Position numbers and translations under genes: made by a program. A DNA stretch of 64,000 nucleotides from Argonema antarcticum A004/B2 (lineage in GTDB: Bacteria > Cyanobacteriota > Cyanobacteriia > Cyanobacteriales > Aerosakkonemataceae), in NCBI RefSeq assembly GCF_023333585.1, contig NZ_JAIQZN010000005.1, positions 62,001-126,000 of the forward strand. The letters run 5' to 3'. Each line of letters begins with the position of its first letter. The stretch's first letter is position 1. The notes under the pieces were generated by a model. The model was not told where the DNA came from, searched no databases, and saw nothing but the letters and a program-made list of their open reading frames with translations. Positions 1 to 64,000 of the stretch are shown here, one piece after another.

Positions 1-1
1 T

Positions 2-1432
2 CCAGAGACTACACCTCAAACCGATAACCCGTCCACCACATCCGCTACAACATCTACTGCTAACCAGCTACCACCGACACCCTACGAAAATATTCGTCGC
101 CAAGGCTTAAAGAAAGAGCAATTCATCGGACGTGAGGAAGAACTGGAAACCCTCCACCGCTTGTTGCAGCAAAATCAGCAAGTGGCTATAACAGCCGCCA
201 TTGTTGGTATGGGGGGAGTGGGGAAAACGGAACTGGCGATACAGTATGGGCGAGGTCACTTGTATACCTATCAAGGTGGTGTTTGCTGGTTGCCAGCTAA
301 AAATTTTGCACCGGAACTGTTGAAATTTGCCCGTCCTTATTTTTTCCCCAAAGACAACTTGGATGGATTTTCTTCAGCTGAGCAAGTAAGATATTGCTGG
401 CTGCACTGGGCTGAAGGTGAAGTGTTACTGGTGGTGGATGATGTTACGGATTACAAGCAGCAGGTAAAGCCCTATCTGCCGGAATCACCTCGGTTTAAAG
501 TGCTGATTACCACACGAGAACGGTTGGGTAAGCCGATTGAACGGTTAGATCTGAATGTGCTGCAACCAGAGGCGGCGCTGAATTTACTTCAGGCGCTGGT
601 GGGGGCTGAACGGATTGAAGGGGAACTGGATAAGGCGAAACAACTCTGTGAATGGCTGGGCTATTTACCCTTGGGATTGGAGTTGGTGGGGCGCTATCTG
701 GAGCAAAAGCCGGATCTGTCTCTGGAAGAAATGCTGTCGCGGCTGATGGCAAAGCGGCTTAAACACAAAGCTTTGCAGAAGGCTGAGGATACTATGACGG
801 CTGAGTTAGGTGTAAGAGACGCCTTTGAGTTGAGTTGGGAACGCTTGGATGAAAATGCTCAGATGCTGGGATGCTTGCTGAGTTTATTTGCCTTGGCTCC
901 CATTCCCTGGTCACTCGTGGAAAGCGTAGCGGCTGGGAAAGACCCGGACGTTCTAGAAGATGCCAGAGATGATTTAATGCGTTTACACCTAATTGAGTGC
1001 ATCGATAAAGACACCTATAGTTTGCATCAACTGATTCGGCAATTTTTGCAGGAGAAGCTGGAAGAATCACCTCGATCCAATGACCAGAAACGTGCTTTTG
1101 TAGCGGCAATGGCAGCACTGGTAATGGCACGGGTGGCAAAGGAAAATCGTAAATTGCCTACACTTGAGGAAGTTAAATCACTCGCTCCTGTGATGCTCCA
1201 TTTAGCAAGAGCAGCCATTGTTTTAACAGAGTTTTTAAACTACGAGGAATTTGCATGGCTAGTTAACACGGTGCTTTTTGCTCAAACTCTCAGTGCTGAT
1301 ATATTGGATTACGCTCGGTCAACACAGCGAGAATGGTATTTTATTGGTCGCGATAGACTTGGACAATTAATAGAAAATAGGAAAAAAATGGGTGAAATTT
1401 GGCGTAGAAAAGGCGTGTTTGTAGATTTTTGA
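2..1432 (+). CDS. STAND/NB-ARC ATPase, 5' end outside window
   Basis: The reading frame is open from the left edge, so the true start is upstream; about 476 residues are visible. A Pro/Thr-rich linker (residues 1-35) leads into an NB-ARC module: P-loop GMGGVGKT near residue 70, Walker B VLLVVDD near 142, a sensor-like LITTRER, and the GxPLGLELVG motif near 220. A winged-helix-like part and a short helical tail follow. STAND proteins normally carry an effector domain before this linker and TPR or WD40 sensor repeats after the ATPase. The effector would lie outside the window. The sensor part looks very short here, since the protein stops after about 100 residues beyond the winged helix, so it may be truncated. 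The family acts as a signal-dependent switch in signalling or antiphage defence; the function of this member is not known. Confidence 0.85.
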   Translation, partial: PETTPQTDNPSTTSATTSTANQLPPTPYENIRRQGLKKEQFIGREEELETLHRLLQQNQQVAITAAIVGMGGVGKTELAIQYGRGHLYTYQGGVCWLPAKNFAPELLKFARPYFFPKDNLDGFSSAEQVRYCWLHWAEGEVLLVVDDVTDYKQQVKPYLPESPRFKVLITTRERLGKPIERLDLNVLQPEAALNLLQALVGAERIEGELDKAKQLCEWLGYLPLGLELVGRYLEQKPDLSLEEMLSRLMAKRLKHKALQKAEDTMTAELGVRDAFELSWERLDENAQMLGCLLSLFALAPIPWSLVESVAAGKDPDVLEDARDDLMRLHLIECIDKDTYSLHQLIRQFLQEKLEESPRSNDQKRAFVAAMAALVMARVAKENRKLPTLEEVKSLAPVMLHLARAAIVLTEFLNYEEFAWLVNTVLFAQTLSADILDYARSTQREWYFIGRDRLGQLIENRKKMGEIWRRKGVFVDF

Positions 1433-1629
1433 GTAGCGTTGAAGGTTGTCGCACCCCAATAGGGATGCAGGCAAGGCTAAAAGCGCGATCGCTACTACAA
1501 TAAAGCTAGGTTATCATTCAGAGTCAGACTGATGGACAATCAGCAAGACAGTTAGTAAGTAAAAATAATGAACCTGCGACAAAACATTAATCCGTTTATC
1601 CGTCCTTTGCGAACACAAAGGTAACAATA

Positions 1630-1671
1630 GGTAAGTTGTTGCGTTTTAGCGCTAAAACGCAACAACTTACC
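1630..1671. repeat. perfect 42-bp palindrome
   Basis: The left arm contains gtaagttgttgcgttttagc and the right arm is its exact reverse complement, with no loop. Related but divergent copies, sharing the GTTGTTGCG...TTTAGCGC core, lie at 38195-38250 and 51841-51937, so this is a dispersed family. Possible roles are a transcription stop, a cruciform or a relic mobile element. Confidence 0.85.
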
Positions 1672-1687
1672 CATGTTCATGGTAACG

Positions 1688-1858
1688 CTAATTAGTCTCA
1701 CCGATTTTTTGTTTTTCTGCACGTTTTTCTGCCATCCGCTTTTCCCATTTAGTCGCTATTTTGTCGGCAAATTCAGCCATTTATCTAGCTTTCTGTTCGG
1801 CAATTTCGATCTCTTTAATAATTTCAGCTTGTCTCTTTGCGTCTGGTAACTGTTTCAC
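1688..1858 (-). pseudogene. small Lys/Glu-rich ORF broken by a stop
   Basis: A GTG start at 1858 has a good ribosome site (GGAGG, about 1866-1870). The frame reads 25 codons to a TAA at 1781-1783, then continues in the same frame from an immediately following ATG for 30 codons to a TAG at 1688. Both halves are charged and helical, rich in Lys, Glu and Ala, and read as one small protein with one mutated codon. It could instead be two tiny adjacent ORFs. I do not recognise the family. Confidence 0.4.
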
Positions 1859-1927
1859 GGTAATTCCTCCAAAGTATTCATAATAAAGCATACCATTAAT
1901 TAGCTGTTATCATAAACCCAGAAAATC

Positions 1928-1960
1928 AGAAACCCGGTTTCTTGGAGAAACCGGGTTTCT
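1928..1960 (-). terminator. AGAAACC-type paired palindrome, likely terminator
   Basis: agaaacccggtttct and agaaaccgggtttct are separated by 3 nt, and each arm is itself nearly palindromic. The element ends 2 nt from the stop codon of the minus-strand gene beginning at 4682. The same unit recurs at 16949-16981 and 48906-48985. It would form a strong hairpin in the transcript of the upstream gene, but it has no clear U-tract. Confidence 0.55.
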
Positions 1961-1961
1961 G

Positions 1962-4682
1962 CTAAGAAGGGATGAACAATTCCGGGACTCGAATCCGCAA
2001 CTCCTCATTCAAGCGGGGCAATTCATCCCGCATTTGCAAATACCAATCGCGGCGTTCGCGGTAGTGTTGAGAAAGCAACCGATTGTCTCTCACCCATTGG
2101 TAAGCATTTGCTGCCAATTGATGTCGCCACGCAGTATCATCAATCAGCTGGCGCAAATTAGTCTCAAACTCTTCTTCGGAGCGATAAATTAACCCGGTTT
2201 CTCCTGACAAAATTGAGCGTTCATACACGGTGGGACTAGCCAGGACAGTCACCCCATGTCCAGCACATTCAATAAACTTGAGATCGGATTTCATGCTGTT
2301 AAATCGGGTTAAATTGAGGGGCAGGAAACCAATATCGCAGGTATGTAGAATTTCCTGATATCGCTCGTAGGTACAAAATGGCTCTAACTCTTTATGTGGG
2401 GTAGCCAATGCCTCAAAAAACTTCTTGTCGTAAATTACCTGCACGCGAACTTTATCGGCATATTCGGCCAGCAACTTATTCAAAACTGGCATAATCGGTG
2501 CCCAATCTTCTTCTCGATTGATAGCTCCAAAAAAGAGAGTTATTGAGTCATCGGATTTATATTGTCTTGGCTCTGGTAAGTAAGCCAATTGATTCTTAAA
2601 AATGCCAACATTGGGATTAATTTGGCGCAAAAATTCGGCGAGAGGCTCTGTAGAGGTTTGTACGCAGTGGAAAGCCCGGTAGCTGAAAAACTGATTTTCT
2701 CCATGAACGGGCCAGCGCATCGGGTCATCGTCAATTTCGGCAATGATTAAATAATCCCGTCGCAGCAGTTCTTGTAGTTTGGGGATATCATCTGGAGTTT
2801 GCAAATTACCCCGCTGCCAGATAAATACTTTATCCTCTCCTGGTTGCCCTACGCTCAAATCGGCTGCTTTGACTGCGGAAATCGTCCTTACGCCTGGAAT
2901 GGTAGAGCTAAAGCGATCGGGCTCCAATACCCGGACGCGATCGCACGCTACAGGAGCCATCATCATCGTCTGGATCAACAACCGCCGCATTGCCACAGGC
3001 GACTTGGTAGCCCGTACAACGTATTGAAATGCACCTGTCTGAACGCCAAATTGAGCCGGATCTAAGCCCAATTCCTTCACCAATGGCATGAGCTGCTGCT
3101 GAAACTTTTGGAACTCTTCCCCTTTTCGTCCCCGCGTCTGAATCTCATGCACCTGTAACTCTGCTTCAGCAAACATCTGCTTGATGCTATCCAAGGTGAA
3201 AAAGCGCAGGTGAGTGCGATCGAGCAAACCTTCATCCTCATACTTCCACTTCCCGCGCAACAGCTTGAGAATCAGACTCCAGTGCTGTACGTTGGGGATA
3301 CAAGCCAAAACTTCACCGTCTTCCTTGAGCCATGCAGTAGTGCGTTTGAGTACCGCCCAAGGGTCGATCGTATGTTCCAGTACATCCCCAAAAACCAGAC
3401 AATCAACCGTACCATCGGCAATATCTGCCTGTAAATTTGGGTCTTCGATATTTCCCACCACCACTCGGTTTAGCCTTGTCGCGGCAATCGAAGCCGCCGT
3501 CTCATTCAGTTCCAGACCGATATATTGGCAATGGGGATTAATCCGCTGATACTGTTGGCCCAAAGCTCCCGCCCCACAGCCAACCTCGACAATTACCTTG
3601 GCATCACCGGGCAGCAACCTGAGCAAATCTGGATTAATGCGATCGTAATAGTCAGGTAGCAACCTTGAGTCCTGAGTGCTGAGTGCTGAGTCCTGAGTGC
3701 TGAGTGCTGAGTGCTGAGTGCTGAGTGCGAATTCTCCCCCGCTCACCCGCTCACCCGCTCCCCCGCTCACCCGCTCCCCCGCTCCCCTGCTCCTCTCCCT
3801 CTGCTTATCAGCGAACATTTGCATGAATTTTTCGCTCCAACCCGTGCAAAAATGCTCAATTTCCAAAAAATTGGCATAATGGGACGCTGGCTTATAAACT
3901 TTAAACGATCGCATAATTCCAAGGCTGGCGGCACTTTCTAAAGGGCCCATAAAACTGGTATCGCGGTCTAGAAAATAAGGCTGCCTACTCCAATAGTTCA
4001 TTTGCGAAACATTCAAGAAATAGCAGCCCGCGTGAGGGTTACTAGCACGACTGAAAGTTACCGGGTTACCCATTATTTTCCCGATTAGTTCCGGTTCCTC
4101 TTGCAAATTCTGAAATTTAGCTGTTAGCTGCGATACCAGGTTCCCGTCGATATAGGTTTTTTGGCTTGTAGCACTGGCGTCCCGGCTGTGATTAGCGGTC
4201 GAGATTTCATAGCGATTTGGTTGCAGCAGGCACATATCACCCGCTTGCTTGGTAAACCACTTGAGTTTGACAAAAAACCAAGGGTCGTGCAAAATCAGGT
4301 CGTCTTCCATGTAGCAGAAGTAGTCATAACTACCAAGACAATCTCTCAGTAGTGACTGGCACTCAAAACCCAATAGCATCGGTTCCGAATTGGTACGGTA
4401 ATGCTTGTAGAAATGTGACGGAAGTGGAATCCGATCCAGAAGGTGAGAATCTTTAGTAGTACAGATAACTATATCTATGTCATGAGCTTGGGACTGATTG
4501 ACAGGCAAGGGAGCCCCCTTGGCAATGTCCATACTGCTCTGGGACTTCCCAAATAACTGGTGCAAAGCAGTGATAGAAGCATTTAGCGCCTGGATGCGCG
4601 GCTGAGGATCTTTAGCTTGGGAACCGTGCGTTCCGTTATCGGTTGGGTTGAAGAAGTGAGGAAGAGTGAACAGAATCCGCAT
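1962..4682 (-). CDS. glycosyltransferase-methyltransferase-glycosyltransferase fusion
   Basis: This 906-residue protein has three modules. Residues 1-290 resemble a GT-A glycosyltransferase, with an acidic [11 protein letters not shown] segment likely to bind metal and nucleotide sugar. Residues 345-580 are a class I SAM methyltransferase: [11 protein letters not shown] binding loop, [11 protein letters not shown], and a typical bactoprenol or sugar methyltransferase tail. Residues 585-906 are a GT-B-like glycosyltransferase with FLPL....[13 protein letters not shown] near the C-terminus. Together they suggest assembly and methyl-capping of a polysaccharide, but the substrates cannot be read from sequence. 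The linker at residues 296-340 is encoded by 8-bp and 7-bp tandem repeats of intergenic type, an unusual origin for a linker. A hairpin lies just after the stop. Confidence 0.88.
3664..3797. repeat. STRR arrays inside a coding sequence
   Basis: Nine heptamers of type gctgagt (3664-3726) are followed by eight octamers of types ctcacccg and ctcccccg (3734-3797). Because 7 and 8 are not multiples of 3, translation on the minus strand cycles through all phases and gives repeats of 7 residues (ALSTQDS) and 8 residues (GAGERVSG). The frame stays open throughout. Similar arrays sit between genes at 47424-47619 and 59712-59808. Confidence 0.95.
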
Positions 4683-5281
4683 AAGGTTGGTTACAATAGT
4701 GTATTAACAAAATCTTGACGAGCCGCGTAGCAACTTGCGGGAGTTGTGAATTTTTCAACATCTGTTGGCAGAAGTCCCCTTCCGAGTTGTAAACTCTAAT
4801 TCAAGTCAGGGAAGAATGCCACCGCAGCAACTAGACAATTTTACTGGATATTTTAATCTAAACTAGAAGTAGAAAATTCTGATACTTCAAGTCATCACAG
4901 CTAAATTAAATATGACTTACGCAAAAACTCTAGCTGTAGGGGTAATTCATGAATTACCCCTACAGCTAGAGAGCTTGAAATCTTAGAAAAACGTAAGTAC
5001 TATTAAAGCTGTACTGCACTGATGAGCAAAAACAACTTTAACAACAGTGTCATTACCATCATAGGACTCGTCAGGTTTGATTATTGGGGATACTAAAAAC
5101 ATCAAGCCCCGATTAAATCAGGTGTTACTCATATAGCAGGAGCAAAGATTTGATATGCCAAAACGACAAAAATTTACTACTTATTCATATCCCTTGGGAT
5201 GAAGCGGGGGAATTGACGTGCTATATTAAGCATTTGGTAACGAGTTATGCTTACTTTTTTTAAGCTCGGTAACCGAGAACA
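4683..5281. other. intergenic region with a MITE-like palindrome
   Basis: No gene is supported in these roughly 600 bases between two divergent genes. Besides the palindromic element at 4914-5000 I see no structure. Promoters for both flanking genes should lie here, but I cannot place them. Confidence 0.5.
4914..5000. mobile_element. MITE-like inverted-repeat element
   Basis: The outer inverted ends are acttacg (4915-4921) and cgtaagt (4992-4998). Inside is a perfect 44-bp palindrome (4928-4971) centred on TTCATGAA. It is small, has no coding capacity and has terminal inverted repeats, as expected of a non-autonomous transposon remnant. No target duplication was established. Confidence 0.5.
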
Positions 5282-6040
5282 ATGACAGGATTGTATCAAG
5301 CTGGCAACAGAGTAATTCAAGCGGATGAAATGCTGGTACTGCTGAATCGGTATCAGTTAATGCCGCAGTTTTTGCGTGGACTGATCGTAGACGAGGCGAT
5401 CGCCGAGATCGATCTGGGCGAGGAAGAGAGGAAAAGCGCTATAACTCAAACTGAAGCGCAATATCAGATCTCTTCACCAGAGGCTAAGCAAGCTTGGCTG
5501 CAAAGCCAAGGGTTAAGCCAAGAACAGTTTGAGGAAATCGTAGTTCGCCCCTTTCAGCTGGAAAAATTTAAGCAGGGGACTTGGAGTTCTAAAGTCGAAT
5601 CCTATTTCCTCACACGAAAATCTTATCTGGACCAGGTAGTCTACTCTCTCATTCGCACCAAAGACCTGGGACTGGCCCAAGAAATCTACTTTCGCATCCA
5701 AGAAGGCGAACAAAACTTTTCCGAGCTAGCCAAACAATATTCTCAGGGGCCAGAAGCCAATACGGGAGGAGTATTGGGGCCAGTGCCGATCCGCCAGCCC
5801 CATCCCCTGATCGGTCAACTCCTCTCAGTCAGTCAACCGGGTCAACTTTGGCAACCGCGAGCCTTAGCGGAATGGTTTGTAATCGTTCGGTTAGACAAGT
5901 TTATGCCAGCTCAGCTCGACGACGCCATGCGTCGCCGCCTGATCGACGAAATGTTTGAAACTTGGCTCTCCGAGCAGGTGAAAAAAATGGGAACTCTGCA
6001 TTTAGCGGAGAAAACGGAGGAGTCAGTGGCGATCGTGTAA
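5282..6040 (+). CDS. parvulin-type peptidyl-prolyl isomerase
   Basis: This 252-residue protein resembles PpiC/parvulin. An N-terminal helical region carries the QxxLV and W-Q-S-Q-G-L-S type segments seen in SurA-like chaperones. The rotamase fold spans about residues 115-205 (A..I..RI..G..NFSELAKQYSQGPEANTGGVLGPV). There is no signal peptide, so it should act in the cytoplasm. It precedes a peptidase-type ABC exporter and HlyD. In cyanobacteria this trio is common and the isomerase is thought to prepare the exported substrate, which is inference here. The ATG at 5282 has no strong ribosome site. The next gene starts 457 nt downstream, so it may have its own promoter. Confidence 0.85.
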   Translation: MTGLYQAGNRVIQADEMLVLLNRYQLMPQFLRGLIVDEAIAEIDLGEEERKSAITQTEAQYQISSPEAKQAWLQSQGLSQEQFEEIVVRPFQLEKFKQGTWSSKVESYFLTRKSYLDQVVYSLIRTKDLGLAQEIYFRIQEGEQNFSELAKQYSQGPEANTGGVLGPVPIRQPHPLIGQLLSVSQPGQLWQPRALAEWFVIVRLDKFMPAQLDDAMRRRLIDEMFETWLSEQVKKMGTLHLAEKTEESVAIV

Positions 6041-6497
6041 GGGGTCGTCTTGCAGGAAACTAATATTCAGCTGCAAGCGTCCCAGATCTTGGTAAGCTAT
6101 TCTACATTTATACTTACCAGGCGCATAAGATCGAAGTTTGGGAAAGAATAAAGGGAAAAGGGTTATCCTTGCCAGAAATATAAAGGAAAGACAATGAAGA
6201 AAAAACATATAACTAAAGACAGCTAAGCTGAAACAGATCTCCCGTACCTGATGCTGGAGGCAAAACTGATTAATTTTCTCAAATGCTTGCGGATCGGGAA
6301 TTGCTCATACCCGATGCCCGATGCCCAATCGCACGACAACGATATACAAGGATGCAAGGATAGAAAAATGCCATTTTGCCCACAAAAAACGGGGGATTAC
6401 AGAGTAAAAGTACAGAATATCTGCTGAAAGTTGATATTTGACAGTTTATAGTTCCCATTTCCCGCTGAAATCCCACATCTAATTATCCTGGTGGTGT
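6041..6497. other. intergenic region before the exporter gene
   Basis: No gene of credible length is present. A short cccgatg heptamer run lies near 6307-6325. An ATG at about 6194 after aaaggaaag opens a 10-codon ORF, too short to support. Promoter elements for the ABC exporter are presumably here. Confidence 0.4.
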
Positions 6498-9485
6498 ATG
6501 ACCCAAACAGTGTCTCGATCGCAAATTCAAACCTTTCTGGCCGAAATAGAGCCATTTAACCGACTAGACTCCAGAAGTTTAGAGGGTTTTGCCGCTCAAT
6601 GCCAGTTATTGCGCTATCGCATCGGGCAAACAATCCTGCAAAGGGAAGTGATGCCCACACAGGTAGCGATCGTCTATACAGGACAGGCGCGACTGTTGGG
6701 CTACGACCAGCGCACCCAAAGCCCCGCCAGCTTGCAAGTAGTCGGGCCGGGGGAAGCCCTGGGCTGGGTAGGATTGGTAAGGGGAGTCGCCTGTGAAACA
6801 GCGATCGCCTCCAGCGAAGTCATCTGCATCACTCTCCCGGCAGCAGAGTTTTTATCCTACCTCGATAAAGAACCAATTCTCAATGAAGCCTTCCGAGAGC
6901 GTTCTAGCCGCATCGAACTATTTGAACTATTAAGCTTGGAATTACAGCGCCGAGCATTAGCAAGCGTAAATCTCAAAGAACTAACCTTCCAAGTTTGGCA
7001 AGACACCGAAGTCCTCAACTTACCAAACGGTCAAGTAACCCTTCCCGAATTAGACCGGAATAGAGTTTGGTTAGTCAGCAGCGGCTTCATCGGCGCATTC
7101 TCAACCGGCAGCAGATTTCCAGCCAGTGAATCAGGCCCTTGGGTTCCCGTCAAAGGCAAACACGGTGCTAGGTTGTTGGGCGTGCGACTTCCGGTTGAAC
7201 CGTCGCCAGTTATAGATGTGACGCCACCCGTAGAGCAGATTGACAGGGATGCGCCAACAACAGATTTTGAAGATGTTCCTCTAGCACCTCCGATCGAGCC
7301 AACACCCCCGGAAGCCGTAGCCACACAGCAGAAATTCCCCTATTTTCGCGGTCGCGGCACAATAGAAGCCCCCCTAGCTTGCTTCAAAATGCTGGCCAAA
7401 CAGATGGGCGTCCCCTTCCGCAAAGATGTCGTTCGCAAAGTGTTGGATAACCAGCTCAAAGCCAGAGGAAGCATTACACTCCTAACCTGCGGTGGCGTAG
7501 CAGAGATGATGGGCATCAGCGCCCAGCTAGTAGAAGTACAAGCTCAGGCAATACCCAGATTAAAAGCACCAGCAATGGTTCAATGGCAAGATAGCTTCGC
7601 CATTCTTTACAGCATCAGCGACAAAGAACTGGTGATAGCAACCCCAGAAGAGGGAATACGCCGCCGACATCCACGGGAGTTTGCCGAAAATTGGGGAAAT
7701 GAAGGGCCGGTACTGCTGCTGCAACAGCGTGCTGAAGAACAGAGAGAAAAATTCGGCCTCGGCTGGTTTTTGCCCGCCATATCCAAATATCGCAAAACCT
7801 TAATAGAAGTTTTTATCGCTTCGTTCTTAGTGCAGCTGTTTGCCTTGGCAAACCCACTAGCTACCCAGGTAATTATCGACCAAGTAATCAAGGATCGCAG
7901 CGCAACCATCCTACATAGCGTGGGGCTGCTGTTGCTGGTGGTGGCAGTGTTTGAGGCGCTGCTGACTTACGTGCGGACAACTTTATTTGTTGATACCACC
8001 AACAGAATAGACATCAGTCTGGGTGCGGAGGTAATCGACCACCTGGTACGACTGCCGCTGAACTATTTCGACCATCGTCGGGTGGGGGAACTGGCCGGTC
8101 GGGTGAACGAACTGGAAAATATTCGTCAGTTTCTCACCGGCACAGCTCTGACGGTTGTACTCGATGCCTTTTTCTCGGTATTTTATATTGCCTTCATGCT
8201 GGTTTATAGCGTGCCGCTGACAATAGTCGCTTTGTCAACCATCCCGCTATTTGCCATTTTGACGTTAATTGTCTCGCCGATCGTACAGCGTCAGTTACGC
8301 ACCAAAGCCGAACGCTATGCCGACGCTCAATCCTATTTAGTGGAAGTTCTTTCCGGGATTCAGACGGTCAAAGCCCAAAATATCGAGCTAAAATCCCGCT
8401 GGCAGTGGCAAGAACGCTATGCTCGCTATGTCGCGGCAGGGTTTAAGACGGTGCTGACGTTTAGCACCGCTAGCGCTCTCAGCGGCTTTTTTAATAAGTT
8501 GTCCGGTCTGCTGCTTTTGTGGGTGGGCGCTTATATGGTGATAGCCAACCCACCTCAGCTAACTTTGGGGCAGCTGATTGCGTTCCGCATTATTGCAGGT
8601 TATGTGACTAGCCCTCTGCTGCGGTTGGTGCAGTTGTGGCAAAACTTCCAAGAAACTGCGCTGTCTATAGAACGACTCAGCGACGTTCTAGATGCTAAAC
8701 CAGAGGCAGACGAAAACAATCGCAACAATATCACTATGCCTTTAATTGAAGGGGCTGTGAAGTTTGAAGATGTTTCTTTCCGGTTTAATACCAGCGGACC
8801 GCTGCAACTGGTAAATGTCAATGTAGAATTTCCTGCCGGTACGTTTGTTGGGATTGTCGGTCAGAGCGGTTCTGGTAAGAGTACGCTGATGAAATTGCTC
8901 CAGCGGCTTTATGAGCCTAACGCTGGACGGATTCAAGTTGATGACTATGATATCGGCAAAGTAGAACTTTATTCTCTGCGCCGTCAAGTTGGGATGGTGC
9001 TACAGGATACGCTGCTATTTAATGGCAGCGTCCGGGAAAATATTGCCCTGACAAATCCCGAAGCTGGCGATGAGGAAATTATTGAGGCAGCCAAGGTGGC
9101 GGTAGCTCACGATTTTATCATGAGCTTATCTAATGGCTATAACACTATAGTGGGAGAGCGCGGCTCCAGTTTATCGGGGGGACAAAGACAGCGGATTGCG
9201 ATCGCCCGCACCGTCCTGCAAAACCCCAGACTGTTGATTTTAGACGAAGCCACCAGCGCCCTAGACTACCATTCCGAGCGCCAAGTCTGCGAAAACCTCG
9301 CAGTCGCATTTCAGGGTCGCACCGTCTTTTTCATCACCCACCGACTCAGTACCGTCAGAAGTGCCGATGTCATCCTGATGATGGATCAAGGCTGTGTAGT
9401 CGAGCAGGGTACTCATAAGGAATTAATGGAGCTTAAAGGACGTTACTATTGCCTCTACCAGCAACAAGAGTCAGAAATTTCTTAA
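6498..9485 (+). CDS. peptidase-type ABC exporter with cNMP-like and inactive C39 domains
   Basis: This 995-residue protein has four parts. Residues about 15-140 resemble a cyclic-nucleotide-binding (CAP_ED) domain. Residues 280-405 are a C39-like domain. About residues 425-720 are the six-helix ABC membrane domain. Residues 745-990 are the ATPase, with Walker A GQSGSGKST, signature LSGGQ, Walker B LLILDEATSALD and the H-loop ITHR. In the C39 part the catalytic Cys of the usual DCG motif is replaced (APL-AC) and the HFVV histidine is missing. It therefore looks like a non-cleaving, substrate-docking domain of the HlyB CLD type. It should export a protein with the HlyD encoded downstream and an outer-membrane TolC channel not present here. 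Confidence 0.93.
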   Translation: MTQTVSRSQIQTFLAEIEPFNRLDSRSLEGFAAQCQLLRYRIGQTILQREVMPTQVAIVYTGQARLLGYDQRTQSPASLQVVGPGEALGWVGLVRGVACETAIASSEVICITLPAAEFLSYLDKEPILNEAFRERSSRIELFELLSLELQRRALASVNLKELTFQVWQDTEVLNLPNGQVTLPELDRNRVWLVSSGFIGAFSTGSRFPASESGPWVPVKGKHGARLLGVRLPVEPSPVIDVTPPVEQIDRDAPTTDFEDVPLAPPIEPTPPEAVATQQKFPYFRGRGTIEAPLACFKMLAKQMGVPFRKDVVRKVLDNQLKARGSITLLTCGGVAEMMGISAQLVEVQAQAIPRLKAPAMVQWQDSFAILYSISDKELVIATPEEGIRRRHPREFAENWGNEGPVLLLQQRAEEQREKFGLGWFLPAISKYRKTLIEVFIASFLVQLFALANPLATQVIIDQVIKDRSATILHSVGLLLLVVAVFEALLTYVRTTLFVDTTNRIDISLGAEVIDHLVRLPLNYFDHRRVGELAGRVNELENIRQFLTGTALTVVLDAFFSVFYIAFMLVYSVPLTIVALSTIPLFAILTLIVSPIVQRQLRTKAERYADAQSYLVEVLSGIQTVKAQNIELKSRWQWQERYARYVAAGFKTVLTFSTASALSGFFNKLSGLLLLWVGAYMVIANPPQLTLGQLIAFRIIAGYVTSPLLRLVQLWQNFQETALSIERLSDVLDAKPEADENNRNNITMPLIEGAVKFEDVSFRFNTSGPLQLVNVNVEFPAGTFVGIVGQSGSGKSTLMKLLQRLYEPNAGRIQVDDYDIGKVELYSLRRQVGMVLQDTLLFNGSVRENIALTNPEAGDEEIIEAAKVAVAHDFIMSLSNGYNTIVGERGSSLSGGQRQRIAIARTVLQNPRLLILDEATSALDYHSERQVCENLAVAFQGRTVFFITHRLSTVRSADVILMMDQGCVVEQGTHKELMELKGRYYCLYQQQESEIS

Positions 9486-9487
9486 TA

Positions 9488-9543
9488 ATTTCCCAAAAGC
9501 AGATTGAAAATTTGAAATTGAATTCAATCTGCTTTTGGGAAAT
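9488..9543. terminator. 21-bp stem hairpin between exporter and hlyD genes
   Basis: The arms 9488-9508 and 9523-9543 pair perfectly around a 14-nt loop; each contains tcccaaaagcagattga or its complement. It begins 3 nt after the exporter stop codon. It has A/T-rich flanks but no long U-run, so it may attenuate or protect the transcript rather than end it. Confidence 0.55.
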
Positions 9544-9587
9544 CTTTAATTCGCAATTAACCATTACCAATTACCAATAAAAAAATC

Positions 9588-11597
9588 ATGACCAACAAAC
9601 AGATAGTCGATCGTTCAAATGGCAACGGTAACGGCAAACACAACGGTAGCGCTCAAGTAAAAGATTTCAATACCGTTTGGGTTCCTCCCGAACCAGTTTC
9701 ACCTCCTCCCCCTCCTTTTGAACCAGACAACCAACCCATCCTACTAGAGCGACCTTCTTGGTGGTCGCACGCCTTTGTTTGGCTAATTGTCAGCGTGACT
9801 GGTGTCGCCCTACTTTGGGCAGCATTTGCCCCGATCGAGCAATCAATCCCAGCTATGGGTAAATTGGAAGCGGAAGGTGCCGCCAAAGAAGTGAAAGCAC
9901 CCAACGGCGGCGTGGTACGCGAGATTTTTGTCAAAGACGGAGAGCGGGTGACAAAAGGTCAGCTTTTGATTACGCTTGACCCCACAGCACCCCAAGCAGA
10001 TTTGGACTCGCTCTTCAAACAGCGCGAAACGCTTCTGCGGGAAAATCAATTTTACAACGCGCAAGCCAATGGCGCGATCGCAGCAGGCAGTCCCGAATTA
10101 CAAGCGCTAACCCAGTCTAGATCTGCCCTCATCGCGGAAAATCAATACTTAAAAGCTCAGATGAATGGGGCAAAAGTAGCTGGGGGCGGGGGCGAATTCT
10201 TTGCCAACCAAGAGGGACTTTTAGCCGCCAGCCGCGCCGAATTGCGGTCTCGCGTGGAAGCAGCGCGATTGCAAGTTCAAGAGTTACAAACGCAGCTCGC
10301 CCAGGTGCAAGTCCAATTAGCCGCTGGCTCAGCACAATTGCCCTTTGTGAGTACGCAATTAGCGACGACCAAGGATCGATTAGAACTGGCTAAGGTACAG
10401 TTTCAAACAGCCCAGGCGCAATTACCCAGAGCAGTCCAGCAGTTTGAAACGGCTAAATTGCAATTACCCAGGGCGATCCAGCAGTTTCAAACTGCCCAGG
10501 CGCAATTACCCAGAGCGGTTGAGCGATCGCAAACGGCTAAAGCTCTGCTCGATACAGATCTAGCCCTTCTAGATAAGATCAGACCCGTAGTGGTGGCAGG
10601 GGCGATATCTGAGCTGCAATCTCGACGGCAGGAGCAACAAGTTTTGACGCGCCAAAATGATGTTGCCGAAAGAGAATCGGAAATTTTGACGCGCCAAAAT
10701 GAGGTGACGCAAAGTGAATCGGAAATCTTAAGACGCCGCCAGGAAATCACGGCAAGCGAAACCGAAATCTTGAGACGCCGCGAGGAACTCGCAGCCAGCA
10801 GATCTGAAATATCAAACCGCCAAGGTGAAGTTGCCAACCGCGAGGCCGAACTTTTAAGAACTAAAGCTGAAATAGAACGCCTGAAGGGAGACCAAGAACG
10901 CATTATCGTGTCCATCGATCGGGCGAAGCAACAGTTGAAAAATACTATTGATTTATCTGCCAAAGATATCTTCACGAAAATTGCCGATAACCACCAAAAG
11001 ATTGCAGAAATTGATAGCCAGCTAGCTCGATTGAGATTGGAAAACAAGAAAAGGCTAGACGAAATTGAGAGCCAAATCATGAAGGCCAAACAGGCGCTTC
11101 AATACCAAGAATTGCGGGCCCCAGTTGATGGAATAGTGTTTAATCTCAAACCAAACTCACCGGGATATGTTATCAGGCAAATTGATGCGGAACCAGTGGT
11201 GTCAATTGTGCCTACCGATAAACTGGTGGCAAAAATATACATTACAGACCGCGATCTCGGCCAGGTTTTGGATAGATTGAAGAAAGACGAAAATGGGTTG
11301 AAGGTGGAGGTAAATGTTGAATCTTTCCCATCCACCGAATATGGCACTCTGACGGGTACACTGACTTCTGTAGCTTCGGATGCTTTAGCGCCCGCACCAG
11401 AGGAACAACGTCCTTATTATGCTTTTCCTGCCAAAATACAGCTGGAAAATCAGACGTTAAAATACAACAATAGGGAAATTCGCCTTCAGTCCGGTATGGC
11501 GATCAATGCCAGTATAAAAGTGCGTAATCGGACAGTGCTGAGTATCTTTACAGAGTTGTTCCAAAAACAAGTTGATGACCTTAAGACCGTTAGGTAA
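9588..11597 (+). CDS. HlyD-family membrane-fusion adaptor, long coiled coil
   Basis: This 669-residue protein is the periplasmic adaptor of the exporter encoded just upstream. A disordered N-terminus (NGNGNGKHNGS, Pro-rich) precedes a single membrane helix at about residues 57-80 and the first lipoyl half (KAPNGGVVREIFVKDGERVTKGQLL, about 103-128). A long helical hairpin at about 135-500 comes next, then the second lipoyl half (ELRAPVDGIVF) and a beta-barrel region. The hairpin contains internal repeats: PRAVQQFETAKLQL-like units near residues 265-325 and LRRRQEITASE-like units near 355-410, both visible as DNA repeats. It is much longer than E. coli HlyD (about 480 residues), so it could span a wide periplasm. 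Gap to the exporter gene is 102 nt. Confidence 0.93.
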   Translation: MTNKQIVDRSNGNGNGKHNGSAQVKDFNTVWVPPEPVSPPPPPFEPDNQPILLERPSWWSHAFVWLIVSVTGVALLWAAFAPIEQSIPAMGKLEAEGAAKEVKAPNGGVVREIFVKDGERVTKGQLLITLDPTAPQADLDSLFKQRETLLRENQFYNAQANGAIAAGSPELQALTQSRSALIAENQYLKAQMNGAKVAGGGGEFFANQEGLLAASRAELRSRVEAARLQVQELQTQLAQVQVQLAAGSAQLPFVSTQLATTKDRLELAKVQFQTAQAQLPRAVQQFETAKLQLPRAIQQFQTAQAQLPRAVERSQTAKALLDTDLALLDKIRPVVVAGAISELQSRRQEQQVLTRQNDVAERESEILTRQNEVTQSESEILRRRQEITASETEILRRREELAASRSEISNRQGEVANREAELLRTKAEIERLKGDQERIIVSIDRAKQQLKNTIDLSAKDIFTKIADNHQKIAEIDSQLARLRLENKKRLDEIESQIMKAKQALQYQELRAPVDGIVFNLKPNSPGYVIRQIDAEPVVSIVPTDKLVAKIYITDRDLGQVLDRLKKDENGLKVEVNVESFPSTEYGTLTGTLTSVASDALAPAPEEQRPYYAFPAKIQLENQTLKYNNREIRLQSGMAINASIKVRNRTVLSIFTELFQKQVDDLKTVR

Positions 11598-11637
11598 CTG
11601 TTTGTAAATTAGCTCAAGGACAGCGCTGAGTTTTGTT

Positions 11638-11666
11638 TTTTGGGTCAGCTAATGCCTGACCCAAAA
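11638..11666 (+). terminator. hairpin after hlyD
   Basis: ttttgggtcag (11638-11648) pairs with ctgacccaaaa (11656-11666) around a 7-nt loop; a T-rich run precedes and gtgtttta follows. It lies 40 nt after the hlyD stop and separates the secretion genes from the glycan operon. Confidence 0.6.
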
Positions 11667-11756
11667 GTGTTTTATGTGCATATGAGTTGCCAGAAAGTAA
11701 GCATTAAGGTATGCTATTTTAAGCTATTAACACTAAAGAAATAGGAGGATAAAGAG

Positions 11757-13514
11757 ATGCAAAAAAAACATAAACTGGTGGAGGTTTTGTTTTTCCTTTT
11801 GTCTATTCTACCTGCTGTTTTTCTAGCAAAACTGATTATAAAGTATAGTGTTAATGTTCCATTTTGGGATCAATGGGGCATAGCAAGATACATCAATCAA
11901 TATTTCACTTCTAATCTTAGTTTCACAGACTTGCTAGCCCAGCATAATGAATCTCGTATATTTTTTCCCAGGATTATTTTTATAAGTCTAGCTTATCTTA
12001 CTCGCTGGGATGTTAGATATGAAATGCTGCTGATGTTTTTGATAGCTTGCTTAATATCGTTCAACATCTATCGCTTGAACAGATTGACAGTTGGAGGTCT
12101 GCCAATAAAAGGAATACTTATATTTTTTATATTAAACTTGCTGATTTTTTCTCCTGTCCAGTATGAAAATTGGCTTTGGGGATTCCAAAATGTAATGTTT
12201 ATTCCCATGCTTTGTATTACTAGCTGTATTTTAGTTGCTTATTCTCAACTTAGCTCGAAAGCAAAATTTCTTATTTGTATATGCTTATCCACAGTTAGCA
12301 CTTTTTCCTTCGCCAACGGACTGCTGTGTTGGGTAGTAGTTTTTCCGGTTCTAGCTTTAAATACTTGGAAGGATTTGAAAAAGGATAAATGGTTATTTAT
12401 AGGATGGATAATCGGTTTTACATCTAATATAGTAATGGATTTTTATAATTACGAAAAACCTGCTTATCACCCCGGCATTTTAGATGGCAAGGTTCGTTTG
12501 ACAGAAATGATGGATTACTTTTTCTGTTTTTTTGGTTCTCCTTTTAGCTCTGATAATTTAAATACCGCAAAAAATGTTGGTATAGTTTTAGTAGTGATTT
12601 TTATCGCTGTATGTATTTATCTATTAAAATTTAAAAAAGACTTTATTTTATGGCATCGTATGAGTGGCTGGCTGGCGATCGCAGCATACGCAGTTATTAG
12701 TGGATTAATCACTACTTTAGGAAGGGCGGGATTCGGTGTTGGGCAGTCTATGGCTCCCAGATATACAACATTTTCATTGTATCTGGCTATGTCTCTAATT
12801 CCTATGATAGCAATTATAATCGATCGTGTTATTAAGAAAGGCTATTTATCAAAAAATAAACGATTTATTATTACAGTCACTTTATTATTAGGCACATATT
12901 TACTATTTTTACATACGCTTTCTGCAATGAATGCAGTTGAAAAGATGAGGAATTGGAGGATAGATCGTTTACAAGGTAAATCATGCTTGTTATTTATAAA
13001 TATTGTCCAAGAAAAAGAGTGTTTAGCAACAAAAGTTAATCCCAAGATTGCCAGAGTTAAATTTTTGGCGAATAGCCTTAACCGCTTAGGCTTTCTGAAG
13101 CCAGGTTTAGTAAGCAGTAGCCAAATTAAAGAAATTCAGGAAACCAAATTAGGTAATATTGATAATTATGGGTATGGTTGGTTTGATGGAATCGCCAAAG
13201 TAGGCAGCGATCAATATGTTGCTTCTGGATGGGCAAGGTTACCGGACAGAGAAGAACCTGCTGATTCTGTGGTTCTGACTTACGAAAATGCTAAGTATAA
13301 TGATACAGTGTTTGCATTGGCTTATACAAGAACAAAAAGGGAGGATGTTGCCAAAATAACGAAAAAAGACGGATACTTTATGTCAGGCTGGCAAAAATCA
13401 TTTTCTGTAAGTAAACTGCCAAAAGGCCAGGTGAAAATAAATGCTTGGGCATTTGACACGAACACGGGAAAAGCTTTTAAGTTAAACGGTACTCACATAT
13501 TGCAAAGTCCATGA
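11757..13514 (+). CDS. polytopic membrane protein, GT-C-like, unknown function
   Basis: This 585-residue protein has roughly nine predicted membrane helices and then a soluble C-terminal part of about 160 residues (from about residue 425). The early periplasmic loop has FWDQWG and HNESRI.FPR motifs, which recall GT-C mannosyl/arabinosyl-type transferases, but I cannot name the family with certainty. An excellent ribosome site (AGGAGG, 11743-11748) fixes the ATG. The stop codon overlaps the start of rfbC (ATGA), so the two are translationally coupled, which points to rhamnose-containing glycan assembly. It is visibly more AT-rich than the exporter genes, which may mean recent acquisition. Confidence 0.75.
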   Translation: MQKKHKLVEVLFFLLSILPAVFLAKLIIKYSVNVPFWDQWGIARYINQYFTSNLSFTDLLAQHNESRIFFPRIIFISLAYLTRWDVRYEMLLMFLIACLISFNIYRLNRLTVGGLPIKGILIFFILNLLIFSPVQYENWLWGFQNVMFIPMLCITSCILVAYSQLSSKAKFLICICLSTVSTFSFANGLLCWVVVFPVLALNTWKDLKKDKWLFIGWIIGFTSNIVMDFYNYEKPAYHPGILDGKVRLTEMMDYFFCFFGSPFSSDNLNTAKNVGIVLVVIFIAVCIYLLKFKKDFILWHRMSGWLAIAAYAVISGLITTLGRAGFGVGQSMAPRYTTFSLYLAMSLIPMIAIIIDRVIKKGYLSKNKRFIITVTLLLGTYLLFLHTLSAMNAVEKMRNWRIDRLQGKSCLLFINIVQEKECLATKVNPKIARVKFLANSLNRLGFLKPGLVSSSQIKEIQETKLGNIDNYGYGWFDGIAKVGSDQYVASGWARLPDREEPADSVVLTYENAKYNDTVFALAYTRTKREDVAKITKKDGYFMSGWQKSFSVSKLPKGQVKINAWAFDTNTGKAFKLNGTHILQSP

Positions 13515-14056
13515 AAGTTGTCAACACTGAAATTTCCGATGTTTTGCTGATTGAACCGCAAGTATTTGGCGATGCGCGTGGTTTTTTCTTTGAAAGTTAC
13601 AATGAGCGATCGTTTGCCGATAAAATAGGCGTAACGGCACATTTAGTTCAAGACAATCACTCTCGTTCTAGCCAAAACGTTCTGCGTGGTTTGCACTATC
13701 AGATTCAACAGCCGCAAGGAAAATTAGTGCGGGTGGTAATGGGTGAGATATTTGATGTGGCGGTGGATATTAGAAAAAGTTCGCCTACGTTTGGGCAATG
13801 GGTCGGTTATCTGCTGAGTGCTGAAAACAAACGCCAACTGTGGATTCCAGCCGGTTTTGCCCACGGCTTTTTGGTTGTTTCGGAAGTGGCTGAGGTGTTG
13901 TACAAAACTACTGACTACTATGCTCCGCAGCACGAACGGTGTATTCTGTGGAATGACCCGGATTTAGCGATCGCATGGCCTCTGGAAGCAACCCCAATAT
14001 TATCCGCCAAAGACCAAGCTGGTAAACCATTCAAAACAGCCGAAGTATTTCCATAA
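13511..14056 (+). CDS. rfbC: dTDP-4-dehydrorhamnose 3,5-epimerase
   Basis: RmlC converts dTDP-4-keto-6-deoxyglucose to the 4-keto-rhamnose form. The 181-residue protein has the expected length and cupin fold motifs: RGFFFESYN, LRGLHYQ with catalytic His62, GEIFDVAVDIR, WIPAGFAHGF, and YKTTDYY with the catalytic Tyr at about 131. The ATG overlaps the previous stop by 4 nt. It is followed after 80 nt by rfbD; the gap carries an atccaaa-type heptamer run (about 14102-14133). Confidence 0.97.
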   Translation: MKVVNTEISDVLLIEPQVFGDARGFFFESYNERSFADKIGVTAHLVQDNHSRSSQNVLRGLHYQIQQPQGKLVRVVMGEIFDVAVDIRKSSPTFGQWVGYLLSAENKRQLWIPAGFAHGFLVVSEVAEVLYKTTDYYAPQHERCILWNDPDLAIAWPLEATPILSAKDQAGKPFKTAEVFP

Positions 14057-14136
14057 CCAAGAAATTATTGGTTTGGTCGCCCCCGGATTCATCCGTGAGG
14101 TCAATCCAAAATCCAAAATCCAAAATCTAAAATCGA

Positions 14137-15021
14137 ATGATGCGAATCTTAGTAACAGGCATTGCGGGACAGTTGGGAAATGAATTGCAGCAGACTCTTG
14201 CGCCTGTGGGTGAAGTAATTGGTGTAGGAAGAGAGAAGTTGGATTTAACGCTGCCAGACGCTATTCGTCAGGTTATAAATGAAGTAAAACCCGACGTAGT
14301 TGTGAATTCGGCTGCATATACGGCGGTGGATAAAGCCGAAAGCGAACCGGAATTGGCTGAGAAAATAAATGCGATCGCACCCGGTATCATAGCCCAAGAA
14401 TGTCAAAAGTTGGGAATTCCCCTGATTCACATTTCCACCGATTACGTCTTTGATGGTAGCCAAAGCCACCCTTACCAGGAAAGTGACGCCACCAATGCCA
14501 TCAGTGTCTACGGCAAATCCAAACTCGAAGGTGAGATCGCAATTCAAAAAACCTGCGACAATTATATTATCCTGAGAACTGCTTGGGTTTATGGCGTTGG
14601 CGGTAAAGGAAATTTTGTCAAAACTATGCTGAGATTAGGGGCTCAACGTGAAGAAATTCGAGTAGTTGCAGATCAGATTGGTAGCCCCACCTGTACAGCA
14701 GATTTGGCAAGTGCAATTGCACAACTGATTCCTCGATTTACTCCAGAAATTGTCGGAATCTACAATTATACAAATAGTGGCGTTGCCAGCTGGTACGACT
14801 TTGCCGTTACTATATTTGAAGAAGCAAAACAGTTAGGATGGGATTTGAAAGTTCAACGAACGATTCCGATTACAACAGCTGAATATCCCACACCAGCGCG
14901 TCGCCCTGCCTATTCTGTTCTATCCTGTGCCAAAATATCAGCAGTCCTGGGAACTTATCCGCCGCACTGGCGACAGGGATTAAGAAAGATGTTAGCCGAA
15001 CTCTACACTCTTAGTTTATGA
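14137..15021 (+). CDS. rfbD: dTDP-4-dehydrorhamnose reductase
   Basis: RmlD reduces dTDP-4-keto-L-rhamnose to dTDP-L-rhamnose with NAD(P)H. The 294-residue SDR protein shows GIAGQLG near residue 8, VVNSAAYTAVDKAE, STDYVFDG and the catalytic YGKSKLEGE. Two ATG codons stand in tandem at 14137 and 14140 and either may be used. Its stop overlaps the rfbA start (ATGA). Confidence 0.97.
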   Translation: MMRILVTGIAGQLGNELQQTLAPVGEVIGVGREKLDLTLPDAIRQVINEVKPDVVVNSAAYTAVDKAESEPELAEKINAIAPGIIAQECQKLGIPLIHISTDYVFDGSQSHPYQESDATNAISVYGKSKLEGEIAIQKTCDNYIILRTAWVYGVGGKGNFVKTMLRLGAQREEIRVVADQIGSPTCTADLASAIAQLIPRFTPEIVGIYNYTNSGVASWYDFAVTIFEEAKQLGWDLKVQRTIPITTAEYPTPARRPAYSVLSCAKISAVLGTYPPHWRQGLRKMLAELYTLSL

Positions 15022-16094
15022 AAGCATTAATTCTCTCCGGCGGTAAAGGAACTCGTTTGCGACCTCTCACCTATACAGGGGCGAAGCAACTCGTTCCCGT
15101 TGCCAATAAGCCAATTCTTTGGTATGGGATTGAAGGGATTGTCGCCGCTGGTGTTACCGATATTGGGATTATTATTAGCCCCGAAACTGGGGAGGAAGTC
15201 AAAGCTAAGACGGGAAATGGCGATCGCTTCGGTGCTAAAATTACTTACATCCTGCAAGACCAACCCGCCGGTTTAGCCCACGCCGTCAAAGTTGCCCAGC
15301 CATTTTTGGGAGACTCGCCTTTTATTATGTATCTGGGCGATAACTTGATTCAAAGCGATTTGGGTGTATTTTTAGACAACTTTAAAAGCCAGCAGACAGA
15401 TGCTTTAATTTTGCTGCGGCAAGTGTCTAATCCCAGTGCGTTTGGTGTTGCTAAAGTTGATGAAAATGGGCGAGTTTTGCAGTTGGTGGAAAAACCGAAA
15501 GTTCCCCCTTCCAATTTAGCACTGGTGGGAATTTACTTTTTTTCTACTGCGATTCATGATGCGATCGCTGCTATCCAACCCTCCGCCCGTGGCGAACTGG
15601 AAATTACCGATGCGATCCAATGTTTGATCGATCGGCAAAAAAAAGTTGAAGCTTGTCAGTTAGAAGGTTGGTGGTTAGACACCGGCAAAAAAGATGATTT
15701 GCTGGAAGCAAACCGAATTATTCTCGATACCACTTGTCTGACAAAATCTATTCTTGGTGAAGTAGACGATCGCAGTCAGGTAATTGGGCGAGTGCAAATT
15801 GGTGACGGTACTAAATTGATTAACTGTACTATTCGCGGCCCCGTTATTGTTGGTAGCAACTGCTATTTAGAACATTGTTTTATTGGCCCTTACAGTAGCA
15901 TTGGCGATAATGTTACCTTGATTGATGTTGAACTCGATCATAGCGTGATTTTGCAGAGTGCTAAAGTGGTAGGTATTCATCAAAGAATTGTGGATAGTGT
16001 AATTGGACAACGCGCCCAGTTAACTGTTGCCCCACAACGCCCGAAAGCCTTGCGTTTTATGATTGGCGATGATAGTCAAATTGAGCTAACGTGA
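15018..16094 (+). CDS. rfbA: glucose-1-phosphate thymidylyltransferase, long form
   Basis: This enzyme makes dTDP-glucose from glucose-1-phosphate and dTTP, the first step toward dTDP-rhamnose. The nucleotidyltransferase motif LSGGKGTRLRPLTY is at the start, YLGDN gives the metal-binding Asp, and EKPK and GWWLDTGKKDD follow. Residues after about 245 form a left-handed beta-helix (repeated V/I-x-I hexapeptides), the 'long' RmlA type of 358 residues rather than the roughly 290-residue RfbA. The start is coupled to rfbD. The 4,6-dehydratase gene rfbB, needed between rfbA and rfbC, is absent from this window. Confidence 0.93.
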   Translation: MKALILSGGKGTRLRPLTYTGAKQLVPVANKPILWYGIEGIVAAGVTDIGIIISPETGEEVKAKTGNGDRFGAKITYILQDQPAGLAHAVKVAQPFLGDSPFIMYLGDNLIQSDLGVFLDNFKSQQTDALILLRQVSNPSAFGVAKVDENGRVLQLVEKPKVPPSNLALVGIYFFSTAIHDAIAAIQPSARGELEITDAIQCLIDRQKKVEACQLEGWWLDTGKKDDLLEANRIILDTTCLTKSILGEVDDRSQVIGRVQIGDGTKLINCTIRGPVIVGSNCYLEHCFIGPYSSIGDNVTLIDVELDHSVILQSAKVVGIHQRIVDSVIGQRAQLTVAPQRPKALRFMIGDDSQIELT

Positions 16095-16095
16095 T

Positions 16096-16983
16096 GTGAT
16101 TTACTTTGTCATAGTTAACTATTATTCCAGCGATTTTATCGCTAGTTTAATTAGATCGATTCAAGCAAGCAGAGGTGTTAATTACACAATTCTTATTATC
16201 AATAACTCCCCAGATGATGACTCTATTCATCATCTGGAAGGTGATGATATCCACATTCTTGAAGCTGGGAGTAACCTTGGTTTTGGTCAAGCTTGCAACT
16301 TAGGATTAAATTGGATTTATCCTCAAGATACCCAAGCAATTGTGTGGATTATTAACCCGGATGCTTATCTACTTGCAGACGCATTGGAGAAAATACAGAC
16401 ATTTTTTGCAGCCAATACCGAACTTTCAATTGTCGGTACGATTGTTTACACGCCAACTGGTGAAGTTTGGTTTGCTGGAGGTGAATTTAGTTCAGAAAAT
16501 GGAGAAATTAGAGCCAAAACTATCTATAATAATAAGTCAGAATTACCCTATTTAGAAACTACTTGGGTCAGCGGGTGCAGTTTATTAATTAATTTAAAAA
16601 AATTTCACAATTGCCCGCAGTTCGATTCGGATTACTTTCTATATTACGAAGATTTTGATTTTTGCAGACGTTATGCCAGCCAAGGACATTTAATTGCGAT
16701 CGCCCATAAAATTGGCGTAGTTCATCATCCTTCGTCAATCACAAGCAGAAATCTATTAGTAAAATTTAAGCATAGCACATACAGCTATCTATTAGCTGTT
16801 GAACGTTATGCTAAGAAGAAGTTTTTAATATTAAGATTGACTCGCCTGGTTTTTCATGCAATTATCTTAATACCAGTGAAACCGCAAGTTGCATTTGGCA
16901 AACTACATGGCATATTGCTTTATTTGAGGAGAGTACTTAGAATCTCTCAGAAACCAGGTTTCTCTAAGAAACCTGGTTTCTAA
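16096..16983 (+). CDS. family 2 glycosyltransferase (rhamnosyltransferase-like)
   Basis: This 295-residue GT-A enzyme begins at a GTG 1 nt after the rfbA stop, so it is in the same operon. It has IVNYYSSDFI, a donor-binding INNSPDD, GSNLGFGQACNLG, a metal-binding NPDA and the acceptor motif YYEDFDFCRRY. These are typical of bacterial rhamnosyl- or related transferases that add sugars to lipid-linked glycans; dTDP-rhamnose as donor is inferred from the operon. The last dozen residues (QKPGFSKKPGF) are encoded entirely by a dispersed palindromic repeat, so the natural stop was probably displaced by a repeat insertion. Confidence 0.9.
   Translation: MIYFVIVNYYSSDFIASLIRSIQASRGVNYTILIINNSPDDDSIHHLEGDDIHILEAGSNLGFGQACNLGLNWIYPQDTQAIVWIINPDAYLLADALEKIQTFFAANTELSIVGTIVYTPTGEVWFAGGEFSSENGEIRAKTIYNNKSELPYLETTWVSGCSLLINLKKFHNCPQFDSDYFLYYEDFDFCRRYASQGHLIAIAHKIGVVHHPSSITSRNLLVKFKHSTYSYLLAVERYAKKKFLILRLTRLVFHAIILIPVKPQVAFGKLHGILLYLRRVLRISQKPGFSKKPGF
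16949..16981. repeat. AGAAACC palindrome pair overlapping a gene end
   Basis: agaaaccaggtttct (16949-16963) and agaaacctggtttct (16967-16981) are the same family as at 1928 and 48906, but with an A/T centre. The reading frame of the glycosyltransferase runs through it and stops at its final base. Confidence 0.9.
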
Positions 16984-17010
16984 AATCGATCTTCAATCTG
17001 GTTGAATCCG

Positions 17011-18072
17011 ATGTTGCTAAATCTGTCTTTTTTGATGGCTAAACCAACGGGTATTAGTACTTACGCAGTCAATCTATTTCCTCACCTTAAATTACTAAAT
17101 CCGACTTTATTGGTTTCCCAAAAGATAGATAACTTTAGCTGCTACCCAATACCGCAAAATTTAACACCAGAACAAGGGACAAAAGGACACTTATCCCGTC
17201 TTTTGTGGACGCAGTTTCATCTGCCCAAAATTTACCAAAAGCTGAAATCAAATCTTTTATTTTCTCCTCTTCCAGAAGCACCTTTATATTCTGGTTGTCG
17301 ATATGTAGTGACGGTTCACGACTTGATTCCTCTGCGTTTTCCCAAGCGATTTTCGCCTTTAACTAGCTACAATCGATATTTCCTTCCCTTGGTGTTGTCA
17401 CAAGCACAGCATATTATTTGCGATTCAGAATCAACGGCGAAGGATGTGATTAATTTTTTCGACATTCCATCTGAGAAAGTTACGGCTGTTTTGTTAGCAC
17501 ATGATGCAAATCATTTCCGATTCTTAGACTTGCCGAGTTGCAATTATTTTCTGTATATAGGCAGACACGATCCCTACAAAAATATGCTGCGCCTGATTGA
17601 AGCTTTTGCTGCTTTGCCTAAGTGCTGTGACTGCGAATTGTGGATAGCTGGATCGTTTGACAAACGCTTCACACCTGTTTTGAAAGCAGCCGCAGAACAG
17701 TTGAATATAAGCGATCGAGTAAAATTTTTGGAGTATGTTCCTTATGGTGAATTGCCTATAATAATAAATCAGGCGATCGCACTCGTTTTTCCCAGCCTTT
17801 GGGAAGGATTTGGACTGCCGGTTTTGGAAGCGATGGCTTGCGGTACTCCGGTAATTACATCTAATATTTCTTCTTTGCCAGAAGCTGCTGGTGATGCAGC
17901 TATTATGGTTAATCCATATAATGTTGGAGAAATCACAGAGGCGATGCAAGCTGTGGCTAATGATGCGGGATTGCGATCGCACTTACGTCAAGCGGGGATT
18001 GCCAGATCCAAACTATTCAGTTGGGAAAAAACGGGCCAGGCTACCGCTGCTGTACTACAACGATATCTTTGA
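17011..18072 (+). CDS. family 4 glycosyltransferase
   Basis: This is a GT-B fold enzyme of about 353 residues. An ATG at 17011 is preferred over the in-frame TTG at 17002, because typical members begin a few residues before the first beta strand. Motifs are GISTYAVNL near the N-terminus, VVTVHDLIPLRFP, YIGRHDPYKNMLRLIEAF, and the donor-binding FPSLWEGFGLPVLEAMACGTPVI with EX7E acidic residues. It belongs to the mannosyl/rhamnosyltransferase-like GT4 group and lies 27 nt after the preceding transferase gene, closing the glycan operon. Confidence 0.92.
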   Translation: MLLNLSFLMAKPTGISTYAVNLFPHLKLLNPTLLVSQKIDNFSCYPIPQNLTPEQGTKGHLSRLLWTQFHLPKIYQKLKSNLLFSPLPEAPLYSGCRYVVTVHDLIPLRFPKRFSPLTSYNRYFLPLVLSQAQHIICDSESTAKDVINFFDIPSEKVTAVLLAHDANHFRFLDLPSCNYFLYIGRHDPYKNMLRLIEAFAALPKCCDCELWIAGSFDKRFTPVLKAAAEQLNISDRVKFLEYVPYGELPIIINQAIALVFPSLWEGFGLPVLEAMACGTPVITSNISSLPEAAGDAAIMVNPYNVGEITEAMQAVANDAGLRSHLRQAGIARSKLFSWEKTGQATAAVLQRYL

Positions 18073-18256
18073 TGAAAGTGTCATTTGTTTAAGATATTTT
18101 ATACCACTTTACTTTCAAAGATGTAAGGTAAGACTAAAAGGCTTTATCTACCCAAAGTTACATTGAACGGTAATTTTAATTATTACCTGCGGGGGAAGAC
18201 TACTTTATGAGTTAATAGTAAATTAAGAAAAGAACTGATAAAAGGAAACAAATAAT

Positions 18257-18754
18257 ATGAATAACGAACCTGATGCAAACCGCGACCCGATTTCTGGCGA
18301 ACCTGGGGCGCATCCAGTAGGGACGGGTATTGGTGCAGCAGGCGCTGGTGCTGTGGGTGCGGCGATCGGCGGTGCGATCGGTGGCCCAGTGGGCGCGGCT
18401 GTTGGTATTGCAGTAGGATCGGTGGTTGGCGGTTTGGCTGGTAAGAGTGTCGCCGAATCGATCGATCCCACAGTAGAAGATGATTACTGGCGCGATCGCT
18501 ACGTCTCTGAGCCTTACGTTGAGCCCGGTCTGGGTTATAATGACTATGCACCGGCGTATCGCACTGGCTATGAAGGTTACGGCCTCTACTCTGGCAAAAC
18601 CTACGATGAGATCGAGCCGCATCTACAGCGTGACTACGAAACGAAGCGTGGCGGGTCAAATTTAAATTGGGAAAAGGCTAAACACGCCACTCGTGCAGCT
18701 TGGGATAAGGTTGAACGCGCTATTCCTGGCGACATTGACAAAGACGGAAAGTAA
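18257..18754 (+). CDS. glycine-zipper hypothetical protein
   Basis: This 165-residue protein has a ribosome site (AAAGGAAA) before the ATG. Residues about 25-60 form a Gly/Ala/Val-rich zipper of GxxxG units that could insert in a membrane as a helical hairpin. The C-terminal 100 residues are acidic and Tyr-rich, with DYWRDRYVSEPYV and a WEKAKHATRAAWDKVE helix. The latter recalls stress-related CsbD or YMGG-type proteins. Similar proteins are common in cyanobacteria, but I know of no assigned function. Confidence 0.8.
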   Translation: MNNEPDANRDPISGEPGAHPVGTGIGAAGAGAVGAAIGGAIGGPVGAAVGIAVGSVVGGLAGKSVAESIDPTVEDDYWRDRYVSEPYVEPGLGYNDYAPAYRTGYEGYGLYSGKTYDEIEPHLQRDYETKRGGSNLNWEKAKHATRAAWDKVERAIPGDIDKDGK

Positions 18755-18796
18755 CAATCAGTTGTAGGATGGGCTATTAACTATCGCCAGGACAAA

Positions 18797-18898
18797 CCTC
18801 ACCCCCCAACCCCCTCTCCGCAACGGAGAGGGGGAATAGGAGAGGGGGAGTAATCTTGCTCCCCTCCCTCTCCACAACGGGGAGGGCAGGGTGGTTTC
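18797..18898. repeat. dispersed C/G-rich hairpin repeat pair
   Basis: ccctctccgcaacggagaggg forms a 9-bp stem with a 3-nt loop, followed by a second, imperfect copy (ctccctctccacaacgggga). This type of repeat is frequent in cyanobacterial intergenic DNA. Here it follows the glycine-rich gene and runs into the transposase remnant. Confidence 0.75.
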
Positions 18899-19625
18899 AT
18901 ACAAAAAAAGAAAAAACTTTGGGGAGTTGGTTTGTAATCTGTCACCGTGCAACGGATGCCTTGACCGTCAATTGCCAGTCGTTCTCCTAACTAGAGTCCC
19001 ATTAAGTATAAAAGAGGCTCAAAATAAAAGTTTAGAGCTGGAACCTGAGCAATGGACAGACAGTCAAATACCTGGATATAAAATCGCCGAGAAAGAGAGT
19101 AATTATGGAGGGATAAAACAAAGATGGTTAATCATCGAAAGTGAAGCCAGAAAAAAAGCAAGCATTCAACAAGTCTCCCGCCAAGTAGAAAAACAGAAAG
19201 AAAAAGCATCAGCCGCGCTACGTCAGCTTTACAGGCAAAAGTTTGCTTGTCAGCCCGATGCAAAAATAGCGGTAGAAAGATTATCAAATTATTTAAAGTA
19301 TCACGAAATAAAAGATATTGAATACGCAGAAAAAGCTAGTTACGAGCAATCAGGAAGACCGAGTAAATTAACCAAACAGAATAAAATCAAGTATCAAGTA
19401 AAAGGTAGATTAGAAATCAGATTATCAGTAATTGAAGCTGAAAAAACTAAAGCAGGTAGATTTATTTTGGCTACGAATGTTGTAGATAACAATGAATTGA
19501 CTAATGATGAGGTGCGATCAGAATATAAAGCCCAACAATCCAATCAAAGAGGATTTAGATTTTTAAAAGATCCTTTGTTTTTCACGGCAAGTGTATTAGA
19601 TATTATCTACTTATTGACCGAATAG
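18891..19625 (+). pseudogene. IS1634-type transposase remnant
   Basis: The frame from about 18972 reads TRVPLSIKEAQ, NYGGIKQRWLIIESEAR, FACQPDA, GRPSK, GRFILATNV, LTNDE and KAQQSNQRGFRFLKDPLFFTAS. This is the middle part of an IS1634 (IS4-related) transposase. The N-terminal third and everything after FFTAS are missing, and the first roughly 25 residues come from a hairpin repeat and unrelated DNA. At 244 codons against the usual 500 or more, it cannot be functional. No terminal inverted repeats are seen. Confidence 0.85.
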
Positions 19626-19864
19626 TAGAAGCCAAAGGCGAAAAACTTAGGCTAGAAAAGTTTTTCTGGCTTGGATTTTTCAAAAATATTAGTAAGATGA
19701 GTCAGATCTGCGGAATGTGGGTTTAATCAAAGCGATCGCATCCAGGAAACACAAATTTTAATGGATATCAATAGATACCCTTCCCCAAAAGCTTCTCACA
19801 AGGAATGAATAATTGATTATCTGTAAGATAAACTCGAAACTATCTATTGAGAGTGTCTCAAACA

Positions 19865-21994
19865 ATGGATTCCTCAAAACAGGCGATCGCCCCCACCTCA
19901 CTCAAATTCCGCCTCCGCACCGCCTTGGTGGTACCCTTTGTACTGCAAATCGTCACTGCCGTTGGCTTGGTAGGCTATCTCTCCTTCCGCAACGGGCACA
20001 AAGCCGTCAACGACTTGGTGCTGCGGTTGCAAAGCGAAGCTAGCTCTCGCATCTATCAGCACCTTGACACGTTTTTAGCCACTCCTGCTCAAATCAACCA
20101 AATCAACGTGGATGACTATAACTCAGGAAATCTGAACTTGCTAGACTATGAGCGCACCTGGCGTCAGTTTTACAGCCAAATGAAAACGTTCAAGAGTTTG
20201 AATTACATCGGCTTTGGTCGTCCCCAAGGTAGTGAGTATGTCGGCATCGGTCGTGAAGCAGATGGCAGATTGTACATGGCAATGATGCGCTCTTCTTACA
20301 AAGGTCGGTACAAGCAATATGAGCTGGATAGTCAGGGAAAACCTACCCGTGTCACCGAGCATGAAGCCTTTGAATACGTGAACGACAGTGGGTTTACCGA
20401 GCCAGTTAAAGCAGGTAAACCAGTCTGGGCCAAGATCAACTACTGGGCTGATAAACCAGATATTGTGACAATTAGCTGTAGCTATCCGGTATATGACAAA
20501 AGCCGCAACCTGGTGGGTGTGATCGGAACTGAGTTGTTTCTCCCACAGTTGAACACCTTCCTGCAAAATTTGAAGGTGACTCCTTCGGGTAAAATTTTCA
20601 TCTTGGAGCGGGATGGTTTGGTTGTGGCTACCTCCACCGACGAAAAATCTTACCGGATCAAAGCAGGTAAACCCGAACGCCTCAATGTAGTTAAACTTCA
20701 AGACCCTTTAATTCGAGCAACTGGTCAACAGTTAATAGACCGTTTTGCTAACTTGAGCCAAATTAGCGAGAGTCAGCAGTTCCAATTCAACCTCAATAAC
20801 GAACCCACATTCGTTCAAGTCCTTCCCTGGCGGGATAAATTGGGTCTCGATTGGCTAATTGTGGTAGTCATTCCTGAATCGGATTTCATGGGAGAAATCA
20901 ACAACAACACTCGCATCACAATGCTGCTGTGTTTGCTGGCGTTGGGAGTGGCGATTGCTGTAGCAATTCTTACGGCTTCCTGGATTACTCGTCCCATAAA
21001 CCGTATTGCCAAAGCTTCAGCTGAGATGGCAGACGGCAATTTCAACCAGAACGTTGAACCCAGCCAGATTATTGAACTCTCAAAACTGGCAAACTCCTTC
21101 AATAGTATGGCCAAGCAACTGAACAATTCCTTTGACAAACTCAATGAGGTAATTCTGCAAGCCAATCAAGTGGGGATGAAGGTTACCTCCTCCACAAAGC
21201 AAATTGCTACTGCTGGCAAGCAGTTAGAAGCCACCGTGACACAACAATCAGTTTCCACTAACGAAGTGAAAGCTACCGCGACTGAAATTGCCTCAACCAG
21301 TGGGAAATTAGCCAAAACGATGGAAGATATTGCCCAAAAAGCTCAATCCACTGCTACTTCGGCAAGTCATAGTCAATCCTCCCTGGAGGAAATGGCAACT
21401 GTAATACATCAGTTGGCAACGTTCACAAGGAATATGTCCTCTAGGTTACAGATGATGAATGAAAAAGCTAATAACATCAATAGCGTGGTGACGATGATTA
21501 CTCAAGTGGCCGATCAAACCAATTTACTCTCGCTCAATGCCGCCATCGAAGCGGAGAAGGCAGGAGAGTATGGGTCAGGTTTTGGCGTTGTCGCCATAGA
21601 AGTGCGATGGTTGGCAAATAAGGCGAGTAGGGCGGCATCGGAAATTCAGGATATGGTCAAAGAAATACAAGTCTCTGTTGGCAAGGGTGTGACAGAAATG
21701 GATAAGTTCAGCCAAGATGTGGGTAACTATGTGAAACGAGTGAGCTTTGTCAGTGAGCAAATGACTGCTGTGATTGACCAAGTGCAAAGTCTCACACCAC
21801 AATTTGAACAGGTGAGTCAGAGTATGGAGGGGCAATTTGAGGGAGCCAGTCAAATTAGTAGTGCTATATCTCAATTAAGTGAAGCCTCTGTGCAAACGGT
21901 CACATCTCTAAAGCAAACAAATCAGGTGCTTGACCAATTGAATAATACGGCACAAGTCTTACAAGGAATCATTTCCAGAAAGGTAGCAGAGTAA
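19865..21994 (+). CDS. methyl-accepting chemotaxis protein with dCache-like sensor
   Basis: The ATG at 19865 is chosen over a TTG six codons earlier. The protein of about 709 residues has a membrane helix near residues 25-42, a large periplasmic ligand domain to about 345 (dCache-like, with VGVIGTELFL), a second membrane helix near 350-372 and a HAMP region (TRPINRIAKASAEMADGNF). The signalling helix carries the hairpin-tip motif QVADQTNLLSLNAAIEAEKAGEYGSGF. It would feed a CheA kinase controlling type IV-pilus motility or phototaxis. No che genes are nearby, so it is an orphan receptor. The last roughly 150 residues contain no visible CheR-docking pentapeptide. Confidence 0.92.
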   Translation: MDSSKQAIAPTSLKFRLRTALVVPFVLQIVTAVGLVGYLSFRNGHKAVNDLVLRLQSEASSRIYQHLDTFLATPAQINQINVDDYNSGNLNLLDYERTWRQFYSQMKTFKSLNYIGFGRPQGSEYVGIGREADGRLYMAMMRSSYKGRYKQYELDSQGKPTRVTEHEAFEYVNDSGFTEPVKAGKPVWAKINYWADKPDIVTISCSYPVYDKSRNLVGVIGTELFLPQLNTFLQNLKVTPSGKIFILERDGLVVATSTDEKSYRIKAGKPERLNVVKLQDPLIRATGQQLIDRFANLSQISESQQFQFNLNNEPTFVQVLPWRDKLGLDWLIVVVIPESDFMGEINNNTRITMLLCLLALGVAIAVAILTASWITRPINRIAKASAEMADGNFNQNVEPSQIIELSKLANSFNSMAKQLNNSFDKLNEVILQANQVGMKVTSSTKQIATAGKQLEATVTQQSVSTNEVKATATEIASTSGKLAKTMEDIAQKAQSTATSASHSQSSLEEMATVIHQLATFTRNMSSRLQMMNEKANNINSVVTMITQVADQTNLLSLNAAIEAEKAGEYGSGFGVVAIEVRWLANKASRAASEIQDMVKEIQVSVGKGVTEMDKFSQDVGNYVKRVSFVSEQMTAVIDQVQSLTPQFEQVSQSMEGQFEGASQISSAISQLSEASVQTVTSLKQTNQVLDQLNNTAQVLQGIISRKVAE

Positions 21995-22127
21995 TTGTAT
22001 AGTGAGTCTAAAAGAATTGTGGAAGTTAGCTAGAGTTAAGTAATCAGAGTCTCCAAGTTAGAAATTGGGATCGCTGGTCATGCTGTCTAGTTTCATGGTA
22101 TTTACCTTCGCTGTAATGGGTTGATCG

Positions 22128-22144
22128 GGTGGGCATTGCCCACC
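22128..22144. terminator. GGTGGGC hairpin between convergent genes
   Basis: ggtgggc and gcccacc pair around ATT. The same core (gtgggcattgcccac) occurs at 49630-49644, so this is a shared hairpin type. It sits between the chemoreceptor (+) and acnB (-) and could end both transcripts. Confidence 0.5.
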
Positions 22145-22154
22145 TACCATCATT

Positions 22155-24767
22155 CTAATTCAACGCACCCGCCGGAATACCCAAAATATCTTCAATTTTG
22201 GGCATATCTTCCAACGCAATCACCCTTCCTTCATCCTCAAAACCAGTAATCTCATCGAAATTCAAATACCGATACAAATCACCAGCTAAAGGATGAATTT
22301 TCTTCGCCACGATATCCAGATATTCCGGCACAGTAGGAATCCTTCCCAACAGCGCACAAACTGCTGCTAATTCAGCGGAACCTAGATAAACTCGCGCATC
22401 TTTACCCATCCGGTTATTGAAATTTCGGGTAGAAGTTGAAAACACGGTAGTACCATCAGCAACTCGCGCTTGATTACCCATGCAAAGACTGCAACCAGGC
22501 ATTTCAGTCCTCGCACCCGCAGCACCAAAAATGCTGTAGTAACCTTCTTCTTTTAGTTGCTGTTCATCCATCCGAGTTGGGGGACAAATCCACAGGCGGG
22601 TTTTCACCGTACCTTCGCCTTCCAACACCTTCGCAGTGGCGCGATAGTGACCGATATTTGTCATGCAAGAACCAACGAATACTTCCTGCACGGGGTCGTT
22701 AGCAACTTCGGACAATAATTTAATATTATCCGGGTCATTTGGTGCAGCAACAATTGGTTCTTTAATCTCGTTAAGATCGATTTCGATGATTTCTGCATAT
22801 TCTGCATCAGCATCAGCTGCCAATAATATTGGATTTGCCAACCATTGCTCCATTTTCGCCACGCGGCGCATAATAGTGCGGGCATCTTCATAACCACGCG
22901 CTACCATATTTGTCAATAGGGCAATATTGGAACGCAGATACTCAGAAATAGTCTCGACGCTGAGTTTAATTGTGCAACCAGCACAAGAACGTTCGGCGGT
23001 AGCATCTGTCAATTCAAAAGCTTGCTCGACTTTCAAATCTGGCAAACCTTCAATCTCCATAATTCGCCCGGAGAAGACATTTTTCTTATTCTTCTTATCC
23101 ACTGTTAGCAATCCTTTTTGAATTGCTATGTAAGGAATTGCATTGACAATATCTCGCAGGGTAACACCGGGTTGCAATTCACCTTTGAATCGCACTAAAA
23201 CTGATTCTGGCATATCCAAAGGCATGACGCCCAAAGCAGCAGCAAATGCTACCAAACCGGAACCTGCGGGGAAGGAAATTCCTAATGGGAAACGAGTATG
23301 AGAATCGCCACCTGTTCCTACCGTATCTGGTAACAACATTCGGTTTAACCAAGAGTGAATAATTCCATCGCCGGGGCGCAATGAAACACCGCCGCGTTGT
23401 GCCATGAAATCGGGTAATTCTTTATGAGTTGTCACATCAACTGGTTTGGGATATGCTGCTGTGTGGCAGAAACTTTGCATGACTAAATCTGCACTGAATC
23501 CCAAACAAGCGAGTTCTTTTAACTCATCTCTAGTCATCGGGCCTGTGGTATCCTGGGAACCAACAGTTGTCATGATTGGTTCGCAAGATGTGCCGGGACG
23601 AACCCCTGGTAATCCGCAAGCTTTGCCGACCATTTTTTGTGCTAAAGTGTAACCTTTGCCAGTATCTGCTGGTTGTTTTGGACGGGTGAAAACGGTACTG
23701 GTTTCTAATCCTAATGCAGCGCGAGTTTTATCGGTGAGAGTGCGTCCGATGAGTAGAGGAATGCGTCCACCTGCTCTTACTTCGTCGAGAATTGTATCTG
23801 GTTTTAGGGTAAAATTGGAGATAACTTCGCCAGCTTCGTTGACAATTTCTCCTTTGTAGGGATGAATGGTAATTACCATCCCGGTTTCCATATTGCTGAC
23901 ATCGCATTCGATCGGCAATGCACCGGAATCTTCAGCAGTGTTAAAGAAGATGGGAGCGATCGCACTTCCTAAAATATATCCCCCATTTCGCTTATTGGGA
24001 ATATGAGGAATATCGTTCCCAATATGCCACAACACCGAGTTAATCGCCGATTTCCGGGATGAACCAGTCCCCACAACATCCCCCACATAAGCTACAGGAT
24101 GCCCTTTCTCCTTCAATTGTGCGATCGTTTCCAACGCCCCCGGCATCCGCGATTCCAACATCACCGTAGCGTGCAACGGAATATCCGGGCGAGTGGTAGC
24201 AAGAGGTGCAGGCGACAAATCATCCGTATTCGTCTCGCCGGGAACCTTAAACACCGTCACCGTAATCGTTTCCGGCAATTTGGGACGCCCGATGAACCAC
24301 GCGGCATTTGACCACGCATCAACTACTTGCTTGGCGTAGGGATTGACTTCCGACAAAGCAAGGACATCGTTAAAAGCATCAAACACCAACAATATCTTAC
24401 TTAAGGCAGTTGCTGCGGCCCCTGCAATTAAGCTGTCATGGGATTTGAGCAAATCCACCAAAGATTGCACATTGTACCCGCCCAGCATCGTACCCAGCAG
24501 GTAAACCGCCGCTTGGCGAGTAATCAAAGGACAAGTGATTTCCCCCTTCGCAACAGCAGCGAGAAACCCAGCTTTCACGTAAGCTGCTGCATCCACCCCC
24601 GGAGGAACGCGATTTGTCAGCAAATCCAACAACGTCTCCGCTTCCCCCGCCGGAGGATTTTTCAGCAGTTCGCAAACTTCCGATGTCTGCTGGGCATTTA
24701 AGGGTAGGGGCGGAATTCCCAATTTTGCCCGTTCTTTAACCTGTTGACGATAAGTTGACAACATCAA
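22155..24767 (-). CDS. acnB: aconitate hydratase B
   Basis: AcnB interconverts citrate and isocitrate in the TCA cycle using a 4Fe-4S cluster, and in many bacteria also dehydrates 2-methylisocitrate. At 870 residues it has the expected length. An N-terminal HEAT-like region (to about 160) is followed by the swivel domain that in AcnB precedes the catalytic core ([13 protein letters not shown]). The core has cluster Cys residues in [11 protein letters not shown] and [12 protein letters not shown] near the C-terminus, and [21 protein letters not shown]. It is a stand-alone gene read toward the chemoreceptor. Confidence 0.97.
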
Positions 24768-25292
24768 GTGTTCTCCTAATGGATTTCCTAGTTATAATCG
24801 TTAGTCTATCGCTATTTATCGGGTTAAATTGTTATTGGATAACGGTTTTGTGGGTATTGAATGATTGTTTAAAGGATATTAGTGCAAATATGACTGAATA
24901 AAAAGCATCGCCAATAGCTGCAAAATCAACAGCAATAAATTTACTTTCCCATCATCTTTTCTCCTCAAAAACATTGGTATAGCATAAACCCAAAACATCA
25001 GCGACGGCAAAAACCAAGGCAACAGTACCGCGTACCGCATCACTAACTATCGTGTTTGGAGCTAAAACCAGTAAGCAATCTGAATTTGAATACCTGGTAA
25101 ACACTGCGGGTTTTACAGAGTTACGCTCGATTACTGTCAACGAGACAACCTTTCTTCTAGAGGCCAGTCTGGGATGATCCCCGAAGTAGGTCGATGTGCG
25201 GCACTTCTCTTGGGCTCGTTAAGATTGTCGAGAAATTGGTGTCAGCATAGCCTACAATGATAGGGAACAATTGTAATCTCGGCAAAAAATAG
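24768..25292. other. intergenic region with a methyltransferase remnant
   Basis: Apart from the fragment at 25040-25177 no gene is visible. The region should hold the acnB promoter (its start is at 24767) and that of the GH3 gene. Confidence 0.45.
25040..25177 (+). pseudogene. C-terminal fragment of an O-methyltransferase
   Basis: Frame 25001-25177 ends with TIVFGAK-TSKQSEFEYLVNTAGFTEL-RSITVN-TTFLLEAS. This matches the end of SAM-dependent O-methyltransferases of the hydroxyneurosporene/caffeate type (GG..RTE.E....AAGF....). Nothing upstream encodes the SAM-binding domain, and a stop precedes the fragment in frame. It is therefore a relic; identification rests on a short match. Confidence 0.45.
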
Positions 25293-26993
25293 TTGAGTAA
25301 CTCCTTCTCTGACCATTCGCTACCTCCTTGGCAGCAACTGAGTTTAAAACAGCAGGTAGCACAACTACTGGTGGTACGCACCTCCGGTCACCTCTTCGAT
25401 GGCGAAATCCGCTACCCACAGTGGGAAGCACCTACTGCAAAACTCCGACATTGGATTGAGGATCGGGGGGTAGGGGGCGTTATCCTCCTGGGAGGAAGTG
25501 TGTCCGATCTAGCTGCACGAATTCAGCAGATGCAAAGCTGGGCGCAAGTCCCCCTGCTGATCGCAGCGGACATTGAGCAAGGAGTAGGTCAACGGTTCTC
25601 AGGAGCCACATGGATGCCACCCCCAATGGCTCTGGGCGCGATCGCTAAATCCGACTTGCCGCAAGCCTGTGCCTTAGCCAGAGAGATGGGAGCGATCACC
25701 GCTCGAGAAGCTGAGGCTGTTGGACTCAACTGGCTGTTGGCGCCAATTGTTGATGTGAACAATAACCCCGAAAATCCCGCGATTAGCCTGAGAGCCTTTG
25801 GAGAGATGCCAGAAATTGTCATCCCTTTAATTGAGGCGTTTATCCAAGGCACCCAAGACTATAGTGTTCTGACAACAGCTAAGCACTTTCCGGGGCATGG
25901 GGATACGTCAACCGATCCCCACCTGGACTTACCCCTGATTCCCCACCCACGAGAACGCCTAGATCGGGTAGAACTGGCTCCCTTTCGCGCCGCTATTGCT
26001 GCAGGGGTAAGTGCTGTGATGACCGCACACTTGCAAGTGCCTGCCTTAGATCCGGATTATCCGGCTACCCTCTCATTTTTAGTTTTGACTCAGTTACTGC
26101 GCCAAGAGATGGGGTTTGACGGGTTGATTGTTACCGATGCGCTGGTGATGCAAGCGATTACTCGGCATTATGGAGCATTAGAGGCTCCAATCATGGCGCT
26201 AGAGGCTGGTGCGGATGTCGTTCTCATGCCTGTTGACCCACCAGGGACAATTGAGGCAATTTATCAAGCCGTGCAAACGGGACGCTTGAGTCAGGAAAGA
26301 CTTCATGCCAAGCTGGAGCGGATTTGGAGAGCTAAGGAGCAGGTTTTCAGATCGACTCTAAGATCGGAACAAAAGCAAGGGGTTAGCGATTCCAGTCTCT
26401 CTTGGATTGAGAGCATAGCCCAACCTAAAGCTTCTGAGGTTTGCCGTACCATCCTACATCAATCCCTAATGGTTCACACTCCGTCACCGAGAGAGTCGCG
26501 TCAAACACTACAGCCACAGAATTTAACATCTGACACAACCATTAGAGCGACTAATCTCATTGTGGTAGAAAACTTATTGCAGGCAAGTTTTCTAGGACTA
26601 CACACACCTGCCATTACAATACCGCAAGGATGGGGCTATCGCTTGCAATGGGTTGATAGTCAAACGCCTGTCATTGAAAGTATCAATGACCTTCAGCCGA
26701 CACTGCTTCAACTGTTTATCCAGGCTAACCCCTTTCAGAATACGACGGGCTTGGTTCAGATAGCGCAACGCCACTTAGAGGTATTACTAGAGGCAGGACA
26801 ACTAAAAGCACTGATTCTCTGCGGTAGCCCGTATGTTTGGAAACAATTCGTCCCCCTATTACCATCCGAGATTCCAGCTGTGTTTAGCTACGGTCAAATA
26901 CCTATGGCTCAGGCGATCGCTTTAGAAAAGCTTTTGGACTTGGGGTTGGCTATTCAAGGTACAGAGTATATTGACCAAAAATTTACGACTTAG
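25293..26993 (+). CDS. GH3 beta-N-acetylhexosaminidase (NagZ-like)
   Basis: This family 3 glycosidase has 566 residues and starts at TTG 25293; an in-frame stop lies just upstream and no ATG occurs before conserved sequence. The N-terminal TIM barrel has KHFPGHGDTSTDPHLDLP near residue 197, with the His/Asp pair that replaces the usual acid-base in NagZ, and the nucleophile Asp in GLIVTDALVM near 282. Residues after about 365 form a second alpha/beta domain, which NagZ of E. coli (341 residues) lacks. It likely removes GlcNAc from muropeptides in cell-wall recycling. Confidence 0.9.
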   Translation: MSNSFSDHSLPPWQQLSLKQQVAQLLVVRTSGHLFDGEIRYPQWEAPTAKLRHWIEDRGVGGVILLGGSVSDLAARIQQMQSWAQVPLLIAADIEQGVGQRFSGATWMPPPMALGAIAKSDLPQACALAREMGAITAREAEAVGLNWLLAPIVDVNNNPENPAISLRAFGEMPEIVIPLIEAFIQGTQDYSVLTTAKHFPGHGDTSTDPHLDLPLIPHPRERLDRVELAPFRAAIAAGVSAVMTAHLQVPALDPDYPATLSFLVLTQLLRQEMGFDGLIVTDALVMQAITRHYGALEAPIMALEAGADVVLMPVDPPGTIEAIYQAVQTGRLSQERLHAKLERIWRAKEQVFRSTLRSEQKQGVSDSSLSWIESIAQPKASEVCRTILHQSLMVHTPSPRESRQTLQPQNLTSDTTIRATNLIVVENLLQASFLGLHTPAITIPQGWGYRLQWVDSQTPVIESINDLQPTLLQLFIQANPFQNTTGLVQIAQRHLEVLLEAGQLKALILCGSPYVWKQFVPLLPSEIPAVFSYGQIPMAQAIALEKLLDLGLAIQGTEYIDQKFTT

Positions 26994-27020
26994 AACCCAA
27001 CTCCAGTATTTATCGCCTAC

Positions 27021-27137
27021 TTAAGAAGCGTTACTACTTCCCTCATTAGCAGTTGAACTTTCTGAAATATTTAGACTTTTTGCCCATGTAGAACAAATGC
27101 CTCCCGCTACATCTTTGGAAATCTTTTTAATAATCAA
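27021..27137 (-). CDS. possible 38-residue peptide, unsupported function
   Basis: A TTG-started frame encodes a basic leader-like segment (IIKKISKDVAGG) followed by a Ser/Asn/Thr-rich tail ending NEGSSNAS. Just upstream, in another frame, an open stretch reads ICVLTPELAHQGIRRIDY. The pair may be one frameshifted small gene. No ribosome site is evident. Weakly supported. Confidence 0.2.
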   Translation of the reverse strand: MIIKKISKDVAGGICSTWAKSLNISESSTANEGSSNAS

Positions 27138-27204
27138 TGCGCCTTATACCTTGATGTGCCAATTCAGGAGTCAGAACGCAAATTTCGGTGGGAACGTTAG
27201 CTCA

Positions 27205-28434
27205 CTAATTAATGGGAGTAAGCTTTTTGACACGCGCAGCAGTCTCTTCTGGTTTTCCCGAAGAGGGAAACACTAAAACACTCTTAATTTTGGTGTTATT
27301 AACCAGTTCTTTTAAGCGATCCAACTGAGTATCTGAAATGGCTACTCCTTCATACTTTTCGGCATAATCTAGCTCTTGGTTAAAATTAGCATCGTTATAA
27401 GTTTGAATGAACACTCGATCGACATTCCAATTTTCCCAATCAGCCGCAAAATAACGTTTACCCCAATAAGGGTTATGATGGCAAAGGTCGAAACTAACTT
27501 TTGGGTTAGCTTTCTTCATGTCATCTCTCATTTGCCGCACGAAATTAGTCAAACGGGTTGTGCGATCGACTTTACCTGGTAAATCGGCATGATAACCTAA
27601 GTAATCATCCCATTGAACTGCATCAATGGTAGGATACTTTTGGACAAATTCTACTGATATCTTTTTGAAAAGATTAGCAACTTCTGGGAGTTCTACATCC
27701 AGTACGTAGTGTTCGATCCCAGCGTAGGTTTTATCAACCCCAGGTACAATCCATCGTCTAGCAATTGCCTCATCAAAAATGGGGCTATTTTTATCGATTT
27801 TAATCCCCTTTTCAAAATAAGCGTGTACTTGCATTCCCTGCTTGTGTGCCTCATCAATCAACCAATCTAGCCATCGTTCTTGAAATTGGTTGGGACAACT
27901 TTTGTATCCAAATGTTTGCTGCATAACATTGCTGTTATACATCGTGCAACCATTACCCCATACTCCATGAATAATTGTATTTATTCCTTGCGATCGATAA
28001 TAACGAACTCGTTGGCGAATCGTTTTTTCGTCAGCATTATTAGTTGCTTGATACCGACTTAAATAAATTCCCCTGATTTCCTTTTTCTCCCAAAGAGTTT
28101 GAAGTAATGGTGATTTTTTGGGGGTTACGGGTAATGCTGGAACTTTTGGATTGGTTGTTAGTGTAGGAGTCGGAATAACTTTCGCTAAGGGTGCATCGGC
28201 AACAGGTATGTGCTGGGTCGGCGCAGGAGTAACTTTAGGAGTGGTTGGCTGTGGATTATTTGGTTGATTATTAGGTAAAAACTTGCTAATATCTAGATTA
28301 TTAGGCAGAACTTTTCTGATACCTAGATGATCTAGATTCGTAAAGCCCCAATAACCAAGACCTAACAAAACAATGATTAATGAAAATGGAATACTCGTAC
28401 ATCCACATCCATTGTTTTCTTTTTTAGCTGGCAT
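27205..28434 (-). CDS. membrane-anchored family 10-like glycosidase
   Basis: The ATG at 28434 is chosen; the frame extends 44 codons further upstream, but that extension is not protein-like. Of about 409 residues, 14-32 form one membrane helix (FSLIIVLLGLGYWGF). Residues 45-115 are a Pro/Thr-rich spacer, and about 120-405 a TIM-barrel domain beginning EIRGIYLSRYQ, with GINTIIHGVW, VHAYFEKG, DAVQWDDYLGYH and SFDLCHHNPYWGKRY. This fits the GHL10/YngK-like or DUF4015 group of putative glycoside hydrolases at the cell surface. WDDY likely bears an active-site acid. The substrate is unknown. Confidence 0.8.
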   Translation of the reverse strand: MPAKKENNGCGCTSIPFSLIIVLLGLGYWGFTNLDHLGIRKVLPNNLDISKFLPNNQPNNPQPTTPKVTPAPTQHIPVADAPLAKVIPTPTLTTNPKVPALPVTPKKSPLLQTLWEKKEIRGIYLSRYQATNNADEKTIRQRVRYYRSQGINTIIHGVWGNGCTMYNSNVMQQTFGYKSCPNQFQERWLDWLIDEAHKQGMQVHAYFEKGIKIDKNSPIFDEAIARRWIVPGVDKTYAGIEHYVLDVELPEVANLFKKISVEFVQKYPTIDAVQWDDYLGYHADLPGKVDRTTRLTNFVRQMRDDMKKANPKVSFDLCHHNPYWGKRYFAADWENWNVDRVFIQTYNDANFNQELDYAEKYEGVAISDTQLDRLKELVNNTKIKSVLVFPSSGKPEETAARVKKLTPIN

Positions 28435-28578
28435 GGCAACAAAGCATGATTGTTTAACGATGAGAGTAACTTTTCTTAGTCGGTTGGGGCTTAGCTGTAG
28501 TAACCGATACAAGGGAGTGCTGAAGCAATAATGTAGCACGAATGGTGCTATATTAAAATACTTCACATTGCGATCGCT

Positions 28579-28869
28579 CTATTCCGCATCCTTGCGGCGA
28601 CGACGAATACCCAGTTTCTGACAAGTACTTCTCATCAAGCAAACCAAACACTTGCTTCCAGTGCTAGAGATAGTGCTAGGTTCCTTAGTCACAGCTAGCT
28701 CGATCGCTCTATGGGTCAACCAATTGATGCTTACGGCCGATCCCATTCTTTCAACATCGCTTTCTGGCAGTTTATTATACCAAAGTGCATCCCCAAAGCA
28801 TATATCTGTCAAACAGAATCTGGCATTCGAGGAAGTCTCTAACTTGGCAAAACCAAAACGATGTACCAC
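28579..28869 (-). CDS. hypothetical protein, doubtful
   Basis: A 96-codon frame with a GTG start encodes a soluble protein with a Cys cluster (CLVCLMRSTC) and a basic C-terminus (RRRRKD). No homologous family is recognised and a competing frame lies opposite. An internal ATG at 28746 would give a 55-residue version. Confidence 0.25.
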   Translation of the reverse strand: MVHRFGFAKLETSSNARFCLTDICFGDALWYNKLPESDVERMGSAVSINWLTHRAIELAVTKEPSTISSTGSKCLVCLMRSTCQKLGIRRRRKDAE

Positions 28870-29023
28870 CTGAAAATCCTCAGCCTAAAGGCGGTCGCAC
28901 GATCGCTCCTTCCTGATATTCTTCGTCCCTATTTATCAGTTGCTTTGTTTGGCTGGTCGCAGTCCGGAGGGTGCTAAAGCTCAGCTAGATGTGTTATTAT
29001 GTCTAGATTGGTGGGTAAATCTG

Positions 29024-29049
29024 TCCTAATCCCTATGAGGGATTGAAAT
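29024..29049. repeat. solitary CRISPR-repeat-like sequence
   Basis: cctaatccctatgagggatt followed by gaaat closely resembles the 3' part of cyanobacterial CRISPR repeats (AATCCCTAT-AGGGATT-GAAA). Only one copy is present, with no spacer array and no cas genes within the window. It may be an orphan repeat or a chance resemblance. Confidence 0.4.
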
Positions 29050-29113
29050 CAAGAACCCGCCTTACGAGTCGGGTGCTAAACTGAAACTGGAAACCTGCCA
29101 GTCCTCACTCAAC

Positions 29114-30418
29114 ATGACTGTATTCTCCTCCCAAGAGCCAAAAACGATCGTCCGCCCCGTGCAATACCGGGACTTAGAAGCGCTTGACGAGATGTTTGTG
29201 GAGGCGTGTGACGCAGAAGACCACAGCTGCTCCGCAGATACTAAGAAGCAGCTTAAACAGGTTCGCAGCTGGTACTGGTTGCTGAAGTTTTTGAGTTTAT
29301 TCCCTAACCCGTTCCGGTACGAGTTTTGCGCCTATGTGGCCCAGCAGGATCGGGAAGTTCGGGGTGCGATCCAAATATCCCCCTTTAATCGTACGCGCAG
29401 CACCTGGCGAGTAGAACAGGTGGTGGTTGATACACAAGCACGCAGCCAAGGAATAGGCTCCCAACTTTTGCGCTATTGCTTCGAGACAATCTGGGAAGCA
29501 CGCACTTGGTTGCTAGAAGTCAATATCCACAACAAAACGACGCTGGCTCTGTATCGGCAAAATGGGTTTCAGCCCTTGGCCCAGATGACTTATTGGGCTC
29601 TAGCACCTTCAACCCTCCAAGAACTGCAAGAGCGAGAACCCGATTTACCCAATCTACTTCCAGTAAGTAATGCCGACGCCCAACTGCTATATCAACTAGA
29701 TACAGCAGCTATGCCCCCTTTGGTGCGCCAAGTATTCGATCGCCACGTCCAAGACTTCAAAACCAGCTTCTTCGCTGCTTTAATTGAAGGGATAAAACAG
29801 TGGTTTAACCAGACCGAAGTAGTAAGCGGTTATGTGTTTGAAACCCAGCGCAAAGCAGCGATCGGTTATTTTCAAATGCAACTGAGCCGCAACGGTTTAG
29901 TGCCTCACAAAGCCCAGTTAACGGTTCATCCAGCCTACACCTGGCTTTATCCAGAATTGCTGTCTCAAATGGCCCGCATAGCCCAAGATTTCCCGCCACA
30001 ATCCTTACAACTAGCTTCTGCGGACTACCAACCAGAACGAGAAGAGTATTTGGAGCAGCTGGGGGCTGAGCGCGTGGAACATACCCTGCTGATGTCTCGT
30101 TCGGTTTGGCATAAATTGCGGGAATCTAAGCTGGTATCCTTAGAAGGTCTGCCATTGTCCGAAGTACTTCAAGGTTTGCAGCGTTCTCGTCAACCAGTAC
30201 CGGGACGGATGTCTTGGTTGCGATCGCGACAGCTAGCAACACCGGAGTCGGCGAGAACCGATTTAGCACCCAATGTCTCAGGACAACCAGGGTCAAAATC
30301 AGAATCGTCCCCGGAAACAGCTTCCGGCGTCGCTTTCAAAATATCGCGCCAGGGTTCGTCTGGTAGCTCATCCCAGCAAGATGGTGCCGAGACTCAGCCG
30401 GAAAAACCTTCTTGCTAG
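29114..30418 (+). CDS. GNAT-family N-acetyltransferase
   Basis: This 434-residue protein has an N-terminal GNAT domain (about 10-170) with the acetyl-CoA loop ARSQGIGSQLL, then LEVNIHNKTTLALYRQNGFQ. Residues 180-335 look like a second, degenerate acetyltransferase-like domain (AAIGYFQMQLSR, HPAYTWLYPELLSQM). The last 80 residues are Ser/Pro/Gln-rich and disordered. It precedes ruvX by 28 nt. The acyl acceptor is unknown. Confidence 0.88.
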   Translation: MTVFSSQEPKTIVRPVQYRDLEALDEMFVEACDAEDHSCSADTKKQLKQVRSWYWLLKFLSLFPNPFRYEFCAYVAQQDREVRGAIQISPFNRTRSTWRVEQVVVDTQARSQGIGSQLLRYCFETIWEARTWLLEVNIHNKTTLALYRQNGFQPLAQMTYWALAPSTLQELQEREPDLPNLLPVSNADAQLLYQLDTAAMPPLVRQVFDRHVQDFKTSFFAALIEGIKQWFNQTEVVSGYVFETQRKAAIGYFQMQLSRNGLVPHKAQLTVHPAYTWLYPELLSQMARIAQDFPPQSLQLASADYQPEREEYLEQLGAERVEHTLLMSRSVWHKLRESKLVSLEGLPLSEVLQGLQRSRQPVPGRMSWLRSRQLATPESARTDLAPNVSGQPGSKSESSPETASGVAFKISRQGSSGSSSQQDGAETQPEKPSC

Positions 30419-30446
30419 CATCTGGATCTAAGTAGTTAACATAAAA

Positions 30447-30923
30447 ATGCCAGAAAGTCCAGAGTGTCCTTCTCCCCCTCCCCCACTTCCCCGCTCCCCC
30501 GCTCTTATTTCAGCACTGGGGTTGGATGTCGGTCGCAAGCGGGTTGGGGTAGCCGGATGCGATCGCACTGGTCTGATTGCCACAGGTCTAACGACCATCG
30601 AGCGCAAATCATTCGATCGGGACATGGAGCAGCTAAGGCAACTTGTCGCCCTGCGAGAAGTGCAAGTCCTCGTCGTTGGTCTACCCTACTCCATGAACGG
30701 AACTTTAGGCCCTCAAGCCCGACAAGTCCAGAAATTTGCCCAGCGGGTCAGCAAAGCCTTGCAGCTGCCCGTGGAGTATATTGATGAACGACTGACTTCC
30801 TTTCAAGCCGAGGGACTGCTAAAAGACGCCAACAAATCGCCATCACGGCATAAAAGTTCGGTTGATCGGATTGCTGCGGCCATAATTTTGCAACAATGGT
30901 TGGACGAGCGACGCACACCGTAA
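30447..30923 (+). CDS. ruvX: RuvX/YqgF Holliday junction resolvase-like protein
   Basis: The RNase H-like core has GLDVGRKRVGVAGCD, VVGLPYSMNGTLGPQARQV, the catalytic YIDERLTS and a final SVDRIAAAIILQQWLD. Family members are implicated in 16S rRNA 5'-end maturation and possibly junction resolution. Upstream of the core are about 24 extra residues (CPSPPPPLPRSP) encoded by an 8-bp C-rich repeat array at about 30470-30508, of the same kind as the intergenic STRRs. The ATG at 30447 reads through the repeat. No better start exists before LGLDVG. Confidence 0.93.
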   Translation: MPESPECPSPPPPLPRSPALISALGLDVGRKRVGVAGCDRTGLIATGLTTIERKSFDRDMEQLRQLVALREVQVLVVGLPYSMNGTLGPQARQVQKFAQRVSKALQLPVEYIDERLTSFQAEGLLKDANKSPSRHKSSVDRIAAAIILQQWLDERRTP

Positions 30924-30952
30924 TAGCACTCCCCTTGGTTGGAGCCTTGCAA

Positions 30953-31519
30953 ATGTCTAAAAAGAAAGAAAACGAAGATTCCCAGAATAAACCCGTCATC
31001 CTCAAAGATGAAGCGGGACTCGAACTAGCTTGTTATATTGAGCGATCGCTGGAAGTCGAAGATGAAGAATATGTTCTCTTGCTACCAGTTGACTCACCAG
31101 TCGAGATTTTTGCATGGAATGAAGACTCCGAGGACGAAGAAGCCGCAACGGTCGTTGAAGATGACGAGATCCTTGACAAAATCTTTCCCGTTGCCCAAGC
31201 TGTGCTAGCAGAGCAAGACCTCATACTCAAGCGCACCGGATTCTCCTTGACGGTTGCCGGTGAACTGCCAGAAGTAGACGAAGACGCAATACTCACTCTG
31301 GAAATGGAGGATGACATAACTCAGCTAGAGCCTGAAGAGTTGCAGTTCCTGGCTAGTTTTTACCACGAAGAACAGGAATACGCGATTTACACCCCCCTCG
31401 ATCCACTCCTTTTCTTTGGACGTATTAACCAAAAGGGTGAACCTGAGTTACTTTCCCCAGAAGAATTTCAAAGGGTGCAGCCTTTGCTTGAAGAACAATT
31501 GTTCGATGAACTCGAATAA
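30953..31519 (+). CDS. DUF3727 family acidic protein
   Basis: The ATG at 30953 with ttggag 9-12 nt upstream is chosen over an in-frame ATG at 30896 that would overlap ruvX. The 188-residue protein is strongly acidic. It has a DUF1292-like N-terminal part (DEAGLELACYIERSLEVEDEEYVLLLPVDSPVEI) and a DUF3727 C-terminal part (YAIYTPLDPLLFFGR, ending in acidic helices). It lies between ruvX and mltG, an arrangement I recall as common in cyanobacteria. Its function is unknown. Confidence 0.88.
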   Translation: MSKKKENEDSQNKPVILKDEAGLELACYIERSLEVEDEEYVLLLPVDSPVEIFAWNEDSEDEEAATVVEDDEILDKIFPVAQAVLAEQDLILKRTGFSLTVAGELPEVDEDAILTLEMEDDITQLEPEELQFLASFYHEEQEYAIYTPLDPLLFFGRINQKGEPELLSPEEFQRVQPLLEEQLFDELE

Positions 31520-31528
31520 GTTAAAGCT

Positions 31529-32623
31529 ATGCAACGCCTCTCCAAGTGGTTGTTTTATGTTGGCCTATTCCCAGTAACCCTGGGGCTATGTGCTTGGCAA
31601 GGCTGGTCTTGGTGGAGTTGGGCTTCAGCCCCGCCTCTAGCATCAGCAGCCACCACAGCATCACCCGACGGGGAAAAAACGTTACAAATCCGAATTCCAC
31701 CAGGAACTTCGGCTTCCCAAATTGGTCGCGATCTGGAGTCAGCTGGTTTAATTCGTTCTGCTGAAGCTTGGAATCTGTGGGCGCGTTGGTTGACGCTGCA
31801 AGACAAAGCGGGGTTCAAGGCAGGCACCTACCAGTTATCACCCACTCAGTCCCTGCCAGAAATAGCAGTCGAAATTACCAAAGGTAATGAAGTGCAGCGT
31901 AGCTTCACCATTCCTGAAGGGTGGTCGCTCAAGCAAATGGCAGCCTACTTTGAAGCACAAGGCTTTTTCAAAGCTGAAGATTTTTTGGCCACCGCAAGCC
32001 TTATTCCCCGCGACCAATTTCCCTGGCTACCCAGCGGTATACCTCACTTGGAAGGGTTTTTGTACCCGGACACCTACCAGATAGCCGCTGGTGCTGTTAC
32101 ACCTGAGAGCGTCATTAAACCGATGCTGAAAAGGTTTGAGGAACTGGCTCTCCCCGTATATCAAACCGATCCGCAAAAAAGCCAGATCGGCCTGGTTCAA
32201 TGGGTCACTTTAGCCAGTATTGTCGAAAAAGAAGCGGTGGTTCCAGTGGAACGTCCCCGGATTGCAGGCGTCTTTGTCCGGCGCTTGCGGCTGGGAATGA
32301 AACTTGAATCCGATCCAACGGTTGAATACGGATTGAATATTCAGCAGACGCCAGATCAGCCCCTAACTTTGAACCAAGTCAGGATGCCGTCTCCCTATAA
32401 CACCTATCTGAATCGAGGTCTGCCGCCTACCCCCATTGCTAGTCCCGGCTTGGCTAGCTTAAAAGCAACTCTCGATCCTGAAAACACTGAATATATCTTT
32501 TTTGTCGCTCGCTACGATGGCACTCACGTCTTCAGCCGCACGCTGGCAGAACACGAAGCAGCAGTAGTGGCAATTCGCAAACAACGATCGGCCCGACGCC
32601 AAGCTACTCCCAAGCCCATCTAA
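31529..32623 (+). CDS. mltG: endolytic murein transglycosylase
   Basis: MltG (YceG) cleaves nascent glycan strands in the periplasm and terminates peptidoglycan chains. The 364-residue protein has a signal-anchor helix (about 7-30), a LysM-like region (RIPPGTSASQIGRDL), LEGFLYPDTY, the catalytic Glu in ASIVEKEA, and SPYNTYLNRGLPPTPIASPG. It starts 9 nt after the DUF3727 gene, so it is co-transcribed. A weak hairpin (32641-32649 with 32665-32673) follows the stop. Confidence 0.96.
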   Translation: MQRLSKWLFYVGLFPVTLGLCAWQGWSWWSWASAPPLASAATTASPDGEKTLQIRIPPGTSASQIGRDLESAGLIRSAEAWNLWARWLTLQDKAGFKAGTYQLSPTQSLPEIAVEITKGNEVQRSFTIPEGWSLKQMAAYFEAQGFFKAEDFLATASLIPRDQFPWLPSGIPHLEGFLYPDTYQIAAGAVTPESVIKPMLKRFEELALPVYQTDPQKSQIGLVQWVTLASIVEKEAVVPVERPRIAGVFVRRLRLGMKLESDPTVEYGLNIQQTPDQPLTLNQVRMPSPYNTYLNRGLPPTPIASPGLASLKATLDPENTEYIFFVARYDGTHVFSRTLAEHEAAVVAIRKQRSARRQATPKPI

Positions 32624-33087
32624 GAGCTTGAGGAAAAAATTTCAGATTGTAAATTTTAAATTTGCAATCTGAAATCTTAAATCTGAAATTCCTAAGTACT
32701 ATCACCTCAAGGGACTTCCCGATCGAGGGAAATATAAAGAAATTATTATGAAATACGAGTTTGTCTAAAAATTGTGCGATCATAAAAGATGGTTTAAAAT
32801 GGGGTCAGCCAATATAAAGGCCCTAACCATAAATTTTGATCGATACCTGTAAGAGCGCCAGCCTTCCGCCTGAGAAGGATTGGCGCTTTAAAATTTTGGG
32901 GTAAATGCAGTTCCAGAAAATCTAGCTAATTCTGCTCAATCTTACTCATTTTTATAGCTAAATGCCAATAATGAGTAATTTTTGGGGACTTTAAGCCTTT
33001 GAGTAGGTAAAGTTTGAGCGGTTGTCATTTTTATTGGTCATTAGAAAAGGACAAATGACGAAGGACAATCTAAAATCTAAAATTGCT
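32624..33087. other. intergenic region with an orphan terminator
   Basis: No gene is visible. A hairpin with ttcagattg and caatctgaa arms (32641-32673) follows mltG, and a second strong hairpin at 32854-32887 lies 230 nt beyond. A ctaaaat heptamer run precedes the proB start. Confidence 0.5.
32854..32887 (+). terminator. Rho-independent-like hairpin, orphan
   Basis: agcgcca and ccttc (32854-32866) pair with gaagg and tggcgct (32874-32887) with a small bulge, followed by ttaaaatttt. It is too far from mltG to be its natural terminator. A TTTAAAAT -10-like box near 32790-32800 could start a short transcript ending here. Confidence 0.5.
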
Positions 33088-34200
33088 ATGTCTAAAACTA
33101 TTGTCGTCAAAATTGGCACTTCCAGCCTGACCGATCCATCTACGGGTAATCTTGCCCTTTCCACGATCGCATCTCTAATTGAAACCCTCAGCTATCTTCG
33201 CACCTTGGGACACCGTGTCGTTCTCGTGTCATCGGGAGCGGTGGGCGTTGGCTGCGCTCGCCTGGGACTGCGGGAACGACCCCGCAGCATGGCCCTAAAG
33301 CAGGCTGTGGCAGCTGTGGGACAAGGACGCCTGATGCGGATTTACGACGATTTGTTTACGTCCCTGCAACAGCCGATCGCGCAGGTATTGCTGACGCGCA
33401 GCGATTTGATGCAGCGCAGTCGCTATCTCAACGCTTACAATACTTTTCAAGAACTGCTGCGGCTGGAGGTGATACCAGTGGTAAACGAAAATGACACGGT
33501 GGCAGTCGAAGAGTTGAAGTTTGGCGATAACGATACCCTCTCTGCCAGAGTCGCCAGCTTGTTGGAGGCAGATTGGCTGTTTTTATTAACAGATGTCGAT
33601 CGCCTTTACTCTGCCGATCCCCGCAGCCATCCCGATGCACAACCGATTAATCTTGTCAAGCAAATTGACCAACTGGCAGAATTACAGGTACAAACAGGCT
33701 TGAGCGGCACTGGGTGGGGTACTGGCGGCATGGTTACCAAAATCGCCGCTGCCCGGATTGCCACCGCTGCTGGCGTGCGAACCGTGATTACCGAAGGCAG
33801 GTCTCCCCGCAACATCCAAAAAATCCTGGCCGGAGAAGCTATCGGCACCCACTTTGAAGCTCAACCCCAACCCAGCAATGCCCGCAAACGTTGGATTGCC
33901 CACGGTTTGATTCCTGTCGGTAAGCTTTACCTCGACATGGGCGCTGTAGCTGCCATCACTCAGGCTGGGAAATCCCTGTTAGCGGCTGGGATTGCGGAAG
34001 TGAAGGGCGACTTCCATCCTTCAGATGCTGTAGAGTTGTGCGACGCCACAGGTCGCGAAATCGCCAGGGGAATCGTCAACTATAGCAGCACTGAGCTACA
34101 GAAGATTATAGGCCGTCAATCAGCCGAAATACCCGCAATTTTAGGTTATGTCGGTGCCGAAACAGTCGTCCATCGAGATAACCTTGTCTTAAGTTTGTAG
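33088..34200 (+). CDS. proB: glutamate 5-kinase
   Basis: ProB phosphorylates L-glutamate, the first step of proline synthesis. The ATG at 33088 gives the normal 370 residues; the longer frame back to 33022 reads through a repeat-like stretch and is rejected. Motifs are [54 protein letters not shown] and [12 protein letters not shown]. Residues 280-370 are the PUA domain. It has a simple monocistronic layout. In the family the enzyme is feedback-inhibited by proline. Confidence 0.96.
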
Positions 34201-34732
34201 GGGATTATTCGTCGCTTGTGGATTTACGACGGTGGCCATTGGACTCCCACTGTTTAGCCCAGCACCGTTCTAGAAGTTGAATTCTGTAGAAATACCAGAA
34301 TTGATGGGGATTTAATACAAGTTTAGTTGTAGAACTAAAGAGAGGCTGGTTGAGATACTGCCAGATCGGGAATCTAATTTTGCTATGTTTTGGAGCCATA
34401 AAGTGAAAGCTATAGAGCTAAATGGAGTAAGATGTTGGCACTCTACATCTATCTTAAGTGCCATTTTAGGGCTTATTGCTATAACTTTGCCAAAATTTAC
34501 AGCACATTGTCTTGGTGAGGATTGCGGAATATATGGTGCAACTTTTTACATAAGTCTGTAATTTTACTTAAGTATTAGCTCGGCATTGCTACCCAAGACG
34601 CTCAGGAAGCAGATTCAACTAGGCAAAATTGTGCAGGTATAGCGAGGGACTAGGGGCTAGGGGCTAGGGTAAGAAAGGTTTATTATCAAGGCTTTCAGGA
34701 ATTAAGAATGCCTTAATTTTGTACTGGGTAGT
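34201..34732. other. intergenic region with one doubtful small ORF and an STRR
   Basis: Between proB and the minus-strand LOG gene there is a possible 58-codon ORF (34385-34561), overlapped by an unlikely minus frame, and a short aggggct heptamer run at about 34650-34671. Confidence 0.45.
34385..34561 (+). CDS. possible 58-residue membrane peptide
   Basis: ATG at 34385, stop at 34559-34561. Residues about 22-40 (SILSAILGLIAITLPKFTA) form one hydrophobic helix, followed by a short tail with two Cys. No ribosome site is seen. Retained only because composition and the single helix look protein-like. Confidence 0.25.
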   Translation: MFWSHKVKAIELNGVRCWHSTSILSAILGLIAITLPKFTAHCLGEDCGIYGATFYISL

Positions 34733-35791
34733 TCACTTAAGTTCGGGATGTTCGGCCTCAGACAAGGGAATATTCAACTGGTTAATAGCGGCAATCAGCT
34801 GGTATAATCGCCCAAAGTCTCGTTGATTGAAATACAAAGCGAGGCGAGGCAAGTCAAAGGTGTCATCTCCCGCCTCTTGCGGGAAAGCTTTAGTTTTTTC
34901 AATCTGTCCTTTAACTAAGATATCGCTGAAATTTTCATTCAACCGCTCCACATCCTCATCTTTGAGTTCGGACTTAAGGCGAATGACAAATTGCTCTTCT
35001 ACATAGCGACTGGAGTGGTAGACGCGATAAAAACTGGTAATGACTTCGCAGGCTACATCCAAGTTGTCCGTAATTGTGTAGACACTTCGGTCTTCTGGAC
35101 TTACTAAACCGCGTTGCACTAGATGCTTGTCAATGTATGCGTCCCAGTCTTTCCAGTACTCGCCGCCTGGGCGATCGATCAAAATTAAAGGAACAGGCCC
35201 ATATCGACCAGTCTGGCAGAGCGTCAAGCACTCAAAAGCTTCGTCTTGGGTGCCGAAACCGCCAGGAAACAGAGCTATGGCATCGCTCTCTCGCAACAGA
35301 AACAGCTTGCGCGTGAAAAAGTATTTAAAGTGAATTAATTTGGGGTCACCCATAATGAATGGGTTGGCTTCCTGCTCAAAGGGGAGCTTGATATTCAAGC
35401 CAAAGGATTTTTCGGCTCCCGCGCCTTCGTTCCCAGCCTGCATGATACCACCACCACCTCCGGTCATCAGCATAAACCCTAGATCCGTGACGCAACGGGC
35501 AAACTCAGCGGCTATCTGGTATTCGGGACTATCCGCTGAGAGGCGAGCTGAGCCAAAGATGGTAACTTTGCGAACGTGCCGATAGGAATAAAATGTCTGG
35601 AATCCCCGCTCCAAATCTTGTAAAGAGGCAGTCAGAATCTTCCAGTCCAGGCGATCGATCTCACTCCCAGCGATTCGCAGGAGCGTCCCTAGTGACTGCT
35701 CAATCCATTTTTTGTGTTTTAGTGTTGGCAGCCGCTCGATTATCTCCGCCAGGTCTGCTGGGAGATTCTCAAACGAGGGAGTAATTGTCAT
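34733..35791 (-). CDS. LOG-family (lysine decarboxylase-like) protein
   Basis: This 352-residue protein has a LOG core at about 75-260: VTIFGSARLSADSPEY, MTGGGGGIMQAGNEGA and the diagnostic PGGFGTQDEAFE. LOG enzymes hydrolyse cytokinin riboside or other nucleoside 5'-monophosphates to base and ribose phosphate. The roughly 70-residue N-terminal and 90-residue C-terminal helical extensions make it longer than plant-type LOG (about 215 residues). The physiological substrate in cyanobacteria is not established. Confidence 0.9.
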   Translation of the reverse strand: MTITPSFENLPADLAEIIERLPTLKHKKWIEQSLGTLLRIAGSEIDRLDWKILTASLQDLERGFQTFYSYRHVRKVTIFGSARLSADSPEYQIAAEFARCVTDLGFMLMTGGGGGIMQAGNEGAGAEKSFGLNIKLPFEQEANPFIMGDPKLIHFKYFFTRKLFLLRESDAIALFPGGFGTQDEAFECLTLCQTGRYGPVPLILIDRPGGEYWKDWDAYIDKHLVQRGLVSPEDRSVYTITDNLDVACEVITSFYRVYHSSRYVEEQFVIRLKSELKDEDVERLNENFSDILVKGQIEKTKAFPQEAGDDTFDLPRLALYFNQRDFGRLYQLIAAINQLNIPLSEAEHPELK

Positions 35792-36060
35792 AATTTTTTT
35801 CGCACTGGCGGGTATTTTATCATAGCGATATTCATGCTATCGATCGGGAAATTGCTACATGACGGTAGCAATTCTTTACTAATTGCCTGCTTTTTAGCGC
35901 AGTAGTAATTAAAAAGCGCCTTAGACCTTAATCCATCCAAGACGCTGGAAAAACAAAGCTTACTTTGGTTAACATTTTTGGACAACAAGAGATAGGGCGG
36001 CCTCACCAGTCGCCCAAATAGAATTACAACAGCCAAGGAGGCTCTAGCAATGGCCCCGGT

Positions 36061-36384
36061 CTAGAGGTACTTCTCCAAAGTATTTGCCAGCGTAGTTTTG
36101 GGAACTGCGCCGACCACCATATCGACCCTCTGACCCGCTTTGAAAATCATCAGGGTGGGAATGCTGCGTATCCCGTACTGGCTGGCTACGTTAGGATTCT
36201 CATCGGTGTTAAGTTTGACAACCTTCACCTGACCTTCGTACTGCTGCGCTATTTCATCTACGACTGGCGCAACCATCCGGCAGGGACCGCACCAAGGAGC
36301 CCAAAAATCTACTAAAACCGGAACTTCACTTTCAAGTACTTCTTGCTTAAACGTAGCGTCTGTAACTTGTGCGGCTGCTGACAT
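36061..36384 (-). CDS. trxA: thioredoxin
   Basis: Classical 107-residue thioredoxin with the WCGPC redox site (Cys32, Cys35), [18 protein letters not shown] and the cis-Pro in [10 protein letters not shown]. It reduces disulfides in cytosolic targets, in cyanobacteria via ferredoxin- or NADPH-thioredoxin reductase. It lies downstream of the yfr1 RNA gene and guaB3 on the same strand, the arrangement reported in other cyanobacteria. Confidence 0.98.
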
Positions 36385-36496
36385 GCCTACAATTCCTTGC
36401 TTAAATATTGTCTTTATTTCCTTCGGAATTCTACCATAACAGAAAGAGATCTTCTTTCCGCCTTAAAGGATATACATATTTTAAGGGTTTCTGGTA

Positions 36497-36568
36497 ATAA
36501 GGAACCGCCCGAACGTCAGTCCGGGCGGAGTGTGGTGTGAGGAGTGAACGGAAACATGCGTCTCCGCT
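36497..36568 (-). ncRNA. yfr1: Yfr1 small regulatory RNA
   Basis: On the minus strand the region reads: a 5' hairpin (cggagac, loop GCAT, gtttccg), an unpaired CACTCCTCACACCACAC stretch containing the ultraconserved Yfr1 motif ACUCCUCACAC, then a GC-rich terminator hairpin (ccgcccg with cgggcgg) and a U-containing tail. A near-consensus -10 box (TACAAT, plus-strand 36575-36580) places the 5' end near 36568, giving about 70 nt, within the known size. The position between guaB and trxA is the known yfr1 locus in marine picocyanobacteria. Yfr1 acts by base-pairing with mRNAs, including outer-membrane porin messages. Confidence 0.93.
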
Positions 36569-36574
36569 ATTTCT

Positions 36575-36580
36575 ATTGTA
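36575..36580 (-). promoter_or_regulatory. -10 box of yfr1
   Basis: TACAAT on the minus strand lies about 7 nt before the presumed first nucleotide of Yfr1, matching the housekeeping sigma -10 consensus at five of six positions. No clear -35 was identified. Confidence 0.65.
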
Positions 36581-36655
36581 TGCCACAGATTCGGTTTTTC
36601 CAGGGATTTAGCTGGGAGTCATGGAAATTTCCCGAAGTAAATTTGTTAAGTAAAT

Positions 36656-37819
36656 TTACTTACCCATTCCCAGTTGCTGGGCTTTTTGGTAAACTTTGCC
36701 TTCGGTTAACAGAGAGGGCGCGATCGCAACTTCGACTTGCTGCATCTCCTTGATATCCTTAGCTCCCAAAGTGCCCATGCTAGTTTTTAATGCCCCTAGT
36801 AAGTTATGAGTGCCATCATCAAGTCCCGCTGGCCCCCGGAGGATTTGCTCCAGAGTGCCTGTGCTGCCGACGCGAATGCGAGTGCCGCGTGGTAGGACGG
36901 GGCTAGGAGTAGCCATGCCCCAATGATAACCACGTCCGGGTGCTTCTTTGGCTCTGGCAAAGGGTGAGCCAATCATCACGCCGTCTGCGCCGCAAGCAAT
37001 GCACTTACAGATATCGCCGCCGGTAATTAAACCGCCATCAGCAATAACTGGCACGTAGTTACCAGTTTCTTGAAAATAATCATCCCGTGCGGCGGCACAG
37101 TCGGCAACCGCAGTAGCTTGAGGGACACCTATACCCAAGACGCCGCGAGAGGTACAAGCCGCACCGGGGCCAATGCCTACCAATACTCCCGCTGCTCCAG
37201 CTTTCATTAAGCTTAGGGTAACTTCGTAGGTGACGCAATTGCCCAAAATTACTGGTATGGGCATTTCTCGACAGAACTGGGCCAAATCTAGTGGCGTTAC
37301 TGACTCTGGCGAGAGGTAAGCGGTGGAAACTACTGTCGCTTGGACAAAAAATAGATCTGCACCAGCTTTGGCGACGACTGAACCGTATTTAGTTGCGCCT
37401 GCGGGTGTGGCGCTTACAGCGGCGATACCACCTTGACTTTTGATTTCCTGGATGCGTTGTTCGATGAGTTCCGGTTTAATCGGTTCTGCATAAAGTTCCT
37501 GCATCAGGGCGACGAACTCGTCTTTACCGACTGATGCGATGCGTTCTAAAATCGGTTCGGGGTCAGCGTAGCGGGTTTGGATACCCTCTAAGTTGAGAAC
37601 GCCTAAAGCTCCTAGTTGTGATAGAAGGACTGCCATGCGGACATCGACTACACCGTCCATCGCGCTGGCAATAATAGGAATTTCTCGCTCTATGCCGCCT
37701 ATGCGCCAGCGAGTGTCTGCCAAACTGGGATCTAAGGTTCTAGTCCCAGGGACTAGGGCAATTTCATCAATACCGTAAGCTCTGCGAGCGGTTTTGCCGC
37801 GCCCAATTTGAATTTCCAC
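36656..37819 (-). CDS. guaB3: GuaB3-family IMP dehydrogenase-related protein
   Basis: The protein is 387 residues from a GTG at 37819, which gives the family-typical start M[15 protein letters not shown]; the TTG at 37837 is less likely. It has the IMPDH barrel but no CBS pair: [32 protein letters not shown], the active-site loop [17 protein letters not shown] with the catalytic Cys, and [14 protein letters not shown]. Family members in actinobacteria and cyanobacteria are annotated as IMPDH-related; GMP-reductase-type activity is also possible. A palindrome (aagtaaatttactt) overlaps its stop codon. Confidence 0.92.
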
Positions 37820-37922
37820 GCTCGTACTCGTTCCCAAGACTATTTAAGCTAGGGTATCAAATTGTAACGGGTATGTGATTTGGTGAGGGTAGGTGTTTGG
37901 GATTTTTTTAGATGGGGCGGGA

Positions 37923-37975
37923 AAAGAGCGATCGCATCCTAAACTAGCAGATGGTGAGGTGCGATCGCTCTTTTT
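37923..37975 (-). terminator. terminator hairpin built from two HIP1 sites
   Basis: aaagagcgatcgca and tgcgatcgctcttt pair over 13-14 bp around a 24-nt loop, with a T-run on each side, so it can work in either direction. It follows the small membrane-protein gene (minus) and precedes guaB3. The arms contain complete GCGATCGC octamers. Confidence 0.6.
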
Positions 37976-37991
37976 CTTCCAGTTATATAGC

Positions 37992-38159
37992 TTATTCCTC
38001 TTCCCCATTTTGGTTGTTTTTGATTAGCAGCAATAGGTAAGCGAGGATAGCTCCACCTGCTAAAATTCCCAAATTTGGGGCAATAATGAACAGACTGACG
38101 ATAATTTCGGTAATTTCCAGGGCTTTTAGGAAGTATTCAAAGTTTTGTTTGTTCAGCAT
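37992..38159 (-). CDS. small membrane protein
   Basis: The protein has 55 residues from the ATG at 38159, preceded by aaaagagag; an upstream ATG at 38189 is possible. A long hydrophobic stretch (IIVSLFIIAPNLGILAGGAILAYLLLLI) can form one or two helices and ends in a charged tail (KNNQNGEEE). I do not recognise the family. A HIP1-type terminator follows. Confidence 0.6.
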   Translation of the reverse strand: MLNKQNFEYFLKALEITEIIVSLFIIAPNLGILAGGAILAYLLLLIKNNQNGEEE

Positions 38160-38194
38160 TGGATTCTCTCTTTTAAGTTGATAATCCAATTTCT

Positions 38195-38250
38195 AGGTAC
38201 GTTGTTACGCTTTAGCGCCAGATTTAGCGCTGAAGCGCAACAACGTACCT
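38195..38250. repeat. 24-bp stem palindromic repeat
   Basis: aggtacgttgttacgctt...agcgc pairs with gcgctgaagcgcaacaacg... over 24 positions with one mismatch and one wobble; the loop is 8 nt. It belongs to the family at 1630 and 51841. Confidence 0.85.
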
Positions 38251-38344
38251 TTTTTAAGGTGTCAGTTGCATGAAGTAGACCCTAGAAACCCGATTTTTTT
38301 TGTACCTGACTCATTGCAATTGCTCTAAGAGTGCGATCGCACTC

Positions 38345-38743
38345 TTACTCCAGCACATACAAATCTACATCAATTTCTGCCTTCAGTTCGGCGACTTGCT
38401 GCATAATACGTTTATCGAAATGAATCGCTGGAACGCTCCCACTCCGATAATAAATTACGCAAGCAAATTCTGCATAATACTGAGAACACACCTCAACCAA
38501 AGGTAGCCAACCTGCTTGCAATTGTTCGAGTACTGACTTAACATGATCTTCTAGTTCAGCGGATTTTTCCAGTTTAGAATCAAGTCTCCAGCCATTGTGT
38601 TTTTTGCGAATAGTACCCCTGGAAGTAATGAAGTCACCAGTCCTCCACGTTTTAGTGGGAATTATGCCAACTTTTGCCGTAATTTCTTCCGGTTCAAAAT
38701 CGAGCCCAGTCAATGCGAAATAGGCGTAAATTTCAGATTCCAT
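38345..38743 (-). CDS. DUF4279 protein, candidate immunity partner
   Basis: This 132-residue protein resembles DUF4279: AYFALTGLDFEPEEITAKVGIIPTKTWRTGD near the start, then GWRLDS, a helical centre and a beta C-terminus. It lies 24 nt after a gene for a small polymorphic-toxin-like domain on the same strand. Small soluble genes in that position usually encode the cognate immunity protein. That role is inference; DUF4279 has no settled function known to me. Confidence 0.75.
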   Translation of the reverse strand: MESEIYAYFALTGLDFEPEEITAKVGIIPTKTWRTGDFITSRGTIRKKHNGWRLDSKLEKSAELEDHVKSVLEQLQAGWLPLVEVCSQYYAEFACVIYYRSGSVPAIHFDKRIMQQVAELKAEIDVDLYVLE

Positions 38744-38767
38744 GCCAATAGTCCTTTATTAAAATTA

Positions 38768-39007
38768 TTAAAAATCATTAATGTTGAGTCCTGTATCCTC
38801 ACCTGGAACTTGACCCCCTTTAGGTTTAACGTATATGTTCCCATCTCTGTCTTTGTAAAGGTCTTTCTTCGAGGCATTTTCCTCATTTTTAAGGTCATGG
38901 ATATCTACTCCCGCTCTTTGTAGTTTAGCAATTTCGCCAGGAGTTAGAAGCTTGTCATGTCTCCAGTTTCGCTCCAGTTCGCCTCCCTCTGATTCTATTT
39001 CTGTCAT
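38768..39007 (-). CDS. solitary polymorphic-toxin type 33-like domain
   Basis: The ATG at 39007 gives 79 residues; an earlier in-frame ATG at 39061 adds 18 doubtful residues. The body (KLLTPGEIAKLQRAG-VDIHDLK, KDLYKDRDGNIYVKPKGG, PGEDTGLNIND) matches what I recall of the polymorphic toxin type 33 domain at the C-terminus of secreted toxins. Here it stands alone, without signal, PAAR, RHS or filamentous repeats. It could be an orphan toxin cassette left after recombination, or a displaced tip. A DUF4279 gene follows directly. Confidence 0.65.
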   Translation of the reverse strand: MTEIESEGGELERNWRHDKLLTPGEIAKLQRAGVDIHDLKNEENASKKDLYKDRDGNIYVKPKGGQVPGEDTGLNINDF

Positions 39008-39057
39008 GCACCTGCCTATTGCTGCCAAATAGTTACAAATTAGCGCGATCGCACTTT

Positions 39058-39765
39058 TCAAACTTCCTCCGGTTCAATTCCCAACGCCCTTAATTGTGCC
39101 GCCAATCTTTCTGCACGTTCTTCCGCGTGCTGTCTTGCTTCATCAGGCGAAAGATATTTTCTTCCTTCTTCGTCATACCAGAACAACCATTCTCGCGTCC
39201 ATCCTAGATAGGTTCCCATTTCTCTGCCAATTGCCAAACCTATTTCAGGTATCCAAACGGGTTCACCTGGTTGTTGGATATACACTCCATCAACTAAGCG
39301 ATATACTTCTAGAGGTTCTCCCCGACGAGTCTGATAGCGATCGGCATCGTAAATTACATAATATAAAATTCGCAATTCTGCATAATCTATCTTTTTCTGT
39401 CCGTATTCTTCGCCGTAAGTTTGGGAAATTACTTCTAATACCAAAACTGGTAAAATTCCATTTTCTTCCCACAAAACGTAGCTTAAACGTCCGGTTCTAC
39501 CTTTGGCGCGAGTTCTGAATCGCTCTACACCTAAACTCAAGAAACCATCAGGAATAATCGGTGCAGGTGGGTTGACATTGCGCTCATGGTAAATTCCCAT
39601 ATCTACGCCAAAAAACCAGTCGGTACGCTCTTGCCAAATTATGCTTAAGATGGCTTTTAATAAGTGCGGAACTAAATCTTGCAGTTCATTGTCCACAGGA
39701 GTTTCGTCAGAAGATGGTAATTCTTCCGAGGATGGAAGATATTGCAACGGTTCGTACTGTACCAT
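39058..39765 (-). CDS. Uma2-family PD-(D/E)XK-like protein, copy 1
   Basis: This protein of about 235 residues (ATG at 39765, M6 of the longest frame) belongs to Uma2/DUF820, an expanded cyanobacterial family with an endonuclease-like fold. IPDGFLSLGV gives the Asp, VLVLEVISQT the Glu, and YGQKKIDYAEL the Lys; then ILYYVIYD, EVYRL.DGVYIQQPGEP, EIGLAIG and W.DEEGRKYLSPDEA. A charged coiled-coil tail ends the protein. It has a close paralogue directly upstream (39804-40511), showing tandem duplication. Cellular function is unknown. Confidence 0.88.
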   Translation of the reverse strand: MVQYEPLQYLPSSEELPSSDETPVDNELQDLVPHLLKAILSIIWQERTDWFFGVDMGIYHERNVNPPAPIIPDGFLSLGVERFRTRAKGRTGRLSYVLWEENGILPVLVLEVISQTYGEEYGQKKIDYAELRILYYVIYDADRYQTRRGEPLEVYRLVDGVYIQQPGEPVWIPEIGLAIGREMGTYLGWTREWLFWYDEEGRKYLSPDEARQHAEERAERLAAQLRALGIEPEEV

Positions 39766-39803
39766 AATTTCTATTCCCAATTTCTGATTTAATCATTTTA
39801 TTG

Positions 39804-40511
39804 TCAATCTTCATCCAATTCTATTCCCAATTCCCTCAATTTCGCTGCCAATTGTTCAGCACGTTGCCTTTGTTGTTCAGCGCGTTGTTCCGCTTGCTGG
39901 ATTAATTCATCAGGAGAAAGGTATTTTCTCCCATTTTCGTCATACCAAAACAACCACTCTCGCATCCAACCTTTATAAATTCCCGTTTCTCTGCCAATTC
40001 CTAAACCTATTTCTGGCATCCACACAGGTTCACCTGTTTGTCGGATATAGTCACCATTGACTAAGCGATGAACTTCAAAAGCATCTCCTCGTCTACTATG
40101 ATAACGAACCGGCTTATAAATTACATAGTACAAAACTCCCAGTTCGGCATAATCTATTTTCTTTTGTTTGTATTCTCCTCTGTAAGTTTTGGAAACTACT
40201 TCTAATACCAAGATTGGTATTACTCCGTTTTCTTGCCAAACGACATAACTTAAACGTCCTTGTTCGCCAACAAAACGATTTACACCTAAACTGAGGAAAC
40301 CATCAGGAACAATCGCCGGTTCATTGGAAGTGTGGTAAATTGCCATATCGACGCCAAAAAACCAATCTTGGCGATTTGACCAGATTGTTGCCAGAATTGC
40401 TAATAATAGGTTGGGGATTAAGTTTTGGAGTTCATTGTCCACAGGGGTTTCGTCAGATTCAAGTAGTTCTTCAGAGGATGGAAGATATTGCTGCGAATTG
40501 TACTGTACCAT
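39804..40511 (-). CDS. Uma2-family PD-(D/E)XK-like protein, copy 2
   Basis: This 235-residue paralogue of the next gene shares VQY..QYLPSSEEL, DETPVDNELQ, WFFGVDM.IYH, PDGFLSLGV, VLVLEVVSKTY, KKIDYAELGVLYYVIY and GRKYLSPDE. The C-terminal coiled coil has extra AEQRAEQQRQRAEQ repeats. The PD-(D/E)XK triad is conserved. It is spaced 38 nt from copy 1. Confidence 0.88.
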   Translation of the reverse strand: MVQYNSQQYLPSSEELLESDETPVDNELQNLIPNLLLAILATIWSNRQDWFFGVDMAIYHTSNEPAIVPDGFLSLGVNRFVGEQGRLSYVVWQENGVIPILVLEVVSKTYRGEYKQKKIDYAELGVLYYVIYKPVRYHSRRGDAFEVHRLVNGDYIRQTGEPVWMPEIGLGIGRETGIYKGWMREWLFWYDENGRKYLSPDELIQQAEQRAEQQRQRAEQLAAKLRELGIELDED

Positions 40512-40613
40512 GATTTTCCTCTTTGGGATTTACTGATTATATCTTAAACATTGTGACCATTTTAAATATTTGATACTGAGAGTTTGCAGCAGAGGAAGTA
40601 GAACTTCCCGGAT

Positions 40614-40642
40614 TTCGTGACCAGGTTCAACCTGGTCACGAG
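40614..40642 (-). terminator. hairpin after flotillin gene
   Basis: tcgtgaccagg pairs with cctggtcacga around TTCAA (11-12 bp). It begins 11 nt beyond the flotillin stop on the minus strand and is followed by an A/G-rich stretch without a clear U-tract. Confidence 0.5.
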
Positions 40643-40652
40643 AAAGCTACTT

Positions 40653-42713
40653 TTAGGATGTCAATCCTTCTTTATCATCTTTACCAATAGATTTCGGTGC
40701 TGTGGAAGGAGTTGACATTGGCGTTACTCGTCGTGATGTAGATGAGTCAGTCATTTGCCGTTTTGCTGCTGTTGGAGTTGATTGTGCTTGCGATGTGTCT
40801 GAAACTGATGAATTATGATTGCCATCGTTACTCACCAACTGCTTTACCTGTGCAATTAACGCTCCCAATTTACCCTCATCCAGCAATGTGTTAATTAGTG
40901 CTAAACCACTGGTTGATAACAGCAGCTTATTCACATCGGTAGCACCATTACCGTTGTTGCCATTAGCACCTGGAAAAGAGTAAATTCTGGCATCACCTAA
41001 AACACCTGGTTGCGGTGCCAAAGCTTGCATAATTTCTGGCAGCTTGTCTGACAGTTCAGGCCAAATTGTGGTAATAATTTTGGCACTTAGGTTAGCGTTG
41101 CTGATCGTATTTTCCGCTGATATTTTCGCAGCAACACCTTCCGCTTCTGCTAAAGCTTTATCGCGGTTAGCTTGTGCCAAAGTACGAATAGCTTCGGCTT
41201 CCAATTCTGCCGCTTGTTGGGCGATTTCTGCTTGCCTTCTGCGCCGGAAAACATCAATTTCCACGACGTTTTGATCGGAAATACGACGTTCTTGCGCTTC
41301 TCTTTCTGCTGCAATAATTGATAGTTGTTTATCGCGTTCTGCTTTTTCAACAGCGCTTGCTGTTGTTACCGATCCTTCTGCTTTGGCTTTTTGTGCTTCA
41401 GCGACAAAGCTTTCGCGTTTTTTGTTGGCAACTGCAATAGCAACATCTTCTTGAGCTAGTCGCGCTTCTCGTTCCGACTCAGCTATTTGTACTTGCGCTT
41501 TTAGCTTAGCAGCTTCTACTGTTTGCTGACGGGTAATTTCCGCCGTTTCCGCTTCTTGTTTTTGCAGTGCTTGCGCCACTTTGAGTTGTTTATTGCGTTC
41601 TTCTAGAGAAATATCTGCCTCAATTTGGCTTTGTTGCACCGATAGTTTCTTGCGAATTTGTTCTTCTTCAACCGACCTGTCTTGCAATATCTTCGTCCGC
41701 AGAACTGTAGCAGCTTCGGTGTCTTTTGCACCTTGAATTTCCCGCTCTTTTTGAGCCTTCAATGCTTCTACTTGTAACTGCTGCTCTATTTTGGCAGCTT
41801 CTTTCTCTTGGGCAATTTGAAGAGAGCGTTTTTGGGCATCTAGTTCTTTCTGTTCGATTGAAACTTGGGTTGTCAGTTCAACTTCTCGTTTTTGCTGAAT
41901 CGATTTTTGAATTGTTTCCGTCCGCAGGCGCACCCCTTGAGCATCGAAGAAATTATTGGTGTCGTAGGTATCGCCTTCTTCTATTTCGGAAATGGCGATA
42001 TTATTCAGGGTTAAACCAACTCGTTTCAAATCGGGTTCAACCAAATTCAATACTTCTTGGGCAAACCCTAACTTATCTGAATCAATTTCTGCCAAATCTT
42101 TGGTTTTCGCGGCAGCACGAATGGCATCATCCGCCCGTTTTTCTAAAGCATTTTTAATGTTTTCTGGGGTAATTTTCCCTTGCATAGAAAGTCGAGCCGC
42201 AGCAGTCAATACATCTTCGTCAGAAGCTGTGATGCAGACATAAAAGGTAACTCTCATGTCAGCTCTCAAATAGTCTTTGGTGCGAACTGCCAGTTTGCCA
42301 GTGCGCTCAACATCAATGGAAATTTCTCTCAGGGGTACGCGGGTGAGTTCGTGAAATCCCGGCAGAACAATACAACCGCCGTTGAGAAATACGGTTTTCT
42401 TCTTAATAAAAACGCCGCCAGTTCTGACAAAAGCTTCGTTGGTGGGTGTAATGACATAAACCCGCGTATAAGCCCAAATGCTTAATAGCAGCAATATCAC
42501 TAAAGCAGCAACGAGTCCGGCGAAGAAGGTAACGCCTCCACCTAATAGATCAACTTGGGCAAGTGTAGGCTGAACGGTTTCTGGATAAAGTGTTTGAGCC
42601 ATTAAACTTGACCTCGAATCTTTTGAATTCACCTCTGTTTGTAAGGGTGTCGGTGCAACTTCAGCAGCGGCGACAACTGGTAAAGATTGGATGAAAGTTA
42701 GCCAAAAAAGCAT
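40653..42713 (-). CDS. flotillin-like SPFH membrane scaffold
   Basis: This 686-residue protein has a hydrophobic, signal-like N-terminus (FWLTFIQSLPVVAAA), a clear membrane helix at about 58-82, then the SPFH domain (about 85-300: RVYVITPTNEAFVRTGG, LPGFHELTRVPLREISIDV, EVLNLVEPDLKRVGLTLNNI). A long Glu/Ala/Gln-rich coiled coil runs from about 300 to 560 (the flotillin repeats), and a variable tail has NGNNGNGATD and Ser/Thr-rich parts. It should form oligomeric lipid-microdomain scaffolds. It is 63 nt from the upstream OB-fold membrane-protein gene, the partner commonly paired with bacterial flotillins. Confidence 0.92.
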   Translation of the reverse strand: MLFWLTFIQSLPVVAAAEVAPTPLQTEVNSKDSRSSLMAQTLYPETVQPTLAQVDLLGGGVTFFAGLVAALVILLLLSIWAYTRVYVITPTNEAFVRTGGVFIKKKTVFLNGGCIVLPGFHELTRVPLREISIDVERTGKLAVRTKDYLRADMRVTFYVCITASDEDVLTAAARLSMQGKITPENIKNALEKRADDAIRAAAKTKDLAEIDSDKLGFAQEVLNLVEPDLKRVGLTLNNIAISEIEEGDTYDTNNFFDAQGVRLRTETIQKSIQQKREVELTTQVSIEQKELDAQKRSLQIAQEKEAAKIEQQLQVEALKAQKEREIQGAKDTEAATVLRTKILQDRSVEEEQIRKKLSVQQSQIEADISLEERNKQLKVAQALQKQEAETAEITRQQTVEAAKLKAQVQIAESEREARLAQEDVAIAVANKKRESFVAEAQKAKAEGSVTTASAVEKAERDKQLSIIAAEREAQERRISDQNVVEIDVFRRRRQAEIAQQAAELEAEAIRTLAQANRDKALAEAEGVAAKISAENTISNANLSAKIITTIWPELSDKLPEIMQALAPQPGVLGDARIYSFPGANGNNGNGATDVNKLLLSTSGLALINTLLDEGKLGALIAQVKQLVSNDGNHNSSVSDTSQAQSTPTAAKRQMTDSSTSRRVTPMSTPSTAPKSIGKDDKEGLTS

Positions 42714-42776
42714 AGCGATTCAATCCTAATGGGATCTTTTATTTGGGGGTATTTAGTAAAATGGGTATTGGAAACA

Positions 42777-43496
42777 TTACTGGGAAGTTTTGCTTTTGGG
42801 GGTGTTTTCTAGCCAACGATCTTGATCGGAACTGTCTTTGACAACGACGAGATAGCTTTGGGGTTGGCGATCGATCACCAAGACTTTTTGGCCCCGGCAA
42901 GGGACAACTTTTGCCCATTCGGGTAATGCGGCACTGATGGTGACAAGATTGCGAGCTGAGTCGATCACGTCCACTTGCCCAATTTTGCCTTGGTTTTCGA
43001 TCGGTATTGTGGCAGAAGTAACTGTGCCGATGCAACCAATCACGCGATCGCTGCTGGCATCCTCTCCAAAGGAAGCAAAGATTTTGCCCATCGGTCGGGC
43101 GATCAGGCTACCTGCAAATAAACTAATTACTAGGGCTACTACCGCTACAACTCCTGCTAGAAAACCTTTGGGGATATTGCCTAAGATGCTGGCTAAGCTG
43201 ACGTTGAGCATCCAGCCAATCAGGCCCAAGAGACTAAAATCTGTAGCTAGTAATAAAATCAGGGGTGCTTTACCAAAACCCAGCCATCCAAGTATTAGCA
43301 GTGGGTTAAAGTTAGCGTCGGTATCGGTGTCTGTGTCGAAGTGCAAACCGCCATCGTCTACATCAACATCAACATCGACATCGGCGTCTAAATCGAGGTC
43401 ATCGTCTCCCCCACCCGAAACAATCACTAATAGGAATAATAAAACTCCCATTATCAAGAAAATCCAGTAGGGCAGGTTGGCTGAGTTAAACAGCAT
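42777..43496 (-). CDS. NfeD/YqiJ-like OB-fold membrane protein
   Basis: The 239 residues comprise a membrane helix at about 9-27 and an Asp-rich segment at about 31-62 (alternating D-V-D and D-T-D units). Three more hydrophobic helices follow to about 145, then a C-terminal OB-like beta domain (GCIGTVTSATIPIENQGKIGQVDV). This layout matches YqiJ/NfeD-type partners of flotillin. The Asp-rich stretch, encoded by GAT/GAC-type triplet repeats, is unusual and could bind cations. It is first in a two-gene operon with the flotillin gene. Confidence 0.82.
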   Translation of the reverse strand: MLFNSANLPYWIFLIMGVLLFLLVIVSGGGDDDLDLDADVDVDVDVDDGGLHFDTDTDTDANFNPLLILGWLGFGKAPLILLLATDFSLLGLIGWMLNVSLASILGNIPKGFLAGVVAVVALVISLFAGSLIARPMGKIFASFGEDASSDRVIGCIGTVTSATIPIENQGKIGQVDVIDSARNLVTISAALPEWAKVVPCRGQKVLVIDRQPQSYLVVVKDSSDQDRWLENTPKSKTSQ

Positions 43497-43628
43497 AGGG
43501 TGCGTTTGCGTAGCGTGGCGGAGCCAGATTATCTGCCTTCAGTATGAAAGAAAAGAAGGCAGCAAAACTAACTCTAAAGTAACTGCCATACAATGAAATA
43601 TAGGGAGAAACGTTAAGATTTTTAATCT

Positions 43629-44000
43629 ATGAAGCTGAAACGACTGGGCCACGTGGCTATTTGCGTGCAAGATATCGATCGGGCTGCTGAGTTCTACCAA
43701 AACATGGGGATGGAGTTAGTCTGGAAGGATGCTGACTGGGCTTATCTCAAAGCTGGGGAAGATGGTTTGGCGCTCTTAAGTCCCGGCTACGACCAAGCTG
43801 GGCCGCATTTTGGGTTTGTTTTTAGCGATCGCACGGAAATTGAAGCCGCCTACGAGCTGCTGAAAGCCCAAGGTGTTAAAGTCAGCCATATCCACGATCA
43901 TCGAGATGGTACTGCTTCTTTCTACGGTCGCGATCCCGACGGCAATGGTTTTGAGTATCTTTACGAACCTGTAGCGGTTGCTTCTGCTAGCAAGAACTAG
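43629..44000 (+). CDS. VOC-family (glyoxalase-like) protein
   Basis: The protein has 123 residues with one pair of beta-alpha-beta-beta-beta modules: LGHVAICVQDIDRAAEFYQNMGM at the start with the first metal His, PHFGFVFSD in the middle, and DPDGNGFEYLYEP with the metal Glu at the end. VOC proteins bind a divalent metal and act as lyases, dioxygenases or resistance proteins; the substrate cannot be assigned. It stands alone on the plus strand. Confidence 0.9.
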   Translation: MKLKRLGHVAICVQDIDRAAEFYQNMGMELVWKDADWAYLKAGEDGLALLSPGYDQAGPHFGFVFSDRTEIEAAYELLKAQGVKVSHIHDHRDGTASFYGRDPDGNGFEYLYEPVAVASASKN

Positions 44001-44037
44001 CAACGTTTGCTGCTATCAAGAACATCTATAATTAGGT

Positions 44038-44430
44038 TTACGCGGGCGGACTGAGGATAGTTGTAGCCTCGGCAAGACGGCTGCATTTTTCTCCGTCGTT
44101 TTGCCCCTCAATCAGAGAATGGGCTGGGTTTTCTGGCAAAATCGGATCGTGACGCACAGAAAAACCTATAGAACGAGCATCTCCCGCTACCAAAACACCC
44201 AGTACAAAATGGTTTTTCCTGTCACCAACGCGATCTAAAGTTTCTTGCGGAGTTGTTAACCTGGCAAGGTCAACAGAAATGCTATTTTCTGGCTTTTTAT
44301 TCCGCTTGAAAGCAGCAGAGCTAACTTTGCCGGTTTTTGGATTAATATGGGAGTTAATACTAAGTCGCCGATACAGCCGATCGTTGTCTGCAATTTCTTC
44401 CAACTCGGCAATTTCTTCCGACATTCTCAC
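44038..44430 (-). CDS. hypothetical protein, second gene of a pair
   Basis: The protein has 130 residues, with possible starts at 44430 or 44424. An N-terminal acidic helix (EEIAELEEIADND) precedes RLYRRLSINSHINPKTGKVSSAAFKRN, a core (SISVDLARLTTPQE) and a C-terminal region ending in NPAHSLIEGQN. No catalytic motif is recognised. It starts 8 nt after the gene at 44439-44834, so the two form one transcript. The organisation recalls small two-gene cassettes, but I cannot call it a toxin-antitoxin pair. Confidence 0.75.
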   Translation of the reverse strand: MRMSEEIAELEEIADNDRLYRRLSINSHINPKTGKVSSAAFKRNKKPENSISVDLARLTTPQETLDRVGDRKNHFVLGVLVAGDARSIGFSVRHDPILPENPAHSLIEGQNDGEKCSRLAEATTILSPPA

Positions 44431-44438
44431 CCCTTGAC

Positions 44439-44834
44439 TTAGATAATCAGGACTTGAGATAGCAGGTTCAGCACTTCGTCCAAAGAAACTTGATGTTTTT
44501 CCTCAAACTTTCGATTTGTACCCTGTCCTTGTATGAGTACATAGCTGAAATCTCCACCTGGGCCGATTTCAACTTCGATATCTAAGAGCGAACTGCTCCA
44601 TTCTAGCTGCAAGCCTCCATCGGCAAGCGGTGCCACAAATGATGGAAGTGGTTCTCTAACCTGATTAGAAAGTTGCTCTTTGACAGTAACTAGAATTTCA
44701 AAAGCTGCAACCAAGGCAACGGAAGAGACTTGCTCTGCTCCGTATGAATCCCAATCTGGTTCCAGTTGAGCAAGTTGCTTCAGGCGCTCTAAGGTCGGGT
44801 TTAATGAAACGTCAGTTAGCGTTGGTTGGGACAT
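44439..44834 (-). CDS. hypothetical protein with WDSYGA motif
   Basis: The 131 residues begin with LERLKQLAQLEPDWDSYGA, a motif seen in many small bacterial proteins of unknown function. PLPSFVAPLADGGLQLEWSSSLLDIEVEIGPGGDFSYVLIQ follows, a beta-rich part, and then a Leu-rich C-terminal helix. It is the first gene of a pair, divergent from mutS2. Confidence 0.75.
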   Translation of the reverse strand: MSQPTLTDVSLNPTLERLKQLAQLEPDWDSYGAEQVSSVALVAAFEILVTVKEQLSNQVREPLPSFVAPLADGGLQLEWSSSLLDIEVEIGPGGDFSYVLIQGQGTNRKFEEKHQVSLDEVLNLLSQVLII

Positions 44835-44932
44835 GACCTTTGGAATATGCCAAAACGGGGTGTTCTTATTTTATCCTGGGAATTAGAGCGCCTCTCGATC
44901 ATCACCTTACGTTCAAATCATAATATTAAGCT

Positions 44933-47392
44933 TTGATTCAATCTGAGACTTTAGAACTACTCGAATGGCCGCGCCTGTGCCAACATTTGTCTACTTTTGC
45001 TGCCACTAAGCTGGGAGCGATCGCATCTCGTCATCTCCAAATCCCGCCAACTCAAGATGAGAGCCTGACTTTAATAGCACAAACTAAAGAAGTTTACAAA
45101 CTCGAAACTCGTCTGACATCAAGCTGGACATTTGATGGAATTTGTGATATAGGAGATGCTTTGGAGCGAGCAGGACTCCAAGGTATTTTGTCTGGAGAAG
45201 AGTTGCTGAATATAGCGACGACCCTGGCGGGGACAAGGCAGCTGCGCCGAGTCATCGACAACCAAGAAGATTTGCCCGTCCTGACAGAGCTAGTCGCAGA
45301 TTTGCGGACTTATCCAGAGCTAGAGCAGGAAATTCACCGCTGTATTGACGATCGCGGCCAAGTAGCAGACAGAGCTAGCACCAAACTCGCTGGAATTCGG
45401 CTGCAAATGCGGCAACAGCGAGACAGGATATACCAAGTATTGCAGGGGATTTTGCAGCGACAATCCGGTGCGGTGCAGGAACAGGTGATTACCCAAAGGG
45501 GCGATCGCTTTGTGATTCCCGTCAAAGCAACTAGCAAAGATGCCATTCCCGGTATCGTTCACGATTCTTCGATGAGCGGCGTTACCCTTTATGTGGAACC
45601 GAATGCAGTCGTGTCGCTAGGGAACCAGATGCGGATGTCGATCCGCCAAGAGCAAGCTGAGGAAGAAACAATTCGCAAAGCTTTGACTGAGCAGGTCGCC
45701 GCAGTTCTACCGGATTTGGAGAGGTTGTTGGCGATCGCAACTACATTAGATTTGGCAACTGCTAGAGCGCGTTACAGTTACTGGTTGCAAGCTAATCCAC
45801 CTAGATTTGTCGATCGCACAGAGGGAGAAACCGTTACCCTACGGCAATTGCGCCATCCTCTACTGGTTTGGCAATATCAGCACGAACAAGGCGCAGCAGT
45901 AGTGCCAGTGGATTTACTGATTGGGCCGCAAATTCGAGTAGTAACTATTACCGGCCCCAACACTGGTGGTAAAACGGTTACCCTGAAAACGCTGGGTTTG
46001 GCGTCGCTGATGGCGAAAGTGGGTTTATTTGTACCCGCAAGAGAACCTGTAGAATTGCCTTGGTTTGACCAAGTTTTAGCAGATATTGGGGATGAACAAT
46101 CGTTAGAACAAAGTTTATCTACCTTTTCCGGTCATATTCGCCGCATCAGTCGGATTTTAGAAGCAATTGGAGAAAAGGGAGCAGAGGAGGAGGAAATTCC
46201 CAATCCCCAGTCCCCAATCCCCAGTCCCCAATCCCTGGTATTGCTGGATGAAGTTGGCGCAGGTACTGACCCGGCGGAAGGGAGTGCTTTGGCGATCGCA
46301 CTGTTAAAATATCTGGCAGATTCCGCACAACTCACCATTGCTACCACCCACTTTGGCGAACTCAAGGCGCTGAAATATCAAGACGATCGCTTTGAAAACG
46401 CTTCTGTAGAATTTGATGATGTTAGTCTTTCGCCTACTTATCGACTACTTTGGGGAATACCCGGTCGTTCCAACGCACTCGCAATTGCGCGACGCCTGGG
46501 ACTGAATCAAGAAGTAGTTGAAAACGCCCAAACCTATGTAGGAGAAACTTCCCAAGAAGTAAACGAGGTAATTGCTGGGTTAGAAGCGCAACGCAAACTT
46601 CAGGAAACCAAGGCAGAAGAAACAGCGCAAGTGTTGAAACAGGCAGAGCGTTTTTGTCAGGAGGTTTCCCAGAAGGCAGCTGCTTTGCAGGAAAGAGAAC
46701 GACTGTTGGAACAACAAAAGGAACAGGAAGTGCAGAAAGCGCTTGCTGAAGCTAAAGGTGAAATTGCACAGGTAATTCGTCGCTTGCAACAAGGGCCGAT
46801 GACGGCTCAAGATGCAGTAGCTGCAACCGAAGCAATCAATCAAATTGCTCAACGTCATTTGCCAAAACCGCCAGCAAAACCCAAACCTGGGTTTATGCCT
46901 TCTGAAGGCGATCGCATTCGTATTCCCCGATTGGGACAAACTGCTGAAGTGCTGAGTTCTCCTAACGAAAACGGTCAGCTGACTATCCGGTTTGGGATGA
47001 TGAAAATGACAGTATCTTTAGAAGATATTGAATCCCTAGATGGTCAGAAACCAGAACTTCCAGCTAAACCGAAACCTGTGGCAGGCGAGACGCCTACCCC
47101 ACGGGGGAAACAGGCGGTGTCTGTGCAGCAAGAACCCAAACCGGCGATTCGTACATCCCAGAATACTCTCGATATTCGGGGTAGTCGGGTAGCAGATGCA
47201 GAAAGCGAGGTTGAACGTGCTATAGGTCAAGCATTAGCATCAGGAGTGCTATGGATAATACACGGTAAGGGTACTGGCAAGCTGCGGGAAGGGGTTCACG
47301 AATTCTTAAAGCGGCATCCGCTGGTCGATCGTTTTGAGTTATCGGCCCGATCGGAAGGTGGTGCTGGTGTTACTGTTGTTCACCTCAAGTAA
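44933..47392 (+). CDS. mutS2: MutS2 with Smr nuclease domain
   Basis: The protein has 819 residues from a TTG start (SETLELLEWPRLCQHL is the family N-terminus). It has a MutS core and clamp, and the ATPase with Walker A TGPNTGGKT near residue 341 and Walker B LVLLDEVGAGTDP near 437. A coiled coil at about 530-640 (KOW-like part after it) precedes the C-terminal Smr domain LDIRGSRV and IIHGKGTGKLREGV. MutS2 suppresses homologous recombination or rescues collided ribosomes, and the Smr domain cleaves nucleic acid. Immediately before Walker B there is a roughly 17-residue insertion (EEEEIPNPQSPIPSPQS) encoded by a heptamer array, at a place where the family is normally contiguous. Confidence 0.95.
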   Translation: MIQSETLELLEWPRLCQHLSTFAATKLGAIASRHLQIPPTQDESLTLIAQTKEVYKLETRLTSSWTFDGICDIGDALERAGLQGILSGEELLNIATTLAGTRQLRRVIDNQEDLPVLTELVADLRTYPELEQEIHRCIDDRGQVADRASTKLAGIRLQMRQQRDRIYQVLQGILQRQSGAVQEQVITQRGDRFVIPVKATSKDAIPGIVHDSSMSGVTLYVEPNAVVSLGNQMRMSIRQEQAEEETIRKALTEQVAAVLPDLERLLAIATTLDLATARARYSYWLQANPPRFVDRTEGETVTLRQLRHPLLVWQYQHEQGAAVVPVDLLIGPQIRVVTITGPNTGGKTVTLKTLGLASLMAKVGLFVPAREPVELPWFDQVLADIGDEQSLEQSLSTFSGHIRRISRILEAIGEKGAEEEEIPNPQSPIPSPQSLVLLDEVGAGTDPAEGSALAIALLKYLADSAQLTIATTHFGELKALKYQDDRFENASVEFDDVSLSPTYRLLWGIPGRSNALAIARRLGLNQEVVENAQTYVGETSQEVNEVIAGLEAQRKLQETKAEETAQVLKQAERFCQEVSQKAAALQERERLLEQQKEQEVQKALAEAKGEIAQVIRRLQQGPMTAQDAVAATEAINQIAQRHLPKPPAKPKPGFMPSEGDRIRIPRLGQTAEVLSSPNENGQLTIRFGMMKMTVSLEDIESLDGQKPELPAKPKPVAGETPTPRGKQAVSVQQEPKPAIRTSQNTLDIRGSRVADAESEVERAIGQALASGVLWIIHGKGTGKLREGVHEFLKRHPLVDRFELSARSEGGAGVTVVHLK
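46201..46235. repeat. heptamer array inserted in mutS2
   Basis: Five exact heptamers alternate caatccc and cagtccc. They encode the NPQSPIPSPQS insertion and end at the first residues of Walker B. The reading frame is kept because the surrounding insertion adds up to a multiple of three. Confidence 0.95.
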
Positions 47393-47423
47393 CGGGAATT
47401 TGAGAATTGCAAATTTATAGCTA

Positions 47424-47514
47424 GTGGTCAGTGGTCAGTGGTCAGTTGTCAGTGGTCAGTTGTCAGTTGTCAGTGGTCAGTGGTCAGTTGTCAGTGGTCA
47501 GTTGTCAGTTGTCA
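47424..47514. repeat. 13-unit heptamer STRR array
   Basis: Thirteen contiguous heptamers are either gtggtca (G) or gttgtca (T). The order is G-GGTGTT-GGTGTT, so after the first unit a six-unit (42-bp) block is repeated exactly. The array lies just after mutS2. Confidence 0.97.
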
Positions 47515-47523
47515 AGAAAATTT

Positions 47524-47619
47524 CTCCTCTGCTCCTCTGCTCCCCCACTCCTCCACTCCCCCACTCCTCCACTCCTCCACTCCTCCACTCCCCCACTCCC
47601 CCACTCCCCCACTCCTCCA
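47524..47619. repeat. 12-unit octamer STRR array
   Basis: Twelve octamers of types ctcctctg, ctccccca and ctcctcca begin 9 nt after the heptamer array. The same octamer family occurs at 3734-3797 and in the ruvX N-terminus. Confidence 0.95.
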
Positions 47620-47664
47620 CTCTTTAAAATGCTGTACCTCACTGAAAAAGAAAACCGTAACTGC

Positions 47665-48198
47665 TCATCCCCAAGTGAACAATTCGCTGGTTGAATTGTT
47701 GCAACAATCCAGCAGGTTTTGAACTTCATTTTTGACGATCGCGTAACGCCAGCCTAGTAGTTCTCCTTTGTGGTAAGAAGTCGCCTGACCGATGATGAAA
47801 GGTTCTTGCGAATAAGGAGTACGGCAGCGAATTTTGCCTTCGTCGTATCCCAGCCAAAAGTCGGTGGCTTTTTGAATCGAGTGATGAATATGCAGCCGAT
47901 ATTCGGAAATTAACAATTCCAGGTGCAGCAAGCGTTGCTGTATGTCTTGTTCCTCCTGGTACAACCATTCACACAGCTGATATGATTGCGGCCCCCAAAG
48001 GTTTTGCTGTGCGATTTCCTGCCAGATTTTCTGCCAATTAAGTGCATAGGTTTCCTGTATGTAGGACAGAGATGCCCCAGCGGTTACGGCTTCTGCTAGT
48101 CCTGTAGTGGCTTGGTTAAACTGGGTCAAGCCTGCCTCAAGCGAAATAAGTGCCGCTTCGCAGTTTTTCAGTTGCTTATCAGCCCAGCGATTTGTCAT
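47665..48198 (-). CDS. hypothetical helical protein
   Basis: The 177-residue soluble protein is mostly alpha-helical in its first 115 residues (Gln/Glu/Leu/Trp-rich, e.g. LNWQKIWQEIAQQNLWG) and has a more beta-like end: GYDEGKIRCRTPYSQEPFIIGQATSYHKGELLGWRYAIVKNEV. Start is ATG at 48198. I recognise no family; its composition matches the neighbours, so it is probably a genuine lineage-specific gene. Confidence 0.75.
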   Translation of the reverse strand: MTNRWADKQLKNCEAALISLEAGLTQFNQATTGLAEAVTAGASLSYIQETYALNWQKIWQEIAQQNLWGPQSYQLCEWLYQEEQDIQQRLLHLELLISEYRLHIHHSIQKATDFWLGYDEGKIRCRTPYSQEPFIIGQATSYHKGELLGWRYAIVKNEVQNLLDCCNNSTSELFTWG

Positions 48199-48374
48199 AG
48201 TTTTTTTTATTAAGCTTTTTTTTAATTATTGTAGGTTAGTATTTCCAGGTTGCCAATTGCGCTTGTTTACAATAATTTAAGGCTGTTATCCCTTATCCCT
48301 TTTTAATGTTGATATGTTAAAATCACTTTTCTGTGTAGTTGACTGTTAACCGATCGCTTTCTGCTCAATTTTAT

Positions 48375-48896
48375 ATGAATATTCCAAATTGGATTACTTT
48401 CTCCCGTCTGTTGGGGTTGCCGTTTCTGCTTTATGGTTTGCACAACCCAACAGAATCAAGCCGTTGGATTTGTTTGGTAATTTTTCTGGTAGCCGCCAGT
48501 ACGGATTGGTTGGATGGCTATCTGGCAAGAAAACTTAACCAAGTTACCGACTTGGGCAAGTTTCTCGATCCGTTGGTAGATAAATTGCTGGTACTTGGGC
48601 CACTGCTGGCGTTAATTGAGGAAGGTCAGGTGCCTGCTTGGGGAGTGTTTCTGATTTTAGCGCGGGAATTGGCGATCGCAGGTTGGCGCGTCAATCAAAC
48701 TTCTATTTCTGGAGCTAATATCTGGGGTAAGCTGAAAACGGTGAGTCAGATAGTTGCGATCGCACTTCTCATCGCGCCTTTACCGGAAGTTTGGCAAATC
48801 CCCTCCCTCATCGCCTTTTGGATTTCTGTCGCTTTCACTTTAATTTCCGGTGCTATTTATCTTTGGCCTCAAAATCTCAATAACGAAAATGCTTAA
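48375..48896 (+). CDS. pgsA: phosphatidylglycerophosphate synthase
   Basis: PgsA joins CDP-diacylglycerol and glycerol-3-phosphate, the first step to phosphatidylglycerol, which is essential for cyanobacterial photosystems. The ATG at 48375 gives the typical MNIPNWITFSR start; the TTG at 48339 is less likely. The protein has 173 residues and four or more membrane helices. The CDP-alcohol phosphotransferase motif spans DWLDGYLARKLNQVTDLGKF with LDPLVDK. A repeat cluster follows the stop. Confidence 0.95.
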   Translation: MNIPNWITFSRLLGLPFLLYGLHNPTESSRWICLVIFLVAASTDWLDGYLARKLNQVTDLGKFLDPLVDKLLVLGPLLALIEEGQVPAWGVFLILARELAIAGWRVNQTSISGANIWGKLKTVSQIVAIALLIAPLPEVWQIPSLIAFWISVAFTLISGAIYLWPQNLNNENA

Positions 48897-48905
48897 TTTA
48901 CAACC

Positions 48906-48985
48906 AGAAACCCGGTTTCTTTAAGAAACCGGGTTTCTATTTACCTTTCTTTAAGAAACCCGGTTTTTTAGAAAAACCGGGTTTC
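48906..48985. repeat. cluster of AGAAACC palindromes
   Basis: Two paired-palindrome units lie in tandem: agaaacccggtttct plus agaaaccgggtttct (48906-48938), then a slightly diverged pair (48954-48985). They separate pgsA (+) from a convergent minus-strand gene and may terminate both. Confidence 0.92.
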
Positions 48986-48992
48986 TATTTAT

Positions 48993-49595
48993 TTACCCTT
49001 GCTGTACCATCCAAACTAAAAATCCCAATATTTGTTCTACAGGCGGTAGCGGATAATCAGTCATATCAATTGTCACCGTCTGTTCTTCTAGTTTGAGAAA
49101 GCGCCATTGCGTACCGCTACTTACCGTACCAAAAATTGTTTGGATGGGTTTATTCTTAGCTGAATTAAATTTTTGAGCAGCTACCATTTCGGCAATACAT
49201 TGTCCAATTCCTGACTTAATATCTGACTTTTTTGCTTCTACTATTACAATAGCAGGTGCTTCTACCGTAAGTTGTTCGGGAGAACGACTAATTAAAAAGT
49301 CGCAAACACCGTTTAGTCCAGATGCAATATCGACGTTGAATTCTTCCCCAGAAAAGACGCTAATTTTTTGATTAAGAATTCGTCGCACTTCTAACAAAAC
49401 TGGATTAATAATTACTTCAGATCGCGCTTTTTCTGTATCTACTGCGATCGCCCAAGGTAATTCTTCTAGAATACCCATTAGTCTGGGACTAGGTGCGATC
49501 GATTCTATATTTGTTGGTAAAAACCTCGTATTTTCCACTGTTGTCAGGTGAAAATCTTCTTTTACTTTACTCAAATTAAATTGACTATAAGCCAT
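48993..49595 (-). CDS. PD-(D/E)XK nuclease-like hypothetical protein
   Basis: The 200-residue protein contains GVCDFLISRSPEQLTVEAPAIVIVEAKKSDIKSGIGQCIAEM, where CDFLI (Asp), then VEAKK (Glu-x-Lys) match a PD-(D/E)XK catalytic core. FGTVSSGTQWRFLKLE follows, as in type I restriction-like N-terminal domains that recognise or cleave DNA. No modification or specificity genes are adjacent. It could be a stand-alone nuclease or a mobile-element accessory. The activity is inferred from motifs only. Confidence 0.75.
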   Translation of the reverse strand: MAYSQFNLSKVKEDFHLTTVENTRFLPTNIESIAPSPRLMGILEELPWAIAVDTEKARSEVIINPVLLEVRRILNQKISVFSGEEFNVDIASGLNGVCDFLISRSPEQLTVEAPAIVIVEAKKSDIKSGIGQCIAEMVAAQKFNSAKNKPIQTIFGTVSSGTQWRFLKLEEQTVTIDMTDYPLPPVEQILGFLVWMVQQG

Positions 49596-49623
49596 TTTAA
49601 ACCTACCTTACTCGAAAAGGGGC

Positions 49624-49650
49624 GATAGAGTGGGCATTGCCCACCCTATC
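49624..49650 (-). terminator. GTGGGC hairpin after epimerase gene
   Basis: gatag-a-gtgggc pairs with gcccac-c-ctatc around ATT (11 bp, one mismatch). It starts 3 nt past the epimerase stop on the minus strand. It has the same core as 22128-22144. Confidence 0.55.
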
Positions 49651-49652
49651 AA

Positions 49653-50591
49653 TTAACTTTGAACGGCTTTCAAAATCTCATCATCTACCGAGAAATCTAC
49701 CTCTGCTTTGCCTCGACCAGAAGCAAGGTAATCATTTACTAACGAATCTATCAATCCATCTACAAGGTTATATTCTGGATGCCAACCTAGTTCCGTTTTC
49801 GCTTTGTTTACTGATGCGAAGAAGTGCTGCACTCTTAACGGGAAACCTTTGCGTTTGCCGAAATCAAACTTTTTGGGGTCGTAATGTACGATTTCTATAT
49901 CAGCCGATCTGCCAACTGCTATTGCACAGGCGCGTGCAAGTCCATCAAAGGTGACGTAGCGATCGCCTGATATATTATACACTTGCCCGATCGCTTTCTC
50001 ATTACCCAGCACAGCTGCCATCGCATTTGCTAAGTCTTTGCAATGACCGAGTTGGGTGATGTGTAATCCGTTACCTGGTATGGCGATGGGCCGATCGCGC
50101 ACGATGCGATCGAAAAACCATGCTTCTACATCATTATAATTCTGCGGGCCGTAAATATAAGTAGGCCGAATTGAGGTAAAAGGCAATCCTTGTTCGATTA
50201 AATAAGCTTCAGTTTCGTGCTTACCTTTGTGGCGACTTTTTGGGTCAATTGCATCGCCTTCAATATGGGGTAATTCATCGGTTTTGAGATAAACTCCCGC
50301 CGAACTCATGTAGACAAAATGTTTTACCTTACCTTTAAAAATATCGGCTAAAGGTTGAGTATCGCTTAATTCGCGACCGTTGTTATCAAAAATGGCATCA
50401 AAGTTTTCAGACGATAGCTTTTCTTTGATTTGCGAAGCGTCAGTGCGATCGCCGTGAATTTGTTGTATACCTTCAACTGGCGCTGGTTTCTTACCGCGAT
50501 TAAATAATACAACTTCGTGACCTTGTGCAACCAAAATTTTAGTTAAATAAACTCCGATAAACCGGGTACCACCCATGATTAAGATTCGCAT
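49653..50591 (-). CDS. CSP41-like NAD-dependent epimerase/dehydratase
   Basis: The 312-residue atypical SDR starts RILIMGGTRFIGVYLTKILVAQGHEVVLFNRG. It has YMSSAGVYLKTDELPH, RPTYIYGPQNYNDVEAWFFDRI and GDRYVTFDGLARACA. It belongs to the family of plant chloroplast CSP41, RNA-binding proteins linked to ribosomal and mRNA stability. The active-site Tyr-x-x-x-Lys is not cleanly present, as in CSP41, so an RNA-related rather than sugar-epimerase role is plausible. Confidence 0.87.
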   Translation of the reverse strand: MRILIMGGTRFIGVYLTKILVAQGHEVVLFNRGKKPAPVEGIQQIHGDRTDASQIKEKLSSENFDAIFDNNGRELSDTQPLADIFKGKVKHFVYMSSAGVYLKTDELPHIEGDAIDPKSRHKGKHETEAYLIEQGLPFTSIRPTYIYGPQNYNDVEAWFFDRIVRDRPIAIPGNGLHITQLGHCKDLANAMAAVLGNEKAIGQVYNISGDRYVTFDGLARACAIAVGRSADIEIVHYDPKKFDFGKRKGFPLRVQHFFASVNKAKTELGWHPEYNLVDGLIDSLVNDYLASGRGKAEVDFSVDDEILKAVQS

Positions 50592-50610
50592 TTTTACTCA
50601 TTCCCAACAG

Positions 50611-50910
50611 TTAACTATCTGATTTTACTTCAGATGCGCTTTGATTATTCAATAAAGGTGAGTTTTCTGGTAATTTCCAAGAACGTCCTGCTGTATGAAC
50701 GTAACCGTCAATGATTTTTACTCCACCAAGTTCTCGTCCTAAAGCAATTAATTCTTGCCGTTCTTCATCTGTTAAGTAGTCATTACCGTGAAGGCTACCT
50801 GATGGACGGTGAGGATCTCCTCCCGCATCTAGATAGCGTTGGCGTCCTACCGCGAACAGTTCTTTGAATCTTTCATACTTTTGTTTCCGCACTTGAGTAG
50901 ATTCTGTCAT
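50611..50910 (-). CDS. hypothetical protein, coupled to 50907-51092
   Basis: The 99-residue hydrophilic protein has a basic helical start (RKQKYERFKELFAVGRQRYLD), GGDPHRPSGSLHGNDYLTDEERQELIALGREL and a short tail. The start overlaps the previous stop by 4 nt (ATGA), so translation is coupled. I do not recognise the family. Confidence 0.75.
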   Translation of the reverse strand: MTESTQVRKQKYERFKELFAVGRQRYLDAGGDPHRPSGSLHGNDYLTDEERQELIALGRELGGVKIIDGYVHTAGRSWKLPENSPLLNNQSASEVKSDS

Positions 50911-51092
50911 AGTTCTGACTCCGGTTCAACAGGGACTATTTCGCCATTTTGCAGCAGCCGCGAGATCGGCAAGACAGGGCTTGGTGTTTCAATGTACCAA
51001 GTTCCCGTTTCTATATCATAGAACGTATATCCCAGTAAATCCAAAGTGTCTAGGGCGTTGAGAATTAGGTACTGTTCTTCTGTTGGTTCCAC
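50907..51092 (-). CDS. hypothetical 61-residue acidic protein
   Basis: A short acidic protein (EPTEEQYLILNALDTLDLLGYTFYDIETGTWYIE) ending in PVEPESEL. It is the first gene of a coupled pair downstream of surE (gap 29 nt). Function is unknown; the coupling to the next gene suggests they act together. Confidence 0.7.
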   Translation of the reverse strand: MEPTEEQYLILNALDTLDLLGYTFYDIETGTWYIETPSPVLPISRLLQNGEIVPVEPESEL

Positions 51093-51121
51093 AAGTTGTT
51101 ACTACTATTACTTTAGTTATT

Positions 51122-51799
51122 TTACAGCTTTAGTTGAGTTACAGCGATTTTACCAGAGAAGCAGACATCAACATCGGTGCCGGGAGTGCGATCGCGTTTT
51201 GCATACTCGCCGTGGTAGTAATATTCATCACCTTCAACTCGGTAGTTCACTGGTAAAGGTTCCGTACTCGGTTGGCAAAATACTACTTCTGGGTCTGGTT
51301 CTCCCGGTAAAAGATGCGGTAAATTAACATTCCAGAAAGTACCGGGTGCGATCGGTCTAGCGAACAAATCATCTAATACTTTCGCCGTCCATCTAGCAGC
51401 AGTATCCCAATCAACATTTAACTTACCTTTGCGATAATGAGAAACTGCAATACCTGGAATACCGTGCGTTGCTGCTTCTCGCACAGCAGCAACAGTACCC
51501 GAAATGTAAACATCAACACCCATATTGCCGCCAGCGTTAATGCCCGAAAGTACCCATTTGACATTTTGACAAAGATGTGTTATGGCAAGGCGCGTGCAAT
51601 CAGCCGGAGTACCACCTACAGCATATTCGGTTTGCGATCGACGTTGTACGTGAATAGCGCCAGTGGTAGTAACTTGATGACCGCAACCCGATAAATGGTC
51701 TTTTGGCGCGACAATTATGGCATTACCGTTGACAGCTTTTTGTAGTGCTAGGATGCCTGGGGCATCGATGCCGTCGTCGTTGGTGAGAATTAAGGTCAT
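51122..51799 (-). CDS. surE: 5'/3'-nucleotidase SurE
   Basis: SurE is a metal-dependent nucleoside monophosphate phosphatase with a role in stationary-phase and stress survival. The 225-residue protein has the N-terminal metal motif ILTNDDGIDAPG (Asp8, Asp9), then APKDHLSGCG, VLSGINAGGNMG and YISGTVAAVREA, all diagnostic. The start is ATG at 51799. Confidence 0.97.
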   Translation of the reverse strand: MTLILTNDDGIDAPGILALQKAVNGNAIIVAPKDHLSGCGHQVTTTGAIHVQRRSQTEYAVGGTPADCTRLAITHLCQNVKWVLSGINAGGNMGVDVYISGTVAAVREAATHGIPGIAVSHYRKGKLNVDWDTAARWTAKVLDDLFARPIAPGTFWNVNLPHLLPGEPDPEVVFCQPSTEPLPVNYRVEGDEYYYHGEYAKRDRTPGTDVDVCFSGKIAVTQLKL

Positions 51800-51840
51800 A
51801 GGTTTTCGCTGGAGTAATATAGAGTAATATAGATAACAAA

Positions 51841-51937
51841 GGTACGTTGTTGCGCTTCAGCGCTCTTAGCACATTCTTACGCTTCAGCGCTCTTAGCACA
51901 TTCTTACGCTTTGGCGCGGCATCGCAACAACATACCT
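51841..51937. repeat. palindrome family copy with a 27-bp tandem duplication
   Basis: The outer arms ggtacgttgttgcg and cgcaacaacatacc pair. Between them a 27-bp unit beginning cgcttcagcgctcttagc occurs twice in exact tandem (51853-51879, 51880-51906), followed by a diverged third start. It is in the same family as 1630 and 38195. Confidence 0.85.
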
Positions 51938-51958
51938 GAAAATCAACTGATTAACTAA

Positions 51959-52183
51959 CTAGCTAAAAATAACCAAACAATCGTCCAATCTGACGAGCGA
52001 GATGTTGTAGTTTCAGCGATTCACGAAGAAATCAAGCGCAATCCCACCATAAAAGCGCGGTTGTGGAGTGCTTTAAAAGCTGGTGGAACTGAGGCTTTGA
52101 AGGTAGCATTAGATGCGATATTTAAAAATCCAGCCGTCAGCATTTCAGTGGAGACAATCAAAGGGTATATTGAAGGGGAGTAG
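51959..52183 (+). pseudogene. C-terminal fragment of a conserved cyanobacterial protein
   Basis: The frame reads DERDVVVSAIHEEIKRNPTIK, then ARLWSALKAGGTEALKVALD and IFKNPAVSISVETIKGYIEGE, then stops. I recall this helical module as the C-terminal end of larger cyanobacterial proteins. The frame continues upstream of a TAA (51956-51958) as ENQLIN, consistent with a Gln codon mutated to stop. No start codon with a ribosome site is present. It abuts the repeat island. Confidence 0.5.
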
Positions 52184-52230
52184 GGTTTGTCGATTTGGAC
52201 AATTAGCCTGTCTGGGAATCAATTTGCTTG

Positions 52231-52420
52231 CATCTGCGAACATACCCGCCTGCGAATCAATTCGCTTACATCTGCGAACATACCCGCCTGCGAATCAATT
52301 CGCTTACATCTGCGAACATACCCGCCTGCGAATCAATTCGTTTGCATCTGCGAACACACCCGCCTGCGAATCAATTCGTTTGCATCTGCGAACACACCCG
52401 CCTGCGAATCAATTCGCAGG
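52231..52420. repeat. five-copy 38-bp tandem repeat
   Basis: Five head-to-tail 38-bp units begin catctgcgaacatacccgcc and end tgcgaatcaattcgctta (last bases vary), preceded by a degenerate partial unit from about 52209. The last unit merges into the left terminal inverted repeat of the palindromic element at 52397. Since 38 is not a multiple of three, translations in all frames look repetitive, but they are not genes. Confidence 0.95.
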
Positions 52421-52519
52421 CTAATAGCGAAAGTCGTCTGAAGACGACTGATGGAAGCAGAAATTCAGTCCACTTAAGTGGACTTCAGCTATTAGCCTGC
52501 GAATTGATTCGCAGGCGGG
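52397..52519. mobile_element. palindromic MITE-like element, copy A
   Basis: This 123-bp element has perfect 32-bp terminal inverted repeats (52397-52428 and 52488-52519, each containing cctgcgaatcaattcgcagg or its complement). Inside are a near-palindrome aagtcgtctgaagacgactg and a perfect one agtccacttaagtggact (52467-52484). There is no coding capacity. A second copy is at 52797-52919. Confidence 0.85.
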
Positions 52520-52604
52520 ATGACAACGAAGCAATTGATTTTGTTATGATTTTACCATGCGATTTGCGTTGATGGTTAAAATGCGATCGGCCCTTGATAT
52601 CTTG

Positions 52605-52783
52605 TATAGCAACCGCTCTCGTCGATTAGGGCAGTAGGGGCGAAGCATTCGGGCATATAATTTATTGGTTAAAACCGAAGATTTACTACCCGAATGCTAA
52701 TGCCTCCGGCACGCACTCGCGTTCGCCCCTAGCCCCTAGCCCCTCCCCAGATTTATGGCTTAACCGACTCATCGGTTGCTATA
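52605..52783. mobile_element. nested inverted-repeat element between copies A and B
   Basis: Three nested arm pairs exist: tatagcaaccg/cggttgctata (52605-52615, 52773-52783), taggggcgaa/ttcgccccta (52635-52644, 52722-52731) and gcattcggg/cccgaatgc (52645-52653, 52689-52697). A ccccta-g heptamer run lies in the right half. It looks like a second, unrelated MITE family. Confidence 0.65.
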
Positions 52784-52796
52784 TCTGCGAATTTAC

Positions 52797-52919
52797 CCGC
52801 CTGCGAATCAATTCGCTTTTCTTATAGCGAAAGTCGTCTGAAGACGACTGGTGGAATCAGAAATTTAGTCCACTTAAGTGGACTTCAGCTATTAGCCTGC
52901 GAATTGATTCGCAGGCGGG
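52797..52919. mobile_element. palindromic MITE-like element, copy B
   Basis: The same 123-bp length, internal palindromes and right inverted repeat as copy A. The left inverted repeat is degenerate after cctgcgaatcaattcgc, so the copies have diverged mainly at one end. One unit resembling the 38-bp tandem repeat precedes it. Confidence 0.85.
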
Positions 52920-52954
52920 TTGACAGCTAAGCCATTAATTTTGTTTACATTTTC

Positions 52955-53653
52955 CTACGAATTGAGTTCATCTAACTTAGCGCGAACTGCTTGAATATCT
53001 TGCCACATCAACCACTTCGGACTGCCACTTTCCTTTGAGGGATTTCGCAACAAATAGGCTGGGTGTAAAATAGGCATACAAAGTCGCCCTTCCCATTCCA
53101 TCCAAGTGCCTCTAATTTTCGTAATTCCTCTTTTATCTCCAGTTAAACCTTTGACAGCGGTCGCGCCAGTTAAGAGAATAATTTTCGGATTGACTAGGCG
53201 AATTTGTTCTAGCAAATAAGGTTTGCAAGCGGCGATTTCATCCGGCTTAGGAACTCGGTTATTTGGTGGGCGGCAATTATTTACATTACAAATGTAAACA
53301 TCTTTTTCACTACTCAATCCAACCGCTGCGAGAATTTTTTCTAATAGTTGACCCGCTTTACCAACAAATGGCAAACCCGTCTCGTCTTCATTTTGACCGG
53401 GTGCTTCGCCTACAATCATTATCGGGGCTTGTGGATTGCCGCGTCCAACGACAGCATGAATGCGGGTGTCTCCCAAACGACAGCGATCGCACTTGTTGCA
53501 ATGATTGGCTAGTTGGTCTAAGGTTTGATAAGTACCGGGAGGAATGGGTATTTTTGCACTGGTGGGAATCAAATCTGACCCAAAGGCTGACCGGGTAGAT
53601 GCTTCGCCATCAGGTAAAAGGTCAAAAAGGCTGAGTTGTTCTTCGTTGGACAT
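52955..53653 (-). CDS. family 4 uracil-DNA glycosylase
   Basis: This enzyme removes uracil from DNA. The 232 residues include an Fe-S-type Cys group HCNKCDRC near 51-58 with partners in NNCRPP and AACKPY, motif A GEAPGQNEDETGLPFVG near 82-98 and motif B HPAYLLRNP. Spacing and motifs fit the type 4 (thermophile/bacterial Fe-S) UDG family; the extra short N-terminus is hydrophilic. Its stop lies close to the MITE-like copy B. Confidence 0.93.
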   Translation of the reverse strand: MSNEEQLSLFDLLPDGEASTRSAFGSDLIPTSAKIPIPPGTYQTLDQLANHCNKCDRCRLGDTRIHAVVGRGNPQAPIMIVGEAPGQNEDETGLPFVGKAGQLLEKILAAVGLSSEKDVYICNVNNCRPPNNRVPKPDEIAACKPYLLEQIRLVNPKIILLTGATAVKGLTGDKRGITKIRGTWMEWEGRLCMPILHPAYLLRNPSKESGSPKWLMWQDIQAVRAKLDELNS

Positions 53654-53680
53654 AGATTGAAGGGCAAGGTTTCCAAGGCA

Positions 53681-53926
53681 TTAAAATGGCATATCATCGT
53701 CGTCGAAACCGTCCTGGGGGGGAAAATCATCACTCTCTTCAAGCTTTGGCTGATTTTCCGGTTCTGTTTGCATATCGATCCAGCGTTTGGCTTGCTTAAG
53801 TGCTTCTTTCTCATTTTTGGCGTTGTGAACTGGGATAAAGCATTTGCCACCGGAGTTCCAGACTTCTACGCAGAATACTGGTCTGGCTTCGATAATCCAA
53901 CCTTTATAAATTTCTGGTGAACTCAT
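53681..53926 (-). CDS. hypothetical 81-residue acidic protein
   Basis: From the ATG at 53926 the protein reads SSPEIYKGWIIEARPV, CVEVWNSGGKCFIPVHNAKNEKEALKQAKRWID, and then an acidic, Asp/Pro-rich tail ending DDDDMPF. It lies 27 nt upstream of the uracil-DNA glycosylase gene on the same strand, so the two may be co-transcribed. I do not recognise the family. The acidic tail resembles protein-binding tails such as that of SSB, but that is only a resemblance. Confidence 0.7.
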   Translation of the reverse strand: MSSPEIYKGWIIEARPVFCVEVWNSGGKCFIPVHNAKNEKEALKQAKRWIDMQTEPENQPKLEESDDFPPQDGFDDDDMPF

Positions 53927-54048
53927 AGTTGATACCAATTCTCTATCCTGTTGCTACATATCGCCTAACTGTATGGTATAGTTTAATGATGTCGGTAGTC
54001 TGAAAATGAAGCAAAGCCGTTTTAGATAAAGGAAAGTATTGGAATAGT

Positions 54049-55407
54049 TCAGTTGCCGAAATTAGTCCGAGGCGATGCTTGCAAAATTTCTTTTACTTTA
54101 TTCTGGGCCGATCGCATTAGCTGTTGCGCTTCTGCATAAGCAGTCGTCTCCGGTTTAATCTTCTCTAATTGATTGATAATTCGTTGGATTTGACTAATCA
54201 TTTGGTTACGATCGACTGAGGAAGCATTGCGGGTAGTATTTGCAAGTAAAGATTCGATTTGCTCTTTAGCCGTCTCCAGATCTCTTACAGAAGCTTGTTC
54301 CATTTCCAACCTAGTTCGTACTGTTCCCAAATCACTTTGATATTTAGCTAGTAACTTTTGCGCTTCTACGTAGCCAGAGTCCTCTACTCGAACTGCTTCC
54401 AGCCGATCGATCGCCTGTGACCACAATTTTTGGATTTCCTGCCACTCACTAGCACTATGAGGCGGATTCTGCGCCTTTTGACCAGCCGCTATAGCAAATT
54501 GGTTCGCTACCTCAATCAAAGTTTGCGTTCTAGCACTCTTTGCGGCTATACTGGCAACTTCTTGAAAATCGCGCTGATAAGCTGCTAATTTAGTTCTTGA
54601 TGTTCTTCCGATCAGTGTTTGCTGGGGCAATTGATTTATCTGATCCAAAGCCGCTTGCCATGCTGCGATCGCTTTTTCTCGGTCTGCAACTGTTGACGCC
54701 TGTTCGTATTGCTGCTTAGCTGTGTTGAGCGCTTGTTCTCCTTGAGTTAGTAGCGTTTGCGCTTGCTTTTCTTGAAATAGCTTGGCTTCCATGCGCCCCA
54801 CATTCGCTCTCGCTGCTTTAAACTCATCAAAGGTAAACTGCCAACCAAACCAAGCGGTGTATTTAGGCCAATAGCCTAAAAACCAAACTGGCAAAGCATC
54901 CAGATGTTTTTGCGCTTCTTTTACTTTCACTGCGCCTAAGTCCAAATCGGCTGAACTGGTAGATTGGTTTACCAACTGGTCGGCTTGTTCCACTGATGCG
55001 ATCGCCCGCCGATAGTTATAATCCATACTCATATAGCTGGGTAGTAGCAAAATTGGTAATGTTCGCGCTACCGGCCAGCGAATCATCGGATAAGGTAGGT
55101 TCAGTACCCAAATTGCCCCAGCAGATCCAGCTAAAAATACAGCAGCAAATTTTATTTTGCTCCACTTACCGGGGGGACAGTTGGCTTTGGCGGCCTGTTT
55201 GAGAACTTTTTCGCTAAAGTTGGGGAAAAAAGCGATTACCGTATCGCGCAGTTCTTCTAGGGAAGCCGGTTCGCCTGTTTGCGAGCGCAGTCTTTCTAAC
55301 CGCTTCAGCACAATGTCTCGCTGTACATCTCCCGCCAGCACATCTTTAGAGCATCGCTTCACCTCAGTAGCAAGAATTTCAAAGGCGCGGTTATATAGAC
55401 GAGGCAT
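54049..55407 (-). CDS. coiled-coil membrane protein, unknown function
   Basis: The ATG at 55407 is preferred over 55419. The protein has about 452 residues: a cytosolic N-terminal helical region (to about 80), one or two membrane helices between about 82 and 125 (FAAVFLAGSAGAIWVLNL, LPILLLPSYM), then nearly 320 residues of Gln/Ala/Glu-rich coiled coil (e.g. EKQAQTLLTQGEQALNTAKQQYEQA). It is probably anchored with a long helical domain, perhaps a scaffold. I recall similar genes in cyanobacteria, but no function is known to me. Confidence 0.8.
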   Translation of the reverse strand: MPRLYNRAFEILATEVKRCSKDVLAGDVQRDIVLKRLERLRSQTGEPASLEELRDTVIAFFPNFSEKVLKQAAKANCPPGKWSKIKFAAVFLAGSAGAIWVLNLPYPMIRWPVARTLPILLLPSYMSMDYNYRRAIASVEQADQLVNQSTSSADLDLGAVKVKEAQKHLDALPVWFLGYWPKYTAWFGWQFTFDEFKAARANVGRMEAKLFQEKQAQTLLTQGEQALNTAKQQYEQASTVADREKAIAAWQAALDQINQLPQQTLIGRTSRTKLAAYQRDFQEVASIAAKSARTQTLIEVANQFAIAAGQKAQNPPHSASEWQEIQKLWSQAIDRLEAVRVEDSGYVEAQKLLAKYQSDLGTVRTRLEMEQASVRDLETAKEQIESLLANTTRNASSVDRNQMISQIQRIINQLEKIKPETTAYAEAQQLMRSAQNKVKEILQASPRTNFGN

Positions 55408-55678
55408 ATAATATACCAACAGATTAATTTAATTTGGCAGTCAATTTTTTGTGCTGAACCCAGCTTTCCCCATAGCCTAATTGTTACACTCGATCGCAAC
55501 TTTGGGAATACTATCTCGTGTCTAGCTGACCGAGATCACTTTAGTTTTCTGAAGCGATGAGTGATACTACGGTAGAACGCAGCCTCAACCTAAAGGCGCG
55601 GTGTACAGTAGGGATGTTGCTTAACTGGGTGTTTTTCTTGGATTGTAACCTATGGGCAGATGTTGGGAGTTAACTTAA

Positions 55679-56209
55679 ATGAAACAAGTTGGTGTAACAG
55701 TATGGTTTACTGGCCTTAGCGGTGCCGGTAAGACTACGATCAGTCGGGCTGTGGAGGTGGCGTTGCGATCGCGCGACTACTCTATAGAAATCCTCGATGG
55801 GGATGTAGTCCGCGAGAACTTGACAAAAGACTTAGGTTTTAGTAAAGAAGACCGCGATAATAATATCCGCCGCATCGGTTTCGTGGCGCATCTATTGAGT
55901 AGGAACGGCGTGATTGTTTTGGTTTCAGCTATTTCGCCTTATCGCGAAATGCGGGACGAGATGAAAAAGCGAATTGGAGATTTTATCGAAGTTTACGTAA
56001 ATGCACCTCTCGCAGTGTGCGAAGAACGCGATGTCAAGGGGCTTTATAAGAAAGCACGCGCTGGACAAATTCAGCATTTTACTGGCATTGACGACCCCTA
56101 TGAAGCGCCGCTACAGCCGGATGTGGAATGTCGCACCGATATAGAAAGTGTCGAAGAAAGTGTCGCTAAGGTTTTGCACAAGTTGGAAGCTGGTGGTTAT
56201 ATAAACTAG
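55679..56209 (+). CDS. cysC: adenylylsulfate kinase
   Basis: CysC phosphorylates APS to PAPS with ATP in sulfate assimilation. The 176-residue protein has P-loop GLSGAGKTT (12-20), [44 protein letters not shown] and the lid region, all family-typical. No ATP sulfurylase gene is next to it. A 23-bp inverted repeat follows the stop. Confidence 0.97.
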
Positions 56210-56212
56210 GGG

Positions 56213-56344
56213 CTAGGAAAGTCAAAAGTCAAAAGTCAAAAGTCAAAAGTCAAGAAAAAGGGGGAAAATTTCAAATTTTCGATTTAAAATTTGAAATTAC
56301 CCAGTTACCAACCCCTTTTTTCTTTTGACTTTTGACTTTCCTAG
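56213..56344. terminator. long inverted repeat between convergent cysC and S4 gene
   Basis: A perfect 23-bp arm (ctaggaaagtcaaaag... at 56213-56235) pairs with 56322-56344. The left side continues as further aaagtca heptamer units. The right arm reaches into the end of the convergent gene (stop near 56349), and the loop of about 86 nt is A/T-rich. It could stop both transcripts, and it shows heptamer expansion on one side of an inverted pair. Confidence 0.7.
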
Positions 56345-56348
56345 TTGC

Positions 56349-57128
56349 TTACATATAGCGAGTTAATTGAACTCGGAAGCGGTCTTTTTTGGTAATAGCT
56401 ACTTCGCCAACTTCGAGGCGTCCTTTGCCGCGAATGGCGATTAAGTCGCCTTGTTTAACTTGATAACTGGCAGAGGTAATATCTTTCCAATTGACTCGGA
56501 CATCACCGCCATCGATTAAATCGACCATTTTGGTGCGGGACATCCCAAAACCGGCTGATGCGATCGCATCCAGTCGCAAAGATGCTTCTACTGTTGTTAA
56601 TTCTTTCTTTTTCGGTTCTTTGAACTTCAGTTCGGTTAACTCAATCGGCTGAGTTTTCACAGGGACCGATCGCACTTGAGTCAAATGCTGTCCCAGATAT
56701 TCTACCATTTCTGGAACGACAATCGCCTGAGCCCCTCGCTCTCCCAGCACAATCACGTCGCCGGTTTTTTCTCGCATAATCCCGCATCCCAACATGGAAC
56801 CTAGAAAGTCACGGTGAGTGGCGGGATCGAACAGAAAGTTACCGGCAATTTCCAGGGCGGCGATATCTACCTGAGATTGGTCGAGAGGAAGTTCCGATCG
56901 CGCGATCGCAACTCGTTGCCTTTCCGCTTGCGGATAACCTCCCCAAGCCAACAGATGCACTTCTGTCAAGCGTGCGAACATCTGCTGAACCTCCGCCAAT
57001 TCTGGTGGCGAAAGAAAATCTGTAAAGACAATTTCCCAGGTTTTGATAGCTTGTTCGGCTAAGTCAATTACCCGACGCGCAGTGTCTCGATTTTCGATTC
57101 CTTTTAAAAGTTCTTCCCTTGGCAACAT
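56349..57128 (-). CDS. photosystem II S4-domain protein
   Basis: This 259-residue protein is the PSII S4 family member of cyanobacteria and chloroplasts, related to YlmH. An N-terminal domain (LPREELLKGIENRDTARRVIDLAEQAI) precedes a central domain with GSMLGCGIMREKTGDVIV. The C-terminal S4 RNA-binding domain (about 185-245) has LRLDAIASAGFGMSRTKMVDLIDGGDVRVNW. It binds RNA and is reported near PSII assembly; the exact role is unclear. A ttttaga heptamer run lies just before the start (57133-57158). Confidence 0.9.
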   Translation of the reverse strand: MLPREELLKGIENRDTARRVIDLAEQAIKTWEIVFTDFLSPPELAEVQQMFARLTEVHLLAWGGYPQAERQRVAIARSELPLDQSQVDIAALEIAGNFLFDPATHRDFLGSMLGCGIMREKTGDVIVLGERGAQAIVVPEMVEYLGQHLTQVRSVPVKTQPIELTELKFKEPKKKELTTVEASLRLDAIASAGFGMSRTKMVDLIDGGDVRVNWKDITSASYQVKQGDLIAIRGKGRLEVGEVAITKKDRFRVQLTRYM

Positions 57129-57173
57129 CGTTCGATTTTAGATTTTAGATTTTAGATTGAGATTGGAAACATT

Positions 57174-57683
57174 TTATCGATCGACGGCATAACCTTGAAT
57201 AGTTTCAGGCTTAAATTGGCGGAGTATGCTAGTAGCTTGGCGTGTCAGAATTTCAGAACCACGAACGATAATTATGTATTTACCAGCATTGAGACGATTG
57301 CGATAAGGTAAAGCATCATCGCTGCCAAACAATAAGCCCGTGCCACCACCAATAAAAATACTACCCATTAATCCACCGATCGCACCCAGGAGGCCACCGA
57401 TCAAATGATCGCCGATTTCACCCGCCCAGGCAAAGGTGTTTAAATTAGTTTGCAGGCTGAATGCCAGACCAGCGACAAAGCCAAACGGCACTAGCCAAAA
57501 TCCCATTAGCTTAGCTTGGTTCTTAGCTTGCTCATTGGGATCGATCGGGCCGAACTCCTCAGCAGTTTTGTACCCCCTGCCCACGATCGATACTTTATCC
57601 ATCGGTAAGCCTTCTTTCTCTAGGGCAGAATAAGCTTCTTCTGCCTGAATGCGGTCTGCCAATACGGTAACTAGGTAATTCAT
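57174..57683 (-). CDS. Gly-rich membrane protein, GlsB/stress-type hypothetical
   Basis: An ATG at 57683 is preferred; the 63 upstream codons are not protein-like. The 169 residues start with an alpha/beta module (YLVTVLADRIQAEEAYSALEKEGLPMDKVSIVGRGYKTAEEFGPIDP), similar in form to ferredoxin-like folds of general-stress YflT/DUF1269-type proteins. Two glycine-rich membrane helices follow (GLLGAIGGLMGSIFIGGGTGLLFG), then KYIIIVRGSEI and a helical tail. The substrate or partner is unknown. Confidence 0.75.
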   Translation of the reverse strand: MNYLVTVLADRIQAEEAYSALEKEGLPMDKVSIVGRGYKTAEEFGPIDPNEQAKNQAKLMGFWLVPFGFVAGLAFSLQTNLNTFAWAGEIGDHLIGGLLGAIGGLMGSIFIGGGTGLLFGSDDALPYRNRLNAGKYIIIVRGSEILTRQATSILRQFKPETIQGYAVDR

Positions 57684-58129
57684 AAATTCGATCGAGTCTT
57701 GTCGAAATACAGAGACAGCCCAATTAACAGAGTATTGTATTAATTGGCTAAAAACCAACAAAACAAAAGAAATTAGGGGATCGATCCGATCGCGATCGCA
57801 CATCTCAACTAGAGAGATCGCAAGAAGAAAACTTTCTGAAGCGGTGACATCTTCATTGACTGCGATGCCCAAACTGACCCCAATACCTCATTCCTAACAT
57901 ATTTAATGAAAACTTCAGCACCCGATGGCAACCGTCGCACCACTTTGCCGCTAGAATGACGTACTGTAGAGGTTTCAGATGGTGGTAAACTGGCCTGCAC
58001 TGCATAAAACAGCCGACAGACTAATATACAAAGACACAAATCTCCATCTCTACTAGCAGTAACAAAAGTGCCTGCATTTCCCAAATTGTTGGCGGGACAG
58101 GTTTCCCCCTCTAAACTCACTTACTCACC
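57684..58129. other. long divergent intergenic region before serA
   Basis: About 446 bases lie between a minus-strand gene and serA. Dense HIP1-like sites (GATCGCGATCGC around 57789) are present. A minus frame of 103 codons (57809-58120) has no ribosome site or recognisable family and is not called. Promoters for both genes should be here. Confidence 0.5.
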
Positions 58130-59710
58130 ATGTCAAAGGTTCTCGTCTCCGATTCAATAGACCAAGCTGGCATCGACATCTTATCTCAGGTAGCCCAAGT
58201 TGATGTAAAAACGGGCTTGTCGCCAGAAGAATTAATCCGCATCATCCCAGAATACGACGCGCTGATGATCCGCTCTGAAACTCGCGTTACGAAGGCAGTA
58301 ATCGAAGCTGGCACACAGCTGAAAATTATTGGACGAGCGGGTGTTGGCGTTGATAATGTGGATATACCTGCGGCAACTAGGCAGGGTATTGTCGTCGTCA
58401 ACTCTCCAGAAGGCAACACAATTGCGGCGGCGGAACACGCACTTGCAATGATGCTATCCCTCTCCCGCTACATCCCCGATGCCAACCAGTCGGTAAAAAA
58501 CAACAAGTGGGATCGCAAGCGCTATATAGGCGCAGAAGTATACAAAAAAAACCTCGGCGTTGTCGGCTTGGGTAAAATTGGCTCCCACGTAGCCACCGTA
58601 GCACGGGCAATGGGCATGAAAGTAATGGCCTTTGACCCCTATCTCTCCAACGAACGGGCCGAACAGCTGGGCTGTCGCCTGGTAGAAATGGACTTGCTGT
58701 TGCGGGAAGCCGACTACATCACCCTGCATATGCCAAAAACGCCAGAAACCGCCCACCTAATCAACGCCGAAGCGCTGGCCAAAATGAAACCCACTGCCCG
58801 CATTATCAACTGCGCCAGAGGTGGAATAATTGACGAAGCGGCTTTGGCAGAGGCATTGCAACAAGGTAAAATTGCTGGTGCAGCATTGGATGTCTTCGAG
58901 ACAGAACCCCTGGGCGAATCACCCCTGCGCGATCTCGGTAAAGAAGTTGTCCTTACGCCCCACCTGGGAGCCTCCACAGCCGAAGCTCAGGTTAATGTCG
59001 CCATTGACGTTGCAGAGCAAATTCGCGATGTGCTGTTAGGTTTACCGGCAAGATCCGCCGTGAATATCCCCGGCTTGGCTCCAGACGTTGTGGAAAAGCT
59101 CAAACCATACATGGGACTGGCGGAAACTCTGGGTACCCTGGTGGGTCAGCTGGCTGGTGGAAGAGTGGAAAGTCTCAATGTTCGGATGCAGGGAGAATTG
59201 GCTACCAATGAAAGCCAACCGTTAGTGGTGGCATCCCTCAAAGGTCTGCTGTCTCAAGCTTTGCGAGAGCGGGTAAACTATGTGAATGCGGCTCTAGAAG
59301 CTAAAGAGCGGGGCATTCGCGTAATTGAAACGCGGGATGCCTCGATTCGAGACTATGCTGGTTCCCTACACTTAGAGGCGAAGGGGTCTTTAGGCGAACA
59401 CTCGGTGACCGGCGCTTTGTTGGGCGATCGCGAAATTCGGATCACCGATATTGATGATTTCCCCATCAATGTGCCACCTTCTCAGCATATGCTGTTTACC
59501 GTGCATCGCGATATGCCAGGTATTATTGGCAAAATTGGTTCGCTATTGGGCAGTTTTAATGTCAATATTGCCAGTATGCAGGTAGGCCGCAAAATTGTGC
59601 GGGGCGATGCCGTGATGGTGCTGAATCTCGACGATCCCTTACCGGAAGGAATCTTAACCGAGATTCTCAAAGTTCCAGGTATTCGCGATGCCTACACGGT
59701 AACTTTATGA
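58130..59710 (+). CDS. serA: D-3-phosphoglycerate dehydrogenase
   Basis: SerA oxidises 3-phosphoglycerate, starting serine synthesis. The 526-residue protein is the long bacterial type. An N-terminal substrate part is followed by the NAD-binding domain (GLGKIGSHVATVARAMG) and catalytic Arg and Glu (NCARGGIIDE) with His in HLGASTAEAQ. An intervening ASB domain (about 320-440) and a C-terminal ACT domain (HRDMPGIIGKIGSLLGSFNVNIASMQVGR) follow, the site of serine feedback in the family. It lies 145 nt upstream of prmA; STRRs fill the gap. Confidence 0.97.
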   Translation: MSKVLVSDSIDQAGIDILSQVAQVDVKTGLSPEELIRIIPEYDALMIRSETRVTKAVIEAGTQLKIIGRAGVGVDNVDIPAATRQGIVVVNSPEGNTIAAAEHALAMMLSLSRYIPDANQSVKNNKWDRKRYIGAEVYKKNLGVVGLGKIGSHVATVARAMGMKVMAFDPYLSNERAEQLGCRLVEMDLLLREADYITLHMPKTPETAHLINAEALAKMKPTARIINCARGGIIDEAALAEALQQGKIAGAALDVFETEPLGESPLRDLGKEVVLTPHLGASTAEAQVNVAIDVAEQIRDVLLGLPARSAVNIPGLAPDVVEKLKPYMGLAETLGTLVGQLAGGRVESLNVRMQGELATNESQPLVVASLKGLLSQALRERVNYVNAALEAKERGIRVIETRDASIRDYAGSLHLEAKGSLGEHSVTGALLGDREIRITDIDDFPINVPPSQHMLFTVHRDMPGIIGKIGSLLGSFNVNIASMQVGRKIVRGDAVMVLNLDDPLPEGILTEILKVPGIRDAYTVTL

Positions 59711-59711
59711 G

Positions 59712-59808
59712 TTCTGAGTGCTGAGTGCTGAGTGCTGAGTAAAGGCTTTGATAAGTGGGTTAGCAACAAGTACTATAAGTTCTGAGTGCTGAGTGCTGAG
59801 TACTGAGT
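59712..59808. repeat. two tgctgag heptamer arrays
   Basis: About four units each lie at 59712-59740 and 59780-59808, separated by about 39 nt. Each begins gttctgag, so the second looks like a duplicate of the first with its flank. The same heptamer type is at 3664-3726, but in opposite orientation relative to the gene. Confidence 0.93.
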
Positions 59809-59855
59809 CTGGTCTTTCTACTCAGCACGGCTTCCGTTGCACTCAGGACTAAAAT

Positions 59856-60752
59856 ATGGCAAACAGCTGGTGGGAACTGCAAATTCTCTGCGACCAAGAC
59901 CTAGAGGATTCTGTATTCTGGCGATTAGAAAAATTTGGCTGTCGGGGAACTGCCAGTGAGATGAAGGGTCATGCTTGCTTGGTTAGAGGCTATATGCCGC
60001 AAGAACAGGCGCAGCTTTTAGATTTGGCGGCGCTGTCCTTGTGGTTGCACCAGGATGCGCTGGTTTTGGGTATGCCGGTGCCAGCGATGAAATGGCATCT
60101 CATTGATGAGGAAGATTGGGCGAGTAGCTGGAAGGCACATTGGCAACCCCAAGAGGTTGGCGATCGCTTTTTGATTTACCCCGCATGGTTACCTGTACCA
60201 GCAGACTCGGAACGAATCATTTTGCGCCTCGATCCGGGTCTTGCTTTTGGGACGGGGACTCACGCCACTACCCAGCTTTGTCTGGAATCGTTGGAAATGC
60301 GGCTTGGTTTTGAGGAAACTAAGGCTGTAGTGGCGGATATTGGTTGCGGTTCGGGAATTTTATCTTTGGGGGCGGTGTTGCTGGGGGCCCAAAAGGTTTA
60401 TGCGATCGATACCGATCCCCTGGCGGTGCGTTCTGCACGCAGCAATCGCACCCTCAACCGGATTGCTTCTGGGCGTTTAATTGTGGAACAAGGCAGTGTC
60501 GATCGCCTAATCCAGCGGCTTGATGGCCCTGTCGATGGCATTGTCTGCAATATCCTGGCTGAGACGATCATCGACTTGACACCGCAGATGAATGCGATCG
60601 TCAAACCCACCACTTGGGCCATTCTCAGCGGTATTTTGTTAGACCAAACTAAACCAGTTGCCGATGTTCTGGAGCAAAACGGTTGGGTGATTGCCACTCT
60701 TTGGCGTCGCCAAGACTGGTGTTGTTTTAATATCCGGCGTGGCTATAATTAA
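59856..60752 (+). CDS. prmA: ribosomal protein L11 methyltransferase
   Basis: PrmA trimethylates L11 using SAM. The 298-residue protein has the L11-recognition N-terminus ([26 protein letters not shown]), then the catalytic domain with [34 protein letters not shown] and [11 protein letters not shown] (NxLA motif), and ends [14 protein letters not shown]. It follows serA on the same strand, an adjacency I recall as common in cyanobacteria. Confidence 0.95.
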
Positions 60753-60757
60753 GGTTT

Positions 60758-61312
60758 TTAGCGAAATAAAAAATAGACGTAAATAAGATCGATCGCGATC
60801 GCTAAACCTTTACCAATCCAAGATTGGATTAGATTGAAAACAGGAAACGACGCTAGCAGCACTAACGATATTTCAACAACAGAAAAAATCCCACCGTAAT
60901 GCTGCCGATCCCAATAAGAAATGGGACTGATAAACCGATAGTTGCTTAAGGGGAAAAAGTGCCGATGGGCGTCATCGTTGTGAACTGGTAAGTCGAGAAG
61001 AGAATGCAGCACCATGCTGATGCAGAGGATTTGCACATTTTTCCATCCCAATTTATAAGCGATAACGCATCCCAACAAAGCCAAAGGTATCGAATGAAAG
61101 GTAGCGACAATATTTTGCCAAAAAGGTTCGTAGTAAGTTTCTGACCAGATTTGGCGTTCCGGGAGACGCGCAATAAGTTTCGCCCATCCGTATAAAACAA
61201 ATATTGGTATGTCAGGTAGAATTGCACCAATGAAAATGGGAAGATTGGCTTGTGGCTGCGTCTGTCTGCCTAAAAAGAAAAGATTAAGAATGGCGTGGCT
61301 GGGTGTGTTCAT
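60758..61312 (-). CDS. DUF457-like membrane protein
   Basis: This protein has 184 residues with about four membrane helices. H-x-I near the start (SHAILNLFFLG) and the conserved HSLLDLPVHNDDAHRHFFPLSNYRF, PISYWDRQHYG place it near the family of inner-membrane metal-dependent hydrolases (YdjM/DUF457-type). Its His/Asp residues are likely metal ligands. The gene overlaps the prohibitin-like gene by 4 nt (start at 61312, stop of the upstream gene at 61309), so translation is coupled. The substrate is unknown. Confidence 0.8.
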   Translation of the reverse strand: MNTPSHAILNLFFLGRQTQPQANLPIFIGAILPDIPIFVLYGWAKLIARLPERQIWSETYYEPFWQNIVATFHSIPLALLGCVIAYKLGWKNVQILCISMVLHSLLDLPVHNDDAHRHFFPLSNYRFISPISYWDRQHYGGIFSVVEISLVLLASFPVFNLIQSWIGKGLAIAIDLIYVYFLFR

Positions 61313-62127
61313 TGCCGATCTTGAGGAGGTAAATCACTTGGCCTAATATTAATAAAAGGCAATGCGCCATTACCACCCAAAACTGTGGGAAAATGACCGT
61401 CCCATTTGTCGATCGCTTGCTTTTGCAAAATCTCCTGCGTTAAATTTTCCCGCAGCAATCTCTGTGCTTCAGCTTGTCCTTTAGCTCGGTTAATTTCTGC
61501 CTGTGCTTCTTGGGTAGCTTTTAGAGTCACGAACTCTGCCCGTTTGGCGTCCTGTTCCGCTATTTGTTTAGCTTCAACTGCCTCGCTAAATCGCTGGGAA
61601 AAGCGGATATTAACCAGAGAAATATCATCAACTGCAACGTTATAGTGTGCCAGTCGAGATTTCAATAAATCGTCAATACCTGCTTTTACTTCTCCCCGTC
61701 TGGTGATAATTTGTTCGGCAGTATATAAAGCCATTACTGCTTTAAGAACTTCTTCAATTGCTGGGTTAATAATCCGTTCGACGACCTCGAACTCGTCGCC
61801 AATCTGCTGAAAAACCGTATTGGCTTTGTCTGGAATTATATGCCAGTTCAGCGCCACGTCAGTGAAGACATCCTGAAGATCTTTGGAAGCGGCTTGAGCG
61901 GGAATTTGGTGCTTTTGTACCCGGACACTGAGGGTTTTTACAGTATTGACAATTGGCAAAATTGGGTGTATGCCTTCTGACAAAACTTGCTCTTGGACTT
62001 GACCAAACTGCATCACCACGCCGCGTTGTCCAGCGTTGACAATTACGAAGGGTTTGAAAGCGATCGCAACCAGCAACAGCAATATTGCTATTCCCGCTGC
62101 GATGTAAGAGGTATTGGTAGATTTCAT
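61309..62127 (-). CDS. prohibitin-like SPFH membrane protein
   Basis: The protein has 272 residues: an N-terminal membrane anchor (9-28), the SPFH/prohibitin domain (KPFVIVNAGQRGVVMQFGQVQEQVLSEGIHPILP to about 195) and a coiled-coil C-terminus (AEQDAKRAEFVTLKATQEAQAEINRAKGQAEAQRLL). Prohibitins form ring assemblies that support membrane proteins and FtsH proteases. It is followed by a coupled gene. A deleted second copy lies directly upstream (62124-62484), so this was a tandem duplication. Confidence 0.93.
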   Translation of the reverse strand: MKSTNTSYIAAGIAILLLLVAIAFKPFVIVNAGQRGVVMQFGQVQEQVLSEGIHPILPIVNTVKTLSVRVQKHQIPAQAASKDLQDVFTDVALNWHIIPDKANTVFQQIGDEFEVVERIINPAIEEVLKAVMALYTAEQIITRRGEVKAGIDDLLKSRLAHYNVAVDDISLVNIRFSQRFSEAVEAKQIAEQDAKRAEFVTLKATQEAQAEINRAKGQAEAQRLLRENLTQEILQKQAIDKWDGHFPTVLGGNGALPFINIRPSDLPPQDRQ

Positions 62128-62484
62128 TTATTTTGTTGAGTAGGCAAGTTGGCAGGACTAACATTAATAAATGGTAACGCACCATTGCCACTCATCACAG
62201 TGGGGAATTTGCCATCCCATTTTTCTATGGCGTGCTTTTGCAGGATTTGAGGCGTTAAATTTTCCCGCAGCAATCTTTGTGCTTCAGCTTGGCATAATCG
62301 GATGTATGCCCTCGTCCAAAACGGTATTTTCGACTTTGCCGAAGTGCATGACAACGCCGCGTTCTCCAGCATTGACAATGACAAAGGGGCGCAAGATAAT
62401 GGCTCCGAGTAATACAGCTATACCGCCTGAAATCTTAAAAGCAACACGAAGAGAATTGGGGGTTTGCGTTCTAAGGTTCTGCAT
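62124..62484 (-). pseudogene. prohibitin tandem copy with internal deletion and frameshift
   Basis: From the ATG at 62484, residues 1-65 match the first part of the intact neighbour (RPFVIVNAGERGVVMHFGKVENTVLDEGIHPIM against KPFVIVNAGQRGVVMQFGQVQEQVLSEGIHPIL). Then the frame shifts and the sequence jumps to the neighbour's last 60 residues (QAEAQRLLRENLTPQILQKHAIEKWDGKFPTV to the stop). About 150 codons of the SPFH core are missing at the junction near 62294, so the product cannot be functional. Its stop overlaps the intact gene's start. Confidence 0.93.
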
Positions 62485-62584
62485 AGTTTAATGGGGAGAA
62501 GATTTTTGTTTGTAAGTTTTGTAATTTTTAGGCAGTGAACAGTATATCAAGCAACAGACTTGTGGAGAGGGTATTGCTAATGGC

Positions 62585-64000
62585 TCAACCGCCACCACCA
62601 TCTCCACCACCGCCACCGCCACCACCGCCGCCACCACCACCGCCGCCGCCACCGCCGTCACCACCGCCACCACCACCGTCACTGCTGCTACTAAGAATAG
62701 GGATGATTCGTTCCATCTGCTTTTGATAAGAACAAGAGCGACAGTCGCAAGTAATCAAGCCCTTCCCTTCTCGCGCATACGTAGGAGCTTCCACAACTTG
62801 GTCTAACTTGTAGATTGTCAATTCCTGACAGGTAGGACAGAGCTTGTCAGGATCTGAAGTCATCACATAAGCCCGTAAATGAACTTGTCCTGAAATTTGC
62901 CCCGGATTGCAGTTCGGGCATCGCCATCCCTCAAATTTGATATTTTTAAGATTTTGTGCAACTTGCTGATGATGACTAAGATGAGCTATGAGCGATGTGG
63001 AGTTTAGTTGTTTTAAAGGCATTTGGCAATCCGCACAGTGTAGGGGAAGGATTGACTGCCTTTCATCATTATCTTTAGGTAAAATTGCTTTGGCTAATCG
63101 GGACGCTGGGATATAAGCAATCAACCCGGCAACCACTCCGATCGGTAACTTGATTCCTTCTGCCATCCCAAGCGTGATTAAAATTAGGGTGCCGCACCCA
63201 AACCAACAAGAACTCCAAATCATGGAGGCTAACTGCATCCGTTCATAACGTTCATAATTGTATATGATATCTTTCTCAAAGATATTCCGGTTATGATGGT
63301 AGGCAATAAAATAGCTTATAAATCCTGCAATGAATGATGAACTAACTCCTCCAGAAACTAGCAAAGCAATTGTGAATGTTGAGCTAAAAAACCATAAGCC
63401 TAGAGAATTTCGGATTTCTTTATCATGATCGTCTAAAGCCAGTATTCGCAGCATCGGGGAATCTTTGGAAAGTTTGATAAAGACTGGACGACGCGATCGC
63501 GCAATTCCCAGACCAGCAAAAATTGCCACTACCGCACCACATCCGGCAAATATCCAGATGTAAGTAGGTCTATTGAGAGACCAGGAAATGTACTCCTGCC
63601 CAGTAGTAGGAATGAGATTATTTGTGTGAGGGCTTGGATGTGGTTTGTAAGTCTGCAAAACCTTAATAATTTCTTGCGTTCCTGTGAGCATTGCGCCGTT
63701 AAAATTACCCTGATTAACGCGGGGTCTGATCTCTCCTTTGATCAGGCTAATTACCCGATCGTTAGGAAAAATTTCCACAATGCCCCAACCTGTGACAATT
63801 TCAATGCGATCGTCACCTTTGGAATATAAAAGCAAAACCCCATTATCTAGACCTTTTTTGCCAATTGTCCAGTATTTAAACCAAGCCAGTGCAAATTCCC
63901 TGGGAGAACTGTAAGGTGACGTTTCTGGTACAGTTATAAGCATTATTTCACAGCTATTTTGCGCTTCTAGCTGTGAAATCGAGCGATTGATTTCTGCTTC
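62585..64000 (-). CDS. TPM-domain protein with polyglycine tail, 5' end outside window
   Basis: The frame is open to the right edge (64000), so the N-terminus is missing; about 471 residues are visible. The first part is a TPM domain (YgcG-like: INRSISQLEAQN, LAWFKYWTIGKKGLDNGVLLLYSKGDDRIEI, VTGWGIVEIFPND). One membrane helix at about 145-165 and others near 208-290 follow, then zinc-ribbon-like CxxC groups (CADCQMP, CPNCNPG, CPTCQE, CDCRSC). The last roughly 30 residues are nearly all Gly, encoded by GGT/GGC/GGA triplets, ending at a TGA. TPM proteins are implicated in PSII repair in plants and in phosphatase-like roles in bacteria. Confidence 0.85.
   Translation of the reverse strand, partial: EAEINRSISQLEAQNSCEIMLITVPETSPYSSPREFALAWFKYWTIGKKGLDNGVLLLYSKGDDRIEIVTGWGIVEIFPNDRVISLIKGEIRPRVNQGNFNGAMLTGTQEIIKVLQTYKPHPSPHTNNLIPTTGQEYISWSLNRPTYIWIFAGCGAVVAIFAGLGIARSRRPVFIKLSKDSPMLRILALDDHDKEIRNSLGLWFFSSTFTIALLVSGGVSSSFIAGFISYFIAYHHNRNIFEKDIIYNYERYERMQLASMIWSSCWFGCGTLILITLGMAEGIKLPIGVVAGLIAYIPASRLAKAILPKDNDERQSILPLHCADCQMPLKQLNSTSLIAHLSHHQQVAQNLKNIKFEGWRCPNCNPGQISGQVHLRAYVMTSDPDKLCPTCQELTIYKLDQVVEAPTYAREGKGLITCDCRSCSYQKQMERIIPILSSSSDGGGGGGDGGGGGGGGGGGGGGGGGGDGGGG

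Follow-up and report, generated by a model that had tools for sequence, protein, structure and literature searches.

A loop of cyanobacterial MutS2 beside Walker B that repeatedly holds tandem repeats, nearly always in frame

Several repeat systems described in bacteria bear on the locus considered here. The Rickettsia palindromic elements are dispersed repeats that lie in frame at permissive sites of proteins. The STRR sequences, which Mazel et al. are said to have described in 1990, are heptamer tandem repeats reportedly typical of filamentous cyanobacteria, and they are found within RNA genes (RNase P RNA and a tRNA-Leu intron). In Nostoc sp. PCC 7120, heptamer repeats of the type GGGGA(C/T)T are dispersed over the genome, with 68% intergenic and the remainder intragenic; according to the abstract of that study, G-rich repeats lie on the sense strand near stop codons and on the antisense strand upstream of ORFs (Rehm et al. 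2015, PMC4692102). With regard to the ATPase site itself, a Walker B mutant in B. subtilis fails at ribosome splitting (PMC10897456).

Here, we describe a heptamer array of the same general kind inside the mutS2 gene of a 64,000-nucleotide stretch of DNA from Argonema antarcticum (the window), whose source genome comprises 7.74 Mb in 249 contigs. Among titles and abstracts, where subscription papers are thinly covered, no paper on this MutS2 loop was recognised, and the main text of PMC4692102 does not contain the term "mutS".

MutS2 of the window and its insert

The product of the gene belongs to the MutS2 family, with a match of 911.8 bits to the TIGR01069 (mutS2) profile against a curated cut-off of 400; the same profile matched 12 of 14 control genomes, 7 of them above the cut-off. 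Three Pfam matches (MutS_V, MSSS and Smr) were obtained, and the protein combines an ATPase core with SH3/KOW-like and Smr domains, as a MutS2 should. The predicted model (mean pLDDT 80.4, pTM 0.62) superimposes on two solved MutS2 cores, 9kce_D (Z 30.6, rmsd 2.6, 463 aligned) and 7vuf_B (Z 30.2, rmsd 3.0, 441 aligned). Residues 340-348, 394-401 and 435-447 are what we take to be the Walker A, signature and Walker B motifs (Table 1), and both Walker motifs are unbroken in the translation and at the conserved columns.

Table 1. Features of the mutS2 region, in window coordinates; motif names are our presumptive assignments
Feature	Position	Strand	Basis
mutS2 gene, 819 aa, TTG start	44933..47392	+	ORF; TIGR01069 and Pfam matches
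Walker A codons, TGPNTGGKT, residues 340-348	45950..45976	+	translation, conserved columns
Signature-motif codons, SLSTFSGH, residues 394-401, beginning helix 394-418	46112..46135	+	translation, conserved columns, model
Purine-rich left stub of loop (GAGCAGAGGAG...)	46180..46198	+	sequence; comparison with congeners G001 and G002
Heptamer array, alternating CCCAATC/CCCAGTC, 5.3 units	46199..46235	+	TRF; shuffle control
Walker B codons, LVLLDEVGAGTDP, residues 435-447	46235..46273	+	translation, conserved columns, model
Dispersed palindrome-like repeat in the pre-Smr linker, a second repeat-prone site of mutS2	47080..47102	+	own-genome copies; linker arrays

TRF describes the array as 2.6 copies of a 14-bp period with a 100% match over 37 bp in total, and on the template strand it reads GGGGATT/GGGGACT, G-rich and with G runs. 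When the gene was compared with 300 codon shuffles of itself, the score for periods 5-12 was 14 (shuffled maximum 13) and that for period 14 was 23 (shuffled maximum 9). Because none of the 300 shuffles reaches the observed score, the array is not a product of chance. It is read in frame as ...EEEEIPNPQSPIPSPQS, which is followed directly by LVLLDEVGAGTDP, and it encodes the second part of a longer insert, EKGAEEEEIPNPQSPIPSPQS, lying between the signature helix (SLSTFSGHIRRISRILEAIG) and LVLLDEVGAGTDP. Alignment to B. subtilis MutS2 places an 18-residue gap exactly at this insert.

The heptamer array that an earlier note on this DNA had placed beside Walker B is thus real, a 37-bp in-frame tract adjoining the Walker B codons, and the view that the insertion was derived from repeats and kept in frame is supported. 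Its extent had been drawn too widely, at 46180-46250: the array proper occupies 46199-46235, while 46180-46198 is the purine-rich stub, mostly common to the two congeners, both of which have an 8-bp array there. Similarly, the description "next to Walker B" holds for the sequence, while the model puts the insert in a coil (residues 419-433) between the signature helix (394-418) and the Walker B strand (434-438). By comparison with the P-loop fold, the insert would sit at the end of that strand away from the DE residues. Loop residues 421-430 average a pLDDT of 48, which together with the variation in loop length suggests a flexible loop; the conserved stretch 493-511 also falls below 50, however, so that low confidence alone is no proof of disorder.

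Variation, distribution and likely source of the loop repeats

How unusual is an insertion at this site? The earlier note had called it striking, but aligned cyanobacterial relatives often equal or exceed the loop length of the window. Between the signature helix and the Walker B strand, the loop ranges by one measure from 21 to 136 aa (median 43, window 39); many species have minimal loops, and many other loops are as long as that of the window or longer. The relatives were taken from 76 loci of a genome collection and from genome searches, the latter including 80 genomes (79 matched) picked among the matches listed, with a minority of the full-length matches covered and with G091, G312, G329 and G340, for example, left out; the aligned B. 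subtilis and T. maritima chains represent loops outside the cyanobacteria. Tandem arrays of 6-9-bp units occur in 63 of 194 N-free loops (the N-filled L042 omitted and loops cut by contig ends uncounted), a prevalence that is inflated because the genomes were mostly picked for MutS2 matching in pieces, which enriched the sample for long loops. The period is 7 in 37 of these 63 loops, 8 in 17, 9 in 8 and 6 in one. Among the units are CCCAATC/CCCAGTC, CCCAATT, GAGCAGAG, GGGGACAA, ACTCCCC and CGAACTC, and many of the arrays are short, interrupted or impure. The 40 nearest relatives, which were not chosen by loop, yielded arrays in 10 of 34 complete loops; two of the remaining assemblies (G001, G008) break in the loop, G019 was in pieces and left out, and G009, G036 and G039 gave a weak match only, scoring like the MutS1 paralogue. 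Loops of genus g39 (L210, L212, L213, L214) also hold GC-rich palindromes, such that more than one class of repeat lands there. A 2284-aa open frame in G264 proved to be an artefact of a run of N.

Within MutS2, the arrays fall at few positions. The 92 full-length genes examined contain 52 arrays. The loop accounts for 37 of them, spread over 23 genes; a further 11 are in the pre-Smr linker, 3 sit close to residue 298 and one is elsewhere. The palindrome-like repeat in the linker of the window has an own-genome copy at G000:C152:109080-109102 and two more with 1 and 2 mismatches; it is also present in the mutS2 contig of G001 and was not found in that of G002 at up to 2 mismatches. The arrays near residue 298 are those of L006, L037 and L075, and the MutS2 matches of L117 (G007) and L118 (G010) break near residue 300, where some 100 additional nt are present. 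Over the 76 loci, period-7/8 arrays number 27 in 177 kb of MutS2, 8 in 241 kb of other ORFs of at least 200 aa (all from the four loci L015, L037, L044 and L075) and 48 in the non-ORF DNA of the flanks, which amounts to about 135 kb. For the loops alone, the count is 16 in 8.2 kb, from 10 of 71 loci; as an array makes its own loop longer, this density is in part a circular measure. At the matching loop, MutS1 is short and without insert in all 10 genomes of the same family, whose MutS2 carries arrays in 6 of 7 complete loops. The idea that any MutS-type ATPase loop tolerates inserts is ruled out by this MutS1 result.

The content of the loop turns over even within a genus. Over 1257 gap-free nt upstream of it, G001 is 97.0% and G002 97.4% identical to the window, and downstream the identity is about 94% for both, but their loops carry GAGCAGAG octamers instead of the heptamers of the window (the G001 loop being cut by the contig end). 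When the window and G002 are compared over the whole gene, identity falls at the loop and at the pre-Smr linker. In the 48 nt past the loop, synonymous differences stand at 0.43, compared with 0.31-0.35 in the four remaining stretches, a weak signal drawn from 61 non-independent same-genus pairs. Directly 3' of mutS2, window positions 47423-47622 hold heptamer and octamer arrays; their CTCCTCTG portion repeats, in reverse complement, the octamer that the congeners carry inside mutS2.

Where might such repeats come from? The 16-mer CCCAATCCCCAGTCCC of the window array has 8 matches in its own genome (G000), 6 of them outside mutS2, while the reversed control has none; with tandem consensus units at 46199-46235 and these dispersed copies, the array shows both marks of the GGGGA(C/T)T family. 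Three of the six extra places were examined, and one turned out to be inside a long ORF (L001; G000:C128, ORF 320-3016), in which an AAA_16 protein carries a MutS2-like insert, G-rich and then of the CCCAATC/CCCAGTC type. The same 16-mer has 12 matches in the L065 assembly, whose mutS2 loop carries another repeat family. Of the 12 period-7/8 arrays of the window, 3 are in long ORFs: one in mutS2 and two in an ORF of 913 aa (methyltransferase/glycosyltransferase), where a heptamer and octamer array at 3666-3793 (minus strand, stop-free stretch 1965-4703) directly precedes the methyltransferase domain and resembles the MutS2 insert. In genus g6, overlapping CCCAATT matches number 114 (G010), 26 (G285), 259 (G371) and 135 (G376), against 0-18 in ten other genomes; this unit occupies the G010 and G376 loops, and those of G285 and G371 hold related heptamers. 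The octamer GAGCAGAG, used in the loops of G001 and G002, has 24, 32 and 104 matches in their genus, g1, but since it is also frequent in G003, G008 and G330 (21-26 matches), the repeats in a loop agree only in part with those abundant in the genome.

Two further ideas about the repeats were set aside. The order of paired G-rich and C-rich arrays in the 76 loci and the window (GC 6, CC 4, GG 3, CG 0) gave too few cases (n=13), partly mutS2 loops. RNA folding, compared with shuffles, showed no marked excess in the window loop (z 0.29), its other strand (-0.72) or the G002 loop (1.20), and an RNA hairpin or foldback role was rejected on these values.

Reading frame and the competing explanations

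Among 195 distinct complete loops, where distinct refers to the loop with 90-nt flanks and not necessarily to species, 193 are in frame and two are out of frame. For arrays whose period is no multiple of 3, the frame is kept in 53 of 54 (P about 2e-24 against an expectation of 1/3, with relatedness ignored), which argues that selection keeps MutS2 readable. At the window array, the other two frames reach a stop after 22 and 3 codons, and a change of frame there would therefore cost the protein Walker B and everything downstream.

The best reading, and in our judgement a likely one, is that MutS2 has a permissive loop in which dispersed tandem repeats have settled time and again while selection has preserved the reading frame. 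In cyanobacterial MutS2, the segment that links the signature helix to the Walker B strand would be a flexible, permissive site at which short tandem repeats scattered over the genome, mostly with 7- and 8-bp units, may arrive again and again. Once in place, the arrays would change length by slippage or recombination and would later be replaced or decay by point mutation, with selection acting mainly on the net reading frame such that MutS2 stays on. The added residues, E/G-rich and then P/S-rich, would hang loosely from the far end of the Walker B strand, with probably little effect on catalysis. Perhaps some property of MutS2 that MutS1 does not share permits the inserts. The density of arrays in the loop is not fully explained by this reading, as passive tolerance offers no ready explanation for it.

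That density, which exceeds the array density of other ORFs, and the absence of inserts from MutS1 would be easier to understand if the insert were selected as a tunable flexible arm, acidic on the left and proline/serine-rich on the right, that modulates the ATPase cycling of MutS2 or its contacts with partners. The composition of the insert is indeed alike across species (left, E 19% and G 14%; right, P 19% and S 17%), and 94 of 109 long loops have a purine-left, pyrimidine-right polarity, which could reflect selection on the insert. The same polarity also fits the general placement habit of G-rich repeats, however, as outlined in the abstract of PMC4692102, and it is difficult to see an arm being tuned when its sequence and length differ even between congeners and many species manage with minimal loops; we consider this explanation unlikely. 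An assembly or sequencing artefact would be suggested by the frequency with which assemblies break at the mutS2 loop, contig ends lying at or in it in G001, G008, G310, G334, G326, G288 and G117. Considering that the window array is only 37 bp, in frame and within one contig, and that arrays also occur in genomes of few contigs (G278 with 2, G301 with 3, G300 with 7), an artefact is highly improbable.

A different possibility, raised in the earlier note, is that the non-triplet arrays form a contingency locus, a reversible on/off switch of MutS2 (and with it of ribosome rescue or recombination control) driven by slipped-strand mispairing. Its premise stands: gain or loss of a 7- or 8-bp unit shifts the frame, the window array lies in coding sequence with periods (7 and 14 bp) that are not multiples of three, and a one-unit change would frameshift MutS2, given the early stops described above. 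There is also one allele out of frame through a heptamer array, that of G376, whose loop contains 21 perfect CCCAATT heptamers between gene halves that are both open but out of register, while in its congener G010 the array comprises about 9 units, partly impure, and the gene reads through in frame. Slippage would give that frameshift, and so would a miscounted array, since G376 is a draft assembly of about 230 contigs in which the length of a 147-bp pure array may be misassembled. As a regular switch, the proposal is not supported. All other non-triplet arrays keep the frame, the sole off-frame allele comes from this draft, and many arrays lack the length or the unbroken purity of switch tracts; the window array itself, short and alternating between two unit types, is a poor candidate, although the G376 tract is long and pure. 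G308, considered as a second off allele, was discounted, having another frame break at residues 171/173 and a loop below the array threshold, and titles and abstracts yielded no paper that we recognised on such a switch. We regard a contingency locus as rather improbable, and are just as doubtful of a broader version in which the pre-Walker-B loop of large-genome cyanobacteria is a re-seeded contingency site, where in-frame changes tune the arm and occasional slips switch MutS2 off reversibly, of which G376 might be an example.

Comparison with described repeat systems

At one spot in a conserved ATPase core, different families of dispersed repeats are found across many lineages, and what visibly constrains them is the reading frame. 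This is a clear case of non-coding tandem repeats turned into protein sequence, and the loops amount to a natural insertion series for testing what MutS2 tolerates. With the Rickettsia palindromic elements, the loop shares repeats in frame at a protein site, but the MutS2 inserts are mostly tandem arrays, and no stable hairpin was detected in the insert on either strand of the window or in G002, by the z scores given above. The STRR sequences are alike in being heptamer tandem repeats, with RNA genes as their setting and a protein loop as the setting here. Phase-variable simple-sequence-repeat loci of pathogens are similar in that non-triplet coding units shift the frame upon slippage; in MutS2, unlike those loci, 53 of 54 natural alleles are in frame and many arrays are impure. 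The GGGGA(C/T)T repeats of Nostoc have the same unit as the window array, as read on its template strand. The sections of PMC4692102 that were available describe no recurrent site in a single protein across species, whereas the loop of cyanobacterial MutS2 is such a site.
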